The position numbers and the translations under genes were made by a program. From assembly GCF_014200675.1 (NCBI RefSeq), contig NZ_JACHCI010000005.1, positions 124,001 to 188,000 of the forward strand: a DNA stretch of 64,000 bases, in the 5' to 3' direction. Shown here in pieces: positions 1 to 64,000 of this stretch (within the stretch, counting starts at the first letter, position 1; every line of letters begins with the position of its first letter). This DNA comes from Janthinobacterium saanense (lineage in GTDB: Bacteria > Pseudomonadota > Gammaproteobacteria > Burkholderiales > Burkholderiaceae_D). The notes under the pieces were generated by a model that saw only the letters and a list, made by a program, of their open reading frames with translations, did not search any database and was not told the DNA's origin.

Positions 1-509
1 GTGCCGTGGGCCATGAAGATAGGCATTTCCAGGCTGGCTGGGGTGCGCTCGGCGGCCGTTTTGTCGGCCAGCGGCAAGTAACCGGACAAGCACATCAGGC
101 CAGCCAGTTTTTCCGGGTGGCGCAAGCCCGTTTGCAGGGCCATGGCGCAGCCTTGCGAAAAGCCGGCCAGGATGATGCGGTTAGCTGGGATGCCGCGCGC
201 TTTTTCACGCGCGATCAGTGCTTCGATCTGTGCTTGCGAGGCGCGCAAGCCAGACTCGTCTTCGCGGCGCACCAGGTCGCTTACCAGGATGTCGTACCAG
301 GCGCGCATCACATAACCGTTGTTGATGGTGACGGGCATGGTGCCGGCGCTGGGGAAGATGAAGCGGATGCCTGGGCAGCCGCGCAAATCGAGTTCCTTGA
401 CCAGCGGCACGAAATCGTTGCCGTCGGCGCCCAGGCCGTGCATCCAGATGATGGAGACGGTCGGATTCGGCGCGCTGTCGAGTTCTATGGTTTCCAGCAA
501 AGTGCTCAT
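1..509 (-). CDS. estB: carboxylesterase/phospholipase family hydrolase EstB (3' end cut by window edge)
   Basis: An alpha/beta hydrolase of the bacterial carboxylesterase / acyl-protein-thioesterase family, which cleaves short-chain carboxylic or thioester bonds in the cytoplasm. The 169 visible residues contain an HGLGADG oxyanion-hole segment near residue 24 and the nucleophile elbow GFSQG at residues 116-120 (Ser118). The catalytic Asp and His would lie mostly beyond the window; the visible part ends at IFMAHGT. The ATG at 509 overlaps the mog stop codon as ATGA (506-509), so the two genes are translationally coupled. Family assignment is secure; the natural substrate is not known. Confidence 0.88.
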   Translation of the reverse strand, partial: MSTLLETIELDSAPNPTVSIIWMHGLGADGNDFVPLVKELDLRGCPGIRFIFPSAGTMPVTINNGYVMRAWYDILVSDLVRREDESGLRASQAQIEALIAREKARGIPANRIILAGFSQGCAMALQTGLRHPEKLAGLMCLSGYLPLADKTAAERTPASLEMPIFMAHG

Positions 510-1132
510 GTGTTTTCCTCTGGTAGGGGTTGCGCCGGACGCAGCGCGGATTTGGGGCGGAAAGCCTTGCAGATGGCCGTGTCGGTTTCCATGTAGGGGC
601 CGCCGATGAGGTCGATGCAATAGGGCACGGCGGCAAAAATGCCGTTCACCAATTGTTTTCCATCGGAATCTTTCAAGCCTTCCAGGGTTTCCTTGATGGC
701 CTTGGGCTGGCCCGGCAGATTCATGATCAGGCAGGCGTGCTCGGGCGTCTCGCGGATCACCGCGACCTGGCGCGACAAGATTGCCGTGGGCACGAATTGC
801 AGGCTGATCTGGCGCATCTGTTCGCCAAAGCCCGGCATTTCCTTGCTGCCAACGGACAGCGTGGCGTCCGGCGTTACATCGCGCCGCGCCGGTCCCGTGC
901 CGCCTGTCGTCAAGATCAGATGGCAGCGGTTCAGGTCGGCCATGTCGATCAGGGTGTGTTCAATCTGCGAGCGCTCGTCGGGTATCAGGCGTTTTTCCAG
1001 GCGGAAGGGCGTGCGGATGGCCGCCGACAGCCAGCTTTCCAGGGCAGGAATACCCAGGTCTTCATACACGCCGCCGCTGGCGCGGTCCGAGATCGACACG
1101 AGGCCGATAATCAATTCGTCAGTGTTGCTCAT
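506..1132 (-). CDS. mog: molybdopterin adenylyltransferase
   Basis: Cytosolic MogA-type enzyme that adenylates molybdopterin with ATP before molybdate insertion in molybdenum-cofactor synthesis. The 208 residues (family about 180-200) carry the MoCF-binding signature TTGGTGP at residues 75-81, the following RRDVTPDA segment and the NLPG loop at 138-141. The start at 1132 follows a gene-free stretch holding a terminator. Its stop overlaps the start of the esterase, so the two are probably co-transcribed although their functions are unrelated. Confidence 0.92.
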   Translation of the reverse strand: MSNTDELIIGLVSISDRASGGVYEDLGIPALESWLSAAIRTPFRLEKRLIPDERSQIEHTLIDMADLNRCHLILTTGGTGPARRDVTPDATLSVGSKEMPGFGEQMRQISLQFVPTAILSRQVAVIRETPEHACLIMNLPGQPKAIKETLEGLKDSDGKQLVNGIFAAVPYCIDLIGGPYMETDTAICKAFRPKSALRPAQPLPEENT

Positions 1133-1170
1133 CGGTCACCTATAAAAATCTGAAGTGGCGTAAAAACAAT

Positions 1171-1193
1171 AAAACCGGGATTATCCCGGTTTT
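1171..1193 (-). terminator. Rho-independent terminator after darP
   Basis: Nine-base stem AAAACCGGG / CCCGGTTTT around a five-base loop, followed on the minus strand by a T-rich tract (TTTTATTGTTTTT). It lies between the darP stop and the mog start, so it probably separates the two minus-strand transcripts. Confidence 0.75.
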
Positions 1194-1219
1194 TTTCCAT
1201 CTGAGGGCAAGACGGTGTA

Positions 1220-1819
1220 TTACTCGTCTTCGTCCGTCTCAAGACCATCTTCGTCGCCATCTTTCTTGCCGCTGTTTTTCTTCTTGGCAATCTCTTTCAA
1301 GATCTGGAAGATTTCACGATAGGCTTTTGGCGGCTTGTTCTCGGCTTGCTCCTTGCGGGCATTGCGGATCAGGGTGCGCAGGTGCTGCACGTCCAGTTCC
1401 GGGTTTTCCGACAGCAAGACGGTCAGCGCCTTGTCATCCGTCAAGAGCTTGTCGCGGCGGCGCTCCATCGCGTGCATATTGGCCGTGTCGGCTTTCGACA
1501 GGCCTTTCCAGCTATCGATGGTGCGCTGGATGGCAGCTATTTCTTCTTCATCGAGGGTGCGCATCTTCTTGCCGACGAATTGCAGCTGGCGGCGGCGGCC
1601 TTCATGATCCTTGATCATCTGGCATTCGAGTATGGCGTCGCGCACGTCTTCCGGCATCGGGACGCGCTTGACGCGGTCGCGTGCTTCATTGACGAGCTCT
1701 TCTCCCATCTTTTGCAGGACGGTCATTTGGCGCTTGAGTTCCGACTTCGATGGACGTTCATATTCCTGTTCGAATTCGGTAGATTGGAAGCCGCAAGCTC
1801 CCCGGTTTGGATTTGGCAT
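1220..1819 (-). CDS. darP: ribosome biogenesis factor DarP (YjgA, DUF615)
   Basis: A 199-residue protein of the YjgA/DUF615 family, known in E. coli as DarP, which associates with late pre-50S particles and promotes peptidyl-transferase-centre maturation. Visible family features are the N-terminal SKSELKRQM segment, a long charged helical body containing KKMRTLDEEE, and a very acidic and lysine-rich tail ending ETDEDE. It is divergent from pmbA, which is its usual neighbour in Beta- and Gammaproteobacteria and supports the call. Start at ATG 1819; an alternative start further in would remove the MPNPNRG leader. Confidence 0.9.
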   Translation of the reverse strand: MPNPNRGACGFQSTEFEQEYERPSKSELKRQMTVLQKMGEELVNEARDRVKRVPMPEDVRDAILECQMIKDHEGRRRQLQFVGKKMRTLDEEEIAAIQRTIDSWKGLSKADTANMHAMERRRDKLLTDDKALTVLLSENPELDVQHLRTLIRNARKEQAENKPPKAYREIFQILKEIAKKKNSGKKDGDEDGLETDEDE

Positions 1820-1911
1820 GATAAGGCGGGATTGGCCGCGTAGGCCGCACCTGTAAACTGTAAACGACTGCTATGATAACCGTTTTAGCGGCTTTCCGAA
1901 GAAAACAGCAC

Positions 1912-3264
1912 ATGAACGACAGCGTATTTACCCATAGTCAAGAGCAATTGCAGCAACTTGCACGTGATGTGTTGTCTTTTGCGCGGGAAATCGGCGGCAC
2001 CGACGCCGCAGTGGAAGTGAGCGAAGGCGGCGGCCTGTCTGTTTCTGTACGAAAAGGCAAGATCGAGACGATAGAGCAAAATAAAGACAAAGGCATGGGC
2101 GTGACCGTGTTTGTCGGCAAGAAGCGCGGCAATGCCAGCACTTCCGACTTTTCGGCCAGCGCCCTGCGCGCCACGGTGGACGCCGCCTACAATATCGCCC
2201 GCTTCACGGCCGAGGACGATTGCGCGGGCCTGGCCGATGCCGACCTGCTGGAAATGGCGCCGCGCGACCTGCAATTGTTTTATCCATGGCATATTTCCGC
2301 CGAAGAAGCCGTGGTGCTGGCGCAGCGCGCCGAAGCGGCCGCCTTTGCGGTTGATCCGCGCATCACCAATAGCGAAGGCGCTGGCGTGCACGTGCAGCAA
2401 TCGCACTTTGTATCGGCCAATTCGCGCGGTTTTATTGGCGGCTACCCGTTTTCGCGCCACACCCTGTCGGTGGCGCCCATCGCCGGCAAGGGCGCCAGGA
2501 TGCAGCGCGACGACTGGTATAGCTCCGTGCGCGACGCCTCCAAAATGTCGAGCCCGGAAGCCATCGGCCGCTATGCCGCCGAGCGCGCGCTGTCGCGTTT
2601 GAATGCGCGCAAGCTGGGCACGCGCACCTGCCCGGTGCTGTTCGAAGCGCCGCTGGCGGCCGGTTTGCTGGGGACGTATGTGCAAGCGACCTCGGGCGGC
2701 GCGCTATACCGCAAATCCACCTTTCTGCTCGACTCGCTCGGTACGCAAGTGCTGCCATCGCATGTGCAGATATTTGAAGACCCGCATGTGATCGGCGGCG
2801 TCGGCTCCGCCCCGTTCGATGAAGAGGGCGTGAAAACCGTCAGCCGCGAGGTCGTCAAGGATGGCGTGGTGCAAGGCTATTTCTTGTCGACCTACACGGC
2901 CCGCAAGCTGGGTTTGCAGACCACGGGCAATGCCGGCGGTTCGCACAATCTCTACCTGACTTCCACGCAGACGGCCGCCACCGACGATTTTAGCGCCATG
3001 CTGAAAAAGCTGGGCACGGGCTTGCTGGTGACGGAATTGATGGGGCAGGGCACCAACTACGTGACGGGCGACTATTCGCGCGGTGCATCGGGCTTCTGGG
3101 TGGAAAACGGCGTGATCCAATATCCGGTGGAAGAAATCACCATCGCCGGCAATATGAAAGACATGCTGCGCAACATCGTCGCCGTCGGCGCCGACGTACT
3201 GCGCCGCGGCACCAAGGAGACCGGTTCCATCCTGATCGAGAGCATGGTGGTGGCTGGCGGCTGA
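1912..3264 (+). CDS. pmbA: metalloprotease PmbA (TldE)
   Basis: Subunit of the TldD/TldE zinc protease, a cytosolic complex that degrades unfolded peptides and matures microcin-type peptides. The 450-residue product matches family size. It shows the N-terminal half with VRKGKIE and the C-terminal conserved regions TGNAGGSHN, MGQGTNYVTGDYSRGASGFW and EITIAGNMKDML, all typical of PmbA. The frame is open from an ATG at 1873, but the ATG at 1912 (MNDSVF) is preferred because the upstream residues look non-homologous. TldE-type subunits lack the HExxxH found in TldD, and none is seen here; the partner tldD is not in the window. Confidence 0.92.
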   Translation: MNDSVFTHSQEQLQQLARDVLSFAREIGGTDAAVEVSEGGGLSVSVRKGKIETIEQNKDKGMGVTVFVGKKRGNASTSDFSASALRATVDAAYNIARFTAEDDCAGLADADLLEMAPRDLQLFYPWHISAEEAVVLAQRAEAAAFAVDPRITNSEGAGVHVQQSHFVSANSRGFIGGYPFSRHTLSVAPIAGKGARMQRDDWYSSVRDASKMSSPEAIGRYAAERALSRLNARKLGTRTCPVLFEAPLAAGLLGTYVQATSGGALYRKSTFLLDSLGTQVLPSHVQIFEDPHVIGGVGSAPFDEEGVKTVSREVVKDGVVQGYFLSTYTARKLGLQTTGNAGGSHNLYLTSTQTAATDDFSAMLKKLGTGLLVTELMGQGTNYVTGDYSRGASGFWVENGVIQYPVEEITIAGNMKDMLRNIVAVGADVLRRGTKETGSILIESMVVAGG

Positions 3265-3337
3265 GGCCGGCCCCGCTACATTCGAGCCATCGATATGCGG
3301 TGTAATGCCTTGCGTATCGGTGGCCCTGATGACTGCC

Positions 3338-4321
3338 TTATCTTGATGTTACGTTTGCGCAAGTCCACGCGATATTGGAGGCACTCCACGTTGCTTTCCA
3401 ATTGATGGTCGTCTGGTCCCGGCATGCCTGCTGCGATGCAAATTTGGTCCCTTCGTAGGTTTGATATACATACCCGTCCTGAGGGCGCCATACGACGCCG
3501 TACCAATAATTGTTCGGATCGACTGCCGTACTGAGTTGTTCCACCGGTTTATTCAAGGCCGTATTTTTGTAGTCAAGCAAGACTTGGCCGCCTGCATCGT
3601 AGAGTCGTACCCACACAGAATTGTTCAGCGCGCCCGTCGAATCGACAGGAATACACATTCTTGTCTTTGCCGAGGCGATGGCTTCGGGCATCGTCAGGCA
3701 GAAATAGGGATTGGGCGAACCTGCCACAACCGACCATTCCACGTTGGAGGCGGCGTTGGAGCCCGGATCGCAATAATGTGCATATTTTCCAGCTCTGAAT
3801 TCCTGAGCATAATTCGACGTTGGCACACCTGAAAAATACACACCCGATGCATTGCTGGCGCTGGGCAAGTCATTCTGGCTGCTGACTGACATGCATTGTT
3901 TGTATCCGGCATCGGCATAGCCCATCGCCATGCCGATGGGCTTCATTTGTGCATCCAGATGCAGCTTCCAGGTGTTTCTATATCGCAGTTTCCCATTCGC
4001 ATCGCTACGCAGCAATGAAATGACTCTGACCGAGGCCGCTTGTTGCGTTACGCCGTTGACGATCAGTGGCGTTGGTTGCCCTGTCTCCTGGCTTACACTG
4101 AGCGTCGCCGTGCCCAGATAGCCGTCATTGGAGGCCAGCTCCACGCTTGTTTGTTCTGTGTTGAGAAATTTCTTGAGCGAAGCAGCGGCATCAATCGATG
4201 CCAGTGCCGGTTTGACAGGGGGGGAAACTTGCGTGCCGCCACCATCATTACTGCCACCGCCACCGCCACCGCAGCCAGCAAGCAAGGTCAAAAAAGCGTA
4301 TAGCGTGAGCTGTTTTTTCAT
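3338..4321 (-). CDS. putative lipoprotein of unknown function
   Basis: A 327-residue predicted lipoprotein. The signal peptide ends with the lipobox LLAGC (Cys17), followed at once by a run of seven glycines and a short Ser/Asn/Gly linker, a common tether in this family of bacteria. The rest has no domain I recognise; it holds several Cys and Trp residues and the C-terminal segment WTCANV. The frame stays open to an ATG at 4471, but the ATG at 4321 directly precedes a good signal peptide. It is a single gene, convergent with pmbA and divergent from the TonB receptor, with no operon partner. Confidence 0.72.
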   Translation of the reverse strand: MKKQLTLYAFLTLLAGCGGGGGGSNDGGGTQVSPPVKPALASIDAAASLKKFLNTEQTSVELASNDGYLGTATLSVSQETGQPTPLIVNGVTQQAASVRVISLLRSDANGKLRYRNTWKLHLDAQMKPIGMAMGYADAGYKQCMSVSSQNDLPSASNASGVYFSGVPTSNYAQEFRAGKYAHYCDPGSNAASNVEWSVVAGSPNPYFCLTMPEAIASAKTRMCIPVDSTGALNNSVWVRLYDAGGQVLLDYKNTALNKPVEQLSTAVDPNNYWYGVVWRPQDGYVYQTYEGTKFASQQACRDQTTINWKATWSASNIAWTCANVTSR

Positions 4322-4633
4322 GTGTATTAACCAGGATATCGACAAAGCTGCGTGCCGTTGCGCGGCGGCATTATAGGCAATGTTGTCATTTGGAAATCTA
4401 TCGAATTGTTGCCTTGTCTGCCCTGGTATGCCAGCCCGCTGTGGTTTTTCGGTCACTTGTCTGATCGTCACACTGTTGAAATATTGGCTTCGTAAGATGT
4501 CGCTGCCTGACGTTAATTGCGTGAATTAAATGCTTTTAATGTAAGTAAGCCGAACTTCGTGATATTTCATGCAAGATGAGAGTCTTGCAGCAAGCGCGAC
4601 GTTGTTGATCGACCACTGCCCAGAGACCTTCCC
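4322..4633. other. 312-base divergent intergenic region
   Basis: No gene is seen. It must hold the promoters of the lipoprotein and of the TonB-dependent receptor. The only structure noticed is an inverted repeat TTAATT-GCGTG-AATTAA at 4513-4529, about 105 bases before the receptor start, which could be an operator. No Fur-box-like sequence is visible, in contrast to the receptor at 48881-51064. Confidence 0.4.
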
Positions 4634-7048
4634 ATGACCTTATCCCGTACCCGCATCGCCCGCGCGGTCGCGCTGTTTTGCGCCATGAACGCCTTGTTTG
4701 CCGCGTCCGCCCATGCAGCTGGCGATGCTGCCGCTGCCCCCGCCCCTGACAGCGCCCAGGCCGATGCCGCACCGCAGGCCGTGATCGTTACCGGCACGCG
4801 CGGCAGCAACCGCACGCAATTCGACACCATGGCCCCGGTCGACGTATTCAACCGCGACGATATCAGCGCCGTGAAATCGTCGGACTTGAACGATGTGCTG
4901 GCGCAACTGGTGCCATCGTATGTGGTGCAGCGCCTGCCGATGGCCGATGGCCAGGTGTTTGTGCGCCCGGCAACCTTGCGCGGCCTGTCGCCGGACCAGA
5001 CGCTGGTGCTGGTCAACGGCAAGCGTTTCCACCGCAGCGCCTTGCTGGGCGCGCGCGGCGCGCAAGCGGCCGACCTGGCGCAGATACCCGTGTCCGCCAT
5101 CAAGCGCATCGAAGTGCTGCGCGATGGCGCATCGGCCCAGTACGGTTCCGATGCGATTGCCGGCGTGATCAACATCATTCTGGACGACAGCGTGGGCACG
5201 GAAATGTCGGTGCGCCATTCGCAGTATTCCGAAGGCGATGGCAAGGCCAATGAGTTCAATGCGCGCAGCGGTTTTGCCATCGGCGAGACGGGCAAGCTGT
5301 CGCTGTACGCCACCATCAACCAGTCGGACCCGACCTCGCGCACGCGCCAGCGTCCCGACGCGATTGCCTTCCAGGCTGCGCATCCGAACCTCGATGTGCC
5401 GAATCCCGTGCAGCGCTGGGGCCAGCCGAAATTGTCGAGTGAACACATCGGCTACAACGGCAGCGTCGCGCTGACCGATGACGTGGAACTGTATTCCTTT
5501 GGCATGTTCAGCCACAGCGACGGCACTTCGGACTTCAACTGGCGCAATCCCGATACCAGCACGGGCGCCTTCAAGGTGACGCCACTGTTTCCTGGCTGGG
5601 ATTTGCGCAACCTCTATCCGGTCGGTTTCAGCCCGCAGTACTCCAACAAGCAGAACGACGCGCAAGTGGTGGCCGGTTTGCGCGGGCACATCAATGAGCG
5701 CCTGGGCTGGGATGTCAGCGCTTCGTATGGCATGAACCATATCGATTACAACCTGGCCAATTCCATCAATGCCTCGATGGGACCGTCCAGCCCGACCTCG
5801 TTTTACCTGGGCCAGTTGTCGCAGGAAGAAAAAATCCTCAATGCAAACTTCAACTATGAATTGCCCGTGGCTTCCCTGGCGCAGCCGGTCAATATCGCTT
5901 TCGGCACCGAGGCGCGCAATGAGACCTACGGCGTGAAGGCGGGCGACCTGGCCTCGTACACGGTGGGGCCGGGCGCGGCAGTCGGCCTTGATGCCAACGC
6001 CAACGGCGCGCCCGGTTTCAGCGACCGCCAGGCGGGCAGCTGGGGCCAGACCAGCTACGCCGGCTACCTGGACGTGGAAGTGCCGGTCACGCGCGACCTG
6101 AGCCTGGGCGGCGCGGCCCGTTACGAACATTTTTCCGAGTTCGGCAGCACCGTCAACGGTAAGCTGTCGGCCCGCTACACGGTCACGCCCGATATCGCCG
6201 TGCGCGGTTCCTACTCGACCGGTTTCCGCGCGCCGACGCCGGGCCAGTCGAATACCAACAGCACCAACCAGGGTCTCGATACCAAGACCCTGCTCTTGTT
6301 TACCAGCGGCCGTCTGGCCAACAACGATCCGCTGGCGATCTTGCTGGGCGCCAAGCCCTTGAAGCCTGAAAAATCGAAAAACCTGTCGCTGGGCTTTACC
6401 TGGAAGACGCCGGCTGGCTTCTCCGGTTCGGTGGACGTGTACAACATCAAGGTCAGCGACCGCTTCAGCACCTCGGCATCGTTTGCCGTGCCTGCCGGCG
6501 TGGCCAATCCGCTGCGCTACACCTCGATCAGTTATTTCACCAACGATTTCGACACCACCACGCGCGGCATCGATATCGTGGGTAACCACACCAGCAAGCT
6601 GGGCGATGGGCGTCTGAATTTGACGCTGGCGTATAACTACAACACGACCAAGGTCGATGGCGGCAATTCCAGCATCGCCACCAACGATGCGCAGCGCACC
6701 GTGTTTGAAGAGCACTTGCCGCGCCAGAAGGCAACCTTGGGCGCCACCTATGACCTGGGCCAATGGAGCTCGCTGGCCCGCTGGCGCTATTATGGCGCCT
6801 GGACCGACAACACCGGCAACGCCACCGGCGACGTGTTCCAGCGCTTCAGCGCCATCCAGTTCCTGGACCTGGCCCTCAGCTACAAGATCAACGCCATGCA
6901 TACGGTGCGCGTGGGCATCGACAATGCGCTCAATAAATATCCGGACGAAGCCACCTTCCAGGCCAGCCGCGGCCTGATCTATTCGCGCAACGCACCGTAC
7001 GATACGGATGGCCGCAGCCTGTTTGCCGAATACCGGGTGAAATTTTGA
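4634..7048 (+). CDS. TonB-dependent outer-membrane receptor
   Basis: An 804-residue outer-membrane beta-barrel receptor that imports a ligand using TonB-ExbBD energy. It has a signal peptide ending AAHA/SAHAA near residue 30, a TonB-box-like VIVTGTR at about 50, a plug domain (TLRGLSPDQTLVLVNGKR, EVLRDGASAQYGSDAIAGVIN), and a barrel ending in the aromatic YRVKF. Its stop overlaps the start of a Tat-exported PLP enzyme, so receptor and enzyme are probably made together. No Fur box is visible upstream, so the substrate need not be an iron chelate. Substrate unknown. Confidence 0.88.
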   Translation: MTLSRTRIARAVALFCAMNALFAASAHAAGDAAAAPAPDSAQADAAPQAVIVTGTRGSNRTQFDTMAPVDVFNRDDISAVKSSDLNDVLAQLVPSYVVQRLPMADGQVFVRPATLRGLSPDQTLVLVNGKRFHRSALLGARGAQAADLAQIPVSAIKRIEVLRDGASAQYGSDAIAGVINIILDDSVGTEMSVRHSQYSEGDGKANEFNARSGFAIGETGKLSLYATINQSDPTSRTRQRPDAIAFQAAHPNLDVPNPVQRWGQPKLSSEHIGYNGSVALTDDVELYSFGMFSHSDGTSDFNWRNPDTSTGAFKVTPLFPGWDLRNLYPVGFSPQYSNKQNDAQVVAGLRGHINERLGWDVSASYGMNHIDYNLANSINASMGPSSPTSFYLGQLSQEEKILNANFNYELPVASLAQPVNIAFGTEARNETYGVKAGDLASYTVGPGAAVGLDANANGAPGFSDRQAGSWGQTSYAGYLDVEVPVTRDLSLGGAARYEHFSEFGSTVNGKLSARYTVTPDIAVRGSYSTGFRAPTPGQSNTNSTNQGLDTKTLLLFTSGRLANNDPLAILLGAKPLKPEKSKNLSLGFTWKTPAGFSGSVDVYNIKVSDRFSTSASFAVPAGVANPLRYTSISYFTNDFDTTTRGIDIVGNHTSKLGDGRLNLTLAYNYNTTKVDGGNSSIATNDAQRTVFEEHLPRQKATLGATYDLGQWSSLARWRYYGAWTDNTGNATGDVFQRFSAIQFLDLALSYKINAMHTVRVGIDNALNKYPDEATFQASRGLIYSRNAPYDTDGRSLFAEYRVKF

Positions 7049-8349
7049 GTACCGGCCTGAGCCGCCGCAATATGCTGCGTTTTGGCGCCTTGCTGCCGAT
7101 GCTGCCGGCCAGTGCACTGGCCGCATCGGCCGCCCCCGCCGTGCCGCAACTGGCGCCACCGAAGGGCAGCGAGCCACTGGCCCTGGCCTCCGATACGGGC
7201 TATTGGGCATCGGTGGCGCGCCAGTACGACATCACCGATGAGGTGGTGCTGCTTGACAATGCCTATTGGGGTTCCATGGCCTTGCCCGTGCTGGAAGATT
7301 ATCAGCGGCAAGTAGCAATGGTGAACCGTGGCAATTCCTGGTATGGCCGCGTCCGTTTTCCTGCCGCGTTTGAATCGGCGCGCGCGCACGCTGCCCAGGC
7401 GCTGGGCGTGCATCTTGACGAAATTGTGTTGACGCGGGGCGCCACGGAGGCGCTGCAAATCCTGATCGCCAGCTATAACCGCCTCAAACCGGGCGACACG
7501 GTGCTGTACGCGGACATCGATTACGACAATATGATCACCACCACGCGCTGGCTCAAGCAGCGGCGCGGCGTGGACGTGGTGTCGATTGCCATGCCGGAAC
7601 CGTTCAGCCATGACAGCGTGGTGGCTGCCTATGCGCAAGCCCTGGAAAACCATCCGAAACTGAAGCTGATGCTGCTCACGCATGTGAACCACCGCAATGG
7701 CATGGTCTTGCCGGTGGCGCAGATCGCCAGCATGGCGCGCCAGCGCGGGGTGGACGTGATCGTCGATACGGCCCACGGTTTTGGCCAGCTGGACATGACC
7801 ATTCCCGACTTGCAGGCGGACTTTGTCGGCATCAATCTGCATAAATGGATAGGTGCGCCGGTGGGCGTGGGCGCCGTCTACATCAAGCGGGGCCGGCTGG
7901 CCGATATCGACGCTTACCAGGGCGAGGAGCAGGGCAACGATATCCGCACGCGCGTGCATACGGGCACCCTGAACTTTGCGGCATATCTGTCCTTGCCGCT
8001 GGCCTTCGATATCCACGGCCAGATCGGCGTGGCCAACAAGCAGGCGCGGCTGCAGCGCTTGCGCAACCGCTGGGTGGAAGTGGCGCGCGGCATCGATGGC
8101 GTGGAAGTGCTGGCCTCGTCGGACCCGCGTTTGACCAGCGCGCTTGCCTCGTTCCGGCTAAAAGGCAAGACCAGCTTTGCCGACAACCTGGCGCTGTCGA
8201 AACGCCTGGTTGCCGAACACGGCATCTTTACCGTGCCGCGCGATGGCCTGGCCTCGGGCAGTTGCATCCGCGTCACGCCTGGCATCTTTACGCCAGACGC
8301 GCATATCGAGCGCTTTATCGTGGCGCTGCAGCAGGTGGCGCGCAGCTGA
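7045..8349 (+). CDS. Tat-exported class-V aminotransferase (isopenicillin N epimerase / PvdN-like)
   Basis: A 434-residue fold-type-I PLP enzyme. The N-terminus carries a twin-arginine signal (SRRNMLRFG, residues 5-13) and a hydrophobic Ala-rich stretch, so a folded, cofactor-loaded protein is exported to the periplasm. The PLP-binding segments are visible: TRGATEALQ, the Asp in VIVDTAHGFGQ, and the Schiff-base Lys267 in NLHKWIGAP. The start codon is TTG at 7045, overlapping the receptor stop as TTGA. Related Tat-exported enzymes such as PvdN of Pseudomonas modify siderophores in the periplasm. Here the coupling to a receptor suggests that the imported ligand is processed, which is inference. 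Confidence 0.85.
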   Translation: MSTGLSRRNMLRFGALLPMLPASALAASAAPAVPQLAPPKGSEPLALASDTGYWASVARQYDITDEVVLLDNAYWGSMALPVLEDYQRQVAMVNRGNSWYGRVRFPAAFESARAHAAQALGVHLDEIVLTRGATEALQILIASYNRLKPGDTVLYADIDYDNMITTTRWLKQRRGVDVVSIAMPEPFSHDSVVAAYAQALENHPKLKLMLLTHVNHRNGMVLPVAQIASMARQRGVDVIVDTAHGFGQLDMTIPDLQADFVGINLHKWIGAPVGVGAVYIKRGRLADIDAYQGEEQGNDIRTRVHTGTLNFAAYLSLPLAFDIHGQIGVANKQARLQRLRNRWVEVARGIDGVEVLASSDPRLTSALASFRLKGKTSFADNLALSKRLVAEHGIFTVPRDGLASGSCIRVTPGIFTPDAHIERFIVALQQVARS

Positions 8350-8367
8350 TTAAACTGCGCATAAAAA

Positions 8368-8398
8368 AACCGGCCCCATCCGTAAGGAGGGGCCGGTT
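8368..8398. terminator. bidirectional terminator
   Basis: A ten-base perfect stem AACCGGCCCC / GGGGCCGGTT around an 11-base loop, with A-rich sequence on the left (AAAAAAAC) and T-rich sequence on the right (TTGTATTTTT). It lies between the convergent class-V aminotransferase and M14 carboxypeptidase genes and can serve both. Confidence 0.8.
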
Positions 8399-8419
8399 GT
8401 ATTTTTGCGCCGGAGATGA

Positions 8420-9544
8420 TCAGGCGCGCAATGTCGCCAGGATCGGTTGCAATACTGCCGCACCCAGCGCTGCGCTGCGTGCACCGCTCCAGCCCGTTTG
8501 CGGGTCGGGATCGTTGGCATTGTCCTTGAACGGCAATTCCAGGGTCAGCGCCAGGCAGCCGAAGGCGTGCGTGATGTGGGGCGAACCCATGGTCAGCACT
8601 TCCGGCGTGAACGGGCCATCTTCATAGCCGTACACATCCTGGAAGTCGGGGCTGGCCACCTTGAAGTCCGCGATGAAACGGTCTTGCTCGGCTTTTTGCG
8701 CAGGCGTGAAGTTTTCCAGCGAGTCGCTGCCGGCCACGAAGACATAAGGCAAGCCTTCATCGCCATGCACGTCGAGGAACAAATCGCAGCCGATTTCATG
8801 CATCTTCTGTTTCACCAGGAATACTTCCGGGCTGCGTTCCATCGTCGGCGTCATCCATTCGCGGTTCAGGTTGGCCCCGGCCGCGTTGGTGCGCAGGTTG
8901 CCGTGCACGGAACCGTCCGGATTCATGTTCGGCACCACATAGAAGACGGCGTCTTGCAGGCACTGGCGGGCAAACGGATTGGCCTGGTCCAACAGCGCTT
9001 CGAGCATGCCTTCGACAAACCATTCCGCCATCGTTTCACCGGGATGCTGGCGCGCGATGACCCAGACTTTTTTCTCGGCATCGGCATCGCCGACTACCAG
9101 CAAATTCATGTCGCGCCCTTCCACCGTGCTGCCCAGATCGATCAAGCGCACCAGCGGCGAGGCTTGCGCGCTGTCGATCAGCGCCAGGTGGCGGTCCCAT
9201 GGGTACGGCTCAAAATAAGCGTAATACACGCTTTCTTCTTCGGGCGTGTGTTCGATGGTCATCACCGTGCCGTCAAAGCTGGTCGGCACGCGGAACCACG
9301 TTTCACGGTCGTAGCTGGCCACTGCCTGGTAATCTTTCCAGCCGTCCGGGTAAGCAGACTTGCCAGCATTCATGAAGCGGATCGTGCACGCCTCGCCTTG
9401 CGCGCCTTGCAGGCGGAAATAAAACCACTGCGTGATGTCGGCGTGGGAATCTTTACGGATGTTCAGCTCGATGGATTGCGCATCGTCGGCGCGCAGCACC
9501 TCGATCGCGCCGGCGTCGAATTGCTGGCTGATTTTAATGGTCAT
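8420..9544 (-). CDS. M14-family zinc carboxypeptidase
   Basis: A 374-residue cytosolic carboxypeptidase resembling the bacterial members of the M14 cytosolic-carboxypeptidase (Nna1/AGTPBP-like) subfamily. Residues 1-125 form the N-terminal beta-sandwich domain usual in that group. The catalytic domain carries the zinc ligands HPGE (His167, Glu170), NPDGS and NREW substrate-side motifs, the third ligand in DVHGDE, and a late LELPF segment carrying the probable general-base Glu. The frame is open to 9634, but the ATG at 9544 (MTIKIS) is the natural start. Substrate unknown; the family removes C-terminal acidic or basic residues. Confidence 0.85.
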   Translation of the reverse strand: MTIKISQQFDAGAIEVLRADDAQSIELNIRKDSHADITQWFYFRLQGAQGEACTIRFMNAGKSAYPDGWKDYQAVASYDRETWFRVPTSFDGTVMTIEHTPEEESVYYAYFEPYPWDRHLALIDSAQASPLVRLIDLGSTVEGRDMNLLVVGDADAEKKVWVIARQHPGETMAEWFVEGMLEALLDQANPFARQCLQDAVFYVVPNMNPDGSVHGNLRTNAAGANLNREWMTPTMERSPEVFLVKQKMHEIGCDLFLDVHGDEGLPYVFVAGSDSLENFTPAQKAEQDRFIADFKVASPDFQDVYGYEDGPFTPEVLTMGSPHITHAFGCLALTLELPFKDNANDPDPQTGWSGARSAALGAAVLQPILATLRA

Positions 9545-9698
9545 GAATGTTTCCTGATAAAAAACAAATAAGGTTTGCATCGTGTGCAATGGCGCGATGA
9601 TACCCGTTTTACTTGTCACTTTGTGCTGGCGCAAAGGGCGATGCCCTTCCTTTGCTAAGGTAAAAAGTCCTAGTGGCGTTTAATCAGGGGAGAACATC

Positions 9699-9962
9699 AT
9701 GGCTACGAATGGCACACAAGATACGCATATCCGGGAACTGGACAAGAAAATCAGCGCCCTCAGCGATGCGCTGGCGCATCTGGGGCAAGGCACCAGCTTG
9801 AAGGAGTTGCTGCGCATTATCCGTTTCCCCGGCTACACCACGCCGGCCGAATTCGCCTTTAACGTCGCCATCCTCGACACCATGCTGGTGCAGGCCAATG
9901 CGCTGGAAAAGCTGGGGCAGGATTTGGTAGCAGGGGCGAAACTTGTGGTCGGCAAGCAGTAA
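9699..9962 (+). CDS. small conserved-looking protein of unknown function
   Basis: An 87-residue protein with no signal peptide. An N-terminal amphipathic helix (ELDKKISALSDAL) is followed by the segment IIRFPGYTTPAEF and a helical C-terminus. A fair ribosome site (GGGGAGA) lies eight bases before the ATG. It ends just before a GGGGTC palindrome. I do not recognise the family; codon use matches its neighbours, which supports a real gene. Confidence 0.7.
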   Translation: MATNGTQDTHIRELDKKISALSDALAHLGQGTSLKELLRIIRFPGYTTPAEFAFNVAILDTMLVQANALEKLGQDLVAGAKLVVGKQ

Positions 9963-9965
9963 TCC

Positions 9966-9992
9966 GGGGTCAGACCCGCCGGGTCTGACCCC
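9966..9992. repeat. GGGGTC palindrome, copy 1
   Basis: Perfect 12-base arms GGGGTCAGACCC / GGGTCTGACCCC around GCC. The same 27-base design recurs at 14906-14932 and 21023-21049. It lies between convergent genes (the 87-residue protein and paaX). There is no T-run, so it looks like a dispersed REP-type element rather than a classical terminator. Confidence 0.8.
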
Positions 9993-9994
9993 AT

Positions 9995-10927
9995 TTACAA
10001 GCCGCCGAAGCGCTCAAAGAACCACGGCTCGACGTCTGGCGCATGCTCATCCTCGCGCCGCAAGGTAGCCAGGATATAGTCTTCGGCAGCTGCATAGGTA
10101 CGGCGGTACAGGGCGCGCGCCAGGGCGTAAGCTTGCGTGCCGGGCCAGGGTTCAGGCAGCAGTTCGACGGGCAGTTGCGGGTCATGCAGTTGCACGCGGC
10201 GGTAGGTATGCGTTAGCAGTGAGCGAATGACAAACGCCTGTTCTGCATCGATCGCGGCGTCCTTTGCCTGCGCTTGCAGCAAGTGCAGCAGCGGCTGGAA
10301 GCGGGCGATGAATTGTGCATAGCCGGCCATCACTTCCGACAAGTCCCAACACTCACTGACCATGTCGCGCAGCGGCCGGGTGCTCACGCCCGGCAATTCC
10401 GTGGCGTGGCAAACATACAGCTTGCCCAGCACCTCGTTGCGGGCCAGGATATCTTCCAGCACCTCCGGGTCGGCGGCCGGGTGGCCGAAAATGCCCGGTG
10501 CAATCAAGCCATAACCTGCCCACAATAATTCCTTGCGCACGGCGCCCCGTTCGGCCGCGTCTATGCTACCTGCCGGGCCGATCACCAGGGTCCAGCTGCC
10601 ATCCCAGTGCGCCACCAGCGGCGCATAGATGCGGCGATAGGCGCGCTCGAAGCGGGCCGATGCTTCCGGGCGTATCGTATAGGCGCTGCGGCGGCCGTCG
10701 CGTTGCGAGCTGAGCCAGCCTTCCTGGGCCAGGCGGAACACGCTGGTGCGCAGCAAGCGGTCATTGACGCCGAAGGGCGCCAGCAATTCGATCAGGCTGC
10801 CCAGCCAGAGCGCGCCGCCGCGCGGCACGATGGCGTCGCCGAAGATGGTCATCACCAGCGACTTGGAGCGGGGCGGGTCGTTGGCGAGGAAATCGGCTAT
10901 CCATGCGGTACAAGCGGGGTTTTTCAT
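9995..10927 (-). CDS. paaX: phenylacetate catabolism repressor PaaX
   Basis: A 310-residue GntR-like winged-helix repressor of the phenylacetate operon; in characterised bacteria the inducer is phenylacetyl-CoA. Family features are the N-terminal MTIFGDAIVPRGG segment, the winged-helix part RTSVFRLAQEGWL near residue 60, and the PaaX C-terminal domain. It is encoded divergently from paaA across a 233-base AT-rich region, the standard arrangement for local control. Start at ATG 10927. Confidence 0.93.
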   Translation of the reverse strand: MKNPACTAWIADFLANDPPRSKSLVMTIFGDAIVPRGGALWLGSLIELLAPFGVNDRLLRTSVFRLAQEGWLSSQRDGRRSAYTIRPEASARFERAYRRIYAPLVAHWDGSWTLVIGPAGSIDAAERGAVRKELLWAGYGLIAPGIFGHPAADPEVLEDILARNEVLGKLYVCHATELPGVSTRPLRDMVSECWDLSEVMAGYAQFIARFQPLLHLLQAQAKDAAIDAEQAFVIRSLLTHTYRRVQLHDPQLPVELLPEPWPGTQAYALARALYRRTYAAAEDYILATLRREDEHAPDVEPWFFERFGGL

Positions 10928-11160
10928 GTGGTCCTGGGCTGGTTGCTGCGGTATTTGACAAGATGCACAGTTTACTTTGCCGCGCCTTTTCCGTGCGGAA
11001 AGGTACTGACTATTTTTTCACATCATACCTTGATAAAAAATTCACAGGATACGAAATATTTAAATGATTCAAATTAAGTGTATGCAAACTGATTTTTGTA
11101 TCGTATTATCTGATTATCGCCATGCGCTACTGCGCATGCATAGAACATGGGAGACAGATC
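10928..11160. promoter_or_regulatory. paaX-paaA divergent control region
   Basis: AT-rich region between the divergent regulator and catabolic operon. A candidate PaaX site is at 11061-11075 (TAAATGATTCAAATT), sharing the TGATTC core of the PaaX operator consensus as I remember it. An inverted repeat GGATACGAAA (11047-11056) / TTTTGTATCG (11094-11103) encloses that candidate. A TATTAT at 11104-11109 could be a -10 element for paaA. The paaA ribosome site GGGAGAC precedes ATG 11161. All assignments are pattern-based. Confidence 0.4.
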
Positions 11161-12150
11161 ATGTACGCACAAATGGTTGAAACCGGCCTGAAAAATGTCC
11201 GTTCCATCGATGACATGGGGCAAGACGAACGTGCTTTCCAGGCACGCATCGACGAAGGCATCAAGATCGAGGCCAAGGACTGGATGCCGGATGCTTACCG
11301 CAAGACCCTGATACGCCAGATTTCGCAGCACGCGCACTCGGAAATCGTTGGTCAATTGCCAGAGGGTAACTGGGTCACGCGCGCACCGACCTTGAAACGC
11401 AAATCGATCCTGCTGGCCAAGATACAGGATGAAGCAGGCCACGGTCTTTACCTGTACAGCGCGGCGGAAACGCTGGGCGTGTCGCGCGATGAGCTGCTGG
11501 CCGCCTTGCATTCAGGCAAAGCCAAATATTCCAGTATCTTCAATTACCCTACCTTGTCGTGGGCCGACATGGGTGCCATCGGCTGGCTGGTGGACGGTTC
11601 GGCCATCATCAACCAGATTCCGCTGTGCCGCTGCTCCTATGGCCCGTATGCACGCGCCATGGTGCGCGTCTGCAAGGAAGAATCCTTCCATGCGCGCCAG
11701 GGCTACGACATCATGATGTCGCTGTGCAAGGGCACAGCAGAGCAGAAAGCCATGGCGCAAGATGCCTTGAACCGCTGGTGGTGGCCATCGCTGATGATGT
11801 TCGGCCCGTCCGACGCCGCTTCCGTCAATAGCGCGCAATCGGCGCAATGGCGCATCAAGCTGTTCTCGAACGATGAACTGCGCCAGCGCATGGTCGACCA
11901 GACCGTGCCGCAAATCGAATATCTGGGCTTGACCGTGCCCGATCCCGACCTGACATTCAATGCCGAAACCGGCCATTACGAATTCGGCGAAATCGACTGG
12001 GCCGAGTTCAACAATGTATTGAAGGGCAATGGCCCGTGCAACCGCGAGCGCTTGCAAACGCGGGTCAAGGCGTATGACGATGGCGAGTGGTTCCGCGATG
12101 CGCTGGTAGCCTACGCCGACAAGCAAGCCGACAAAAAAGCGGCAGCCTGA
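11161..12150 (+). CDS. paaA: 1,2-phenylacetyl-CoA epoxidase subunit PaaA
   Basis: Catalytic diiron subunit of the PaaABCE multicomponent oxygenase, which converts phenylacetyl-CoA to the ring-1,2-epoxide with O2 and NADPH. The 329-residue product has the carboxylate-bridged diiron ligands in IQDEAGH and CKEESFH, in the four-helix ferritin-like core. The frame extends upstream to 11122, but ATG 11161 has the GGGAGA ribosome site and begins like known PaaA proteins (MYAQMVETG). First gene of the operon under PaaX. Confidence 0.95.
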
Positions 12151-12173
12151 CAGACACAATAGAGGAGATCAAC

Positions 12174-12458
12174 ATGAGCAAAGAATGGCCATTGTGGGAA
12201 GTTTTCATCCGCAGCCAGCACGGCCTGGCGCACAAGCATGTGGGCAGCCTGCACGCGTCCGACGCCACCATGGCGGTCAACCATGCGCGCGACGTCTACA
12301 CGCGTCGCAATGAAGGCGTGAGCATCTGGGTAGTGCGCGCGGCCGATATCGTCGCCAGCAGCCCCGGTGACAAGGGCGCCCTGTTCGAACCATCGAACAG
12401 CAAGGTGTACCGCCACCCGACCTTCTTCCCGATGCCGGAAGAAGTCAAGAACCTGTGA
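12174..12458 (+). CDS. paaB: 1,2-phenylacetyl-CoA epoxidase subunit PaaB
   Basis: Small 94-residue structural subunit of the phenylacetyl-CoA epoxidase; it bridges PaaA-PaaC heterodimers. The sequence begins MSKEWPLWEVFIRS and keeps the GLAHKHVGSLHA segment typical of the family. The ATG at 12174 has an AGGAG ribosome site nine bases before it, which fixes the start against the longer open frame from 12087. It follows paaA by 23 bases. Confidence 0.95.
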   Translation: MSKEWPLWEVFIRSQHGLAHKHVGSLHASDATMAVNHARDVYTRRNEGVSIWVVRAADIVASSPGDKGALFEPSNSKVYRHPTFFPMPEEVKNL

Positions 12459-12471
12459 TGCGGAGATTGTG

Positions 12472-13224
12472 ATGGACGATAAGGTCAACTACCTGCTGCG
12501 CCTGGGCGACAATGCCTTGATCCTCAGCCAGCAGCTGTCGCAGCTGTGCGGCAAAGGCCCGGCGCTGGAAGAAGACATGGCGCTGACCAACGTGGCGCTC
12601 GATCTGCTGGGCCAGACGCGCCTGTGGTTCGGCTATGCGGCCGAGCTGGAAAACACGGGCCGCGACGAAGACGATATCGCCTTCATGCGCGACGCCCACG
12701 ATTTCAAGAATTGTCTGCTGCTGGAGCAGCCGAACGGCAATTACGCCGACACCATGATGCGCCAGTTCTTCTTCGACACCTGGCATTATTTCCAGCTGGC
12801 TGAACTCATCAAGTGCGGTGATCCGCGCATCGTGGAAGTGGCGCAAAAATCGATCAAGGAAGTGACCTACCACTTGCGCCGCAGCGGCGATCTGATCGTG
12901 CGCCTGGGCGATGGCACGGCGGAAAGCCATGCGAAAACGCAGGCCGCCGCCAATGCGCTGTGGATGTACACGGGCGAGATGTTCCATTATGACGCGGTTG
13001 ATCAGGCGATGTTTGACGCCGGCATCGCCCCTTCGAGCGCGGTATTGCGCGAAGCTTTCCTCGAACACGTGGCCGAGATCTTTGCCGAAGCCACCCTGGC
13101 CATGCCGGCGCCGGACGCCTGGATGCAAAAGGGCGGCAAGCAGGGCCGCCACACCGAGCACCTGGGTTTTATCCTGGCCGAGATGCAGTTCCTGCAGCGC
13201 GCTTATCCCGGAGCGGAGTGGTAA
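12472..13224 (+). CDS. paaC: 1,2-phenylacetyl-CoA epoxidase subunit PaaC
   Basis: Non-catalytic ferritin-like partner of PaaA, required for epoxidase stability and for docking of the reductase. The 250 residues are normal for the family; visible signatures are LLRLGDNALIL, LLGQTRLWFGYA and a C-terminal HTEHLGFILAEMQ. ATG 12472 is chosen over the longer open frame from 12367, which would run into paaB. The stop codon overlaps the paaD start (TAATG). Confidence 0.95.
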   Translation: MDDKVNYLLRLGDNALILSQQLSQLCGKGPALEEDMALTNVALDLLGQTRLWFGYAAELENTGRDEDDIAFMRDAHDFKNCLLLEQPNGNYADTMMRQFFFDTWHYFQLAELIKCGDPRIVEVAQKSIKEVTYHLRRSGDLIVRLGDGTAESHAKTQAAANALWMYTGEMFHYDAVDQAMFDAGIAPSSAVLREAFLEHVAEIFAEATLAMPAPDAWMQKGGKQGRHTEHLGFILAEMQFLQRAYPGAEW

Positions 13225-13763
13225 TGAATACCGCCGCAGCAGCGCTGGACGCGGCCCAGGTCTGGGCCTGGCTGGGCGAAGTGCCCGACCCGGAAATCCC
13301 CGTCATTTCAGTGGTGGACCTGGGCATCGTGCGCGCCGTCGATGTGCTCAGTAGCGATGAATGTGTGGTGACGATCACGCCCACGTATTCCGGTTGCCCG
13401 GCCATGCAGGTGATTGCCGACGCCGTCACCGATGCCTTGCGCAGCCACGGCGTGGCCAAGGTCACCCTGGTGAACCAGCTGGCGCCCGCCTGGACCACCG
13501 ACTGGATGAGCGAGATAGGCAAGGCCAAACTGAAAGGCTATGGCATCGCGCCACCGCAGCAGCAGGTAATCGATATCAGCGGCTTGCGAGGTGGTGCAGG
13601 GGCGGGAGTCAAGCGCCACGCCATACCGAAGCTGGACGTGATTTGCCCGAACTGTGGCTCAAGCCACACGCAGCTGACCAGCCAGTTCGGCTCCACGCCG
13701 TGCAAGGCCCTGTACAAGTGCCTCGATTGCCGCGAACCGTTTGACTACTTCAAGTGCCACTGA
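13224..13763 (+). CDS. paaD: PaaD, epoxidase maturation / iron-sulfur assembly factor
   Basis: A 179-residue MIP18/SufT-family (DUF59) protein needed for an active phenylacetyl-CoA epoxidase, probably for iron or Fe-S cofactor assembly. The N-terminal domain holds VPDPEIPVISVVDLGIV and YSGCPAMQ. The C-terminal extension carries two CxxC pairs (CPNC and CLDC) plus further cysteines, the zinc-ribbon-like tail of PaaD. ATG 13224 overlaps the paaC stop by one base; a GTG at 13218 is an alternative. Confidence 0.93.
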   Translation: MNTAAAALDAAQVWAWLGEVPDPEIPVISVVDLGIVRAVDVLSSDECVVTITPTYSGCPAMQVIADAVTDALRSHGVAKVTLVNQLAPAWTTDWMSEIGKAKLKGYGIAPPQQQVIDISGLRGGAGAGVKRHAIPKLDVICPNCGSSHTQLTSQFGSTPCKALYKCLDCREPFDYFKCH

Positions 13764-13803
13764 AAAAAACAGGCACGCGCCGCCAAGAAACTGGAGATGA
13801 AGC

Positions 13804-14883
13804 ATGAGTAAATTTTATCCGCTGTCCGTGGCCGACGTGCGCCATGAAACGCGCGACACCATCGCCGTCACTTTTGCCGTGCCGGACGAACTGCAGCAGC
13901 TGTTCCGCTTCCAGCAGGGCCAGCACCTGACCCTGCGCACCCATATCGATGCGGAAGACGTACGCCGCTCCTATTCCATCTGTTCGGCGGTACAGGACGG
14001 CACCCTGCGCGTGGCCATCAAGCGCACGCCGGGCGGTGCGTTTTCCACCTGGGCGAATGACACCCTGAAAGCGGGAGCGACCATCGATGTGATGCCGCCC
14101 ATGGGGCACTTCAACGTGCCGCTCGACTGCGTCAACCGCAAGCACTACCTGGCGTTTGCGGCCGGCAGCGGTATCACGCCCATCCTCTCCATCATCAAGA
14201 CCACGCTGCTGGCCGAACCCCTGAGCCGCTTCACGCTTTTTTACGGCAACCGCGCATCGTCTTCCGTCATCTTCAAGGAAGAATTGACGGACTTGAAGGA
14301 TATGTACCTGGAGCGCTTGAACCTGGTCTATGTGATGAGCCGCGAGCAGCAGGATATCGAATTATTCAATGGCCGCATCACGCAGGAAAAATGCGAGCAG
14401 TTTTTGCAGCACTGGATCAAGGTCGAAGACTACGACCATGCCTTTATCTGCGGCCCGGAAGACATGATGCTGGGCGTATCGAATGCGCTGCAGGCAGCGG
14501 GCATGCCCAAGCAAAATATCAAGATCGAGCTGTTCGCCGCCAGCATCCCGAAAAACGCCCACAAGCCGCGTGCCCAGCTTGACGAGGCCGCCCGCCAGGA
14601 AACGGAAGTGACCGTCATCATGGACGGTTACCACACCAGCTTTACCATGGACCGCGACAAGGAATCCATCCTCGACGCGGGCCTGCGCTATGGGCTCGAC
14701 ATGCGTTATTCGTGCAAGGGCGGCGTGTGCTCTACCTGCCGCTGCAAGGTCACGCAAGGCAAGATCGAAATGGACGTCAACTACGCACTGGAAGACTACG
14801 AAGTGGCGCGCGGTTTTGTATTGAGCTGCCAGAGTTTTCCATTGACTGACAAAGTGGTCGTCGATTTCGACCAGGCCGAGTAA
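13804..14883 (+). CDS. paaE: 1,2-phenylacetyl-CoA epoxidase reductase PaaE
   Basis: Electron-transfer subunit passing electrons from NADPH through FAD and a plant-type 2Fe-2S cluster to PaaA. The 359 residues show an N-terminal FAD domain with RRSYSICS, an NAD-binding domain starting FAAGSGITPILS, and a C-terminal ferredoxin domain with Cys304, Cys309, Cys312 and Cys342 as cluster ligands. It follows paaD by 40 bases with a GGAGATGA ribosome site. A palindromic repeat follows its stop. Confidence 0.95.
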   Translation: MSKFYPLSVADVRHETRDTIAVTFAVPDELQQLFRFQQGQHLTLRTHIDAEDVRRSYSICSAVQDGTLRVAIKRTPGGAFSTWANDTLKAGATIDVMPPMGHFNVPLDCVNRKHYLAFAAGSGITPILSIIKTTLLAEPLSRFTLFYGNRASSSVIFKEELTDLKDMYLERLNLVYVMSREQQDIELFNGRITQEKCEQFLQHWIKVEDYDHAFICGPEDMMLGVSNALQAAGMPKQNIKIELFAASIPKNAHKPRAQLDEAARQETEVTVIMDGYHTSFTMDRDKESILDAGLRYGLDMRYSCKGGVCSTCRCKVTQGKIEMDVNYALEDYEVARGFVLSCQSFPLTDKVVVDFDQAE

Positions 14884-14905
14884 ACGCAGACCCCAAACAA
14901 CATCT

Positions 14906-14932
14906 GGGGTCGGACCCTCAGGGTCCGACCCC
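14906..14932. repeat. GGGGTC palindrome, copy 2, inside the paa operon
   Basis: Perfect 12-base arms GGGGTCGGACCC / GGGTCCGACCCC around TCA, between paaE and paaG. Compared with copies 1 and 3 the A of TCAGA is G and the matching T is C, a compensated change that keeps the stem. An upstream GACCCCA (14889-14895) can pair instead with TGGGGTC at 14905-14911, giving an alternative hairpin. Confidence 0.8.
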
Positions 14933-14973
14933 GGCACTTGTCCTTGGGTTAAATAACGCATTCGAGACACGCC

Positions 14974-15765
14974 ATGAGCTACCAAAACATCCTCTTCACC
15001 ATCGAGCAGGGCATCGCCACCCTGACCCTGAACCGTCCCGATAAACTCAACAGCTTCACGCAAGCCATGCACGAGGAAGTGCGCGACGCCATAGCGAAAG
15101 TCAACGCCGATAAAACCGTGCGCGTCTTCGTGCTGACGGGGGCGGGCCGTGGTTTTTGCGCGGGCCAGGATTTGTCGGACCGCGCCGTGGAGCCGGGTTC
15201 CAAGGGCGTGGACCTGGGCGTGTCGGTGGCAAAAAACTATGCACCGCTGGTGCTGTCCCTGAAAGCCTTGGCCATGCCCGTGATTTGCGCCGTCAACGGC
15301 GTGGCAGCCGGTGCGGGCGCCAACCTGGCGCTGGCCTGCGATATCGTCATTGCGGGCAAGTCCGCCAGCTTCGTGGAAGTGTTCTGCAAGCTGGGCCTGA
15401 TCCCGGACACGGGCGGCACTTTCTTCTTGCCGCGTTTGATCGGTTCGGCGCGCGCCATGGGTTTGGCCATGTTAGGTGAAAAGCTGACGGCGGAAAAAGC
15501 GGAAGACTGGGGCCTGATCTGGAAATGCGTCGATGACGCGCAACTGGCCGAGGAAACGCGCAAGCTGGCCGTGCACTTTTCCACCGCGCCGACCAAGGGC
15601 CTGGCGTTCACCAAGCAGGCGCTGGCCGCCAGCGGCGCCAATACCTTGCCGCAGCAGCTGGCGCTGGAAGCAGGCATGATGAGCGAACTCGGTAACAGCG
15701 ACGATTACCGTGAAGGCGTGGCCGCCTTCATGGAAAAGCGCGCACCGCAATTCACAGGACATTAA
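14974..15765 (+). CDS. paaG: 2-(1,2-epoxy-1,2-dihydrophenyl)acetyl-CoA isomerase PaaG
   Basis: Crotonase-fold enzyme that isomerises the ring epoxide to oxepin-CoA; it also acts as a delta3,delta2-enoyl-CoA isomerase later in the pathway. The 263 residues show GRGFCAGQDLSDR, the oxyanion-hole segment NGVAAGAGANLALACD, and the PaaG ending KRAPQFTG. These features, notably the ending, favour PaaG over PaaF. It is the only crotonase gene in the cluster. Good spacing after the palindrome; nine bases before paaH. Confidence 0.9.
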   Translation: MSYQNILFTIEQGIATLTLNRPDKLNSFTQAMHEEVRDAIAKVNADKTVRVFVLTGAGRGFCAGQDLSDRAVEPGSKGVDLGVSVAKNYAPLVLSLKALAMPVICAVNGVAAGAGANLALACDIVIAGKSASFVEVFCKLGLIPDTGGTFFLPRLIGSARAMGLAMLGEKLTAEKAEDWGLIWKCVDDAQLAEETRKLAVHFSTAPTKGLAFTKQALAASGANTLPQQLALEAGMMSELGNSDDYREGVAAFMEKRAPQFTGH

Positions 15766-15774
15766 GGAATCGCT

Positions 15775-17340
15775 ATGGCAGCATTGGAAAAAAATTCAGT
15801 CGTCGCCGTGATCGGCAGTGGCGCCATGGGCGCGGGCATCGCGCAAGTCGCGGCAGCCGCCGGCTATCGCGTGAAACTGTACGACACGCGCCCGGAAGCC
15901 GTCAGCAAGGCGCTGGCCGACATCGCCAAAATGTATGGCAAGCTGGCTGAAAAAGGCCGCATGACGATGGACGAAGCGGTCGCCGCCACGGCCCGCCTGC
16001 ACGCGGCGGGCAGCCTGGCGGACGTGGCTGACGCCGCACTGGTGGTGGAAGCCATCGTGGAAAACCTCGACGTCAAGCGCAGCGTTTTCGCTGAACTCGA
16101 AGCGCTGGTGGCCGACGACTGCATCCTGGCCACCAATACGTCCTCGATTTCCGTCACGGCGATCGCCGCCAAGCTGCGTCGCCCGGAACGCCTGGTCGGC
16201 ATGCATTTCTTTAACCCCGTGCCCCTGATGGCGCTGGTGGAAGTGGTCGAAGGCCTGGCCACCAGCGAGGCTGTCGCCGCCACCGTCTACGATACGGCGG
16301 CTGCCTGGGGCAAGAACCCCGTGCATGCGAAATCGACGCCGGGCTTTATCGTCAACCGCGTGGCCCGTCCATTTTATGCGGAAGGCTGGCGTTTGCTGAG
16401 CGAACAGGCGGGTGACCCGGCCACCATCGACGCCGTGCTGCGCGAAGCGGGCGGTTTCCGCATGGGCCCCTTCGAACTGATGGACCTGATCGGCCATGAC
16501 GTCAATTTCTCCGTCACCCAATCCGTGTTCGGCGCTTATTTCAACGATCCGCGTTTCACGCCGTCCGTGCTGCAGCAGGAAATGGTCAACGCCGGTTTCC
16601 TGGGGCGCAAATCGGGCCGTGGCTTTTATGCCTATGGTGAAAACGCTGGCGCTCCCGTGGCGCAGGCGGAAGCCGCGCAGCCGAAACCTGAAGTGGTCAC
16701 CCTGAGCGCGGCCATCGGTAGCGATGGCCGTGGCCATAGCGGCATCGTTCACAGCCTGGTGCAGCGGCTGGAACAATCGGGTTTCACCGTCAGCAGCCGC
16801 GTGCTGCTGGAAGGCCAGGCGCATGATGCCGCGCCGGCCCTGCATTGCAATGGCGCCGCAATCTACTTGACCGATGGCCGCAGCGCGACCCAGCGCGCGC
16901 ACGACAACCAACATGCGGACACGGTGTTGTTCGACCTGGCATTGGACTACGCCACTGCCAAGCGCATCGCCCTGGCCCGTGCCGACCAGTGCAGCGACGC
17001 CGCCTACGCCGCCGCCGTCGGTCTGTTCCAGGCAGCCGGTTTTACCGTCACCCTCCTGGACGACGTGGCGGGCATGGCGGTGATGCGCACCGTGGCCATG
17101 CTGGCCAACGAGGCGGCCGACGCCGTCAACCAGGGCGTGTGCACGGCGGCCGCCGTCGATATCGCCATGCAGAAGGGCGTCAATTATCCGCGCGGACCGC
17201 TGGCCTGGGCCGACCAGGTGGGCATAGAGCACATCGTCACGGTGCTACAGAATCTGGCGCAAGGTTATGGCGAAGACCGCTACCGCGTCTCGCCGCTGCT
17301 GCGCCGCAAACTCGCCAGCGGAGCGCCATTCCATGCATAA
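15775..17340 (+). CDS. paaH: 3-hydroxyadipyl-CoA dehydrogenase PaaH
   Basis: NAD-dependent 3-hydroxyacyl-CoA dehydrogenase that oxidises 3-hydroxyadipyl-CoA to 3-oxoadipyl-CoA. The Rossmann motif IGSGAMGAGIAQ is at residues 13-24; NTSSISV and HFFNPVPLM mark the active-site side with the catalytic His. Two 3HCDH C-terminal domains follow, separated by a roughly 100-residue insert. That makes 521 residues, longer than the 475 of E. coli PaaH and close to betaproteobacterial and Pseudomonas homologues. It overlaps paaI by eight bases. Confidence 0.92.
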   Translation: MAALEKNSVVAVIGSGAMGAGIAQVAAAAGYRVKLYDTRPEAVSKALADIAKMYGKLAEKGRMTMDEAVAATARLHAAGSLADVADAALVVEAIVENLDVKRSVFAELEALVADDCILATNTSSISVTAIAAKLRRPERLVGMHFFNPVPLMALVEVVEGLATSEAVAATVYDTAAAWGKNPVHAKSTPGFIVNRVARPFYAEGWRLLSEQAGDPATIDAVLREAGGFRMGPFELMDLIGHDVNFSVTQSVFGAYFNDPRFTPSVLQQEMVNAGFLGRKSGRGFYAYGENAGAPVAQAEAAQPKPEVVTLSAAIGSDGRGHSGIVHSLVQRLEQSGFTVSSRVLLEGQAHDAAPALHCNGAAIYLTDGRSATQRAHDNQHADTVLFDLALDYATAKRIALARADQCSDAAYAAAVGLFQAAGFTVTLLDDVAGMAVMRTVAMLANEAADAVNQGVCTAAAVDIAMQKGVNYPRGPLAWADQVGIEHIVTVLQNLAQGYGEDRYRVSPLLRRKLASGAPFHA

Positions 17341-17785
17341 GCCAGATCCCCTGCACGGCGCGCAAGCCCTGGCCGAAGCATCTGCCGCCGCCATGCTGTC
17401 GCGTGACAGCGCCACCCTCGCCATGGGCATGGCCCTGGCCGAGGTGCGCCCCGGTTATGCGCGCATGACGATGACAGTGCGCCCTGATATGTTGAATGGC
17501 CACCTGAGTTGCCATGGCGGTTTCATTTTTGCGCTGGCCGATAGCGCTTTCGCCTTTGCCTGCAACAGCTACAACATGAACACCGTGGGCGCAGCTTGCA
17601 CCATCGATTATTTGGCGCCCGCGCACAAAGGCGATGTGCTGGCTGCGGAAGCGATAGAACAGTCCCTGGCCGGCAAGAGCGGTATCTATGACGTCAGGGT
17701 CAGTAATCAGGATGGCCGCGCGATTGCCCTGTTTCGCGGCAAGTCGATCCGCGTGGCTGGCAGCGTCATACCAGAAAAAAATTAA
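17333..17785 (+). CDS. paaI: phenylacetyl-CoA thioesterase PaaI
   Basis: Hot-dog-fold thioesterase (150 residues) that hydrolyses aryl-CoA intermediates and relieves CoA trapping. Family motifs are LNGHLSCHGGFIFALADSAFA and the TIDYLAPAHKGD strand. ATG 17333 (MHKPDP) overlaps the end of paaH by eight bases; the longer frame back to 17267 lies wholly in paaH and is not favoured. Co-translated with its neighbours. Confidence 0.92.
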   Translation: MHKPDPLHGAQALAEASAAAMLSRDSATLAMGMALAEVRPGYARMTMTVRPDMLNGHLSCHGGFIFALADSAFAFACNSYNMNTVGAACTIDYLAPAHKGDVLAAEAIEQSLAGKSGIYDVRVSNQDGRAIALFRGKSIRVAGSVIPEKN

Positions 17786-17806
17786 AGAACCAATCAGGAG
17801 ACAAGC

Positions 17807-19135
17807 ATGGTCCAACGCAATCCAGCACCGAATGAACTGGAAGCGATCGAACGCGCCAGCAAGGATGAACTGCAGGCGCTGCAGCTAGAACGCATGCAAT
17901 GGTCGCTCAGGCACGCCTATGACAATGTGCCCCATTACCGCGCCGCCTTCGATGCAGCAGGTGTGCATCCGGACGACCTGAAGTCGCTGGCCGACCTGGC
18001 CAAATTCCCTTTCACCGATAAAAAGGTCTTGCGCGATAATTATCCCTTCGGCCTGTTTGCCGTACCGCGCGAGCAGGTGGTGCGCATCCATGCATCGAGC
18101 GGCACTACGGGCAAGGCCACGGTGGTCGGCTACACGCAAAACGATATCGACACCTGGGCCAATGTGGTGGCCCGCTCTATCCGCGCCGGCGGTGGCCGTG
18201 CGGGCGACATGGTGCACATCTCTTACGGCTACGGCCTGTTCACGGGTGGCCTGGGTGCGCACTATGGCGCCGAGCGCCTGGGTTGCACGGTGATTCCCAT
18301 GTCCGGCGGCCAGACGGAAAAGCAGGTGCAGTTGATCCAGGACTTCAAGCCGTCCATCATCATGGTCACGCCTTCGTACATGCTCAACATCATCGAGGAA
18401 TTCACGCGCCAGGGCCTGGACCCGGCAGAATCGTCGCTGAAAGTGGGCATCTTTGGCGCTGAACCGTGGACGGACGCCATGCGCGCGGAAATCGAAGTGC
18501 GCGCCGGTATCGACGCCGTCGATATCTACGGCCTGTCTGAAGTGATGGGACCAGGCGTGGCGTCCGAATGCATAGAGAGCAAGGACGGTCCCGTCATCTG
18601 GGAAGATCATTTTTACCCGGAGATCATCGACCCGGAAACGGGCGAGGTGCTGCCGGACGGCGCAGAGGGCGAACTGGTATTCACCTCGCTGTCGAAAGAG
18701 GCGCTGCCCATCATCCGCTACCGCACGCGTGACCTGACCCGCTTGCTGCCGCCCACTTCGCGCTCCATGCGCCGCATCGGCAAGATCACGGGCCGCTCGG
18801 ATGACATGCTGATCATCCGCGGCGTGAACGTGTTCCCCACGCAGATCGAAGAACTGATCCTGAAAATGCCGAAGCTGGCGCCGCAATACCAGCTCATCGT
18901 CACGCGCGACGGCCACCTGGACAAGCTGGAAGTGATCGCCGAACTGCGTCTCGACCTGACGGCGAGCCTGTCGGCCAGCGACACGGACGCCCTGGCGCGC
19001 GAACTGGAACACCGCATCAAGACACATGTGGGTGTCAGCACGCGGGTGCGCCTGGTGGCGGCGTCCGGCATCGAACGCACCCTGACGGGCAAGGCCAGGC
19101 GCGTGATCGACCAGCGCCCGAAGAATTTCTCTTAA
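17807..19135 (+). CDS. paaK: phenylacetate-CoA ligase PaaK
   Basis: First enzyme of the pathway: activates phenylacetate to phenylacetyl-CoA with ATP and CoA. The 442-residue ANL-superfamily protein has the ATP-binding loop SSGTTGKATVVGYT starting at residue 97, DIYGLSEVMGPG, and a C-terminal RGVNVFPTQIE segment. An AGGAG ribosome site precedes the ATG. The product is both the epoxidase substrate and, in known systems, the PaaX ligand. Confidence 0.95.
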   Translation: MVQRNPAPNELEAIERASKDELQALQLERMQWSLRHAYDNVPHYRAAFDAAGVHPDDLKSLADLAKFPFTDKKVLRDNYPFGLFAVPREQVVRIHASSGTTGKATVVGYTQNDIDTWANVVARSIRAGGGRAGDMVHISYGYGLFTGGLGAHYGAERLGCTVIPMSGGQTEKQVQLIQDFKPSIIMVTPSYMLNIIEEFTRQGLDPAESSLKVGIFGAEPWTDAMRAEIEVRAGIDAVDIYGLSEVMGPGVASECIESKDGPVIWEDHFYPEIIDPETGEVLPDGAEGELVFTSLSKEALPIIRYRTRDLTRLLPPTSRSMRRIGKITGRSDDMLIIRGVNVFPTQIEELILKMPKLAPQYQLIVTRDGHLDKLEVIAELRLDLTASLSASDTDALARELEHRIKTHVGVSTRVRLVAASGIERTLTGKARRVIDQRPKNFS

Positions 19136-19155
19136 ACGATTTTGCAGGATAGACC

Positions 19156-20361
19156 ATGAACGAAGCTTTTATCTGTGACGCCGTGCGCACTCCCTTTGGC
19201 CGCTATGGCGGCGCCTTGTCCGGCGTGCGCGCCGACGACCTGGGTGCGCTGCCGATCGCCGCGCTGATCGCGCGCAACCCATCCGTCGACTGGGCCGCCA
19301 TCGACGACGTGTATTACGGCTGCGCCAACCAGGCCGGTGAAGACAACCGCAACGTGGGCCGCATGGCCGCACTGCTGGCGGGTTTGCCTGTCGACGTGCC
19401 GGCCAACACCATCAACCGCCTGTGCGGTTCCAGCCTGGATGCGGTCGGCCTGGCCGCCCGCTCGATCAAGGCTGGTGAAGTAGAGTTGATCATCGCCGGC
19501 GGCGTGGAAAGCATGACGCGCGCGCCTTTCGTGATGGGCAAGGCTGACAGCGCGTTTTCGCGTGCGGCGAAAATCGAAGACACGACCCTGGGCTGGCGCT
19601 TCGTGAACGGCAAGATGAAAGCGCAGTACGGCATCGATACCATGCCCGAGACAGCGGAAAACGTGGCTGCCGAATTTGGCATCAGCCGCGCCGACCAGGA
19701 TGGCCTGGCCCTGCGCAGCCAGCAGCGCTGGGCGGTTGCCCATGCTGCCGGCGTGTTCGAGCGCGAAATCGTGCCCGTCGCCGTGCCGCAAAAAAAGGGT
19801 GATCCGAAGATGGTGACGAAGGATGAACACCCGCGCCCCGACACCTCGCTGGAGATGCTGGCCAAGCTCAAAGGCGTGGTCAAAGTGGATGGCACTGTCA
19901 CGGCTGGCAATGCCTCTGGTCTCAACGACGGCGCCTGCGCCATTTTGCTGGCGTCCGCCGCTGCGGTGGACAAGTACAAGCTGAAGGCGCGCGCGAAAGT
20001 GCTGGGCATGGCCACGGCCGGCCTGGCGCCGCGCATCATGGGTTTCGGCCCGTCGCCAGCCACCCGCAAAGTGCTGGCGCAAACGGGACTCACCATCGAG
20101 CAGATGGATGTGATTGAACTCAATGAAGCATTCGCTGCGCAAGCGCTGGCCGTCACGCGCGACCTGGGCCTGGCTGACGATGCCGCCCACGTGAACCCGA
20201 ACGGCGGGGCCATCGCCATCGGCCATCCGCTGGGCGCCTCGGGTGCGCGCCTGGTGATCGCTGCCTTGAACCAGTTGGAACGCACGGGTGGGCGCTATGC
20301 GCTGTGCACCATGTGCATCGGCGTGGGGCAGGGGATTGCGGTGGTGATTGAACGCGTATAA
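19156..20361 (+). CDS. paaJ: 3-oxoadipyl-CoA / 3-oxo-5,6-dehydrosuberyl-CoA thiolase PaaJ
   Basis: Thiolase giving acetyl-CoA plus 2,3-dehydroadipyl-CoA, and in a second round succinyl-CoA plus acetyl-CoA. The 401-residue product has acyl-accepting Cys90 in NRLCGSS, the [10 protein letters not shown] histidine loop, and the catalytic Cys387 in [10 protein letters not shown]. It matches the PcaF/PaaJ group closely. Symbol pcaF would be equally acceptable on sequence; the operon context favours paaJ. Confidence 0.92.
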
Positions 20362-20383
20362 AAAGTCGCAACAGGAGAACAGC

Positions 20384-20998
20384 ATGGTCAAAGTCTATGA
20401 AATCAATGGCGTCAGACCCGTCGTCCATCCATCGGCCTATGTGCACCCGACGGCCGTCTTGATCGGCGACGTGATCGTCGGTCCGCGCTGCTATATCGGC
20501 CCCTTGGCGTCGATACGCGGCGACTTCGGCCGGCTGATCCTGGAAGAGGGCGCCAATTTGCAGGATACCTGCGTCATGCACGGTTTCCCGGGCTGCGACA
20601 CGGTAGTGGAAGTAGATGGCCATATCGGCCATGGCGCCGTGCTGCACGGCTGCCGCATCGGCCGCAATGCGCTGGTCGGCATGAATGCCGTGGTGATGGA
20701 TAACGCCATCATCGGCGAGGAATCCATCGTCGCGGCCATGAGTTTCGTCAAGGCGGGCATGATCGTCGCGCCGCGCAGCATGGTGGTGGGCACGCCGGCG
20801 AAGGTGATGCGGTCCTTGACCGACGATGAAATCAAATGGAAAAGCTCGGGCACCCGCCAGTATCACGAACTGGCCGTGCGCTCCATGCACACGATGCGCG
20901 AGGTGGAGGCCTTGACGGAAGTCGAGGCTGATCGCCAGCGCCTCAATTTTGAATCGGCGCTGCCGCTGCATCTGCATAAGAACGCTGGCGTTCCTTAA
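20384..20998 (+). CDS. paaY: hexapeptide-repeat thioesterase PaaY
   Basis: A 204-residue left-handed beta-helix protein of the gamma-carbonic-anhydrase-like group. PaaY in phenylacetate operons is a thioesterase that removes inhibitory 2-hydroxycyclohepta-1,4,6-triene-1-formyl-CoA. Imperfect hexapeptide repeats run from about residue 12 to 140, with histidines in CVMHGFPG and [12 protein letters not shown] as likely metal ligands. ATG 20384 follows an AGGAGA ribosome site, which decides the start over the longer frame from 20348. Confidence 0.9.
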
Positions 20999-21022
20999 TT
21001 GAACCCCAAAACCTTAAATGCT

Positions 21023-21049
21023 GGGGTCAGACCCGGCGGGTCTGACCCC
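21023..21049. repeat. GGGGTC palindrome, copy 3, inside the paa operon
   Basis: Perfect arms GGGGTCAGACCC / GGGTCTGACCCC around GGC, between paaY and paaZ and ending 15 bases before the paaZ ATG. As at copy 2, an upstream ACCCCA (21003-21008) can pair with TGGGGT (21022-21027) to give an alternative hairpin. It sits where it could affect paaZ translation or local mRNA stability. Confidence 0.8.
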
Positions 21050-21064
21050 CAAACGGAGAATTGA

Positions 21065-23116
21065 ATGGCTGATATATCCACCCTGCAAAGCTTGATCGCC
21101 GGCCGCTGGCTGGGCGCAAGCGCCGCCGTGCCGCTGCACAGCGCCTTGAACAACCGCGTGATTTATCACACGCACGCGGAGAAAATTGATTTTGACGAGG
21201 CCGTCACGTATGCGCGCAAGACGGGCGTGCCCGGCTTGATGGCGCTCGACTTCCAGCAGCGCGCCGCGCGCCTGAAGGCGCTGGCCCTGTACCTGGTCGA
21301 GCGCAAGGAAGAACTGTATGTGATCTCGCACCTGTCGGGCGCCACGCGCGCCGATAGCTGGGTCGATATCGAAGGCGGCACGGGCACCCTGTTCGCCTAC
21401 GCCAGCATGGGCAGCAACGAGCTGCCATCGTCAAATGTGCTGCACGAAGGCCCGGCCATCGCGCTCGGTAAAAAAGGCGGTTTCGCCGGCACCCACATTC
21501 TGGTGCCGCGTGGTGGCCTGGCCGTGCATATCAACGCCTTCAACTTCCCTATCTGGGGTTTGCTGGAAAAATTCGCTCCCAGCTTCCTGGCTGCGATGCC
21601 CTGTATCGCCAAGCCGGCCACGGCAACCAGCTATCTGACGCAGGCCGTCGTGCGCATGATGCATGAATCGGGTTTGCTGCCCGAAGGCAGTTTGCAGCTG
21701 GTGATCGGCTCTACCGGCGACTTGCTGGACCGCCTGAATGGCCAGGATTTCGTCACCTTCACCGGATCGGCCGCCACGGCGGCCAAGCTGCGCACCAACC
21801 CGAATCTGATCGCCCAGTCGGTGCCGTTCAACGGCGAAGCCGATTCGCTGAACTGCGCCATCCTGGCGCCCGATGTGACGCCCGACGATGTGGAGTTCGA
21901 CCTCTTCGTCAAGGAAGTCGTGCGCGAAATGACGGGCAAGTCGGGCCAGAAGTGCACGGCGATTCGCCGCATTATCGTGCCCGATCATTTGCTCGACGCG
22001 GTCGGCACGCGCTTGCGCGAGCGCCTGGCCAAGGTGGTGGTGGGCGACCCGTCCATCGAAGGCGTGCGTATGGGCGCGCTGGCGTCGAAAGAGCAGCAAA
22101 GCGATGTGGCTGAAAGAGTGGCCATGCTTGCGCAGGGCAATGAGGTAGTGTTCGGTGCGGCCGACGGTTTTAATCCGCTGGGCGATGGCGCGCAAGACGG
22201 CAGCTTCTTCTCGCCGACCCTGCTGATGTGCCGCGATGCGCACGGCAACGACGTGGTGCATGACGTGGAAGCGTTTGGCCCCGTCAGCACCATGATGGGT
22301 TATGGCGATTTCGACGAAGCGCTGGCCCTGGCCGCGCGCGGAAAGGGTAGCCTGGTCAGCACTCTGGTCACGCGCGATCCGAAAATCGCTGCGCGCGCCG
22401 TGCCGGTGGTGGCCGCCACGCACGGCCGCGTGCACGTGCTGGAACGCGTAGCGTCCGTCGATTCGACTGGCCATGGCTCGCCCTTGCCGCAACTGAAACA
22501 CGGCGGTCCTGGCCGCGCCGGCGGTGGTGAAGAACTGGGTGGCGTGCGCGCCGTGCGCCATTACCTGCAACGCGCTGCGGTGCAAGGTTCGCCCACCATG
22601 CTGGCGGCGATTACGGGAGAATATGTGCGGGGCGCGGCTGTCAATGAAAGCCCTATCCACCCCTTCCGCAAGCACTTCGAAGACTTGCAGACCGGTGACT
22701 CCCTGCTCACGCACCGCCGCACCGTCAGCGAAGCAGACATCGTCGCCTTCGGCGGCATTTCGGGCGATTTCTTCTATATGCACTTCGATGAAATTGCGGC
22801 CAAGGAATCGCAGTTCGGCAAGCGCATCGCCCATGGCTACTTCGTGCTGTCGGCCGCGGCCGGCCTGTTCGTCTCGCCGGGGGTGGGGCCCGTGCTGGCC
22901 AACTATGGCCTGGACAACCTGCGCTTCGTGGCCCCGGTCGCCATCGGCGACACCATACGCGCGCGTCTCACCTGCAAGCGCAAGGTGGACCGCAACCGCA
23001 AGGACGTCTTCGGTGTCGGCCAGGGCGTGGTTGCATGGGATGTTCAGGTGACCAACCAGAACGATGAACTGGTGGCCAGCTACGACATCCTGACGCTGGT
23101 GTCGAAGCGCGAGTAA
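21065..23116 (+). CDS. paaZ: PaaZ: oxepin-CoA hydrolase / semialdehyde dehydrogenase
   Basis: Bifunctional ring-opening enzyme. The N-terminal aldehyde dehydrogenase domain (about residues 1-520) has catalytic Glu258 in NGEADS and Cys297 in SGQKCTA; it oxidises 3-oxo-5,6-dehydrosuberyl-CoA semialdehyde. The C-terminal MaoC-type hydratase domain (from about 540) has [14 protein letters not shown] with the Asp/His pair that hydrolyses oxepin-CoA. Both sites look intact, at the normal length of 683. Last gene of the operon; its stop is one base from the convergent M24 peptidase stop. Confidence 0.94.
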
Positions 23117-23117
23117 C

Positions 23118-24341
23118 TTAGCTATTCAAGCCGAACGGATCGTCGATGCTGTGCGCCGGCTGCGTGAACCAGCGGGGACCATTTTCCGTCATGTAAAAAT
23201 GGTCTTCGTGGCGGATGCCGAATTCGCCGGGGATGCAGATCATCGGTTCGTTCGAGAAGCACATGCCCACGTCCAGCGGCGTGCTGTCGCTGCCGACCAG
23301 GTAAGGCCATTCGTGGATGTCCAGGCCGATGCCGTGGCCCGTGCGGTGCGGCAGGCCAGGCAGTTTGTAGCCGGGACCAAAGCCATCGGACGCCAAGGAG
23401 GTACGGGCGGCGCGGTCCACGTCGCCGCATGGCACGCCCAGCTGGGCGGCGGCAAACGCCGCTGCCTGCGCTTTCTTTTCACTATTCCACACGCTGCGCT
23501 GGCGCTCGCTGATAGTGCCGTACACATAGCTGCGCGTGATGTCGGAAATGTAGTTCATCACCTGGCAGCCCGTATCGATCAGCACCATGTCGCCCGGTTT
23601 CAGGGTTTGCACGTAGTTTACGCCATGCGGATACGCGGTCGCTTCGCCGAACAGCACGATGCAGAAATACGAGCGGGGCGCACCGACCTTGCGGTGTGCG
23701 CGTTGGATGAATTCTTCCACTTCGGTCGTCGTGATGCCTTCGTACAGCATGCTGGCCGTGGCCACATGTACAGCCAGAGTCATGTCCATTACGCGCTGCA
23801 TCAGGGCGATTTCCGCTGTTGATTTACGGCTGCGGCAGTACGCCGTTACCGTACGCGCGTTTTCCAGCGCGTAACCGGCAGCCAGCGGCTTGATGCCGTC
23901 GTAGATGAAGAAGGCGGCGCTTTCGCAGATGCCCACGCGTGGCCGATGGGCTGTATTTTGCGGGATTCCCATGCGGGCCAGCACATCGACAAATAACTGG
24001 TACGGGCTTTCATACTCTTCCCAGCAATTGACTTTTCCCTCTACCAGCATGAAGCCTTGCAGGGTACTTTCTTCAAACGCGGGAGCGATGTATTCGAGCG
24101 GGCCGCTGGCAGGCAGGATGGCGCCCACCATACGTTCGCTGGCATACCATTTGGTGCCCGTGAAGTAAGTGAGGTTGGCGCCCGCGTTCAGGTAGATGGC
24201 GGCGATGCCCTGTTCGCGCATATACGTTTGCGCCTTGACGATGCGTTGTGCGTGTTCGTCCTTGCCGATGGGGGTCATGCCGGCCGTCATGTCCGACAGC
24301 GACGCCAATGCCTGTTCGATGGAAGTGCCACCTATGTTCAT
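23118..24341 (-). CDS. M24-family metallopeptidase (Xaa-Pro dipeptidase/creatinase type)
   Basis: A 407-residue pita-bread-fold peptidase. The N-terminal creatinase-like domain is followed by the catalytic domain. The five metal ligands are visible in order: Asp in LIDTGC, Asp in SDITRS, His in HRTGHGIGLDIHE, Glu in SNEPMIC, and Glu in RHEDHF. The family cleaves Xaa-Pro dipeptides or acts on related amides; the exact substrate cannot be read here. No leader peptide, so cytosolic. It is a single gene, convergent with paaZ. Confidence 0.85.
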   Translation of the reverse strand: MNIGGTSIEQALASLSDMTAGMTPIGKDEHAQRIVKAQTYMREQGIAAIYLNAGANLTYFTGTKWYASERMVGAILPASGPLEYIAPAFEESTLQGFMLVEGKVNCWEEYESPYQLFVDVLARMGIPQNTAHRPRVGICESAAFFIYDGIKPLAAGYALENARTVTAYCRSRKSTAEIALMQRVMDMTLAVHVATASMLYEGITTTEVEEFIQRAHRKVGAPRSYFCIVLFGEATAYPHGVNYVQTLKPGDMVLIDTGCQVMNYISDITRSYVYGTISERQRSVWNSEKKAQAAAFAAAQLGVPCGDVDRAARTSLASDGFGPGYKLPGLPHRTGHGIGLDIHEWPYLVGSDSTPLDVGMCFSNEPMICIPGEFGIRHEDHFYMTENGPRWFTQPAHSIDDPFGLNS

Positions 24342-24388
24342 GCCTGCTCCTTCATGCCTGATGCGCTATGTGTAAGGAGGGCATGATA

Positions 24389-24931
24389 TCAGTTTGGCGT
24401 CTTCGGTTTGAGGCTGGGCGCGCCGCCGGCCGCGTCAGGCTGTGCCAGCACCAGGTCGTGCGGATAGGTGAATTGCCAGTCCGCGTAGTGCTGCTGGTGG
24501 CGCAGGCTGGCGTCTTCGTCAAGGAAGTTGTCTTGCTTGATGGGCAGTTGCGGCGACAGGGAATGGATGCCGACGATGCGCCCTTGCTGCAGCAGCAAGC
24601 CCCATTCCGCCTTGCCCGTGACGGGGTCGGCATACAGGCGGCGCAGATGGCGTTTGGCGTTTGCAGAGCGGGGATCCTGCAGCAGCTCCTGCAAGGTCAA
24701 TGGGTAGCGTGGACGGCCATCGCCAGGCGTGCCTGCATGATAGCGTTCCAGCGCGTTGCGAAATTCATGGCCGATGAACAGCAGTTCGCGTTCCTTGTCG
24801 CGCCGCGCAGCCGTGGCGTACAGATCGCTGGCCAGCGCCAGGCCCACGCCCATGAAAGCCACCAGCAGCAGGGTCCAGATATAGGCGAATCCCAGTGCAT
24901 TCGGGCGGCGTACGAGGCTAGAGCTGTTCAA
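24389..24931 (-). CDS. pilin-like type II secretion protein (non-canonical prepilin)
   Basis: Third pilin-like gene of the secretion cluster. After a short polar leader it has GFAYIWTLLLVAFMGVG, a hydrophobic helix like type IV pilins but without the Glu at position +5, then the family-typical RDKERELLFIGHEFR helix and a Pro-rich C-terminal domain. Start uncertain: a TTG at 24931 gives about 180 residues, while an ATG at 24976 lies inside the upstream gene and gives 195. It overlaps the end of the preceding pseudopilin gene by 14 bases. Confidence 0.7.
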   Translation of the reverse strand: MNSSSLVRRPNALGFAYIWTLLLVAFMGVGLALASDLYATAARRDKERELLFIGHEFRNALERYHAGTPGDGRPRYPLTLQELLQDPRSANAKRHLRRLYADPVTGKAEWGLLLQQGRIVGIHSLSPQLPIKQDNFLDEDASLRHQQHYADWQFTYPHDLVLAQPDAAGGAPSLKPKTPN

Positions 24932-25319
24932 AAGGGATGCCCTCGCGCGTCTTGCCCTTGGCGCCGCTGCGCACATCGGCCACGCCGCTGATGTCGCCGT
25001 TCGGCGAAGTCACCAGCTGCCAGGTGGTGGCGGACTCCGTGACGGGGTCGAGCGGCACGCTGCGAAAATAATGGTGGGTTACCAGGTCGGCCAGCGTGGA
25101 GGGATATTCCCCCTTGTCGGCATAGTATTTATCGAGGCCGCTCCTGAGCACCTGCAGGTTTTCCCTGAGCGCGACTTCTTTCGACTTTTCCACCGAACCG
25201 AAATAGCGGGGGATGGCGATTGTCAGCAGCAGCGAGATAATCGCCAGCACCACCAGCAGTTCGACCAGGGTAAAGCCGCCTTGGCGGCGTGGGAATGACA
25301 AACGCATGGAAGTCACCAT
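24918..25319 (-). CDS. GspG-like pseudopilin
   Basis: A 133-residue type II secretion pseudopilin. The prepilin signal is GGFTLVELLVVLAII with the cleavage Gly and Glu at +5, then a helix and a GspG-like globular domain (LDKYYADKGEYPSTL, PLDPVT). It needs a prepilin peptidase, which is not encoded in the window. The ATG at 25319 overlaps the previous gene; an ATG at 25307 is an alternative start. Likely the major subunit of the pseudopilus, by resemblance to GspG. Confidence 0.85.
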   Translation of the reverse strand: MVTSMRLSFPRRQGGFTLVELLVVLAIISLLLTIAIPRYFGSVEKSKEVALRENLQVLRSGLDKYYADKGEYPSTLADLVTHHYFRSVPLDPVTESATTWQLVTSPNGDISGVADVRSGAKGKTREGIPFEQL

Positions 25320-25783
25320 TGATTGAGCGGCACGCCGTTCAGGCCTACCCTGGTTGAGCGTGAAGCGACATCGAACACGTCTTCGCCTTCGCTGGGATCA
25401 TCGGGCGGCGAGGCGTAGGCGCGGCGGCTCCAGCTGTCAGCCGCATTGCCGTTCTCTTTGGCTTGGAACGGGTCGCGCGGCAGGCGGCGCAAAAAATACA
25501 TGTTTTGTTTGGAGGCGCTGCGCTGGTCGGGCACGCCCTCGACCAGTTCTTCCAGTTTTTTCGGATAACCGGAACCACCCAGCGACAGCTTGATGCGGCC
25601 ATTGTCCGACGCCCGCTTGTAGGCGTCGATCGCCTCGCGTATCTCGATCAGGGACGTGCGCAGCTCGTGTTCCTTGGCCCTTTGCAGCGCCACCTGCGCC
25701 ATCGGCACGGCGACCGTGGCCAGGGTCGCCATGATCGCCAGGGTGATCATCAACTCGATAAAGGTAAATCCCCGCTGTTTCAC
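25313..25783 (-). CDS. pseudopilin with GspG-like features
   Basis: A 156-residue prepilin with a short leader MKQRG, the cleavage motif GFTFIELMITLAIM and Glu at +5. The soluble part contains LEELVEGVP and LRRLPRDPF, resembling GspG-type domains. It lies between the secretin and the second pseudopilin, with four-base to seven-base overlaps on both sides, so all are co-translated. Confidence 0.85.
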   Translation of the reverse strand: MKQRGFTFIELMITLAIMATLATVAVPMAQVALQRAKEHELRTSLIEIREAIDAYKRASDNGRIKLSLGGSGYPKKLEELVEGVPDQRSASKQNMYFLRRLPRDPFQAKENGNAADSWSRRAYASPPDDPSEGEDVFDVASRSTRVGLNGVPLNQW

Positions 25784-27672
25784 TGGCCACCCTTGACATT
25801 GGCTGCCGGCGTGACGGTCTGGATTGCTGCGGGCGCATCGTCGCCGCCCGTCATCGGCGAGCTGGCGCGCGCTGGAGTCTCTGGCACGGAGGCGGCGTCA
25901 GTCCCGCCGCCAACGCTGGCCCGGCCACCTACGGCCGTTTCGGTGCCTGAATTGAATTCGGCCGTCGTCAGGTCCGGGCGGCGGATGCTGCGCAGCAGGC
26001 GCGGCGTGATCGACAGCACGATTTCGCTGCGCATGGCGTCATCCTTCTGGCTGCCGAACAGGCGGTTCAGCACGGGCAGTTCGCCCACGCCGGGCACCTT
26101 GTTGGCCGTGCCCCGGTCTTCATCGCTGATCAGGCCCGCCAGTACCTGCGTCTCGCCATCGCGCAGGCGAAGCACGGTGGAAGCGCTGCGGGTGCCGATC
26201 TGGTAAGCCTGCGTACCGGTCTTGCTGATTACTTCCTTGACCACATTCGATACTTCCAGATTGACCTTGATGGCCACTTCATCGTCCAGGTAGACATTCG
26301 GTTCCACGTCGAGTTTCAAGCCCACGTCGAGGTAATTGACGCTGTCCGAACTGACGCCATTGTTGGTCGTGACGGTAATCACGGGCACCCGGTCGCCGAT
26401 CAGGATCTTGGCCTTTTCCTTGTTGCGCACGCGGATGCGCGGATTGGCCAGGATATTGCTGTCGCTATCGGTCTTGTTGGCGTTAAGCGTCACGCCGCCG
26501 ACGCCCAGGTTGATATTGTCGCCATTGATATGGCGCAGATCGGACACCTTCAGGCCACCGAGTCCATTGCCGATGCCGGCCAGTGTCAGGTTGGCCTGGT
26601 CCGGCCAGCGGACGCCCAGCTCCATCAGGCGCGTGCGTTTGACTTCCAGCACCTCGACTTCCAGCATCACTTCCGGGTCGGCCAGGTCTTGCACATTGAT
26701 GATGCGCTCGGCCATGCGCACCATTTCCGGCGTATCGCGCAGCATGATGATGCCCAGCCGTTCATCGGTGACGATATCCCTGGCCTTGAGCAGGGTCTTG
26801 ATGGAATAGGCTACCGTCTTGACGTCGGCATTGGCGAGGAAAAAAGTACGCACCACCAGTTGCTGGTAATCCTTCACTTTTTGCGGCGTGTTCGGGTAAA
26901 TGGTGATCGACTTGTCGCTGGTGACGCTTTGCTCGAGCTGGTTCGCGCCCAGCAGCATGGCGATGGCTTCTTCGATGCTGGTATCGCGCACGGAAATGGT
27001 GGCGCGCAGGCCGGGATCGACTTCCTTGTCGAAGACGAAGTTCAGGCCCGACACCTTGCTGATGAAATCGAACACGGAGCGCAGGGGCGCATCGCGAAAC
27101 TCGAGGGTGACCGGTTTGCGGTAGGCGGCAGCGAGCTTGCCGCCGGCCGGCCGGTTCCTGGCCTGCTCGTCGCTGATACGGCTTTGCAGGCTCAAGGCTG
27201 CGCGCTGGCTGGGGCGCTCTTGCAGCACCTGGCGCAGGGTTTCCTGTGCCTGCGCGAGATTCGCCTCGCCGCCCCGTTTGTAGACCGATTCCGCCTCCGC
27301 TACCTGCTTGCGGTGGCGTTCATCCTGCACCACGCCATCCAGGCCCCGCAGCGCCACGTCGTTGCTGGCGTCGATGGCCAGCGCCTGCCGGTACAGCGTT
27401 TGCGCTTCGGGCAGCAAACCTTGCTGGCGCAGCGCGTCGGCGCGGCCATTCAGATTGTTCAGCGCGCGCATCTTGCCATTGGTGGCGGCAATGCGGTATT
27501 TGGCGTTGGTCGGCTCGGCTTGCGCCGCCTGCTCCAGCAAGGCCAGCCCCTGTTCCGTGCGGCCCGCCCCCAGCATGGCCTGGCCTTGATCGTAAGCCGA
27601 GTTGCTGGCGCAGGCGGCCAGCAAGGATAACAAAGGCAGCAGGGCGATCATGCCGGGTGTGCGTGGTTTCAA
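25780..27672 (-). CDS. lipoprotein secretin (GspD/MshL-like) with N-terminal TPR region
   Basis: Outer-membrane channel of the secretion system, 630 residues. A lipobox LLAAC at about residues 17-21 predicts a lipid-anchored, self-piloting secretin. TPR-like repeats (for example LLEQAAQAEPTNAKY) fill residues 25-180, followed by an STN domain (EFRDAPLRSVFDFISK), one N-domain, and the secretin core with VPVITVT and the signature LAGLISDEDRG near residue 530. It has fewer N-domains than classical GspD and resembles MshL/PilQ-type secretins. Overlaps both neighbours by four bases. Confidence 0.88.
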   Translation of the reverse strand: MKPRTPGMIALLPLLSLLAACASNSAYDQGQAMLGAGRTEQGLALLEQAAQAEPTNAKYRIAATNGKMRALNNLNGRADALRQQGLLPEAQTLYRQALAIDASNDVALRGLDGVVQDERHRKQVAEAESVYKRGGEANLAQAQETLRQVLQERPSQRAALSLQSRISDEQARNRPAGGKLAAAYRKPVTLEFRDAPLRSVFDFISKVSGLNFVFDKEVDPGLRATISVRDTSIEEAIAMLLGANQLEQSVTSDKSITIYPNTPQKVKDYQQLVVRTFFLANADVKTVAYSIKTLLKARDIVTDERLGIIMLRDTPEMVRMAERIINVQDLADPEVMLEVEVLEVKRTRLMELGVRWPDQANLTLAGIGNGLGGLKVSDLRHINGDNINLGVGGVTLNANKTDSDSNILANPRIRVRNKEKAKILIGDRVPVITVTTNNGVSSDSVNYLDVGLKLDVEPNVYLDDEVAIKVNLEVSNVVKEVISKTGTQAYQIGTRSASTVLRLRDGETQVLAGLISDEDRGTANKVPGVGELPVLNRLFGSQKDDAMRSEIVLSITPRLLRSIRRPDLTTAEFNSGTETAVGGRASVGGGTDAASVPETPARASSPMTGGDDAPAAIQTVTPAANVKGGQ

Positions 27673-28202
27673 TTGAGGTCCCCTACGGCGAGTGTCTGTT
27701 TCTGGTTAAGCGGCAGATAAGTAAATTGCAGTGTACCTTGCACCACGCCGTCGAAGCGGTAGCGTTCGTCCAGCAGGTCGCCGGGCCGTGCCACCACATT
27801 GCGCTCGCCCGCCTGCAAGAAGTAGGCGGCCTTGCCTTCATCGACAAAGCGTCCGAGGAACTGGAAGGGCAAGGGTGGCGGCGCGTTTGGATCGGCTGCT
27901 ACTGGCGATGCGTCCGCCTGGACCGTCTGCTGGCCGGGCATGATGTTTTGCGGCGTTTGCCAGCTTTGCCTGGTAAACAGGCTGGCCGCTTCCTCATCGT
28001 CATCGAGATTGCGGCGCGGATGAATCGCCAGCGCGGGATTGATCGCCGGTGCAGCCGCCGCGATGACGACCGGCGCAGGCGCCCGCTCCATCCGGCGCGT
28101 GGTGGCGGTGGCGGCGCCCACGATGCTGCCCTCGTCTTCGGGGGCGAAGATGGCGGCCAGCAGGGTCGCCACGGCGGCGGTGCCGAGCACGATTTTTTTC
28201 AT
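27669..28202 (-). CDS. PilP/GspC-like inner-membrane protein
   Basis: A 177-residue protein with one N-terminal membrane helix (IVLGTAAVATLLAAIFA), a Pro/Ala-rich linker, and a C-terminal beta domain (FQFLGRFVDEGKAAYFLQ, ARPGDLL) similar to the homology region of GspC/PilP. Such proteins connect the inner-membrane platform to the secretin periplasmic domains. Identification rests on domain pattern and gene position between the PilO-like gene and the secretin gene. Confidence 0.65.
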   Translation of the reverse strand: MKKIVLGTAAVATLLAAIFAPEDEGSIVGAATATTRRMERAPAPVVIAAAAPAINPALAIHPRRNLDDDEEAASLFTRQSWQTPQNIMPGQQTVQADASPVAADPNAPPPLPFQFLGRFVDEGKAAYFLQAGERNVVARPGDLLDERYRFDGVVQGTLQFTYLPLNQKQTLAVGDLN

Positions 28203-28816
28203 GCCCGGGCCTCAGGCTTTTTCACCAGCAGGATGAACTGGATACGTGCATCGATCTCGCCCGCCTCAATCTGTTCGCGCTTGAACAGCACGGAATCGAG
28301 GGTCAGGGTGGGAACGGCTTGCAGCGCCTCGACGATGAAGGCTTGCAGCTGTGCGTATTCCGCTTTCACCGGCAGGGAAATCTGGTAGCGCAAAAAGGCC
28401 GTGTTGCCGTCTTCCTGCGGTTTGTAGTCGGCCTTGGCCAGGGTGACGCCGGTGCGTTGCGCCACTTCCAGCAGTTCCTTCAGCTGCTCGGGGATGGTGT
28501 CGTGCGCAGGCAGGTAGGCGTGGAAGGCGGCCAGGCTGTCGGCATCGGCATCGAGCCTGGTGGCCGCTTGCGGCAGCGCCGCCTGTTTTGCCGCTACCGC
28601 CAGTTGCGCCGTCAAGTGCTGCAGGCGTGCGCCCAGTTCGCCAGCTTGCTGCAAGGCGAAGACGGCCAGCGCCATGCAGGCGATGCCGATGGCGCCGGGC
28701 CAGCCCAGCTTGCGCCCTACCCGGGCCGCTTCCCAGGCCAGGCGCGGCGGCATGCGCAACTGCAGGCGGTGCGATGCAGGCGTATTGGCCTTGAACACGG
28801 GTTTTATTGCCGCCAT
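28199..28816 (-). CDS. PilO/GspM-like assembly protein
   Basis: A 205-residue bitopic protein: short cytoplasmic N-terminus, a membrane helix at about residues 41-57 (GAIGIACMALAVFALQQ), a coiled-coil region and a ferredoxin-like C-terminal domain (LRYQISLPVKAEYAQLQAFI). This matches the PilO/GspM architecture, which dimerises with the PilN-like partner. Overlaps the PilN-like gene by 13 bases. Confidence 0.65.
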   Translation of the reverse strand: MAAIKPVFKANTPASHRLQLRMPPRLAWEAARVGRKLGWPGAIGIACMALAVFALQQAGELGARLQHLTAQLAVAAKQAALPQAATRLDADADSLAAFHAYLPAHDTIPEQLKELLEVAQRTGVTLAKADYKPQEDGNTAFLRYQISLPVKAEYAQLQAFIVEALQAVPTLTLDSVLFKREQIEAGEIDARIQFILLVKKPEARA

Positions 28817-29358
28817 TGCGCCTCCAGCTGAAAACGATACGGATGTGCCGGCGCATTCGCGTTCGCATCCTTGCCCATCTCGTGCTTGAGCAGGTACACG
28901 GAACTGAACATCGGCTGCTGGTTCAGGAAGGCCAGGTAATTGAGCATGTCTTGCGGCGTTTCCGCCTCGGCGGCGATCTTTAGCACGCTGGCGCCATCCT
29001 GTCCCTGCTGCGCGTTCAGGTCCAGGCCCAGCAAGGCGACGCGCACGTCGCGCGGCGCTTGCACCGTCTTGATCAGGCGCGTGACGGGTAAATTAAGCTG
29101 GCGCACGGCGGCGGCCACCTGCTTCAATTCGATGTCGCGCTCGCGCTGCCGGGTCGCGGACAGCGGCGCGCGCACGGGCTGTGTGGGTTGTAGCTGTGCC
29201 AGTTGCGCTTCCAGCCGCCGCGTTTCCTGGAACTGCACCAGCCAGCCCAGGGCAGCCGGCAGCAGGACGGCGATGCCCGCCAGGCACAGTGCCAGGCGCC
29301 AGCCTTTATATGTTTGCGCCGCGCCGGGCGGCAGGAATTCGAGCCGGCTCAAGCCCAT
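28804..29358 (-). CDS. PilN/GspL-C-like assembly protein
   Basis: A 184-residue bitopic protein with a membrane helix (LALCLAGIAVLLPAALGWLV) near residues 21-40, a coiled coil (ETRRLEAQLAQLQP) and a small periplasmic alpha/beta domain ending in a Fimbrial-assembly-like fold. Start at ATG 29358 (MGLSRLEF), overlapping the end of the PilM-like gene; the frame open to 29532 lies inside that gene and is not favoured. Confidence 0.65.
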   Translation of the reverse strand: MGLSRLEFLPPGAAQTYKGWRLALCLAGIAVLLPAALGWLVQFQETRRLEAQLAQLQPTQPVRAPLSATRQRERDIELKQVAAAVRQLNLPVTRLIKTVQAPRDVRVALLGLDLNAQQGQDGASVLKIAAEAETPQDMLNYLAFLNQQPMFSSVYLLKHEMGKDANANAPAHPYRFQLEAQWRQ

Positions 29359-30131
29359 GCGGCCTCCCGCATCAGGTGCGCGGCCCCGGCCACGGCGATG
29401 GGCTGGAAGCGTGCCGGGATGCCGTCTTGCGGCATGCCGCTCAAGTCGATCAGGGCCACCTGTTCGATCACATCGAGCTGCGGCGTGCGCAAGCTCCAGC
29501 GCTGCCATGCCCGCTCCAGTTCCTCGCCCCATGCAGCTGCGCAGGGCTGGCTGTGGATGGCGGCGATGCGCCCTTTGCCACTGGTGGCCAGCAGCAGCCG
29601 TCCTGCTTCCACCAGGGCGAAGGCGGCCGGCTTGCCAGCGGCGATGCTGCGCCAGGCGGGGCCCACGATGGGTTCGATGGAGATACAGCGCCGGCCGTGC
29701 GCAGCGGCCGCATCCTGCACGCCTTGCAGCAGCGCTGTGTCGATGCCGCAGGCCAGGCGCGGCTGGCCGTAGGGCGCATCGTCTGCCGTCATGCGCCAGG
29801 CGCGCGCGCTGTCACCGTAGACGGCGCCAAACTGGCTTTGTAAAAAACGCTGTGCGCTGGCCCGGACCAGCAGCGCACTACTCCATGGCACTACCTGCAT
29901 GGCGCACCAGCGGCTGGCCAGGCTGACGGCCAGCGGCAGTTTTTTTGCAGTGCCGCTATTTTGTTCCAGCCATTGGCGCAGGGTCGCCAGCGCCACTTCC
30001 CAGCTGGCGGCTGAATTGGCAATGGGCAGCTGGAAGGCGCTATCGGCCAGCGGGCGTCCGGCGCGCCGCACCACGCCGCGCAGTTCCTGTGGCGCCAGGT
30101 GCAGGCACAGGGTATGGTCAATAAGTGACAC
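29349..30131 (-). CDS. PilM/GspL cytoplasmic-domain-like protein
   Basis: A 260-residue protein without signal peptide. Its position between the ATPase and PilN-like genes, and the alternating beta-alpha pattern (LALVEAG and RCISIEPIVGPAW-like segments), suggest an actin-like PilM/GspL scaffold that recruits the ATPase. Sequence conservation with known PilM is weak, so the role is inferred mainly from gene order. Confidence 0.55.
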   Translation of the reverse strand: MSLIDHTLCLHLAPQELRGVVRRAGRPLADSAFQLPIANSAASWEVALATLRQWLEQNSGTAKKLPLAVSLASRWCAMQVVPWSSALLVRASAQRFLQSQFGAVYGDSARAWRMTADDAPYGQPRLACGIDTALLQGVQDAAAAHGRRCISIEPIVGPAWRSIAAGKPAAFALVEAGRLLLATSGKGRIAAIHSQPCAAAWGEELERAWQRWSLRTPQLDVIEQVALIDLSGMPQDGIPARFQPIAVAGAAHLMREAAWA

Positions 30132-31815
30132 GATTAAGCTCCGTCAAGGTGGTTTCACCGCGCCGCACCAGGTCCAGGCCCGCCTCGCGCGCCAGGCGAA
30201 AACCGTTGCGCGCCGCTTCTTCCTTCATCTGGCTCAAGGGCGCGCGCGTGCAAATCATTTCGCGCATGGCGTCGCTGAGCATCAGTACCTCGGCGACTGC
30301 CTTGCGGCCCTTGTAGCCGGTGCCGCGGCAATGGCCGCAACCTTTGCCAGCCATGAACTGCCAGTCCTGTACCTGATGCGCGGACAGGCCGCTGTCGCGC
30401 AGCTGCTGCGTATCGGCGAGCACTTCGGCGCTGGCATCGACGGCGCAATGACCGCAATTGAGGCGCAGCAGGCGCTGGGCCACGATGCCGTTCAGGGCGG
30501 CAGCAAAGCTATAGGCGTCCACGCCCATGTGCAAAAATCGGCCGACCACGTCGAACACATTGTTCGCATGCACGGTGGTAAACACCAGGTGGCCGGTCAG
30601 TGCCGCCTGTACCGCGATCTGCGCCGTTTCGTCATCGCGGATCTCGCCTATCATGATCTTGTCGGGGTCGTGGCGCAGGATGGAGCGCAGGCCGCGCGCA
30701 AACGTCAATCCCTTCTTTTCATTGACAGGGATTTGCAGCACGCGCGGCAGCCGGTACTCGACAGGGTCTTCGATGGTGACGATCTTGTCGCGTCCCGTAT
30801 TGATTTCCGTGATGGCCGCGTACAGGGTGGTGGTCTTGCCGGAACCGGTGGGACCGGTCACTAGCAGCATGCCGTGCGGTTTGGCGGCCAGGCGGCGTAT
30901 CTGTTCGATGGCGTCTTCGTTCAGGCCCAGGCTTTCCAGGCGCAGCGCCTGCGCCGCTTCTGTGAGCGCGCGGCGGTCCAGCAGGCGCAGCACGGCGTCT
31001 TCGCCAAAGATATTGGGCATGATGGAGACGCGGAAATCGATCTCCGCGCCTTTGACGCGCACCTTGAAGCGGCCGTCTTGCGGGATGCGCCGCTCGGCGA
31101 TGTCGAGGTCGGCCATTACCTTGATGCGCGAAACGATCTGTTCGGCCATCGCCAGTCCCTGTACCTGGCCCGCCTGCACCAGCACGCCGTCGACCCGGTA
31201 TTTGATGACCAGGCTGGCCACGTCGCATTCGAGGTGGATGTCACTAGCCTGGAATTTCAGCGCATCGTAGATGGTTGAATTGACCAGTTTCACCACCGGG
31301 CTGCTGTCTTCGCTGATGCGTATCAGCGAGATATCCTCGATGCTCTGGTCCAGTCCTGGCACGTCATCCCCGTGCTGCATTTCCTGCATCGCCTGCTGCA
31401 CGCTTTCCTGCTGCTGCAAATAGGCGGCCAGGTCGTCCGGGTGCGCCAAGGCTACGGTAAATGGCGTGCGCAGGGCGAAATCGGCCCATTGCAGCAAATC
31501 GTCCGCAAAGGGATTGCCGATGACAAGCACGGGCGGCGCGCCCATGGCCACTGCCTGCATCAGCACGCAGTCGCGCTGGGCGCAATCGGTGTAGGGCAGC
31601 AGGGCAAAGGCGGCTTGGCCCGCTTGCAGTTCGGCCATCGTCCAGGCGGGATAGCGGAACAGGGTAGCCAGTTGCTGCAAAAAAACTTCGGGCGGCAGGC
31701 TGCTTGTCTCCTGCAGCACGGCCATTTGCGGTCGTCCCTGGGCCAGTGCGCTGGCATGCGCCTGGCGCAGCATGGCCGCATCGATAACGGTCCGTTCCGG
31801 TTCGCGCGCATTCAA
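30118..31815 (-). CDS. secretion/pilus assembly ATPase (GspE/PulE family)
   Basis: Hexameric ATPase that powers pseudopilus assembly, 565 residues. An N-terminal T2SSE-N-like domain is followed by the catalytic core with Walker A GPTGSGKTTT near residue 320, the Asp box VTIEDPVEY, Walker B IMIGEIRDDETA and the His box TGHLVFTTVHANN. A four-cysteine zinc module (CGHC then CGHCRGTGYKGR) is typical of GspE/PilB. No PilT-like retraction ATPase is in the cluster, which favours secretion over a retractable pilus. Confidence 0.92.
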   Translation of the reverse strand: MNAREPERTVIDAAMLRQAHASALAQGRPQMAVLQETSSLPPEVFLQQLATLFRYPAWTMAELQAGQAAFALLPYTDCAQRDCVLMQAVAMGAPPVLVIGNPFADDLLQWADFALRTPFTVALAHPDDLAAYLQQQESVQQAMQEMQHGDDVPGLDQSIEDISLIRISEDSSPVVKLVNSTIYDALKFQASDIHLECDVASLVIKYRVDGVLVQAGQVQGLAMAEQIVSRIKVMADLDIAERRIPQDGRFKVRVKGAEIDFRVSIMPNIFGEDAVLRLLDRRALTEAAQALRLESLGLNEDAIEQIRRLAAKPHGMLLVTGPTGSGKTTTLYAAITEINTGRDKIVTIEDPVEYRLPRVLQIPVNEKKGLTFARGLRSILRHDPDKIMIGEIRDDETAQIAVQAALTGHLVFTTVHANNVFDVVGRFLHMGVDAYSFAAALNGIVAQRLLRLNCGHCAVDASAEVLADTQQLRDSGLSAHQVQDWQFMAGKGCGHCRGTGYKGRKAVAEVLMLSDAMREMICTRAPLSQMKEEAARNGFRLAREAGLDLVRRGETTLTELNRVTY

Positions 31816-33005
31816 GATAAACTCCCGGCCAGTTCAAAGATCGGCATATACATCAGTACCACCACGCCGCCGATCACCACGCCGATGATGGTCATCAACA
31901 GCGGTTCGAGCAGGCGCGAAGCCCAGTCCACCCAGCGGGCGAATTCCTCGTCGTGGAATTTCGCCGAGCGTTCCAGCATGTCGCCCAGGCGGCCCGTGTT
32001 TTCACCTACTTTCAGCAGCGACTGCGCTACCGGCGTGGCCATATTGGCCTGTTCCAGCGCGCTGGAAAACGGCATGCCTTCCTGTACCGCGCGGCGTGCC
32101 TGCGCCAATTGTTCCTGCTGGGCCGGCAGCAGCATGGGCGCCACCATGGCCAGCGCCTTGTGCAGCGGAATGCCTGCGTGCAGCAGCAAGCTCAGGGCGC
32201 GGTAGAAGCGCGCCAGACGGAATTCCGCCGCTTTTTCCGCCAGCACGGGCAGGCGCAGCAGCCATAACACCAGCGCCATGCGCATGGCCCGGTTGCTGAT
32301 GCCGAAGACGATGGCGGCGACAGTGGCGGCCAGCGCACCCGCGCACAGCAGCGGATGGGCGGCCAGGGTTTGGCCAAAGCCCAGCAGCATTTGCGACATC
32401 CAGGGAATCTCGCGGCCCGAGCTTTCATACACGACGCTGAACTTCGGCACCACGTAGCCGAGCAGGAACAAGGTCACCAGGCCGCCCACCACCAGCAGCA
32501 TGCACGGGTAGATGGCGGCCGAAATCAGCTTTTTGCGGATGGCGTCGAACTGCAGCTGGTAAGACACGAAGCGGGCCAGCGCTTCGGGCAGGTTGCCCGA
32601 GCGTTCAGCTGCATGCACGGTGGCGATATAAATGTCGGGGAAAATGTCGGGGAAGCCGGCCAGGGTGTCGGAAAAGCTGTGGCCCTGCTGCAGCGTGAGC
32701 ACGATGGCCGCCAGGGTGGCCCTGGCGCTGCTGCGTGTTTCCTTGTTGTGCAAGGTGGCCATGGCTTCACCCAGGTTCAGGCCAGCCTCCAGCAGGGCCA
32801 GCAGCTCCTGGCTGAATTGCAGCAGGTGCAAGCCTTGCTTGCCGGGCCGCGCCGGTGCACCTGCATCGTGCGCCAGGCTGTCGTCGACGGCCAGCACGCG
32901 CCAGCCGCCACGCACGGCCGCGCGGATCGCCTCGGCCTCGCTGGCGGCATCGATGGCCAGCGCCTGGCTGCCGGCCGGGCCCTGCACCTGGAGGTGGAAC
33001 TGCAT
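31812..33005 (-). CDS. inner-membrane platform protein (GspF/PilC family)
   Basis: A 397-residue polytopic protein with two T2SSF domains, each about 120 residues, joined by membrane helices (LLVVGGLVTLFLLGYVVP, and LLEPLLMTIIGVVIGGVVV near the C-terminus). GSFARFY-like family features include RLARFYRALSLLLHAGIPL and VGENTGRLGDMLE. First gene of the minus-strand secretion operon; its stop overlaps the ATPase start. Confidence 0.9.
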   Translation of the reverse strand: MQFHLQVQGPAGSQALAIDAASEAEAIRAAVRGGWRVLAVDDSLAHDAGAPARPGKQGLHLLQFSQELLALLEAGLNLGEAMATLHNKETRSSARATLAAIVLTLQQGHSFSDTLAGFPDIFPDIYIATVHAAERSGNLPEALARFVSYQLQFDAIRKKLISAAIYPCMLLVVGGLVTLFLLGYVVPKFSVVYESSGREIPWMSQMLLGFGQTLAAHPLLCAGALAATVAAIVFGISNRAMRMALVLWLLRLPVLAEKAAEFRLARFYRALSLLLHAGIPLHKALAMVAPMLLPAQQEQLAQARRAVQEGMPFSSALEQANMATPVAQSLLKVGENTGRLGDMLERSAKFHDEEFARWVDWASRLLEPLLMTIIGVVIGGVVVLMYMPIFELAGSLS

Positions 33006-33200
33006 GGCCGGCTCAGGCGTGCATGGCTGTGATCACGAAAAGGGACAGGCCGGAATGGGGAAATGCGCGTACGCTCAAGATCGAATTAGGCATCGGTGAG
33101 AACAATCCAAAAAAGTTCAATTCGTCGCAGGTAGCGGCAGCAAGCAACTGTCATGCGCTGCCCCAGAGTAGACTGCAATTGTAAAAAAATCAATCATTGT

Positions 33201-33238
33201 GTGCGGGTGGCCGGCCAGCGTCGACCGGCTACCCGCAC
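33201..33238 (-). terminator. terminator after the M4 metallopeptidase gene
   Basis: A 14-base stem (33201-33214 with 33225-33238, one G-U pair) with a ten-base loop. Reading the minus strand it is followed by a run of seven T at 33183-33189. It separates the metallopeptidase transcript from the downstream secretion operon. Confidence 0.78.
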
Positions 33239-33263
33239 AGGCTACTGCTTACTGCACCATCAA

Positions 33264-35051
33264 TTACTGTTCAGCGACGTCTGCGCCCACGTTAATGGCT
33301 GCATACGCGCGCTTGACGGCTGTCGCTTCCTTGCTACCCACGCCATACAGTTCCTCTGCCGCCGCCACGACCTTGTTGCGGGCATCGGCGTAGTTGGTCG
33401 TCGAGGTGAACTTGGTGGTGGCTGCCTTGAACCAGATGCGGTAAGCCTTGTCACTGCCGATACCGGTCATGGCCAGTGGGCTTTTGTTCAGGTAGGAGCT
33501 GTAGTAGTCGCTGCTGGTAGTGGCGTTCGAGCCTTGCGACAGGAAGTAGAACATGCGGTTATTCGGGCCGCTGCTGTAGTGGACATCGAGATTTTTCAGT
33601 GTGCTGCTCCACGCGTTCGGGCTGCTGCCATCCTTGCTGGGCTTGTACATCCAACGCAGCGGCTGGCCATTCTTGGCGATCTCCTTGCCCATTACCCAAT
33701 CGTTGCCCGTGTTGGGGATGACGCTGCCGGTGCCACCCGCGCGTGCATAGGCTTCCACCATTTCGCCGGCGATGTCCGAGTTCGATTCGTTCAAGCCCCC
33801 CGATTCCTGCGAGTAGACCAGGCGGGAAGTGGCGTCCGTGATGCCGTGGCCCATTTCATGGCCGATCACGTCGATCGAGCCGAGGTTGTTGAACGAGCTG
33901 CCGCCGTCACCGATATACATGCACTTGCAGCTGCTATCGTAATAAGCGTTGTCGTAGGCCGTGTTGACGTGGGCAGCGATGTAGGTGGCCGTATTATTGC
34001 CATCCAGGCTGGACCAGCCCAGCACATTCTTGTGCGTGTCATAGGTATTCATCAAGCCCCACATGGCGTTGACGGCTGCCGTCTGGCCATTGGCATTGGT
34101 GGTGCTGCCGCCGCTGATGTATTGCAGGCCGTCGCCCCAGGTATTGCTGGTGTTGGTGTACACGCTGCCTGCGGTGGTGCCATGGTTGGCATTCGTGATG
34201 GCCATCGCGCCGAATTTGCCGCCCGTGCCGCGCGTGGAATCTTTCAGCGTATAGGTGCTGCCGCTGAGCGTGGTGTTGATCGGCACCTGGCCGTTGTACT
34301 GGCTTTTGCCGACGCCGACCACGGTTTTCAGGGCTTTCCACTGGCGCAGGATGCTGCCATCTTTGGCGCTGACGACGGTGTCGTAATACACCGGCGTGCT
34401 GCCGCTGATCATGCGGGTTTCCACCAGATAGGCCAGCTCATAGTGATCGACGACGTCTTCTACGTCGAGCGCGTTCAGGGAAGCTTCCGCTTTGGCTTCG
34501 GCGCCGGCCACGCGCACCGTCTTGAGGACCGGGTAGATCAGCAGTTGCGCATGTGGCGGCACGTGATCGATGGCTTGCACGCCGGTGCTTTTCACGGCGA
34601 TGGAAATCGCCGCCGCAGCGCTGATGGCTGGCGTGGTGTTGATATCGGTGGTCGCGCTGCGGGTGACGGAATTGACGTTGCCGCTACCGAGGCCGGACGC
34701 GCGGTCCGACACGGATTCGCTGACGATGTCGCCGGCTGCGTTGCTGACGACGACCGTTTCCGAACCGAAGACGGGCAAACCCTTGTAAGTGTGCTGTACA
34801 CGGCTGATACGCGTGCCGCTGACACCGGGATGCTGGTTGCCGATGACAAAGCCATGTTCAGTGTTCAAACCCTGGTTGCGCGCTTGCGTTGTCAGTTTGT
34901 TGACCAGGCTGGTGTTTTCCTGCGGCGAAGCCAGGCTGACCGGCGCGGCCATCAGGGGCTGTGGCAAGGGTGTGGCGGCAGTAGCCGAGGTGATGGCCAT
35001 CAGCGGCAGGGCGGCGATGGATGCGGCAACTATTGTCAAACGTAAATTCAT
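33264..35051 (-). CDS. secreted M4 (thermolysin-like) metallopeptidase
   Basis: A 595-residue zinc endopeptidase. A signal peptide (MNLRLTIVAASIAALPLM...) is followed by an FTP/PepSY propeptide of about 250 residues. The mature M4 domain has HEMGH near residue 395 and the third ligand Glu in NESNSD near 420; the C-terminal M4 domain includes KSPLAMTGIGSDKAY. Start at ATG 35051; a longer frame to 35150 lacks a signal peptide. M4 proteases of this type are classical type II secretion substrates, and a secretion operon lies directly downstream. No C-terminal P or PPC domain is seen. Confidence 0.92.
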   Translation of the reverse strand: MNLRLTIVAASIAALPLMAITSATAATPLPQPLMAAPVSLASPQENTSLVNKLTTQARNQGLNTEHGFVIGNQHPGVSGTRISRVQHTYKGLPVFGSETVVVSNAAGDIVSESVSDRASGLGSGNVNSVTRSATTDINTTPAISAAAAISIAVKSTGVQAIDHVPPHAQLLIYPVLKTVRVAGAEAKAEASLNALDVEDVVDHYELAYLVETRMISGSTPVYYDTVVSAKDGSILRQWKALKTVVGVGKSQYNGQVPINTTLSGSTYTLKDSTRGTGGKFGAMAITNANHGTTAGSVYTNTSNTWGDGLQYISGGSTTNANGQTAAVNAMWGLMNTYDTHKNVLGWSSLDGNNTATYIAAHVNTAYDNAYYDSSCKCMYIGDGGSSFNNLGSIDVIGHEMGHGITDATSRLVYSQESGGLNESNSDIAGEMVEAYARAGGTGSVIPNTGNDWVMGKEIAKNGQPLRWMYKPSKDGSSPNAWSSTLKNLDVHYSSGPNNRMFYFLSQGSNATTSSDYYSSYLNKSPLAMTGIGSDKAYRIWFKAATTKFTSTTNYADARNKVVAAAEELYGVGSKEATAVKRAYAAINVGADVAEQ

Positions 35052-35711
35052 TTCTGCTCCATGGTATCGGTTAGAAAATGGTGTATGAGCTGGCCGCAAT
35101 TGTTGGATGGCCACCCCGGTGTATCCGGCGGCGAGCGGATGGCACACCACCGTGATCGCACCGGGTAGCGCACACTAAACTTGCCAAGATAGCCATGTCA
35201 AAATTTTTAAGAAATGGGTCATGGCGCCGATTTTTGTTAAGAATTGAACATTTGCCAGATAATTAACAGCTGAAGGTTTGATCTGCCACAAGCAGCAGAT
35301 TCTGTTTTGGATATGTTGCAACACTAGCAAATCGTTTTCGTAAAACACTGTTGCCTTTTTTAAATGTTGCGATCTACACTAGCTACTCGTGTTACTTGCT
35401 TGTAGGTAACATGCTATATAAAAAAGCGTACGCGGCAATGACCGCGTCCGTTAGCGCATCGGGAAAAAATCGGGAGTTTTACATGACGTTCTTACTGTCT
35501 TCGGCAACGGGTTTTAATCATTTCCCCTCTGGAGCGGCATTGATGCTGCATCCGCCTTCCTAGCTTTTACCGTCCAGTTCTTTTTCGCGTAAGGGTTTTT
35601 CAAAGTGTGCGGTCATGCCTGCAGGTATGGCCGTTGGCGTAGTGCGTCTTTTTTTTCAGGAAGGGATGCCGGCTGCAGGCGCGTGCGCCGGTGGTAGCGG
35701 CCCCATCAACT
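35052..35711. other. 660-base gene-poor, AT-rich intergenic region
   Basis: Holds the divergent promoters of the M4 metallopeptidase and the ACT-domain gene. Composition is clearly richer in A and T between about 35170 and 35500 than in the surrounding genes. A small inverted repeat ATCTGC-N8-GCAGAT lies at 35281-35300. A 70-residue open frame (35351-35563) has no ribosome site and no convincing protein-like composition. Length is unusual for this compact window. Confidence 0.45.
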
Positions 35712-36368
35712 ATGCTTTCGATAGCGACTAAAGTAGAACAAATTGTGATGGAATCGGCGTTTCTCAGCGAGGGGCTGGGACGTGGCTTGTTGAATCTGTC
35801 AGAGCTGGCGCGCCAGTTGCAGCCGCAGCTGCAGAGCGACTTATGGAAACCAGTGGGCCAGGCCGCCGTGGTGATGGCGCTGCGCCGTTTGGCCGAACGG
35901 ATGCCGCGGCAGAAAAGCGGCGAAGTCGTGCTGGCGCACCGCGCGGGAGAGCTCAGCACGCGCAGTGAATTAATGATTTTTACCTACCGTTATTCCGACC
36001 AGACCTACGCCTGCCAGCGCCAGCTGCTGGCGCTGGCCGCTCCGCAACGGGGCACGTTTATTACCGTGACGCAGGGTGTCAACGAGGTGATGGTGATTTG
36101 CAGCCGAACTTTGCATGGGCTGGTCGAAGCGGTTTTCGGTAAGGAGCAGGAGCTGGCACGCCTTGAACGGGTGACGGCCGTGACCTTGCACCTGACGCCT
36201 GAAACCTGCTACACGCCGGGCGTATATCACGCCATTTTGCGGCGCCTGGCCTGGGATCGCATCAACCTGATCAACATCATCTGCACCTATACGGAACTGA
36301 CCCTGCTACTGGAAGCGTCGCAGACGGGAGCCGCTTTTTCGGTGCTGTCTAAAATCGCCGCACAATGA
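35712..36368 (+). CDS. ACT-domain protein of unknown function
   Basis: A 218-residue cytosolic protein. Residues 1-100 look like a helical or winged-helix-like domain (LLNLSELARQLQPQL). The C-terminus has the pattern of an ACT small-molecule-binding domain: TPGVYHAILRRLAWDRINL then ICTYTELTLLLE, like the regulatory part of aspartate kinases. It may be a small-molecule-responsive regulator. ATG 35712 is preferred to the GTG at 35691; neither has a strong ribosome site. Convergent with argH over a shared terminator. Confidence 0.65.
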   Translation: MLSIATKVEQIVMESAFLSEGLGRGLLNLSELARQLQPQLQSDLWKPVGQAAVVMALRRLAERMPRQKSGEVVLAHRAGELSTRSELMIFTYRYSDQTYACQRQLLALAAPQRGTFITVTQGVNEVMVICSRTLHGLVEAVFGKEQELARLERVTAVTLHLTPETCYTPGVYHAILRRLAWDRINLINIICTYTELTLLLEASQTGAAFSVLSKIAAQ

Positions 36369-36369
36369 A

Positions 36370-36403
36370 AAACGCCCCGCCGCATGGCTGCGGCGGGGCG
36401 TTT
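36370..36403. terminator. strong terminator between convergent genes
   Basis: Perfect 14-base stem AAACGCCCCGCCGC / GCGGCGGGGCGTTT with a six-base loop. On the minus strand it is followed by TTTTTCATTG, so it mainly ends argH; on the plus strand the T-run is short. Confidence 0.82.
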
Positions 36404-36431
36404 GCGGGGTGGACTCCGCTTATTTTTCCAC

Positions 36432-37829
36432 TTATTTTTCCAGCTGTGTGCGTACGCGGGCAATCGCTGTGCGTACCTGGCGGGGCGCGGTGCCGCCCAC
36501 GTGGTCGCGCGCGGCCACGGAGCCTTCCAGCGTCAGCACCTCGAACACGTCTGCCTGCGTCAGTGGCGAGAAGGTCCGCAACTGTTCCAGCGACAGGTCG
36601 GCCAGGTCGCAACCGGCATCGACACAGGCGCGCACGGCCAGGGCCACCGCTTCATGGGCGTCGCGGAAGGGCAAGCCTTTCTTGACCAGGTAATCGGCCA
36701 GGTCGGTCGCCGTGGCGTAGCCTTGCAGGGCCGCCGCGCGCATCGCTTCGGGCTTGACGGTGATGCCGCCAGCCATGTCGGCGAAGATGCGCAGGGTGTC
36801 GATCACGGTATCGACGGTGTCGAACAGCGGTTCCTTGTCTTCCTGATTGTCCTTGTTGTAGGCCAGCGGCTGGCCTTTCATCAGGGTCAAGAGGCCGATC
36901 AGGTGGCCGTAAACGCGGCCGGTCTTGCCACGCGCCAGTTCCGGCACGTCCGGGTTTTTCTTTTGCGGCATGATCGACGAGCCGGTGCAGAAGCGGTCGG
37001 CGATATCGATGAAGCCGATGCGTGGGCTCATCCAGATCACCAGTTCTTCAGCCATGCGCGACACGTGCATCATCAGCACGGCCGATGCGGCGCAAAATTC
37101 GATGGCAAAATCGCGGTCCGAGACGGCGTCCAGCGAATTATGGCAAACGTCGTCGAAACCCAGGGTCCTGGCCACGCGCAGGCGGTCGATCGGGAAGGTC
37201 GTGCCGGCCAGCGCGGCGGCGCCCAGCGGCAGGCGGTTGACGCGCTTGCGGGTGTCGGCCATGCGCTCGGCATCGCGGCCGAACATTTCTACATATGCCA
37301 GCATGTGGTGGCCGAAGGTGATCGGCTGGGCCACTTGCATGTGGGTAAAGCCCGGCATGATGGTGTCGGCGTGCTGTTCCGCCAGATCCGTCAGCGCGCC
37401 ACGCAGGGTGGCCAGCAGGGCGGTGATGTCATCAATGGCCGAACGCACATACAGGCGGATATCGGTCGCCACCTGGTCGTTGCGCGAACGGCCAGTGTGC
37501 AGGCGCTTGCCTGCATCGCCTACCAGTTCGGTCAGGCGTTTTTCAATATTCAGGTGGACGTCTTCCAGGTCCAGCAGCCATTCGAACTGGCCGCTGGCGA
37601 TTTCCTGCGAAATTTGCGCCATGCCGCGCTTGATTTCAGCATAGTCGGCGGCATTGATGATGGCTTGCGCATGCAGCATTTCCGCATGGGCCAGCGAACC
37701 TTCGATATCGAACAGCGCCAGGCGCTTGTCAAAAAATACAGATGCGGTGTAACGCTTGACGAGGTCCGAGACCGGTTCGGAAAACCGGGCCGACCAGGCT
37801 TCGCCCTTTTTGGAGAATTGATCAGTCAT
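36432..37829 (-). CDS. argH: argininosuccinate lyase
   Basis: Last enzyme of arginine synthesis: splits argininosuccinate into arginine and fumarate, as a cytosolic tetramer. The 465-residue product has the fumarase-superfamily signature [11 protein letters not shown] near residue 280 with the catalytic Ser, [12 protein letters not shown], and the [13 protein letters not shown] region. ATG 37829 ([12 protein letters not shown]) is the family start; the frame remains open to 38081 without homology. Single gene with its own terminator. Confidence 0.95.
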
Positions 37830-37980
37830 GAGAAAGAGGTCCTTTAGTGTAGGGCGATTATAAACAAGGTTGGCTTGCGGTAGGGCTTTTAGGGGCTTTC
37901 CGGGGCGATGAAGAGGGTGGAACGGGGCTGGCAGGCGACAAATCGGCGCCACGCGGGTGGTGCGCGCCTTCCATCCCGGC

Positions 37981-38380
37981 TTTTTGTATTCTGTCCCGCA
38001 AATTGTGCGTTTGGTCGCAATCCGGTGGCGATTGCGGGGGTGCTGGCCTAAAGTTTCATCATCGCAGCACACAAACCACACACCACTTAAAGGAAAACAT
38101 CATGAACATCGCTAAAAACATGGAAGCCATCTTCGTTGCCATCATCGCCATCGCCGGCGCCACCACCCTGGCCACCGCCGCCGTGCCGAAGTTCCACGCC
38201 GCGCCAGCCACCGCTAACGTCATCGCCAGTGCCGACAACGTCGCCATGCACACCGTGTATGTCAGCGCAAAACGCTTGAGCCCAGCAGAAAAAGCAGCCC
38301 TGTAATCGATGAAGGCAATCGCAGCAGAAGTAAGTGTAGTACGTAGCAGCACCACACTCTTACAGGCAGTCAGGACGGGC
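37981..38380 (+). repeat. duplicated block, copy A (control region + small gene + 3' flank)
   Basis: This block and 39001-39394 share sequence before, within and after the 67-codon genes. Shared upstream stretches include CTGTCCCGCAAA, GTCGCAATCCGGTGG and GGCCTAAAGTT; downstream GTAG...GCAC and TCAG/ACGGGC-type blocks recur. The duplication therefore carries the presumed promoter, not just the coding part. Confidence 0.7.
38102..38305 (+). CDS. small exported protein, paralogue A
   Basis: A 67-residue protein with an N-terminal hydrophobic signal (FVAIIAIAGATTLATA, likely cleavage after about residue 26) and a mature part of about 40 residues. The C-terminal motif HTVYVSAKRLSPAEKAAL is conserved in paralogue B; VYVSAKR resembles the TonB-box-like VVVTAKR of outer-membrane receptors, perhaps by chance. 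Ribosome site AAAGGA. About 56 of 67 residues match paralogue B by hand alignment, with very similar codons, indicating recent duplication and real coding. Function unknown. Confidence 0.78.
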   Translation: MNIAKNMEAIFVAIIAIAGATTLATAAVPKFHAAPATANVIASADNVAMHTVYVSAKRLSPAEKAAL

Positions 38381-38465
38381 GGCGCCCCCGGTTCTTTCCA
38401 GCCCTGGTGACAGCACAGCCAAAATCGCCGATGATCGTGTTTTCAACGACAGGCGGACCGGCATC

Positions 38466-38915
38466 ATGTCTCATCTGAATCTCGCATACTTGAACGTCAG
38501 CAGCGACAAGACGGAACTCGACGTTCCTGCAATTCACCATTTTCTCAGCACGCAATCGACATGGGCCATCGGCATACCGCTGGCAACCGTGCAGCGCGCG
38601 ATCGATCATTCTCTCTGTTTTGGCGGCTATATCGATGGCCACCAGGTGGCGTTCGCCCGCGTGGTCAGCGACTACGCCACGTTTGCCTATCTGGTTGATG
38701 TGTATGTGCTGGAAGAGCACCGGGGAAAAGGCTATAGCAAGCGGCTGATGGAGACCGTCATGGCGCATCCCGATGTGCAGGGCCTGCGCCGTTTCATGTT
38801 GGCTACCAGTACTGCGCATGGCTTGTATGCGCAGTATGGATTTACGCCACCACTGCGGCCTGCAGCCCTGATGGAGCGCTATGTGCCGGATCTTTATCAG
38901 CCAAAGAAGGCTTGA
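38466..38915 (+). CDS. GNAT-family N-acetyltransferase
   Basis: A 149-residue acetyl-CoA-dependent acyltransferase. The central strand-helix DVYVLEEHRGKGYSKRLME contains the acetyl-CoA pyrophosphate-binding loop (RGKGYS), and the C-terminal LYAQYGF is the usual late GNAT motif. Substrate unknown. It lies between the two small exported paralogues. Confidence 0.87.
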   Translation: MSHLNLAYLNVSSDKTELDVPAIHHFLSTQSTWAIGIPLATVQRAIDHSLCFGGYIDGHQVAFARVVSDYATFAYLVDVYVLEEHRGKGYSKRLMETVMAHPDVQGLRRFMLATSTAHGLYAQYGFTPPLRPAALMERYVPDLYQPKKA

Positions 38916-39000
38916 TCGTGCGCCATTGGATGGCGCTGTATCTGTAGTCTCTTTGGGTAGGCGATGGTGAAAATCCCGATAAGCAGGGCCAGTATGGCTA

Positions 39001-39394
39001 TTTTGCATTCTGTCCCGCAAATGGCGCGTTTTGTCGCAATCCGGTGGTGATGGCAGGCACCTTGGCCTAAAGTTCCATCATCGCAGGACAACAACACAAC
39101 CATTTAAAGGAACACATCATGAACATCGCTAAAAACATGGAAGCCATCTTTGTCGCCATCATCGCCATCGCTGGCGCCACCACCCTGGCCACTGCCTCCG
39201 TGCCGAAGTTCCACGCCGCGCCAGCCGCTTCCGCGCTCGTCGCCAGTGCCGACAACGTCACCACGCACGTTGTGTATGTCAGCGCCAAGCGTTTGAGCGC
39301 AGCAGAAAAAGTAGCCCTGTAATCGAAGCTGTTAGTAACAGAAGCCATTGCCGTAAGCAGTAACGATGTAGTAGCACAAGCAATCAGAACGGGC
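39001..39394 (+). repeat. duplicated block, copy B
   Basis: Second copy of the block described at 37981-38380, offset by about 1.02 kb and containing the small gene at 39119. Similarity fades at the stop codon of the transporter gene on the other strand. Confidence 0.7.
39119..39322 (+). CDS. small exported protein, paralogue B
   Basis: A 67-residue paralogue of the protein at 38102-38305. It keeps the whole signal peptide, the VPKFHAAPA segment and the C-terminal VYVSAKRLSAAEK; differences cluster in the linker at residues 37-41 and at 48-51. Many changes are synonymous, which supports a translated and selected gene. A ribosome site AAAGGA lies nine bases before the ATG. Function unknown. 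Confidence 0.78.
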   Translation: MNIAKNMEAIFVAIIAIAGATTLATASVPKFHAAPAASALVASADNVTTHVVYVSAKRLSAAEKVAL

Positions 39395-40782
39395 TACTGC
39401 CAGTGCATCAGGCACGGCGGTATCAGCAGCAGCAATGCCAGCACCAGATAAATCAGTTGCAGCGGTATCATCCACTTGGCCCAGGTAATCCAGGGCACGC
39501 GCGCCAGGGCCAGCACGCCGACGGTAATGCCGGATGTGGGTATCATCGGCGTAGTGAATTCGCCGAACTGGAAAGCCAGGATCGCTGTCTGGCGCGTCAC
39601 GCCCACCAGGTCGGCCAGCGGCGCCATGATGGGCATGGTCAGTGCGGCCTGTCCGCTGCCCGAGTGGATGAAGAAGTTGATCACCGACTGCATGAAGAAC
39701 ATTTTTTGTGCGGCGAAAACGGGGCTCGACGAAGCCACCAGCGGCGTCAGGGCGTGCAGCATGGTATCGATGATTTGCGCGTCGCGCGCCAGTATCATGG
39801 TGCCGCGCGCCAGGGCGATCACCAGCGCCACGCTCACCATATCCCTGGCGCCCTGCACGAAGGCAGCTACCAGGCTATCCATGTCGAGCCGGCCCACCAG
39901 GCCGACAACGATGGCCATCACCAGAAACAGGGCGGCGATTTCATCGATGAACCAGTCGTACTTGACCACGCCCACCACCATGGTCAGCAAGGTGGCCAGG
40001 AAGATCCACAGCACGGCGCTGTGCGTGCGCGTCATGCCGGCAAAGCTGTCCAGGTCCATCGTGTGTTCGCGGCGTTTTTCGATGTCGAGCAGGTAGGTAG
40101 GACTTTTTTCAGGGTGGCGCTTGATGCGCGCCGCGTACCACATCAAAAACACGATGCTGACAAACGTGGCGATGGCCCACACGATCAGCCGGTAGCCTAT
40201 GCCTGAAAAGATGGGAATGCCGGCAATGCCTTGCGCGATGCCCACATTGAAGGGATTCAGAAAGGCGGCCGAAAAACCCACTTGCGAGCCGATGAATGGT
40301 ATCGATATGCCGGTAATCGTGTCGTAGCCCAGGGCCAGCGCCAGCGGCACGAAGATCAGGATGAAGGGTATCGCTTCCTCGTTCATGCCAAAGGTGGCGC
40401 CGCCCAGCGAAAACATGGTGAAGAAGACGGGGATGATGGCGGCCCGCACGAAGCGCGAACTGGTGTGGGCCTTGGCGATGGCCTTGATCAGCGAGTCGAA
40501 GGCTTCCGTTTTTTGCAGCACGGCGAAGGCGCCGCCGACGATCAGTATGAAACCGATGATCAGGCTGGCGTCGACGAAGCCCTTGATGGGCGCCATCATC
40601 AGCGCCGCCAGCCCTTGTGGCTGGTTGTTGACGTAATGGAAGGTGCCGGGAATGATCAGGTGCTTGCCATTGACCAGCTGCGTATCGAATTTCCCGCCCG
40701 GTACCAGCCAGGTCGCCAGTGCGATCATGGCCAGGATGCCGCATAGCAGGACGAAGGTATTGGGCAGCTTGAATTTTTTCAT
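39394..40782 (-). CDS. YfcC-family inner-membrane transporter (DcuC/ArcD-like superfamily)
   Basis: A 462-residue polytopic transporter with about 12 hydrophobic segments. Family landmarks are the N-terminal NTFVLLCGILAMIALATWLVP helix, GGATFGMNEEAIPF, FIGSQVGFSAAFLNPFN, and the second-half HSGSGQAALTMPIMAPL. YfcC relatives carry organic acids, amino acids or peptides by secondary transport; the substrate cannot be read directly. It is 29 bases downstream of the dipeptide-hydrolase gene on the same strand, so uptake of beta-Asp-Arg dipeptide or its products is proposed. ATG 40782 (MKKFKLP) is chosen; the frame upstream lies in the neighbouring gene. Confidence 0.87.
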   Translation of the reverse strand: MKKFKLPNTFVLLCGILAMIALATWLVPGGKFDTQLVNGKHLIIPGTFHYVNNQPQGLAALMMAPIKGFVDASLIIGFILIVGGAFAVLQKTEAFDSLIKAIAKAHTSSRFVRAAIIPVFFTMFSLGGATFGMNEEAIPFILIFVPLALALGYDTITGISIPFIGSQVGFSAAFLNPFNVGIAQGIAGIPIFSGIGYRLIVWAIATFVSIVFLMWYAARIKRHPEKSPTYLLDIEKRREHTMDLDSFAGMTRTHSAVLWIFLATLLTMVVGVVKYDWFIDEIAALFLVMAIVVGLVGRLDMDSLVAAFVQGARDMVSVALVIALARGTMILARDAQIIDTMLHALTPLVASSSPVFAAQKMFFMQSVINFFIHSGSGQAALTMPIMAPLADLVGVTRQTAILAFQFGEFTTPMIPTSGITVGVLALARVPWITWAKWMIPLQLIYLVLALLLLIPPCLMHWQ

Positions 40783-40811
40783 GTCGTCGATCTTGTATTT
40801 TTCTTGTCTTT

Positions 40812-41948
40812 TTATTGGCTGAGCAGACTGCCGCCGCGGTAGGCGATGGCGCCTGCGACCTTGCCCACATTCATGCCGCGCAAGACGTGGCGGTGGGCGC
40901 TGCGCGCGAAGAATACACCAGCGACGCTGCAGCGCAAAGTCGTCGTCGCGCCGCTGACCGGGTCGATCAGGTCGGCCAGCGCATCGCCGGCCGCCAGCAC
41001 CTCGCCCATTTCGCGCAGATACACCAGCACGCCCGCGTGCGGCGCCAGTATCGGCTCCACGCCGGCCAGCGGCGTCGGCTCGCATAACGGTGCCGGCAGC
41101 GCCTCGTGCGCGCCATCGAGTTCCAGCACGCCTTCGATGGCCAGGAAGCGCAGCAGCGCATGCGCATCGCGTTCGGCCAGCGCATAACTCACTTCCACTT
41201 CGCCGCGCAATTCCACCGTGGTCGACAGGCAGGCCATGGGTATGGGATAAGCGCCCTGGAAATGCGCATCGAGATCCCACCATACACGGCTGCACGCTTC
41301 ATCGAATGGTTCTTCGCCGGCCGCCAGTTCCAGCAGCAAGGCGCGCGCGCCCAGCAGCGCCGACAGGGGAGCGATGCGTGCCGCCAGCGGCGTGCCCGTA
41401 TAAATGTGCAGGGCAGCCTCGTTATCGCAATGCAGGTCGAGCACGATGTCGGCGTCGATGGCCATCGCCAGCAAGGTTTTTTTCAGGGTTTCCGCATCGG
41501 TGCGCGGCTGCCAGGCGGCGATGGCGCCGCGTGCATGGCTGCGTATCAAGGCCACGTTGGCGTTTGCATCCTGTCCCAGCTTGCCTGCGAGCGTGGTTTT
41601 CAGTTCATCGGCCACGTGGCGGTAGGCGCGGTTGAAGTTGATGCCGGTCGACAGGTCGAAGCGGCCGAACGGCGCGCCGTGGATGGCTTGCGCCAGGCCG
41701 ATGGGATTGGCGGCGGGCACCAGTATCACTTCGCCATGCAGCTTGCCCGCCGCTTCCAGCGCCAGCAGTTCGCGGCGCAGGAATTGGGACACCAGCATGC
41801 CTGGTACTTCGTCCGCGTGCAGGGCCGCCTGGATATACACCTTCTTGCCGCTGCGGCTGCCGGCGGCAGGCACACCGAAGTGAAAGCTGCTCAATTGATA
41901 GGCAACGCTGGCGTGTTCGGTGGAGATGGGATGCTGGTGTACTTGCAT
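40812..41948 (-). CDS. succinylglutamate desuccinylase/aspartoacylase-family hydrolase, probable cyanophycin dipeptide hydrolase (CphZ/AotO-like)
   Basis: A 378-residue zinc hydrolase of the AstE/AspA branch of M14. Ligands His44 and Glu47 are in LHADEVPG, the third-ligand region is in DLHCDNEAALH, and the later VELRGEVEV carries the probable catalytic Glu. A C-terminal beta-barrel domain holds APHAGVLVYLREMG. The characterised relatives CphZ and AotO hydrolyse beta-Asp-Arg, the product of cyanophycinase; a secreted cyanophycinase gene lies 4 kb away in the divergent operon. No iadA or iaaA is in the window. Function is inferred from family and context; a deacylase of N-acyl amino acids is the alternative. 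Confidence 0.75.
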   Translation of the reverse strand: MQVHQHPISTEHASVAYQLSSFHFGVPAAGSRSGKKVYIQAALHADEVPGMLVSQFLRRELLALEAAGKLHGEVILVPAANPIGLAQAIHGAPFGRFDLSTGINFNRAYRHVADELKTTLAGKLGQDANANVALIRSHARGAIAAWQPRTDAETLKKTLLAMAIDADIVLDLHCDNEAALHIYTGTPLAARIAPLSALLGARALLLELAAGEEPFDEACSRVWWDLDAHFQGAYPIPMACLSTTVELRGEVEVSYALAERDAHALLRFLAIEGVLELDGAHEALPAPLCEPTPLAGVEPILAPHAGVLVYLREMGEVLAAGDALADLIDPVSGATTTLRCSVAGVFFARSAHRHVLRGMNVGKVAGAIAYRGGSLLSQ

Positions 41949-42005
41949 GGTCTGGTGCCCCGGAGTGGTGCATGGTTGGTGGACTTCGGTCGATTATGTA
42001 GCATT

Positions 42006-42032
42006 ATTTTCACTAAGTAAATCAATGAAAAT
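42006..42032. promoter_or_regulatory. candidate RpiR-type operator
   Basis: Perfect seven-base inverted repeat ATTTTCA / TGAAAAT with a 13-base AT-rich spacer, in the 201-base divergent region between the dipeptide-hydrolase gene and the regulator. TGAAA-type half-sites are common for RpiR regulators. It is 58 bases from one start and about 118 from the other. Confidence 0.45.
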
Positions 42033-42049
42033 CCTTTTACAAATAGTTG

Positions 42050-42078
42050 TTGAGTTTTCTTTTTGATATGCGTAGAGT
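42050..42078 (+). promoter_or_regulatory. candidate sigma-70 promoter of the regulator-receptor-cyanophycinase operon
   Basis: TTGAGT and TAGAGT are separated by exactly 17 bases, each matching four of six consensus positions. A start near 42085 would leave about 65 bases of leader before ATG 42150, which has an AAGAGG ribosome site. Just downstream of the inverted repeat at 42006-42032. Confidence 0.35.
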
Positions 42079-42149
42079 GGATTCCGACGCATGTTTTTTG
42101 CATATCGTTCCACTGCCAGCAACACAAAATAAAAAGAGGCCGCCGTGTC

Positions 42150-43151
42150 ATGAAGCCACCTGCACATTCAGTCAGCGCTGCCGCGCCGCTGTCCGCTCCC
42201 GATGCCGCGTTTGCGCAATCGGCGCTGGGGCAGATGCTGATGCACGTGCTGGCGACTGGCTCGGCGTCGCACCGGCAGATCGCCGACCATCTGCTGCGTT
42301 ACCCGATGCGCGTGACCGCGCTGGGCATCGAAGAACTGGCCGACAGCTGCCAGGTATCCACCGCCACCATCAGCCGCTTTGCGCGCGACATCGGCCAAAA
42401 GAATTACTCGGCCATGCGCGGCGCCATGGCGGAAACCCTGCAAGCGCTGTTGCAGCCTGTCGACAAGCTGCGCCACACCATAGAACGTCGCGCCCGCGCC
42501 ACATCGCCCGTTACCGAAAGCCTGGAATACGCGGCCGCGAATATCGCCGCCACGGCTGGCGCCCTGTCGCTGCCTGAAATGCAGGCCGTAGTGCGCCGTC
42601 TCACGCGCGCCAAGGTCGTCTACGTGATGGGCTTTGGCCTGTCCGCCAACCTGGCCGGCATGCTGGTCCAGCATCTGCAGCCCTTTTGCCCGCATGTGGT
42701 GGAAGTGGTGGGCATAGGCGGCTCGGAAGTGGCGGCCGGCCACCTGGTCAACCTGACGTCGCACGATGTGCTGGTGGTGATCTCGTTTCCCCGCTATACG
42801 CTCGATTGCATCGGCCTGGCCAGCTTCGCGCGCGACCGTGGCGCCCGCATCGTGGCGCTGACCGATTCCCCCGCTTCTCCGCTGGCCGAACTGGCCGACC
42901 ACACGCTGTATGCGCAAAGCACGCACCCGGTCTTGCCCAGCAGCGCCAGTACGGCGCTGGCCATGATAGAGGCGCTGGCCGTGGCGCTGATGGTCTCCAA
43001 CAAGGACAACGTTGAAAAAGCGGCGCGCTTGAGCGATGTCATCGCCGCCTATCTGTATGGCGGCGAACATGGCGTGCAGGGCCCCAGAAAAACAGCAGTG
43101 AGGCAGCACAAAGCAGTGAAAAAAAGCAGTCCATATAAAAATCAGGGTTAA
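42150..43151 (+). CDS. MurR/RpiR-family transcriptional regulator
   Basis: A 333-residue regulator. The N-terminal HTH_6 domain (about residues 20-95) contains VTALGIEELADSCQVSTATISRFAR; the C-terminal SIS domain (about 140-280) contains VYVMGFGLSANLAGML and VLVVISFPRY, and would bind a phosphorylated or acidic ligand. It is divergent from the hydrolase-transporter pair and 20 bases ahead of the receptor gene, placing it to control both arms. ATG 42150 (MKPPAHS) is used; an in-frame ATG at 42063 overlaps the promoter candidate. Confidence 0.88.
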   Translation: MKPPAHSVSAAAPLSAPDAAFAQSALGQMLMHVLATGSASHRQIADHLLRYPMRVTALGIEELADSCQVSTATISRFARDIGQKNYSAMRGAMAETLQALLQPVDKLRHTIERRARATSPVTESLEYAAANIAATAGALSLPEMQAVVRRLTRAKVVYVMGFGLSANLAGMLVQHLQPFCPHVVEVVGIGGSEVAAGHLVNLTSHDVLVVISFPRYTLDCIGLASFARDRGARIVALTDSPASPLAELADHTLYAQSTHPVLPSSASTALAMIEALAVALMVSNKDNVEKAARLSDVIAAYLYGGEHGVQGPRKTAVRQHKAVKKSSPYKNQG

Positions 43152-43171
43152 CACACTCCGGGAGAGTTTGA

Positions 43172-45967
43172 ATGCAACCAGAAAAACAAGAAGGCAGGCG
43201 ATCCATCCATCCGCCGCGCAAGTCGGTATTGGCGTACTCCGTATGCCTGGCGCTGGGAGCCGCGAGCATCATGCTCGGTAGTGCTGCATTGGCGCAGGAG
43301 CAGACCATAGATCCGGCGGCGCCGGTCGTGCCGCCGTCCAGACTGCAGCGCGTGGAAATCACTGGGTCGGCCATCAAGCGGCTGGAATCGGAAACGGCGC
43401 TGCCGGTGCAAGTCATCACGCGCGCCGATATAGAAAAGGCTGGCGTGACGACGGCGTCCGAACTGATGGCGCGCGTGTCGGCCAACGTGGGTGGCCTGAG
43501 CGATGGCGGCAGCATCAACGTAGGCGGCGACCAGCGCGGCTTCAACAGCGCCAACCTGCGCGGCGTGGGCACCTCATCGACCCTGGTGCTGCTCAATGGC
43601 CGGCGCATGGCCAACTTTGCCTCGCCCGGCGACGACGCCGGCGTGGACTTGAATAACATCCCGGCCGCTGCGCTGCAGCGCGTGGAAATTCTGCTCGACG
43701 GCGCCTCCGCCCTGTACGGCACGGATGCCATCGGCGGCGTCATCAACTTCATCACGCGCAAGGATTACCAGGGCGTGGAGCTCAATGTGTATGGCAGCGG
43801 CACGCAGGAAGGCGGCGCCGGCAAGCGCACGGCCAGTATCACGGCCGGCAAGGGCGACCTGGAGACGGATGGCTACAATATCTTCGCCGTGGTGGACCTG
43901 CAAAAGACGGACCGCCTCAGCTCCTCGCAGCGCAAGTTCATTCCCAACTTGCAGATCCCGCAGCGCCTGGGACACTTGCTGTCGAGTTTTACCAGCCCGG
44001 CCAATATCCGTTTGTCCGGCGACCAGCGCGATTATTTGCAGGACAACGGTTTCCTGCTCAATGGCCGGCCGATCACCAACCGCCAGATCAATCTCTCGAT
44101 TCCCAACTGCGCCCCGCCGGCCAATCTGTATCTGCCCAAGGGTACGGGCGGCGTCGATGCCTGTACCTACGATTACATGGGCGATACGGAGCTGTATCCA
44201 AAGACGGACAAGCAGAACCTGCTCACGCGCGGCGTGCTGAAACTCAATGCCGACAACCAGCTGTATGCGGAAGTCGCCTTGAGCCGCTCGCGCAGCTATT
44301 ACGTAGGGTCGTCGGCGCGCGTGATCGGCTACATCGATTACAGCAAGGTTCCGCAGCTGGCCAATAGCGGCCTCGATAACATCGTGGACGACGATGGCAC
44401 GCCGACGGGGCGCGAACTGGAACTGCGCATGCGCCTGAACGAAGCGGGCATGCGCACCAGCGAACTGACCAGCGAGAGCCAGCGTATCGTGGTGGGCGCC
44501 AACGGCACCATGGGCGGCTGGGATTATGACGTGGGCCTGAACCACAGCGTCAACACCGTCAAGGACAGGGATACGCACGGCTACGTCTTGTACGACCAGC
44601 TGCTGGCAGGGATTGCCGATGGCCGCATCAATCCGTTCGGGCCATCGAGTGCTGCGGGCAGGGCGCTGCTCGACAGCATCCAGGTCAATGACGAAGTACG
44701 CCATGCGCGCGGCACCATGGACTCGCTGGACTTCAAGGTGTCGCGTGCGCTGATGCCGCTGGGCGGCGGCGACCTGGCGCTGGCCGTCGGTGGCGAAGTG
44801 CGCCGCGAGCGCACGGAGTTCCGTCCCTCCGCGCTGCTCATGAGCGACAATATCAACAACGATGCGGCGCCTGAAGGCGGCATGGCCACCAGCGACAGCC
44901 GCAATGTGCAGGCCATCTACAGCGAATTGCTGCTGCCATTCACCAAGCAGTGGCAGGCGCAATTGTCCGGCCGTTACGACCATTACCAGCAGGTGGGCGG
45001 CGCCCTCAGTCCCAAGATCGGCCTGACCTATATGCCCAGCAAGCAGGTGCTGATGCGGGCTTCAGCAGGCAAGGGTTTCCGCGCACCGTCAATGTCGGAC
45101 CTGCACCGTCCCACGGTCTACAGCAGCACCTCGACCTTGCCTGATCCCGTGTATTGCGCTGCGGAGAATAATGACTATTCCGTTTGCGCCGATAACTGGG
45201 ACACGCGCCGCTACAGCAACGACAAGCTGAAACCGGAACGCAGCCGCCAGTTCTCGGCCGGCCTGGTGCTGGAACCGAGCGAGCGCTGGACCCTCAGTGC
45301 CGACTACTGGAATATCAAGCGCACGGACCTGATCAGCGAAATCGGCGACGACATCATCCTGGGCAATTTGGCCAAATACGGCAACCTGGTGCACCGCGAC
45401 GCCGATGGCCTGATCGACTACATCGAATTGCGCAAGGAAAACCGCGGTGCGCAAAAAGCCTCGGGCATCGACTTCACGGCCGACCTGCATGGCATAAAAA
45501 CGGCGTGGGGGCGTTTCGGCGGCCACTTGAGCGGCACCTATGTGCTGGACTCGAAAATCCAGACCAGCCCGGGCGACACCTTCATCAGCAATTTGAACAC
45601 CTTCGTGACCGAAGGCGTGGTGCAGCGCTGGCGCCATACGATCACGCTCGATTGGGATAATGGCCCGTATTCGGCCAGCCTGTCGAATACCTATTCGAGT
45701 GGCTACCAGGACCAGAACTCGGCCATCAATACTGACGATGGCAGCGTGGTGGCGGCCAACCGCGTGAAGGCCTATACCATCTGGGACATGTCGGGCGCAT
45801 ATGCCGTCAGCAAGCAGTTCAAGCTGCGCGCGGGCATACAGAATCTGTTCAATACCAGCCCGCCGTATTCGAACCAGGCGTATTTTTTCCTCTCTGGTTA
45901 TGATCCCAGCTACACGGATCCACGTGGCCGGCGCTTTTATGCCTCGGCTAATTACAGCTTCAAATAA
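43172..45967 (+). CDS. TonB-dependent receptor, probable cyanophycin-fragment importer
   Basis: A 931-residue outer-membrane receptor. Signal peptide ends ALAQ near residue 42; TonB-box-like RVEITGSAIKR follows at about 60; plug motifs include LRGVGTSSTLVLLNGRRM and LDGASALYGTDAIGGVIN; the barrel ends with the aromatic NYSFK. Long extracellular loops contain paired cysteines (NCAPP/ACTYD and YCAAENNDYSVCADNW). It is translated just after the RpiR regulator and 120 bases before a secreted cyanophycinase, so its ligand is probably a peptide released by that enzyme. Ligand assignment is inference. Confidence 0.85.
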   Translation: MQPEKQEGRRSIHPPRKSVLAYSVCLALGAASIMLGSAALAQEQTIDPAAPVVPPSRLQRVEITGSAIKRLESETALPVQVITRADIEKAGVTTASELMARVSANVGGLSDGGSINVGGDQRGFNSANLRGVGTSSTLVLLNGRRMANFASPGDDAGVDLNNIPAAALQRVEILLDGASALYGTDAIGGVINFITRKDYQGVELNVYGSGTQEGGAGKRTASITAGKGDLETDGYNIFAVVDLQKTDRLSSSQRKFIPNLQIPQRLGHLLSSFTSPANIRLSGDQRDYLQDNGFLLNGRPITNRQINLSIPNCAPPANLYLPKGTGGVDACTYDYMGDTELYPKTDKQNLLTRGVLKLNADNQLYAEVALSRSRSYYVGSSARVIGYIDYSKVPQLANSGLDNIVDDDGTPTGRELELRMRLNEAGMRTSELTSESQRIVVGANGTMGGWDYDVGLNHSVNTVKDRDTHGYVLYDQLLAGIADGRINPFGPSSAAGRALLDSIQVNDEVRHARGTMDSLDFKVSRALMPLGGGDLALAVGGEVRRERTEFRPSALLMSDNINNDAAPEGGMATSDSRNVQAIYSELLLPFTKQWQAQLSGRYDHYQQVGGALSPKIGLTYMPSKQVLMRASAGKGFRAPSMSDLHRPTVYSSTSTLPDPVYCAAENNDYSVCADNWDTRRYSNDKLKPERSRQFSAGLVLEPSERWTLSADYWNIKRTDLISEIGDDIILGNLAKYGNLVHRDADGLIDYIELRKENRGAQKASGIDFTADLHGIKTAWGRFGGHLSGTYVLDSKIQTSPGDTFISNLNTFVTEGVVQRWRHTITLDWDNGPYSASLSNTYSSGYQDQNSAINTDDGSVVAANRVKAYTIWDMSGAYAVSKQFKLRAGIQNLFNTSPPYSNQAYFFLSGYDPSYTDPRGRRFYASANYSFK

Positions 45968-46087
45968 AGTCCATCAGGACGGCAAGACCCGTAGTCAGTT
46001 TCAAACGGCAAGAGCAGTGTGTATTCGTAGTCAGCGGCGCGCCTGGGCTTCTATCGTGCGCCGCCTTCCATGCATCTGAAAGGCACC

Positions 46088-47347
46088 ATGAAACCAAACG
46101 CAATCTCGCTTTACAAGTTGTGCTTCATCTTTATTCTCGGCTGTGTGCTGGCATGGTCAGGCATGCCGGCCAAGGCAGCGCCCTCCACCAACGCTGCCAA
46201 CGCTGCGCCGCAAGGCACACTGGTCATTATCGGCGGCGGCCTGCGTGCCGACAATGCCGAAGTCTGGCAGCGCATCGTGACCCTCTCGGGCGGCAAGGGC
46301 GCCCGCATCGCCGTGCTGGCGTCGGCCTCGAGTAACCCGGAAAAATCGGGCCTGAGCATCATCAGCAAATTGAACCAGTATGGCGCCGACGCTTTTTTCG
46401 TGCCGCTGGGCGTCAAGCTGGCCAATAGCGATTACCGCAAGGCGGCCGAAGATCCCGCCATCGTCGCGCAAATCAAGTCGGCCAGCGGCATTTATTTTGC
46501 CGGCGGCGACCAGGGCCGCATCACGCAAGCCTTGCTGCGCCCGGATGGCAGCCGCACGGCCGCGCTGGAAGCCATCTGGTCGGTCTACCGCAATGGCGGC
46601 GTGATCGCCGGCTCCAGCGCCGGCGCGGCCATCATGAGCACCACCATGTTTTATGACGCCAAGCCGGTGCTCGACATGCTGAAAATGGGCGTCACCGACG
46701 GCAAGGAGATCGCGCCTGGCCTGGGTTTCATCGGCAGCGATGTCTTCGTCGACCAGCATTTGCTGGTGCGCGGCCGTTTCGCCCGCATGATCCCCGTGAT
46801 GCTGAAAAAGGGTTACCACCTGGGTCTGGGCATCGATGAAAACAGCGCCATGGTGGTCGACGCCAAGCGCGACGTGGAAGTCATCGGCTACAGTGGCGCA
46901 CTGCTGATCGACCTGTCGGGCGCCATCAGCGATAGGGGCGTGAAAAATTTCAATATCAGCAATGCCGCCATCAGCTACCTGGACCGGGGCGACAAGTTCA
47001 ACCTCGTCACACGCGCTTTCACGCCTTCGCCGGACAAGGCCGACAACAAGCTCGACCCGAACCAGCCCGACATGCGCGAACCCGTATTCACCAACGATAT
47101 CCTCGGCAATAACGCCGTACTCGATTTGATGGGCAATTTGATCGACAACGCCCAGCAGGAAGCCATCGGCATCGCCTTTGGCAATCCGCGCGACCCCTAC
47201 CCGGACCTGGGTTTCGAGTTCAGGTTCAGCAAGACCGTCAACAGCGTGGGCTACAGCTCCACCGAAGCGGAAGCGTATTCGGTGCTGAAGCTGCGCCTCG
47301 ACATTCGTCCTATCCAGCTGCGCCAGCCCTTGTACCGTTACAAGTAA
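46088..47347 (+). CDS. cphE: secreted cyanophycinase (CphE-like)
   Basis: Serine peptidase of family S51 that cuts cyanophycin to beta-Asp-Arg dipeptides. The 419-residue protein has a signal peptide (LCFIFILGCVLAWSG...AKA), the GTLVIIGGG start of the S51 fold, YFAGGDQGRI, and the nucleophile Ser177 in AGSSAGAAIMS. Length and signal peptide match extracellular CphE enzymes rather than the shorter cytosolic CphB. ATG 46088 is used; an in-frame ATG at 46070 is possible. It lies downstream of the receptor in the same orientation. Confidence 0.85.
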   Translation: MKPNAISLYKLCFIFILGCVLAWSGMPAKAAPSTNAANAAPQGTLVIIGGGLRADNAEVWQRIVTLSGGKGARIAVLASASSNPEKSGLSIISKLNQYGADAFFVPLGVKLANSDYRKAAEDPAIVAQIKSASGIYFAGGDQGRITQALLRPDGSRTAALEAIWSVYRNGGVIAGSSAGAAIMSTTMFYDAKPVLDMLKMGVTDGKEIAPGLGFIGSDVFVDQHLLVRGRFARMIPVMLKKGYHLGLGIDENSAMVVDAKRDVEVIGYSGALLIDLSGAISDRGVKNFNISNAAISYLDRGDKFNLVTRAFTPSPDKADNKLDPNQPDMREPVFTNDILGNNAVLDLMGNLIDNAQQEAIGIAFGNPRDPYPDLGFEFRFSKTVNSVGYSSTEAEAYSVLKLRLDIRPIQLRQPLYRYK

Positions 47348-47367
47348 GAAGATCCGCCTGTAGCATG

Positions 47368-47388
47368 CCGGCGCTTTCAAAGCGCCGG
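47368..47388. promoter_or_regulatory. perfect hairpin between cyanophycinase and M64 peptidase genes
   Basis: Palindrome CCGGCGCTTT-C-AAAGCGCCGG in the 88-base gap. No T-run follows, so it may act as an mRNA-stabilising or partial-termination hairpin rather than a full terminator. Confidence 0.5.
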
Positions 47389-47435
47389 TCCTGCCGCTAC
47401 AATCAAGCTTCATCTTCTACCGTTTTAGGAACGCC

Positions 47436-48869
47436 ATGCAGCACACCCCGATACGATCCTTCCTGTGCGCGCTGGCGCTGGCCATCGGCATCTTGCCGAT
47501 GGCGCAAGCAGCCAGCCCGGCACAGCCGGCCACCATGCGCCTCGATTACCAGCATAGCGGCAATGCGCTGGGCGAACACTATGCGGTTGAACGGGTGCTG
47601 GTCGAGCCTTTACCCTGGCCGGGCAATATGGCGCGCACCATCGACGATAGCAATCGTGGCAACAATATGGTGGAAGTGGTCGATATCAAGACGGGAAAAC
47701 TGTTGTATTCGCGCGGCTTTTCCACCGTCTTCGGCGAGTGGAGCAGCACCGATGAAGCGAAAACCACCACGCGTGCCTTCCAGGAATCGGTGCGTTTCCC
47801 GCAGCCGCAGCAGCCGGTGCGCGTGCGCATCCTCAAGCGCGACGAGCGTGGCCTGTTTTCTGTTGTGTGGAGTACCGACGTCGACCCGGCCGCGCAGGAT
47901 GTGATCCGCAAGCAGCCGCCGGCGCCTGTCAAGCCCATCCCCATCCGCATCAGCGGTCCTTCGTCTGAAAAAGTCGATCTGCTGGTGCTGGGCGATGGTT
48001 ATACGGCAGCCGAGATGGGCAAGTTCGAAGCGACGGTGCGCCGCATGGTCGACCATCTGTTCAGCGTGTCGCCGTTCCGCGAACGGGCCAAGGATTTCAA
48101 TGTGTGGGCCATGGCCGTACCGACCCAGGAGTCGGGCGTGTCGCGTCCCTCGACGGGCGTGCACCACGCTTCGCCGTTGGGCACGCGCTACGATATCTTC
48201 GGCAGCGAGCGTTATGTGCTGGCGGTGGATAACCGCGCGCTGCGCGACCTGGCCCAGTATGCGCCGTATGAATTCATCGAAATCCTGGTCAATAACGACA
48301 CCTATGGCGGTGGCGGCATCTTTGGCCAGTTCAGCACGGCGGCGGCCAATAACGACTGGGCCAATTATCTGTTCGTGCATGAATTCGGCCACCACTTTGC
48401 CGGCCTGGCCGACGAGTACTACACCTCGCCGGTGGCCTACCAGTCCAGCGGCGAGCGCCGCGAACCATGGGAGCCGAATGTCACCGCGCTGCATGACCCG
48501 GCCAACGTGAAATGGAAGGGTCACGTCAAGGCTGGCACGCCCATGCCCACGCCATGGCCCAAGGAAGAATATGAAGCAGATTCACGCGCTTACCAGCAAG
48601 AGCGGGCCCAGCTGCGCAAGGATAACCGGCCCGAATCGGACATGAGTGCGCTGTTTCACCGCGACTTGAAACAGAGCGAGGCGCTGTTTTCGAAAGCCCC
48701 GCACCAGCATCAGGTGGGAGCTTTCGAAGGCGCGAATTACGAAGCCAGCGGCTACTACCGGCCCGAGATGCAATGCATCATGTTCGACCGCAGCGATCAA
48801 TTCTGCTCGGTGTGCCAGGACGCGATCAGCACCATCATCGACCTGTATTCGCGCCCACCGGCACCTTGA
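47436..48869 (+). CDS. secreted M64-family (IgA-peptidase-like) metallopeptidase
   Basis: A 477-residue zinc peptidase. Signal peptide ends AQA near residue 25; an N-terminal M64-N beta domain covers about 30-150; the catalytic domain has VDLLVLGDGYTAAEMGKF and the zinc site HEFGHHFAGLADEY at residues 315-328. Cys residues in the C-terminal MQCIMF and FCSVCQ segments are typical. M64 enzymes include Clostridium IgA protease, but most environmental members have unknown substrates. It probably ends the cyanophycinase transcript; its link to cyanophycin use is not established. Confidence 0.88.
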   Translation: MQHTPIRSFLCALALAIGILPMAQAASPAQPATMRLDYQHSGNALGEHYAVERVLVEPLPWPGNMARTIDDSNRGNNMVEVVDIKTGKLLYSRGFSTVFGEWSSTDEAKTTTRAFQESVRFPQPQQPVRVRILKRDERGLFSVVWSTDVDPAAQDVIRKQPPAPVKPIPIRISGPSSEKVDLLVLGDGYTAAEMGKFEATVRRMVDHLFSVSPFRERAKDFNVWAMAVPTQESGVSRPSTGVHHASPLGTRYDIFGSERYVLAVDNRALRDLAQYAPYEFIEILVNNDTYGGGGIFGQFSTAAANNDWANYLFVHEFGHHFAGLADEYYTSPVAYQSSGERREPWEPNVTALHDPANVKWKGHVKAGTPMPTPWPKEEYEADSRAYQQERAQLRKDNRPESDMSALFHRDLKQSEALFSKAPHQHQVGAFEGANYEASGYYRPEMQCIMFDRSDQFCSVCQDAISTIIDLYSRPPAP

Positions 48870-48880
48870 CACTACTGGCG

Positions 48881-51064
48881 TCAGATATGACCTTGCACGC
48901 CAAAGCCGATCTGGCGTGCATTGCCCAGGTTGACCAGATAGCGCCCGGTGACCGAGTCCAGATGATTGGCCGCGATGTAGGTGTGGTTGGTCAGGTTGCT
49001 GCCAAAGGCGAATAGCGACACGCCATTGGACAAGGTGTAGGCAGCCTTGGCGCCCAGGACGGTGGAGCCGTCATTGCGGTCGGTGTTGTCCGGGCTGGTG
49101 TAGTTGCTACCGCTATGCACCAGGTTCGCATTGAACAGCCAGTGATCCGGGGTCCAGCTGAAACCCACCGACTGGGTTTGCCTTGGCGAGCGGGCAAACT
49201 CCTTGCCCGCATAACTACCCTGCGGCGTATCGAAATCGATGAAGCGCGATTTCGACAAACCCAGTGCGCCAAATAATTCCAGATGCGGCATCACCTTGCC
49301 GCGTATTTCCGCTTCCAGTCCCTGCAGGCGCGAGCTGCCCGCGTTGACGAGGTAAGTATCGAGCGTATTGCGGCCGATATCGACTTGCTGCTTGCTCCAG
49401 TCGATGCGGTAGGCATTGAGCGCCACCACCATGCCATTGCCGACCACGCCCTTGAGCGAGGCTTCATAGTTCTTCGTGAATTCCGGGCCATAGGCGTTCG
49501 AGCCGCGTTCATAGCTGTAATTGACGCCGCCCGTGCGGTAGCCGCGCTGCGCCGTCAGGCCGGCGACCCACGCTGGCGCCAGCGCGTAGCGCAGCCCCAG
49601 TTTGGGCAGCCACACGGCATTGTCGGACTGCAGATTTTGCACGCCATCGGGTGCAAAAATGCCGCCGCCGATTAACTGGCCCACGATGCTGGTCGCCAGC
49701 GCCGAGGTGCCGCTGGTGGCTGTCGTCAGTACGCGGCTCTGGCGTTCGCTGTCGTAGCGCATGCCAGCCGTCGCAGTCAGCTTGCCGATCACATAATCGA
49801 ATTCGCCAAATACCGCGTGTGTCTTCGTGTCGTCCGCTTCCAGATTGCCGCGATTGATGAATTCGGAACCAAAGGCCGCATCGCACGCCGCCTGTACCTT
49901 GCATTGACCCGTCAGGCCCAGTACATATGACACGGGCACCGTGAACAGATCGTTCGCGCCGTAATGGGCATTCTGGTAATAGACACCGGCCACGCCTTTC
50001 AACTGATGGCCGAAGAGCTGGGTCTCGAAATTGGCGCGCGCTTCCTGCGAAAACTGGCGGTCGATATTTTCGCCGGTGCGATAGCCCTGATTGAGCTCCG
50101 TGCCATCGTAGTCCTGCACGCGCGAGTACAGATTGTGCGAATACGTGGTCAGCAAGGTGATGTCGGCGCCGCCTGCCTTGAAGGTTTGTTCGAGCGCCGC
50201 CGAACGCGTGAGGTTATCGGCATTGCGCGGTTCATTCGACAGGTTCTGGCGCGCTTCGATAGGGCGGGTCACGGCTTCTACGCCTGGGCTGCCCAGCTGC
50301 TGCTTGTCGTCCACCAGCGTGATCAGGGCTTGATAGTTTTCGCCGATGGGCGTGATGCGCAATTTGGCGCGCAAGGTGTGGCCATCGTCGTGATTGAAGC
50401 GTTTGTCGTTGCGGGTCGGGTCAAACACATCGCCGTCGCGCTTGCGGTCTTCGAAGCTGATGCGACCGGCCAGTACCTGGTCGATGATGGCGCCGCCGCC
50501 CGCCACTGCGATGCGCTGCGCGTTCTCGTTGCCAGCGCTGACGCGGTAGCTGAAGTCGGGAATATCGGAGGGATTGCGCGTTTTCATCACCACCGCGCCG
50601 GCCAGCGAGTTGCGGCCCTGGTTGGTCGATTGCGGCCCACGCAGCACTTCCACCCGGTCTGCATCCCAGACGCTGAGCGCACTGATGTCCTGGCCGAAGC
50701 CGTCTTGCGGTACGCCGTCGACGACCATGGTGATGGTGCGCCCGCCACCACCACCGGCCGGGCCATAGGAATTGATGCCGCGGATGGACAGGCCGCTGGC
50801 CGTGCCCACGTTGGCCATTTGTCCGGCCACGTCTTCCAGGGTGGTGTTACCCGATTCGCTGATCTGCCGGCTATTGCGTGACCCCACGCTGGCACTGCTG
50901 TCGATTTCCGTGCGTTTCAGCTTGTCGCCACTGATTACTACCTGTTCAACAGCTACGCTGCCATCGGCCGTCGCGCCAGGGGCTACCGCGGCATTGCCAT
51001 CCGCATGTGCCTGCCAACTTGCCAGCACACTCGCCAAACCCAACACCATCACCTTGATACGCAT
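48881..51064 (-). CDS. TonB-dependent siderophore-type receptor
   Basis: A 727-residue outer-membrane receptor with signal peptide ending AHA near residue 21, TonB-box-like EQVVISGDKLKR, and a plug with LSIRGINSYGP, ITMVVDGVPQDG and VEVLRGPQSTNQGRNSLAGAV. The barrel ends GFGVQGHI, without a C-terminal Phe/Tyr, which is less usual. Two Fur-box-like sites precede it, so iron starvation should induce it and the ligand is probably an iron chelate. Single gene, convergent with the M64 peptidase gene (11-base gap). Confidence 0.88.
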   Translation of the reverse strand: MRIKVMVLGLASVLASWQAHADGNAAVAPGATADGSVAVEQVVISGDKLKRTEIDSSASVGSRNSRQISESGNTTLEDVAGQMANVGTASGLSIRGINSYGPAGGGGGRTITMVVDGVPQDGFGQDISALSVWDADRVEVLRGPQSTNQGRNSLAGAVVMKTRNPSDIPDFSYRVSAGNENAQRIAVAGGGAIIDQVLAGRISFEDRKRDGDVFDPTRNDKRFNHDDGHTLRAKLRITPIGENYQALITLVDDKQQLGSPGVEAVTRPIEARQNLSNEPRNADNLTRSAALEQTFKAGGADITLLTTYSHNLYSRVQDYDGTELNQGYRTGENIDRQFSQEARANFETQLFGHQLKGVAGVYYQNAHYGANDLFTVPVSYVLGLTGQCKVQAACDAAFGSEFINRGNLEADDTKTHAVFGEFDYVIGKLTATAGMRYDSERQSRVLTTATSGTSALATSIVGQLIGGGIFAPDGVQNLQSDNAVWLPKLGLRYALAPAWVAGLTAQRGYRTGGVNYSYERGSNAYGPEFTKNYEASLKGVVGNGMVVALNAYRIDWSKQQVDIGRNTLDTYLVNAGSSRLQGLEAEIRGKVMPHLELFGALGLSKSRFIDFDTPQGSYAGKEFARSPRQTQSVGFSWTPDHWLFNANLVHSGSNYTSPDNTDRNDGSTVLGAKAAYTLSNGVSLFAFGSNLTNHTYIAANHLDSVTGRYLVNLGNARQIGFGVQGHI

Positions 51065-51079
51065 CGTTTACCTCATGTT

Positions 51080-51098
51080 GTGAATGAGAATTAATCTC
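51080..51098 (-). promoter_or_regulatory. Fur-box-like site 1
   Basis: The 19-mer starting GTGAATGAGAATTAATC matches 13 of 19 positions of the classical GATAATGATAATCATTATC box by hand. It lies 16 bases from the receptor ATG. Confidence 0.55.
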
Positions 51099-51111
51099 AA
51101 GTAAAATAATT

Positions 51112-51130
51112 CTAAATGAGAATGATTTTC
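51112..51130 (-). promoter_or_regulatory. Fur-box-like site 2
   Basis: CTAAATGAGAATGATTTTC matches 13 of 19 positions of the Fur consensus, including the ATGA.AATGATT core. With site 1 it gives two sites 32 bases apart, three helical turns, which could support cooperative repression. Confidence 0.6.
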
Positions 51131-51363
51131 AATCAAATAAAAAGAAGGTAATTGTTGGGTAAGCGTTGCTGCTTTCAAACAGTTACCTCTTTGCTCTCCG
51201 GTGTGACATTAAAAGCGGGCTCTGGTTTATATTCTGAGATTGCTTATTTGCAATTTTTTCTTTGCTTATGTTGCAGCTGCGGATGGCGATGCTGCGCTAT
51301 CTCCATCGTATCGCGCTGCATCTGTGAGCTATCAGTATTAAATAACAGCTCATATTGCAAAAT

Positions 51364-51377
51364 TTGATATAGATCAA
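51364..51377 (+). promoter_or_regulatory. perfect FNR/Anr box
   Basis: TTGAT-ATAG-ATCAA is an exact match to the TTGAT-N4-ATCAA site of FNR-type oxygen-sensing activators. Its centre (51370.5) is 41.5-42.5 bases upstream of the start predicted from TATAGT at 51401, the class II activator position. Confidence 0.75.
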
Positions 51378-51400
51378 TGTTGCGCTGCCGCAATGACTCG

Positions 51401-51406
51401 TATAGT
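51401..51406 (+). promoter_or_regulatory. -10 element of the fabI-ackA operon promoter
   Basis: TATAGT matches five of six positions of the sigma-70 -10 box. The -35 position is covered by the FNR box and no TTGACA-like element is present, as expected for an activator-dependent promoter. Predicted start near 51412, leaving about 100 bases of leader. Confidence 0.55.
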
Positions 51407-51510
51407 TGCGATGTCACAAGGCGCAGCGACGCCAGCCTGGCCTATGGCCGCTCGCTTTTTTGCTTTGTCTTGTTGTGGCAGAGCAACGGTGTACACACGA
51501 TGGAGACAAG

Positions 51511-52299
51511 ATGAGGAATGGGAATGTGAGCAGTTTGACTAGTTTGCAGGGCAAGAAAGGCCTGGTGATCGGCATCGCCAATGAGCAGAGCATCGCCTGG
51601 GGCTGTGCGCGCGCCTTGCGCGACGCCGGCGCCGAACTGGCCGTGACATGGCTGAACGACAAGGCAAGGCCGCATGTCGAACCGCTGGCGCAGCAAGTGC
51701 AGGCGGGTATTGCGCTGCCGCTCGATGTCAGCCTGCCGGAGCAGGGTGTAGCGCTGTTTGCGCAGATCGCGCAGCAGTGGGGCCGGCTCGATTTTCTCGT
51801 CCATTCCATCGCCTTCGCGCCGCAGCAAGACCTGCACGGCCGCGTGGTGGATACCTCGCCGGCCGGCTTTGCGCAGGCGATGGATATCTCCTGCCACTCC
51901 TTCATGCGCATGGCCAGGCTGGCCGAGCCGCTGATGCGGGACGGTGGCAGCCTGATGACCATGAGTTATCTGGGCGCCGAAGGGGTGGTCAACGACTACG
52001 GCGTGATGGGGCCCGTGAAGGCGGCGCTGGAAGCATCGGTGCGCTACCTGGCCGCCGAACTGGGGCCGGCTGGTATCCGCGTCAATGCGATTTCACCAGG
52101 GCCGCTGGCCACGCGGGCCGCTTCCGGCATCGCCCATTTCGATCGCCTGCTGGCGGACGCCGAAGCGCGTTCGCCGATGCGCCGCCTGGCCACTATCGAT
52201 GATGTGGGCGCTTTATGCGCCTTTTTGGCCGGCGATGCTGCGCGCTCGATGACGGGCGGCACCCTGTATGTCGACGGCGGCTACAACATCCTGAATTGA
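51511..52299 (+). CDS. fabI: enoyl-[acyl-carrier-protein] reductase FabI
   Basis: NADH-dependent enoyl reductase of fatty-acid synthesis, an SDR-fold enzyme. The 262 residues show the atypical nucleotide loop GIANEQSIAWG of FabI, and catalytic Tyr153, Tyr163 and Lys170 (SYLGAE then YGVMGPVK), matching the Y-x6-K spacing of E. coli FabI. ATG 51511 has a GGAGACA ribosome site. It is first gene of a probable FNR-controlled operon with transport and phosphotransacylase-kinase genes, so it is likely a second, conditional FabI rather than the housekeeping copy; that is inference. Confidence 0.88.
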   Translation: MRNGNVSSLTSLQGKKGLVIGIANEQSIAWGCARALRDAGAELAVTWLNDKARPHVEPLAQQVQAGIALPLDVSLPEQGVALFAQIAQQWGRLDFLVHSIAFAPQQDLHGRVVDTSPAGFAQAMDISCHSFMRMARLAEPLMRDGGSLMTMSYLGAEGVVNDYGVMGPVKAALEASVRYLAAELGPAGIRVNAISPGPLATRAASGIAHFDRLLADAEARSPMRRLATIDDVGALCAFLAGDAARSMTGGTLYVDGGYNILN

Positions 52300-52309
52300 C
52301 TGGAAGACG

Positions 52310-53773
52310 ATGAACAAGCACCTGTTTGATTTCCCCTTCCGCATGCCTGCCAGGCCAGCGGCCCTGCTGGCGCTGGCTGCGGCCATGGCGCTGGCCGGCT
52401 GCGCTTCGATGGCGCCGCCCTACACGTCGCCGGCGCTGCCGGTGCCTGCGCAATATCCGGAAGCCGATCCGGCTGGCGCGAACGCCGTCGATATCGGCTG
52501 GCGCGCATATTTTGCCGATCCCCGTTTGCAGCAGACCATAGAACTGGCGCTGGCCAATAACCGCGATATCCGCATCGCCGCCCTGCGCGTGGAAGAAGCG
52601 CGCGCCGTGTATGGCATACAGCGCGCCGACCAGTTTCCCACCATCGGCCTGGGTGCTGCTGGCAGCCGTACACGCGTGCCGGGTGACTTGAGTATCACCG
52701 GCCAGCCCATGACCTCGGCGCAGTACCAGGCGGGCTTGAATGTCAGCGCCTGGGAACTCGATTTCTGGGGCCGCGTGCGCAGCCTGAAAGACAGCGCGCT
52801 GCAAAACCTGCTGGCCAGTGACGAGGCGCGCCGCGCCGTCGGTCTGGCGCTGGTGGCGCAAGTAGCCAATGGCTACCTGGTCTTGCGTGAACTGGACGAG
52901 CGCGTGGCGCTGGCGCGGGCTACCGTCGATAGCCGCGCCGAATCGCTGCGCATCTTTACGCGCCGCTTTGAAGTAGGTTCGATTTCCAAGCTGGACCTGA
53001 CCCAGGTGGAAACCCTGCTCAGCCAGGCGCTGGCCTTGTCCGCCCAGCTGGAGCAGTCGCGCGCCGCGCAAGCGCATGCACTGGCCCAGCTGGTGGGCGG
53101 CCCGGTCGACCTGACACCCGACCTGCGCCGTTTCGACGACGCCAGCGTGCTGTTGCCGCTGCATGCGGGCTTGCCGTCATCTTTGCTGACACAGCGGCCC
53201 GACCTGGTGGCGGCCGAATACCAGCTGCGCGCCGCGCAGGCCAATATCGGCGCCGCACGTGCCGCCTTCTTCCCCCGCATCAGCCTGACGGCCTCGTATG
53301 GCACGGCCAGCGCGCAACTGAGTGGCTTGTTTGACTCGGGCAGCGGCGCCTGGAGTTTTTCGCCGCAACTGGCTTTGCCGATTTTTGATGCGGGCCGGCT
53401 GCGCGCCAATATGGACCTGGCCGAAGTGCGCCGCGATGTGGCCGTGGCCAATTATGAAAAAAGCGTGCAGGGCGCCTTCCGCGAGGTGGCCGATGCGCTT
53501 TCGAACCGGCGCTGGCTGGCGCTGCAGGTCGAGATCGGCAAGGCCACCCTGGCCGCGCAGACGGAACGCGCGCGCCTGGCCAAGCTGCGCTATGACAATG
53601 GCGCCGCACCCTACCTGGAAGTACTCGACGCCCAGCGCGACTTGCTGACGGTGGAACAGCAGCTGGTGCAGACGCGCCGCGCCTTGCTGTCCAGCCAGGT
53701 CAGCCTGTATGCCGCCCTGGGTGGTGGCGCTCCCGCCGCCGATGCCGCCAATGTGGCCACTTTCACCAACTAA
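52310..53773 (+). CDS. outer-membrane efflux lipoprotein (NodT/OprM family)
   Basis: A 487-residue TolC-like outer-membrane factor. Signal peptide with lipobox LAGC (Cys31), then two OEP domains with repeated long coiled coils (VEEARAVYGIQRAD, RAAQANIGAARAAFFP). LTASYGTASAQLSGLFDSG and the RYDNGAAPYLEVLDAQRDLL segment near the end are typical NodT features. Acts as the exit channel for the downstream HlyD-RbbA-YhhJ-like exporter. Starts ten bases after fabI. Confidence 0.9.
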   Translation: MNKHLFDFPFRMPARPAALLALAAAMALAGCASMAPPYTSPALPVPAQYPEADPAGANAVDIGWRAYFADPRLQQTIELALANNRDIRIAALRVEEARAVYGIQRADQFPTIGLGAAGSRTRVPGDLSITGQPMTSAQYQAGLNVSAWELDFWGRVRSLKDSALQNLLASDEARRAVGLALVAQVANGYLVLRELDERVALARATVDSRAESLRIFTRRFEVGSISKLDLTQVETLLSQALALSAQLEQSRAAQAHALAQLVGGPVDLTPDLRRFDDASVLLPLHAGLPSSLLTQRPDLVAAEYQLRAAQANIGAARAAFFPRISLTASYGTASAQLSGLFDSGSGAWSFSPQLALPIFDAGRLRANMDLAEVRRDVAVANYEKSVQGAFREVADALSNRRWLALQVEIGKATLAAQTERARLAKLRYDNGAAPYLEVLDAQRDLLTVEQQLVQTRRALLSSQVSLYAALGGGAPAADAANVATFTN

Positions 53774-53791
53774 TTTGACCGCGCCGATACC

Positions 53792-54865
53792 ATGACCCCT
53801 CAACTGAAGAAAAAAATCATCCCTGCCGCGCTGATCGTGGCCGCCGTCGTGCTGGGCTACGTAGCCTGGCAAAAAATGCGTTCCACCGGCCCCGGCGACG
53901 GTTTCGTCAGCGGCAATGGCCGCATCGAGGCGACCGAAATCGACGTGGCCACCAAGCTGGCCGGCCGCGTCAACAGCATCACTGTGCGCGAAGGCGATTT
54001 CGTCAAGGCGGGCCAGCCGCTGGCCACCATGCAGGTCGATTCCCTTTCCGCTCAGCGCGACGAAGCGCGCGCGCGCCAGCAGCAGGCGTCCGATGCAGTG
54101 GTGGGCGCGCAAGCGCAAGTGGCCGTGCGCGAAAGCGACAAGGCGGCTGCCCTGGCCGTGGTGGCGCAGCGCGAAAGCGAACTCGATGCGGCCCGGCGCC
54201 GCCTGGCCCGTTCCGAAACCCTGTCGAAAGAGGGCGCGTCATCGGTGCAGGAACTCGACGACGACCGTGCCCGCGTGCGCAGCGTGGCTGCCGCCCTGAA
54301 TGCCGCCAAGGCCCAGGTCACGGCCGCGCAGGCCGCCATCGATGCAGCCAAAGCGCAGGTGGTTGGTTCGCGTTCGGCCGTCACGGCCGCCGAAGCGACT
54401 ACGGCCCGCATCGACGCCGACCTGGCCGATGGCCAGCTGAAGGCGCCGCGCGACGGCCGCGTGCAATACCTGGTGGCGCAGCAGGGCGAAGTGCTGGGCG
54501 CCGGCGGCAAGGTCTTGAACCTGGTCGATTTGTCCGACGTCTACATGACTTTCTTCCTGCCCGAGACGGCCGCCGGCAAGGTGGCGCTGGGTGGCGAGGT
54601 GCGCATCATCCTCGATGCAGCGCCGAACTATGTGATCCCGGCGACGATTTCCTTCGTGGCGGCCAGCGCCCAGTTCACGCCAAAGACGGTGGAAACGGCC
54701 AGCGAGCGGCAAAAGCTGATGTTCCGCGTGAAAGCGCAGATCAGCCGCGAATTACTGCTCAAGCACCTGGCCTTGGTCAAAGTGGGCTTGCCGGGCGTGG
54801 CCTGGGTGCGCCTCGATCCGAAACAGGCGTGGCCGGCTGAATTGACGGCCAAGGTTCCGCAGTGA
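53792..54865 (+). CDS. HlyD-family periplasmic adaptor (YhiI-like)
   Basis: A 357-residue membrane-fusion protein with an N-terminal membrane helix ([17 protein letters not shown]), a biotinyl-lipoyl half-domain ([18 protein letters not shown]), a long Ala-rich coiled coil from about 85 to 205, and the second lipoyl half with [17 protein letters not shown]. Length and context match E. coli YhiI, encoded next to rbbA and yhhJ. The stop overlaps the rbbA start (GTGA). Confidence 0.9.
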
Positions 54866-57633
54866 GCGTGGCCGTGAACACGTCTGTCGCCAACAACTTC
54901 GTTGCCAGCATCAAGGGCGTCAGCCAGCGCTATGGCGCGACGCTGGCGCTGGACGCCATCGATCTCGACGTGCCGGCCGGCTGCATGGTGGGCTTGATCG
55001 GGCCCGATGGCGTGGGCAAATCGAGTTTGCTGTCGCTGGTGGCTGGCGCGCGCGCAGTGCAGGAAGGCAGCGTGATGGCCTTGGGCGGCGACATGCGCGA
55101 TGGCCGCCACCGCGACGATGTCTGTCCGCGTATCGCTTACATGCCGCAAGGCCTGGGCAAGAATCTGTATCCGACTTTGTCGGTCGAAGAAAATCTGCAG
55201 TTCTTTGCGCGCCTGTTCGGCCATGACGCGGCCGAGCGCCGCCGCCGCATCGACCAGCTCACGCGCAGCACGGGCTTGCAATCTTTCCTGGAACGCCCGG
55301 CCGGCAAGCTGTCGGGTGGCATGAAGCAAAAGCTGGGGCTGTGCTGTGCTTTGATCCACGATCCCGACCTGCTGATACTCGACGAGCCGACTACCGGCGT
55401 CGATCCGCTGGCGCGGGCCCAGTTCTGGGACCTGATCGCCGGCATTCGCGTGCAGCGCCCGCAAATGAGCGTGATGGTGGCTACCGCCTATATGGACGAA
55501 GCCCAGCGCTTCGATTGGCTGGTCGCCATGGATGACGGCAAGGTGCTCGACACGGGCACGCCGGCCGAACTGCTGGCGCGCACCAACAGTGAAAACCTGG
55601 AAGCGGCCTTTATCAAGCTGCTGCCCGAAACCAAGCGCGCCGGCCATCAGCCGGTGGTGATCACGCCGCTGGACGCAGCCAGCGCAGCCGATATCGCCAT
55701 CGAAGCGCAAGACCTGACCATGCGTTTCGGCGATTTCACGGCTGTCGACCATGTGAATTTCCGCATCGGCCGTGGCGAAATTTTCGGCTTCCTGGGTTCT
55801 AACGGCTGCGGCAAGTCGACCACCATGAAGATGCTGACCGGTTTGCTGCCGGCCACCGAAGGCAAGGCCTGGCTATTCGGCCATGAAGTCGATTCCAGCG
55901 ATATTGATACGCGCCGCAGGGTCGGTTATATGTCGCAGGCCTTTTCGCTGTATGGCGAACTGACGGTGCGCCAGAATCTGGTGCTGCACGCGCGCCTGTT
56001 CCACGTGCCGGAAAACGAGATAACCGCCCGCGTCGAGGAAATGGTGCAGCGGTTTGACCTGGCCGAGGTGCTCGACAATCTGCCCGACAGCCTGCCGCTG
56101 GGCATACGCCAGCGTTTGTCGCTGGCGGTAGCCATGGTGCACAAGCCGGAAATGCTGATACTCGACGAACCGACATCGGGCGTGGACCCGATCGCGCGCG
56201 ATAATTTCTGGCGTCTGATGATCGAGCTGGCGCGGCGCGACCACGTGACGATTTTCATTTCCACCCATTTCATGAACGAAGCCGAGCGCTGTGACCGCAT
56301 CTCGCTGATGCATGCGGGCAAAGTGCTGGTCAGCGACGCGCCGGCCGAACTGGTACGCAAGAAGGGCGCTGCTACCCTGGAAGCGGCCTTTATCGCCTAC
56401 CTGGAAGAGGCGGGCGGTGGCACGGCGCCATCGCAGGAGGCGGAAACGCCGGCGCCGGTAGTAAAACAGGAAGAAGCTGAACACCCGCAACGGCGCAGCC
56501 CTCTCAGCAGTTTTAGCCTGGGCCGCATGCTCAGCTACATGTGGCGCGAAACGCTGGAACTGCGCCGCGACCCCGTGCGCCTGACCCTGGCGCTGGGTGG
56601 CTCGGTGCTGCTGCTGTTCGTGATCGGTTTCGGCATCAGCCTGGACGTGGAAGACTTGAGTTATGCGGTGCTTGATCACGACCAGACCAGCTTGAGCCAG
56701 AACTACACGAACAATCTGGCCGGTTCGCGCTATTTCGTGGAAAGGCCGCCGCTGCGCGATTACGCCGATCTGGACAAGCGCATGCGCAGCGGCGAGCTGG
56801 CGCTGGCGATTGAAATTCCACCTGGTTTTGCGCGCGACGTGCAGCGTGGCGCGCAGGCGCAAGTGGGCGCCTGGATCGATGGCGCCATGCCGATGCGCGC
56901 CGAAACCGTGCAAGGTTATGTGCAAGGCATGCATCAGGGCTGGCTGGCCGACCAGGCCTTGCACCGCTATGGCGTAACGATGAGCAGCCCAGTGGCTGTC
57001 GAGACGCGTTTTCGCTACAACCCCGACGTGAAAAGCCTGCCCGCCATGGTGCCGGCCGTGATCCCCATGCTGCTCCTGATGCTGCCGGCCATGCTGGCGG
57101 CGCTGTCGGTGGTACGTGAAAAGGAACTCGGTTCCATCATCAACCTGTACGTGACCCCCGTCACGCGGCTGGAATTTTTGCTTGGCAAGCAGGTGCCGTA
57201 TGTGGTGCTGGCGATGCTGAACTTTGTGCTGATGACATTGCTGGCGGTGACGGCGTTCGACGTGCCGATCAAGGGTAGTTTGCTGACCCTGGCCGCCGCC
57301 ACCTTCATTTTCAATATCTGCGCCACCGGTATCGGCCTGTTTGCCTCGACTTTTACGCGCAGCCAGATCGCAGCCCTGTTCGTGACCATGATAGGCACCA
57401 TGATCCCGGCCATCCAGTTTTCCGGCCTGCTCAATCCCGTGTCGTCGATGGAAGGCACGGGCAAGGTCATCGGCCTGATCTACCCGGCCACGCACATGCT
57501 CAATATCAGCCGTGGCATTTTCAACAAGGCGCTGGGTTTTTCGGACTTGCACGCCTCGTTCCTGCCGCTCTTGATCGCCATCCCCGTGATCCTCGGCGTG
57601 ACGGTGGCGCTGTTGAAGAAACAGGAGAGCTGA
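54862..57633 (+). CDS. rbbA: RbbA: ABC transporter with two ATPase domains fused to a permease
   Basis: A 923-residue fusion: two ABC ATPase domains and an ABC-2 type membrane domain, the architecture of E. coli RbbA (YhiH). The first Walker A is GPDGVGKSS near residue 48, signature KLSGGMKQK; the second is GSNGCGKST near 311, with a degenerate signature PLGIRQRL. The membrane domain begins near 570 and has at least six helices. E. coli RbbA was reported to bind ribosomes; the operon here points to export. GTG start at 54862. Confidence 0.9.
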
Positions 57634-58769
57634 TGGGTAACTCTATGCGACACCTTGAAAATATCTACCGCCTGGGCGTGAAGGAAATCTGGAGCCTGAT
57701 CCGCGACCCGATGATGCTGATCCTGATCGCCTACACCTTTACCCTGGCGATCTACGTGGCTGCTACCGCCAAGCCGGAAACTTTGCACATGGCGGCGATT
57801 GCTATCGTCGATGAAGATGGCTCGCCCCTGTCGGCGCGCATCGCCTCGGCCTTCTTTCCACCCCAGTTCACGCAGCCGGCCATGATCAACCAGGAGGAAG
57901 TCGATGCGGGCCTCGACGCAGGCCGCTATACCTTCGTGCTGACGATACCATCGAAACTGCAGGCCGACGTGCTGGCCGGGCGCAAGACGACATTGCAGCT
58001 GAACGTGGACGCTACGCGCATGAGCCAGGCCTTCAGCGGCAGCGGCTATATCCAGCAGATCGTCGCTGGCGAAGTGGCGGAATTTTCGAAACGCTACCGG
58101 GCTGCCACCACGCTGCCGGTGGACCTGGTGATGCGCGCGCGCTTCAATCCTTCGCTGAGCCAGGCCTGGTTTGGCTCGCTGATGGAAATCATCAACCAGG
58201 TGACGATGCTGTCCATCATCCTGACGGGCGCGGCCCTGATACGCGAGCGCGAACACGGCACCATTGAGCATTTGCTGGTGATGCCGGTGACGCCAGCCGA
58301 AATCATGCTGGCCAAGGTCTGGTCGATGGGGCTGGTGGTGCTGGTCGCCGCTGCGCTGTCGCTGAACCTGGTGGTGCGCGGCTTGCTGCATGTGCCCATC
58401 GAAGGCTCGATCGCCTTGTTTCTGTGCGGCGCAGCCTTGCACTTGTTTGCCACCACCTCGATGGGCATTTTCCTGGCCACCCTGGCGCGCAGCATGCCGC
58501 AATTTGGCATGCTGCTGATCCTGGTGCTGCTGCCGCTGCAGATGCTGTCGGGCGGCAGCACGCCGCGCGAAAGCATGCCGGAACTGGTGCAGAACATCAT
58601 GCTGATCGCGCCCACCACGCACTTCGTCGAATTGAGCCAGGCGATTTTGTACCGGGGCGCGGGTATCTCGGTGGTGTGGAAACCATTCCTGGCCCTGCTG
58701 GTGATCGGCACGGCCCTGTTTTCTTTCGCGCTGGCCCGGTTCAGGAAGACCATCAGCCAGATGGCGTAA
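57633..58769 (+). CDS. ABC-2 type permease (YhhJ-like)
   Basis: A 378-residue membrane protein. An N-terminal helix (MMLILIAYTFTLAIYVAAT) is followed by a large extracytoplasmic domain of about 140 residues, then five or six helices (VTMLSIILTGAALIRERE, GTIEHLLVMPVTPAEIMLAK). The EHGTIEHLLVMPV segment is the ABC-2 permease hallmark. Its start overlaps the rbbA stop (TGATG). Together with RbbA it forms the membrane channel; the exported compound is unknown. Confidence 0.9.
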   Translation: MGNSMRHLENIYRLGVKEIWSLIRDPMMLILIAYTFTLAIYVAATAKPETLHMAAIAIVDEDGSPLSARIASAFFPPQFTQPAMINQEEVDAGLDAGRYTFVLTIPSKLQADVLAGRKTTLQLNVDATRMSQAFSGSGYIQQIVAGEVAEFSKRYRAATTLPVDLVMRARFNPSLSQAWFGSLMEIINQVTMLSIILTGAALIREREHGTIEHLLVMPVTPAEIMLAKVWSMGLVVLVAAALSLNLVVRGLLHVPIEGSIALFLCGAALHLFATTSMGIFLATLARSMPQFGMLLILVLLPLQMLSGGSTPRESMPELVQNIMLIAPTTHFVELSQAILYRGAGISVVWKPFLALLVIGTALFSFALARFRKTISQMA

Positions 58770-58838
58770 TTTCGAATCCTGTGCCTGAATCCCACTGGCG
58801 CAGCAATCTGCAAGTAGACATCTGCAAAGAGGATAGCC

Positions 58839-61100
58839 ATGACGAATAAAACTGCAGCACCCTTCTCCACCGGCGGCCTGCCATCCCTGGGCATGCTGGG
58901 CGACTATGCGCGCGATTCCTGGCAGCGCATCGTGCTGTACGCGGACGTGATGCGCCGGCGCGGCAACCAGTACCAGGAGCACATGGCTGAAAAAGTACCG
59001 AACGTGCTCGACTTCCCCGCTGAAATGGTGATGACGGGCCTGGAGCTGGAGCGCCCCGTCAACTATGGCCTGGTGCGCATCCTCACGCCCGACGCACCCG
59101 ATCCCCTGCCATCGAAGCGGCCTTTCGTCGTCGTCGATCCGCGCGCCGGTCACGGCCCCGGTATCGGCGGCTTCAAGGCCGAGAGCGAAATCGGCGTGGC
59201 CCTGCGCGCCGGCCATCCCTGTTATTTTATCGGTTTCCTGCCCCATCCCGTGCCGGGCCAGACGGTGGAAGACGTGATGCATGCGGAAGCGATTTTCCTG
59301 GAAAAAGTCATTGCCCTGCATCCTGATAGCGAAGGCAAGCCTGTCGTCATCGGCAATTGCCAGGCGGGCTGGCAGATACTGATGACGGCCGCCATGCGCC
59401 CGGAATTGTTCGGCCCCATCATCGTGGCCGGCGCACCCGTGTCCTATTGGGCCGGCTGGCATGGCCGCAATCCGATGCGTTATGCGGGCGGCTTGATGGG
59501 CGGCAGCTGGGCCACGGCGCTGGCGGGCGACCTGGGGAACGGCGTGTTCGACGGCGCCAGCCTGGTGCAGAATTTTGAAAAGCTCAATCCGGCCAATACC
59601 CTGTGGAGCAAGCAGTACAATCTGTACGCCAACATCGATACGGAAGCGCCGCGCTACCTGGAATTTGAAAAATACTGGGGCGGCCATGTGTTCCTGAACG
59701 CCGTCGAGATGCAGTACATCGTCGACAATCTGTTCATCGGCAACCGCCTGGCCACGGCGGAACTGATCACCTCCGAAGGCGTGCGCCTGGACTTGCGCAA
59801 TATCCGCTCGCCCATCGTCGTATTCTGCTCGAAAGGCGACAACATCACGCCGCCACCGCAGGCGCTGGGATGGATCACGGACCTGTACCGCGATGACCAC
59901 GACGTGCTGCTGCATGACCAGACCATTGTGTATGCGGTGCATGACAGCGTAGGCCACCTGGGCATTTTCGTGTCCGGCAAGGTAGGGCACAAGGAGCACC
60001 AGAAATTCGCCAGCAATATCGACCTGATCAACCTGCTGCCGGCCGGGATCTACGAAGCGCTGATCGTTGAAAAGACGCCCGATACGCCGAACGCCGACCT
60101 GGCCAGCGGCGACTATGTGCTGTCGGTCGAGCGCCGCAACCTCGATGATGTACGTGCCATCGTGCAGCCGGACGTGGAAAATGACCGCAAGTTCGCCACC
60201 GCCGCCCGCATCTCGGAAGTGAATCTGTCGCTGTACCGCAGCTTGGTGCAGCCGTGGGTGCGTGCCGTGGTGACGCCGCAATCGGCGCGCTGGCTACAAC
60301 TGATGCATCCGCTGCGCATCTCGTACGAGCGCTGGACGGATCGCAATCCATTGGCCGCGCTGGTGGCGAAAGAAGCGGAAAAAGTGCGCGAACATCGCCA
60401 GCCTGCATCGCCCGATAATCCGCTGCTGGCCATGCAGGAAGCATTTTCCGGCGCCGTCACGGCAGGTTTGAACAGCTGGCGCGACTGGCGCGACACGGTG
60501 CAGGAACAGACCTTCGACCTGATCTACGGTTCGCCGCTGCTGCAGGCGCTGGCGGGCCAGGGCAAGGATGTCACGCCGCGCCCGCACCCCAGCGTCTCGC
60601 CCGAACATCTTGAATACGTGCGTTGCGAAACCCGGCATATGGACGATGATGTGAACCAGGGAGCACTGGCTGAAGCGGGCGTGCGCGCGCTGTTTTATAT
60701 CTACCGCTTCCGCATGATCGCCGACGAACGCCGGGTCAACCTGGCCCTGAAACTGATACAGCCGCAGTACACAGGCGGCTTGGGCATGGAAGCGTTCCGC
60801 CGTACCGTGCGCCAGCAGTCGCGTCTGATGCTGCACGACTTCGACGGCGCCATGGCGGCCTTGCCGCTGCTGCTGTCGCGCGCCAAGCCGGACGCCATCC
60901 GCGCGCTGGCCGAGTGGCTGCAGCAAGTGCTGCTGGTGCCGGACGCGCCGACGCCCGATGAAGAAGCCAGCCTGCAGCAGATGCTGGACGTATTCGAGCG
61001 TGCCGCGACTGCACAAGCTGCGCCTGCTGTGTCAGTATCGCAGCGTGCTTCCGCGCCGCAGCCCAAAGCCAAACCTGTCAAAAATAGTAGTCCAGCCTAG
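58839..61100 (+). CDS. DUF3141 protein with PhaC-like alpha/beta-hydrolase core
   Basis: A 753-residue cytosolic protein. Residues 90-400 form an alpha/beta-hydrolase domain with a polyhydroxyalkanoate-synthase-like nucleophile elbow, Cys174 in GNCQAGW, and probable triad partners Asp334 (SKGDN) and His373 (VGHLG). The C-terminal half is helical without a known fold. PhaC also uses Cys-Asp-His, so acyl transfer on hydroxyacyl-CoA is suggested but unproven. It sits directly before MaoC-phosphotransacylase and kinase genes. Ribosome site AAAGAGGA precedes the ATG. Confidence 0.82.
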   Translation: MTNKTAAPFSTGGLPSLGMLGDYARDSWQRIVLYADVMRRRGNQYQEHMAEKVPNVLDFPAEMVMTGLELERPVNYGLVRILTPDAPDPLPSKRPFVVVDPRAGHGPGIGGFKAESEIGVALRAGHPCYFIGFLPHPVPGQTVEDVMHAEAIFLEKVIALHPDSEGKPVVIGNCQAGWQILMTAAMRPELFGPIIVAGAPVSYWAGWHGRNPMRYAGGLMGGSWATALAGDLGNGVFDGASLVQNFEKLNPANTLWSKQYNLYANIDTEAPRYLEFEKYWGGHVFLNAVEMQYIVDNLFIGNRLATAELITSEGVRLDLRNIRSPIVVFCSKGDNITPPPQALGWITDLYRDDHDVLLHDQTIVYAVHDSVGHLGIFVSGKVGHKEHQKFASNIDLINLLPAGIYEALIVEKTPDTPNADLASGDYVLSVERRNLDDVRAIVQPDVENDRKFATAARISEVNLSLYRSLVQPWVRAVVTPQSARWLQLMHPLRISYERWTDRNPLAALVAKEAEKVREHRQPASPDNPLLAMQEAFSGAVTAGLNSWRDWRDTVQEQTFDLIYGSPLLQALAGQGKDVTPRPHPSVSPEHLEYVRCETRHMDDDVNQGALAEAGVRALFYIYRFRMIADERRVNLALKLIQPQYTGGLGMEAFRRTVRQQSRLMLHDFDGAMAALPLLLSRAKPDAIRALAEWLQQVLLVPDAPTPDEEASLQQMLDVFERAATAQAAPAVSVSQRASAPQPKAKPVKNSSPA

Positions 61101-61109
61101 AAGGTTCAC

Positions 61110-62525
61110 ATGATTAATAGTAAAGACGATGATTTGCATGTCGTGCGCAACCGCACTTTCGAACAGATTGCCATCGGCGACAGCGCCAGCATCACGCGCA
61201 CCTTGAGTGCCGACGACATCGCCCTGTTTGCGGTGATGTCGGGCGACGACAACCCGCAGCACCTGGATCCGGAATTTGCCGCGTCCAGCCGCTACCAGGG
61301 CGTGATCGCGCACGGCATGTGGGGCGCTGCACTGATTTCAGCTGTGCTGGGCACGCGTTTGCCCGGCGCCGGTACCGTGTATGCGAGCCAGACCCTGCGC
61401 TTCCTGCAGCCCGTGCGGGTGGGCGACACGCTCGATATACGCGTCACCGTGACGGCGCTCGAACCGCTCAATCGCCATGTGACCCTGGCTTGCCGCTGCG
61501 TTAACCAGCACGGCGCCGTGGTGCTCGATGGCGAAGCCGAGGTGATCGCGCCGGCCGAGCAGATCGAACGGGCGCGCGCCACCTTGCCTGAAGTACGTTT
61601 GCATAATGGCGATGGCACGCGGCGCCTGCTCGAGCATGCGCGCACGCTGGGGCCGATCAAGGTGGCAGTGGTCCATCCTTGCGATGAATTGAGCTTGTCC
61701 GGCGCGCTGGACGCCCATGCGGCGGGCCTGATCATTCCCGTGCTGGTGGCGCCCCGTGCGCGCCTGGAAGCGGTGGTGGCGGCAGCAGGCTTGTCGCTGG
61801 ACGGCATACAGATCGAAGACGTCGAGCATAGTCATGCGGCCGCCGCGCGCGGTGCCGAACTGGCGGGCAAGGGCGAAGTGGAGGCGCTGATGAAAGGCAG
61901 CCTGCATACAGATGAATTGATGTCGGCCATCCTGGCAGCCAGCGCCGGCTTGCGCACCAAGCGCAGGGTCAGTCACTGCTTTTTGATGCAGACGCCGGCC
62001 TATCCGCGTCCCTTCATCATCACCGACGCCGCCGTCAATATCGCACCGACGCTGGAAATCAAGGCTGATATCGTGCGCAATGCCATCGACCTGGCGCACG
62101 TGATCGGCGTGGCGCAGCCGCGCGTGGCCATCCTGGCGGCCGTGGAAACGGTGAACCCGACCATGCCTGCCACGGTGGACGCGGCAGCCCTGTGCAAGAT
62201 GGCCGACCGTGGGCAAATTACGGGCGCGATTCTGGACGGCCCGCTGGCGTTCGATAACGCCGTCTCTATCGCTGCCGCCACCGTCAAGGGCATTGTGTCG
62301 GAAGTGGCGGGGCGCGCCGATATCTTGCTGGTGCCGGATCTGGAAAGCGGCAATATGCTGGCCAAGCAGCTCGAATACATGGGCGACGCCGACAGTGCCG
62401 GCATCGTGCTGGGCGCTAAAGTGCCCATCATTTTGACCAGTCGCGCCGATTCGCGCGCCAGCCGCATCGCTTCGTGCGCGCTGGCCGTGATGCTGGCCTA
62501 TCACTATCGGAGCACGCCACCATGA
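61110..62525 (+). CDS. bifunctional MaoC enoyl-CoA hydratase / phosphate acetyl(butyryl)transferase
   Basis: A 471-residue fusion. Residues 15-150 are a MaoC hot-dog hydratase with Asp46 and His51 in SGDDNPQH, the (R)-specific hydratase active site. Residues 165-470 are a phosphotransacylase domain with KGSLHTDELM, SHCFLMQTP and GILDGPLAFDNAVS-type segments, closer to phosphotransbutyrylase than to the long Pta. It would make (R)-3-hydroxyacyl-CoA or acyl-phosphate for the kinase encoded next (ATGA overlap). The true acyl group is unknown. Confidence 0.88.
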   Translation: MINSKDDDLHVVRNRTFEQIAIGDSASITRTLSADDIALFAVMSGDDNPQHLDPEFAASSRYQGVIAHGMWGAALISAVLGTRLPGAGTVYASQTLRFLQPVRVGDTLDIRVTVTALEPLNRHVTLACRCVNQHGAVVLDGEAEVIAPAEQIERARATLPEVRLHNGDGTRRLLEHARTLGPIKVAVVHPCDELSLSGALDAHAAGLIIPVLVAPRARLEAVVAAAGLSLDGIQIEDVEHSHAAAARGAELAGKGEVEALMKGSLHTDELMSAILAASAGLRTKRRVSHCFLMQTPAYPRPFIITDAAVNIAPTLEIKADIVRNAIDLAHVIGVAQPRVAILAAVETVNPTMPATVDAAALCKMADRGQITGAILDGPLAFDNAVSIAAATVKGIVSEVAGRADILLVPDLESGNMLAKQLEYMGDADSAGIVLGAKVPIILTSRADSRASRIASCALAVMLAYHYRSTPP

Positions 62526-63733
62526 GCGCCACCACAGAAAACTCCCTGATCCTGGTGCTCAATTGCGGCTCGTCCAGCATCAAGTTCGCGCTGTTCGACG
62601 CCAGCGGCGAGACCGTGCCGCAAGAGCCTGAATGGAGCGGCAAGGTGGAAGGCATAGGCCGCGAAAGCGCGACCTTCCGCGTTGCTGGGCAGCCAGCGCA
62701 GCCCTTGCAGCTGGACTCGCAACTGCCGCATCACGCGGCGCTGGAAACCATCCGCGAACGGGTGGTGGCGCAGCTGGCAGGGCGTACCTTGCGGGCCGTG
62801 GTCCATCGCGTGGTGCATGGCGGCAGCAAGTATTTCGCTCCCGTGCGCATCGATTTCGACGTGCTGGCCGACCTGAAAAGTTTTATCCCGCTCGCGCCCC
62901 TGCACCAGCCGTTCGCACTGGAAGCGATCGAAGTGCTGCTGGAATCGCGGCCCGATATCGCCCAGGTGGCGTGTTTCGATACGGCTTTCCACCACACGGT
63001 GCCGCAGGTGGAACAGATGCTGGCCTTGCCCTACGATGCGTGGGAGCGGGGCTTGCGCCGCTATGGTTTCCACGGCCTGTCCTACGAGTACCAGTCGCTG
63101 GTGCTGGAACAGCGTTATGGCCCTGTCGCACGCGGCAAGGTCATCGTGGCCCACCTGGGCAGCGGCGCCAGCCTGTGCGCGATGGAAGGCTTGCACAGCG
63201 TGGGCACCACCATGGGATTTTCCGCGCTCGATGGCCTGATGATGGGCACGCGCTGCGGCGCGCTTGATCCGGGCGCGGTGATTTACCTGATGGAGATCGA
63301 GAAGCTGTCGCTGGAAAAAGTGGCGCATGTGCTGTACCACGAATCGGGTTTGCTGGGTGTGTCCGGCGTGTCGGCTGATCCGCCCGTGCTGCTGGCGCAG
63401 GAAGGCCGGCAGGATGCGACGGGCGAGCGCATACGCGCGGCGCTGGCCCTGTATGTGCGCCGCATCGTGCGTGAAATCGGCGCGCTGACGGCGGTATTGA
63501 AAGGCCTGGACCTGCTGGTGTTTACAGCGGGTATCGGCGAGCACAGTGCGGAACTGCGCCGGCGTATCTGTGCGGAGCTGGGCTTCGTCGGCCCCGTGCT
63601 CGATAGCGAGGCCAATGCAGACAACGCCAGCGTGATATCCAGCGCCGGCAGCCGCATCGTGGTGGGCGTGGAACCGGCCAACGAGGAGTGGGTGGCTGCC
63701 CGGCACGCGGCGCTGGCGGTGCCACTGGCATAG
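62522..63733 (+). CDS. ackA: acetate kinase
   Basis: A 403-residue ASKHA-superfamily kinase making ATP from acyl-phosphate and ADP. Visible motifs are NCGSSSIKF near residue 12, VVHRVVHGG, GFHGLSYEY, and the late FTAGIGEHS adenine-binding segment. ATG 62522 overlaps the preceding stop as ATGA; a longer frame from 62474 is inside the previous gene. With the phosphotransacylase it gives substrate-level ATP, consistent with FNR-type control. Propionate or butyrate as true substrates cannot be excluded. Confidence 0.93.
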   Translation: MSATTENSLILVLNCGSSSIKFALFDASGETVPQEPEWSGKVEGIGRESATFRVAGQPAQPLQLDSQLPHHAALETIRERVVAQLAGRTLRAVVHRVVHGGSKYFAPVRIDFDVLADLKSFIPLAPLHQPFALEAIEVLLESRPDIAQVACFDTAFHHTVPQVEQMLALPYDAWERGLRRYGFHGLSYEYQSLVLEQRYGPVARGKVIVAHLGSGASLCAMEGLHSVGTTMGFSALDGLMMGTRCGALDPGAVIYLMEIEKLSLEKVAHVLYHESGLLGVSGVSADPPVLLAQEGRQDATGERIRAALALYVRRIVREIGALTAVLKGLDLLVFTAGIGEHSAELRRRICAELGFVGPVLDSEANADNASVISSAGSRIVVGVEPANEEWVAARHAALAVPLA

Positions 63734-63931
63734 GACAGAGAAATTGCCCAACTGAACATATTTTCCCCTTGCGTGGGCTAACGCACAGTGTGGTTTTGAT
63801 TCTTGCTCTACTATGAAGTCATGCCATCGCCGGGTGTGAAAACGACGGCGATGCCAGGCAAGCTTGAACATTTTGCCAGCCTTTAATCAGAATGCATCAT
63901 AAGAATTTTAACGACATTGAAAGGTCACATC

Positions 63932-64000
63932 ATGAACAAATTACTCGCCGCTCTGATCGCTACCCTGTTTGCCAGCGCTGCTTTTGCACAAACCGCGCCG
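63932..64000 (+). CDS. small exported protein, 5' end only (window edge)
   Basis: The last 23 codons encode a clear signal peptide, MNKLLAALIATLFASAAFAQ, with likely cleavage after AFA. A ribosome site AAAGG lies before the ATG. The rest is outside the window, so nothing can be said on function. Confidence 0.6.
   Translation, partial: MNKLLAALIATLFASAAFAQTAP

Follow-up and report, generated by a model that had tools for sequence, protein, structure and literature searches.

The locus lies in a 64,000-nt stretch of the Janthinobacterium saanense genome (NZ_JACHCI010000005.1), hereafter the window, in which all positions are counted. It is composed of five genes: a carrier and a CphZ-like hydrolase on the minus strand, then an RpiR regulator, a TonB-dependent receptor and a cyanophycinase on the plus strand (Table 1). 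Open reading frames and profile matches agree with the gene positions, families and order given in a preliminary description, which had also placed the regulator between the two arms. Two downstream neighbours were considered as members and rejected. Homologues of the M64 peptidase (47436-48869) are also found near 6 of 8 cyanophycinases without other locus genes, and a second receptor, TBDR2 (48881-51064), is present in only 6 of 195 genomes of the host family.

Table 1 Genes and candidate regulatory sites of the locus, in window coordinates
Feature	Position	Strand	Basis
DcuC/YfcC-type inner-membrane carrier, 462 aa	39394..40782	-	PF03606; linkage to CphZ homologues
CphZ-like AstE/AspA-fold zinc hydrolase, 378 aa	40812..41948	-	PF24827; 8ein
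Promoter-like site TTTACT-17-CATAAT, CphZ-carrier arm	41993..42021	-	consensus scan; within conserved intergenic block
Dyad TTTTCA-N13-TGAAAA, proposed RpiR operator	42007..42031	.	conservation count
Promoter-like site TTGAGT-17-TAGAGT, RpiR-receptor-cyanophycinase arm	42050..42078	+	by eye, 19-row intergenic alignment
RpiR/MurR-type regulator, HTH_6 and SIS domains	42150..43151	+	PF01418 and PF01380, above cut-off
TonB-dependent receptor, 931 aa	43172..45967	+	PF07715 plug; PF00593 barrel
CphE-kind cyanophycinase, 419 aa, bearing an export signal	46088..47347	+	TIGR02069; catalytic residues; model

The cyanophycinase scores 139.4 bits against TIGR02069 (cut-off 126.6). It has a Ser-His-Glu triad and CphB-type binding residues when aligned with S132, H174, E201, Q101, D172, Q173, R178, R180 and R183, the residues that form the triad and bind cyanophycin in Synechocystis CphB; of these, S132 is named in the title of structure 7uqw. 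The catalytic and substrate residues are present in 74 of 74 aligned rows, one of the original 75 (L010) having been dropped for a start-extension artefact. In addition, the top structural matches of the model (mean pLDDT 76.9) are solved cyanophycinases, and the protein has a conserved C-terminal extension. The closest solved sequence is 7uqv, titled pseudo-CphB, which we counted against a scavenging function of the locus. Translation most likely starts at 46088, corresponding to Met7 of a 425-aa ORF and preceded by AAAGG; the nucleophile earlier called Ser177 keeps that number from this start and is Ser183 in the long ORF. Inspection by eye identified the signal peptide MKPNAISLYK-LCFIFILGCVLAWSG-MPAKA, in line with the description of a signal-bearing enzyme, and a hydrophobic stretch followed by AxA is seen in the window and at many homologue N-termini, start-shortened rows showing none. 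A lipoprotein option was considered by eye only. We infer that the enzyme would act outside the cytoplasm, and it may leave the cell or stay in the periplasm.

The neighbouring hydrolase shows full-length homology to structure 8ein (E 7.5e-72 across residues 18-367), and its catalytic residues H44, E47, H173 and E246 are found in 66 of 66 aligned rows. Structures 8ein and 8eip, titled succinylglutamate desuccinylase, are presumably CphZ. Together with the PF24827 match, these data uphold the assignment to AstE-fold zinc hydrolases resembling CphZ/AotO; homology and catalytic residues place the protein in the CphZ family, with predicted cleavage of beta-Asp-Arg/Lys. No signal peptide was seen by eye in this hydrolase, so the dipeptide would have to reach the cytoplasm. 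A search for two alternative dipeptidase kinds returned no match to IaaA (PF01112) and two weak matches to IadA (29.2 and 21.9 bits for a cut-off of 331).

The carrier scores 343.5 bits against PF03606 (DcuC; gathering cut-off 23.1) and 382.9 bits against the NCBIfam YfcC equivalog NF008611, below the cut-off of 500. It is therefore assigned only to the DcuC/YfcC superfamily. A 633-aa ORF from 41295 was rejected as the carrier in favour of the 462-aa frame starting at 40782. Among the 195 host-family genomes, all 44 carrier matches have a CphZ homologue on the same strand no more than 167 bp away, 41 lie within 8 kb of a cyanophycinase, and none occurs in a genome lacking a cyanophycinase. We infer that this protein imports beta-Asp-Arg.

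The locus is conserved across genera. Carrier, hydrolase, receptor and cyanophycinase are present in 62 of the 74 named loci collected via cyanophycinase, 29 of these 62 also having RpiR, and the strand arrangement is identical in all 62. The gene order is thus beyond chance; the 62 loci are close relatives and hence represent few independent events (the window and L002 are near-identical). A cyanophycinase of the locus type was found in 65 of the 195 host-family genomes, rather than 66, because CphB-like matches below 40% identity, including the only one of G100, were omitted from the linkage count. Among 88 cyanophycinase matches, 35 have all three partners within 8 kb, 10 have carrier and CphZ, 8 CphZ only, 4 CphZ and receptor, and 5 receptor only. 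The remaining 26 have no partner within 8 kb, which counts against a scavenging locus. The preliminary description had staked its reading on co-occurrence with cyanophycinase across genomes; within the host family, the linkage counts show that receptor, carrier and hydrolase do travel with it. In G058 (L131), the CphZ homologue adjoins the cyanophycinase and sits among genes for a solute-binding protein, two permeases and an ATPase, predicted to form an ABC importer that replaces both carrier and receptor.

In a phylum-wide sample of 398 genomes, with up to 4 candidates scored per genome, the locus-type cyanophycinase was found in three (one being the host, another a member of its family) and a CphZ homologue in 35. 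Carrier, receptor, RpiR and cyanophycinase were found beside none of 28 CphZ homologues outside the host family (L101-L128, about 1.5 kb of flank on each side). These 28 lone homologues also count against a scavenging locus.

Plug and barrel domains identify the receptor as TonB-dependent. Its model (mean pLDDT 65.6) contains the barrel, the plug being poorly modelled, and the nearest solved folds are siderophore receptors, a result counted against scavenging. With a badly modelled plug and generic fold matches, the structure says nothing on the substrate. These folds would fit a bystander receptor for iron/siderophores or for peptides in general, as would the many receptors of the host genome (64 first-look candidates, 4 scored) and the unlinked copies, with 72-77% identity, in 11 genomes. 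We consider such a bystander improbable in view of the receptor tree, which groups 40 rows, locus-linked or orphan, in a single clade that excludes the two outgroup receptors used, and of the linkage: 40 of 57 receptor matches in the host family lie within 8 kb of a cyanophycinase, all 40 of them within 700 bp and 33 on the same strand. A cyanophycinase is also present in 52 of the 53 host-family genomes with a receptor match, a figure confounded by lineage because the control receptor TBDR2 is likewise confined to cyanophycinase genomes (6/6); linkage is the better evidence. Receptor and transporter are both linked to the locus and may carry the dipeptide, as proposed earlier; in some lineages receptors have moved or decayed. 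Beside the cyanophycinase, the receptor is missing in L033, L053, L054, L075 and L085, which we counted against scavenging. In addition, beta-Asp-Arg (about 290 Da) could pass porins, a further point against scavenging.

HTH_6 and SIS domains place the regulator in the RpiR/MurR family. The dyad between the two arms likely corresponds to its operator, as judged from its distribution. With at most one mismatch, it occurs in 33 of 34 regions with RpiR and in none of 33 regions from loci in which RpiR was not found, that is, where no match lies inside the locus sequence of up to about 21 kb. L087 (G187) has a receptor identical to that of L059, so the 34 probably include this region two times. 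Where RpiR is missing, the right half of the dyad is missing. The motif comes from the intergenic alignment of 19 rows. Seven further regions, none of them a close Janthinobacterium copy, lie outside that alignment: six (L059, L068, L069, L071, L084 and L092) fit the motif with one mismatch at most and L033 does not, the four from Undibacterium having nearly the same site. The shuffled controls preserve single-base content only. The dyad was found upstream of none of eight receptor copies (six unlinked, two linked; up to 2 mismatches), and TTGAGT-17-TAGAGT is absent from the consensus-scan sites. RpiR/SIS regulators usually sense sugar phosphates, which we counted against scavenging.

We read the locus as a scavenging system for external cyanophycin, a nitrogen-storage polymer, with import and cytoplasmic cleavage, and give this reading a probability of roughly three in four. 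The cyanophycinase would trim cyanophycin to beta-Asp-Arg outside the cytoplasm. The TonB-energised receptor would move the dipeptide, or short soluble pieces, over the outer membrane, and the carrier would take beta-Asp-Arg through the inner membrane to the CphZ homologue, which would cut it into Asp and Arg. RpiR would occupy the dyad, which overlies the promoter-like site of CphZ and precedes that of RpiR itself, and repress both arms until some effector arrives. The earlier statement that every step is encoded here goes too far: secretion and the use of Arg and Asp would lie elsewhere.

The same genes could serve a selfish uptake: chains or oligomers of cyanophycin would enter through the receptor and be degraded by the cyanophycinase in the periplasm, nothing being shed to neighbours. 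A large ligand suits a TonB receptor better than a dipeptide does, receptor and cyanophycinase adjoin and share a strand in all 62 named loci with the four core genes, and beyond the Sec-like signal no feature for further export of the enzyme was seen by eye. However, native cyanophycin is large and insoluble, and the cyanophycinase is retained where the receptor is lost. CphE enzymes are, moreover, described as extracellular in the available text of PMC10206079, and we hold this alternative to be rather unlikely.

Recycling of internal stores, for instance from lysed kin, appears improbable, even though the host makes cyanophycin in this scheme and the cluster would be its only recognisable means of digestion. 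The host genome does contain cyanophycin synthetase genes in tandem, with scores of 972.5 bits (cut-off 850) and 689 bits, and its sole cyanophycinase match is the signal-bearing one. However, the enzyme has an export signal, and a TonB receptor and an importer would be of no use for internal stores. Synthetase matches occur in 152 of the 195 host-family genomes (148 over the cut-off) versus 65 for the cyanophycinase of this type, and thus neither depends on the other. In favour of recycling, the announcement of the J. svalbardensis genome, as far as its accessible portion goes, takes the synthetases of that species to serve storage and its cyanophycinase to serve use (PMC5690324).

Scavenging of external cyanophycin has precedents. 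The CphE of Pseudomonas anguilliseptica is reportedly an S51 cyanophycinase described as extracellular and is cited in PMC10206079; the present enzyme resembles it, by description, as an S51 cyanophycinase. The hydrolase matches CphZ/AotO in full-length homology and catalytic residues. In the Aot setting, the CphZ-type gene lies among ABC importer genes, an arrangement also seen in L131, whereas here it adjoins a single-gene carrier. The CphZ/AotO family is described, and "cyanophycin utilization locus" is an established term, in the consulted sections of PMC10206079. There, the locus of Ben Hania et al. clusters cyanophycinase, isoaspartyl dipeptidase and transporter and scavenges environmental cyanophycin (PMC10206079). 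The same clustering, conserved and recognised by homology only, makes the Janthinobacterium locus a cyanophycin utilization locus. Unlike that locus, as its excerpted description gives it, ours has a CphZ type where that one has IadA, includes a TonB receptor along with a carrier of the DcuC superfamily and a switch of the RpiR type, and lies in a host with synthetase genes (PMC10206079). A TonB receptor close to a cyanophycinase, with cyanophycin as proposed substrate, was noted in 2012 in Citromicrobium sp. JLT1363, according to the available excerpt (PMC3400609). The likeness is one of gene position and concerns one strain's neighbourhood, whereas here the pair is kept from genus to genus, accompanied by the hydrolase, the carrier and the regulator.

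The earlier reading is largely upheld, the linkage of receptor and carrier included, but the import route it suggested is not new in every respect, since a TonB receptor beside a cyanophycinase has already been published. The enzymes are of known kinds; what looks new is that they are combined with this receptor, this carrier and the RpiR switch. With a little less than even confidence, we propose a two-membrane route for beta-Asp-Arg or short cyanophycin, made of the receptor clade and a DcuC-superfamily carrier exchangeable with an Aot-type ABC importer. It would be switched by RpiR through TTTTCA-N13-TGAAAA, the SIS regulator answering an amino-acid polymer and not a sugar phosphate. In the portions of the cyanophycin-use literature consulted, transfer of beta-Asp-Arg between Anabaena cells is treated, and we met no named importer for beta-Asp-Arg from outside the cell. 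The locus offers two candidate importer proteins and a candidate operator. If our scavenging reading is true, Janthinobacterium, Duganella and their kin would be consumers of cyanobacterial nitrogen stores. Natural exchanges, with carrier or ABC importer and with the receptor kept, moved or lost, reveal the replaceable steps. Among plasmid records, 494 carry a distant carrier homologue and four a distant cyanophycinase.

The five genes of the locus, in a genome of 6.1 Mb, form two divergent arms flanked by ArgH and an M64 peptidase. The left arm consists of the CphZ-like hydrolase followed, with a spacing of 29 bp, by a DcuC/YfcC-type carrier, and the right arm of an RpiR regulator, a TonB-dependent receptor and the cyanophycinase, separated by 20 and 120 bp according to their coordinates. 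Gene families and order re-derived from the window bear out the five genes of the preliminary description. Its interpretation, use of external cyanophycin, is largely supported by the comparative evidence, whereas we still infer the substrates of the receptor and carrier and the site of the cyanophycinase. Earlier papers already contain the ideas of a receptor for cyanophycin (PMC3400609) and of a cyanophycin locus (PMC10206079); in the open-licence literature, as far as its texts were available, no report joining receptor, DcuC-type carrier and CphZ was found.

Coordinates of the features discussed (window numbering unless a contig or locus is named)
Feature	Coordinates	Remark
Five-gene locus	39394-47347	
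TTTTCA-N13-TGAAAA	42007-42031	in conserved intergenic block
TonB-dependent receptor	43172-45967	
Cyanophycinase start	46088	most likely
M64 peptidase	47436-48869	directly after cyanophycinase
Second TonB receptor	48881-51064	
Tandem cyanophycin synthetases (two genes)	G000:C21:101527-106314 (L129:7510-12342)	same genome

Among 74 named loci collected by their cyanophycinase, which come from close relatives and in some cases run out at contig ends, all five genes are present in 29 and all except RpiR in 33. Two others are without RpiR and receptor, one lacks the receptor alone, one combines RpiR with cyanophycinase, and eight contain cyanophycinase without other partners. Loci with the four core genes (carrier, CphZ, receptor and cyanophycinase) are named Janthinobacterium, Duganella, Pseudoduganella, Rugamonas, Massilia and Undibacterium. 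An M64 homologue occurs at varying distance in 60 of the 74, including six of the eight without other partners.

Across the 195 family genomes, cyanophycinase gave 88 matches in 65 genomes, CphZ 84 in 75, the carrier 44 in 44 and the receptor 57 in 53. All 44 carriers have a CphZ homologue within 167 bp on the same strand; the receptor lies on the strand opposite to cyanophycinase in 7 of 40 linked matches. CphZ occurs without cyanophycinase in 15 genomes, 14 of which have CphZ homologues of 40-47% identity. Three such loci (L130, L132, L133) were inspected by ORF list and sequence starts: the CphZ surroundings resemble an Aot-type ABC operon in L133 and do not in L132. In L130 (G065:C86), from a genome without detected cyanophycinase, the CphZ homologue adjoins a receptor of the locus clade.

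In a receptor tree with only two other receptors as outgroup, and with three unlinked matches of 47-52% identity (G009, G089:C25, G091) left out, 40 rows form one clade (support 100/99) split into two subclades. The unlinked copies in the tree (L076-L083) fall inside or basal to the Janthinobacterium-Duganella subclade (92/94). The other subclade (97/80) has 14 rows, twelve of which adjoin a cyanophycinase; the remaining two are L130 and L092, the latter next to CphZ and carrier in a locus that stops at a contig end.

Importers also differ between loci. In G058 (L131), genes for a solute-binding protein and two permeases come first, followed by CphZ, an ATPase gene and the cyanophycinase. G148 (L085) has no receptor between hydrolase and cyanophycinase; a 75% receptor copy is located elsewhere in this genome, and a 695-aa ORF about 1.2 kb past the cyanophycinase shows trace receptor similarity (E 0.001). 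Two short receptor pieces before the cyanophycinase in L033 and a 27-residue piece in L137 are decayed remains.

The dyad TTTTCA-N13-TGAAAA, a proposed RpiR operator, lies 18 bp before TTGAGT of the right arm and overlaps the promoter-like site of the left (CphZ) arm. It is exact in 25 of 34 regions with RpiR, has one mismatch in 8 and is absent from 1; it was found, with up to two mismatches, in none of 33 regions from loci without a found RpiR, and, with at most one, in 8 of 6800 shuffled regions. Aligned rows without RpiR have lost the right half of the dyad; its left half, like the promoter-like sites, is mostly retained. Since RpiR-less loci are mostly named Duganella or close kin, they reflect a single loss or a few rather than 33 separate ones. 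In L092 (G155:C1), which has a 46% receptor, the dyad occurs twice without mismatch, the spacers being unrelated; the single carrier gene of this locus is flanked by two CphZ homologues. No dyad was found before any of eight receptors examined, six of them unlinked and two linked, these last in loci of a different composition; this gives no support for unlinked receptors as regulon members.

The cyanophycinase, 96% identical to its closest named relative (Janthinobacterium sp. K2E3), scores above the TIGR02069 cut-off, the match leaving a C-terminal extension past about residue 280 uncovered, and can be aligned to solved cyanophycinases. In a fold search with its predicted model, these rank before peptidase E; the nearest entry, 7uqv, is titled pseudo-CphB, and the titles of 3en0 and 7uqw read cyanophycinase. 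The cyanophycin-binding and catalytic residues of the Synechocystis enzyme are kept in 74/74 aligned rows. Four genomes carry a tandem cyanophycinase duplicate beside one receptor (G089:C17, G120:C131, G166:C3, G188:C70), the copies being about 80% and 60% identical to that of the window. The hydrolase is matched across its length by 8ein and 8eip, presumably P. aeruginosa CphZ and named succinylglutamate desuccinylase in the database. These differ in the alignments by a single letter, Glu to Ala, and this Glu is kept in 66/66 hydrolase rows.

The host can probably make cyanophycin, because it has two tandem synthetase genes. Pfam recognised no cyanophycinase among five ORFs from that site that were compared with it, and the window's genome gave no second cyanophycinase match, no IaaA match and no IadA above the cut-off; thus, the cyanophycinase with an export signal is the host's only recognisable cyanophycin-cutting enzyme. 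The J. svalbardensis genome announcement gives two synthetases and one cyanophycinase, read as storage and use (PMC5690324). Of the 195 family genomes, only 6 have the second TonB receptor of the window; in the five besides the host, it is located apart from the cyanophycinase loci.
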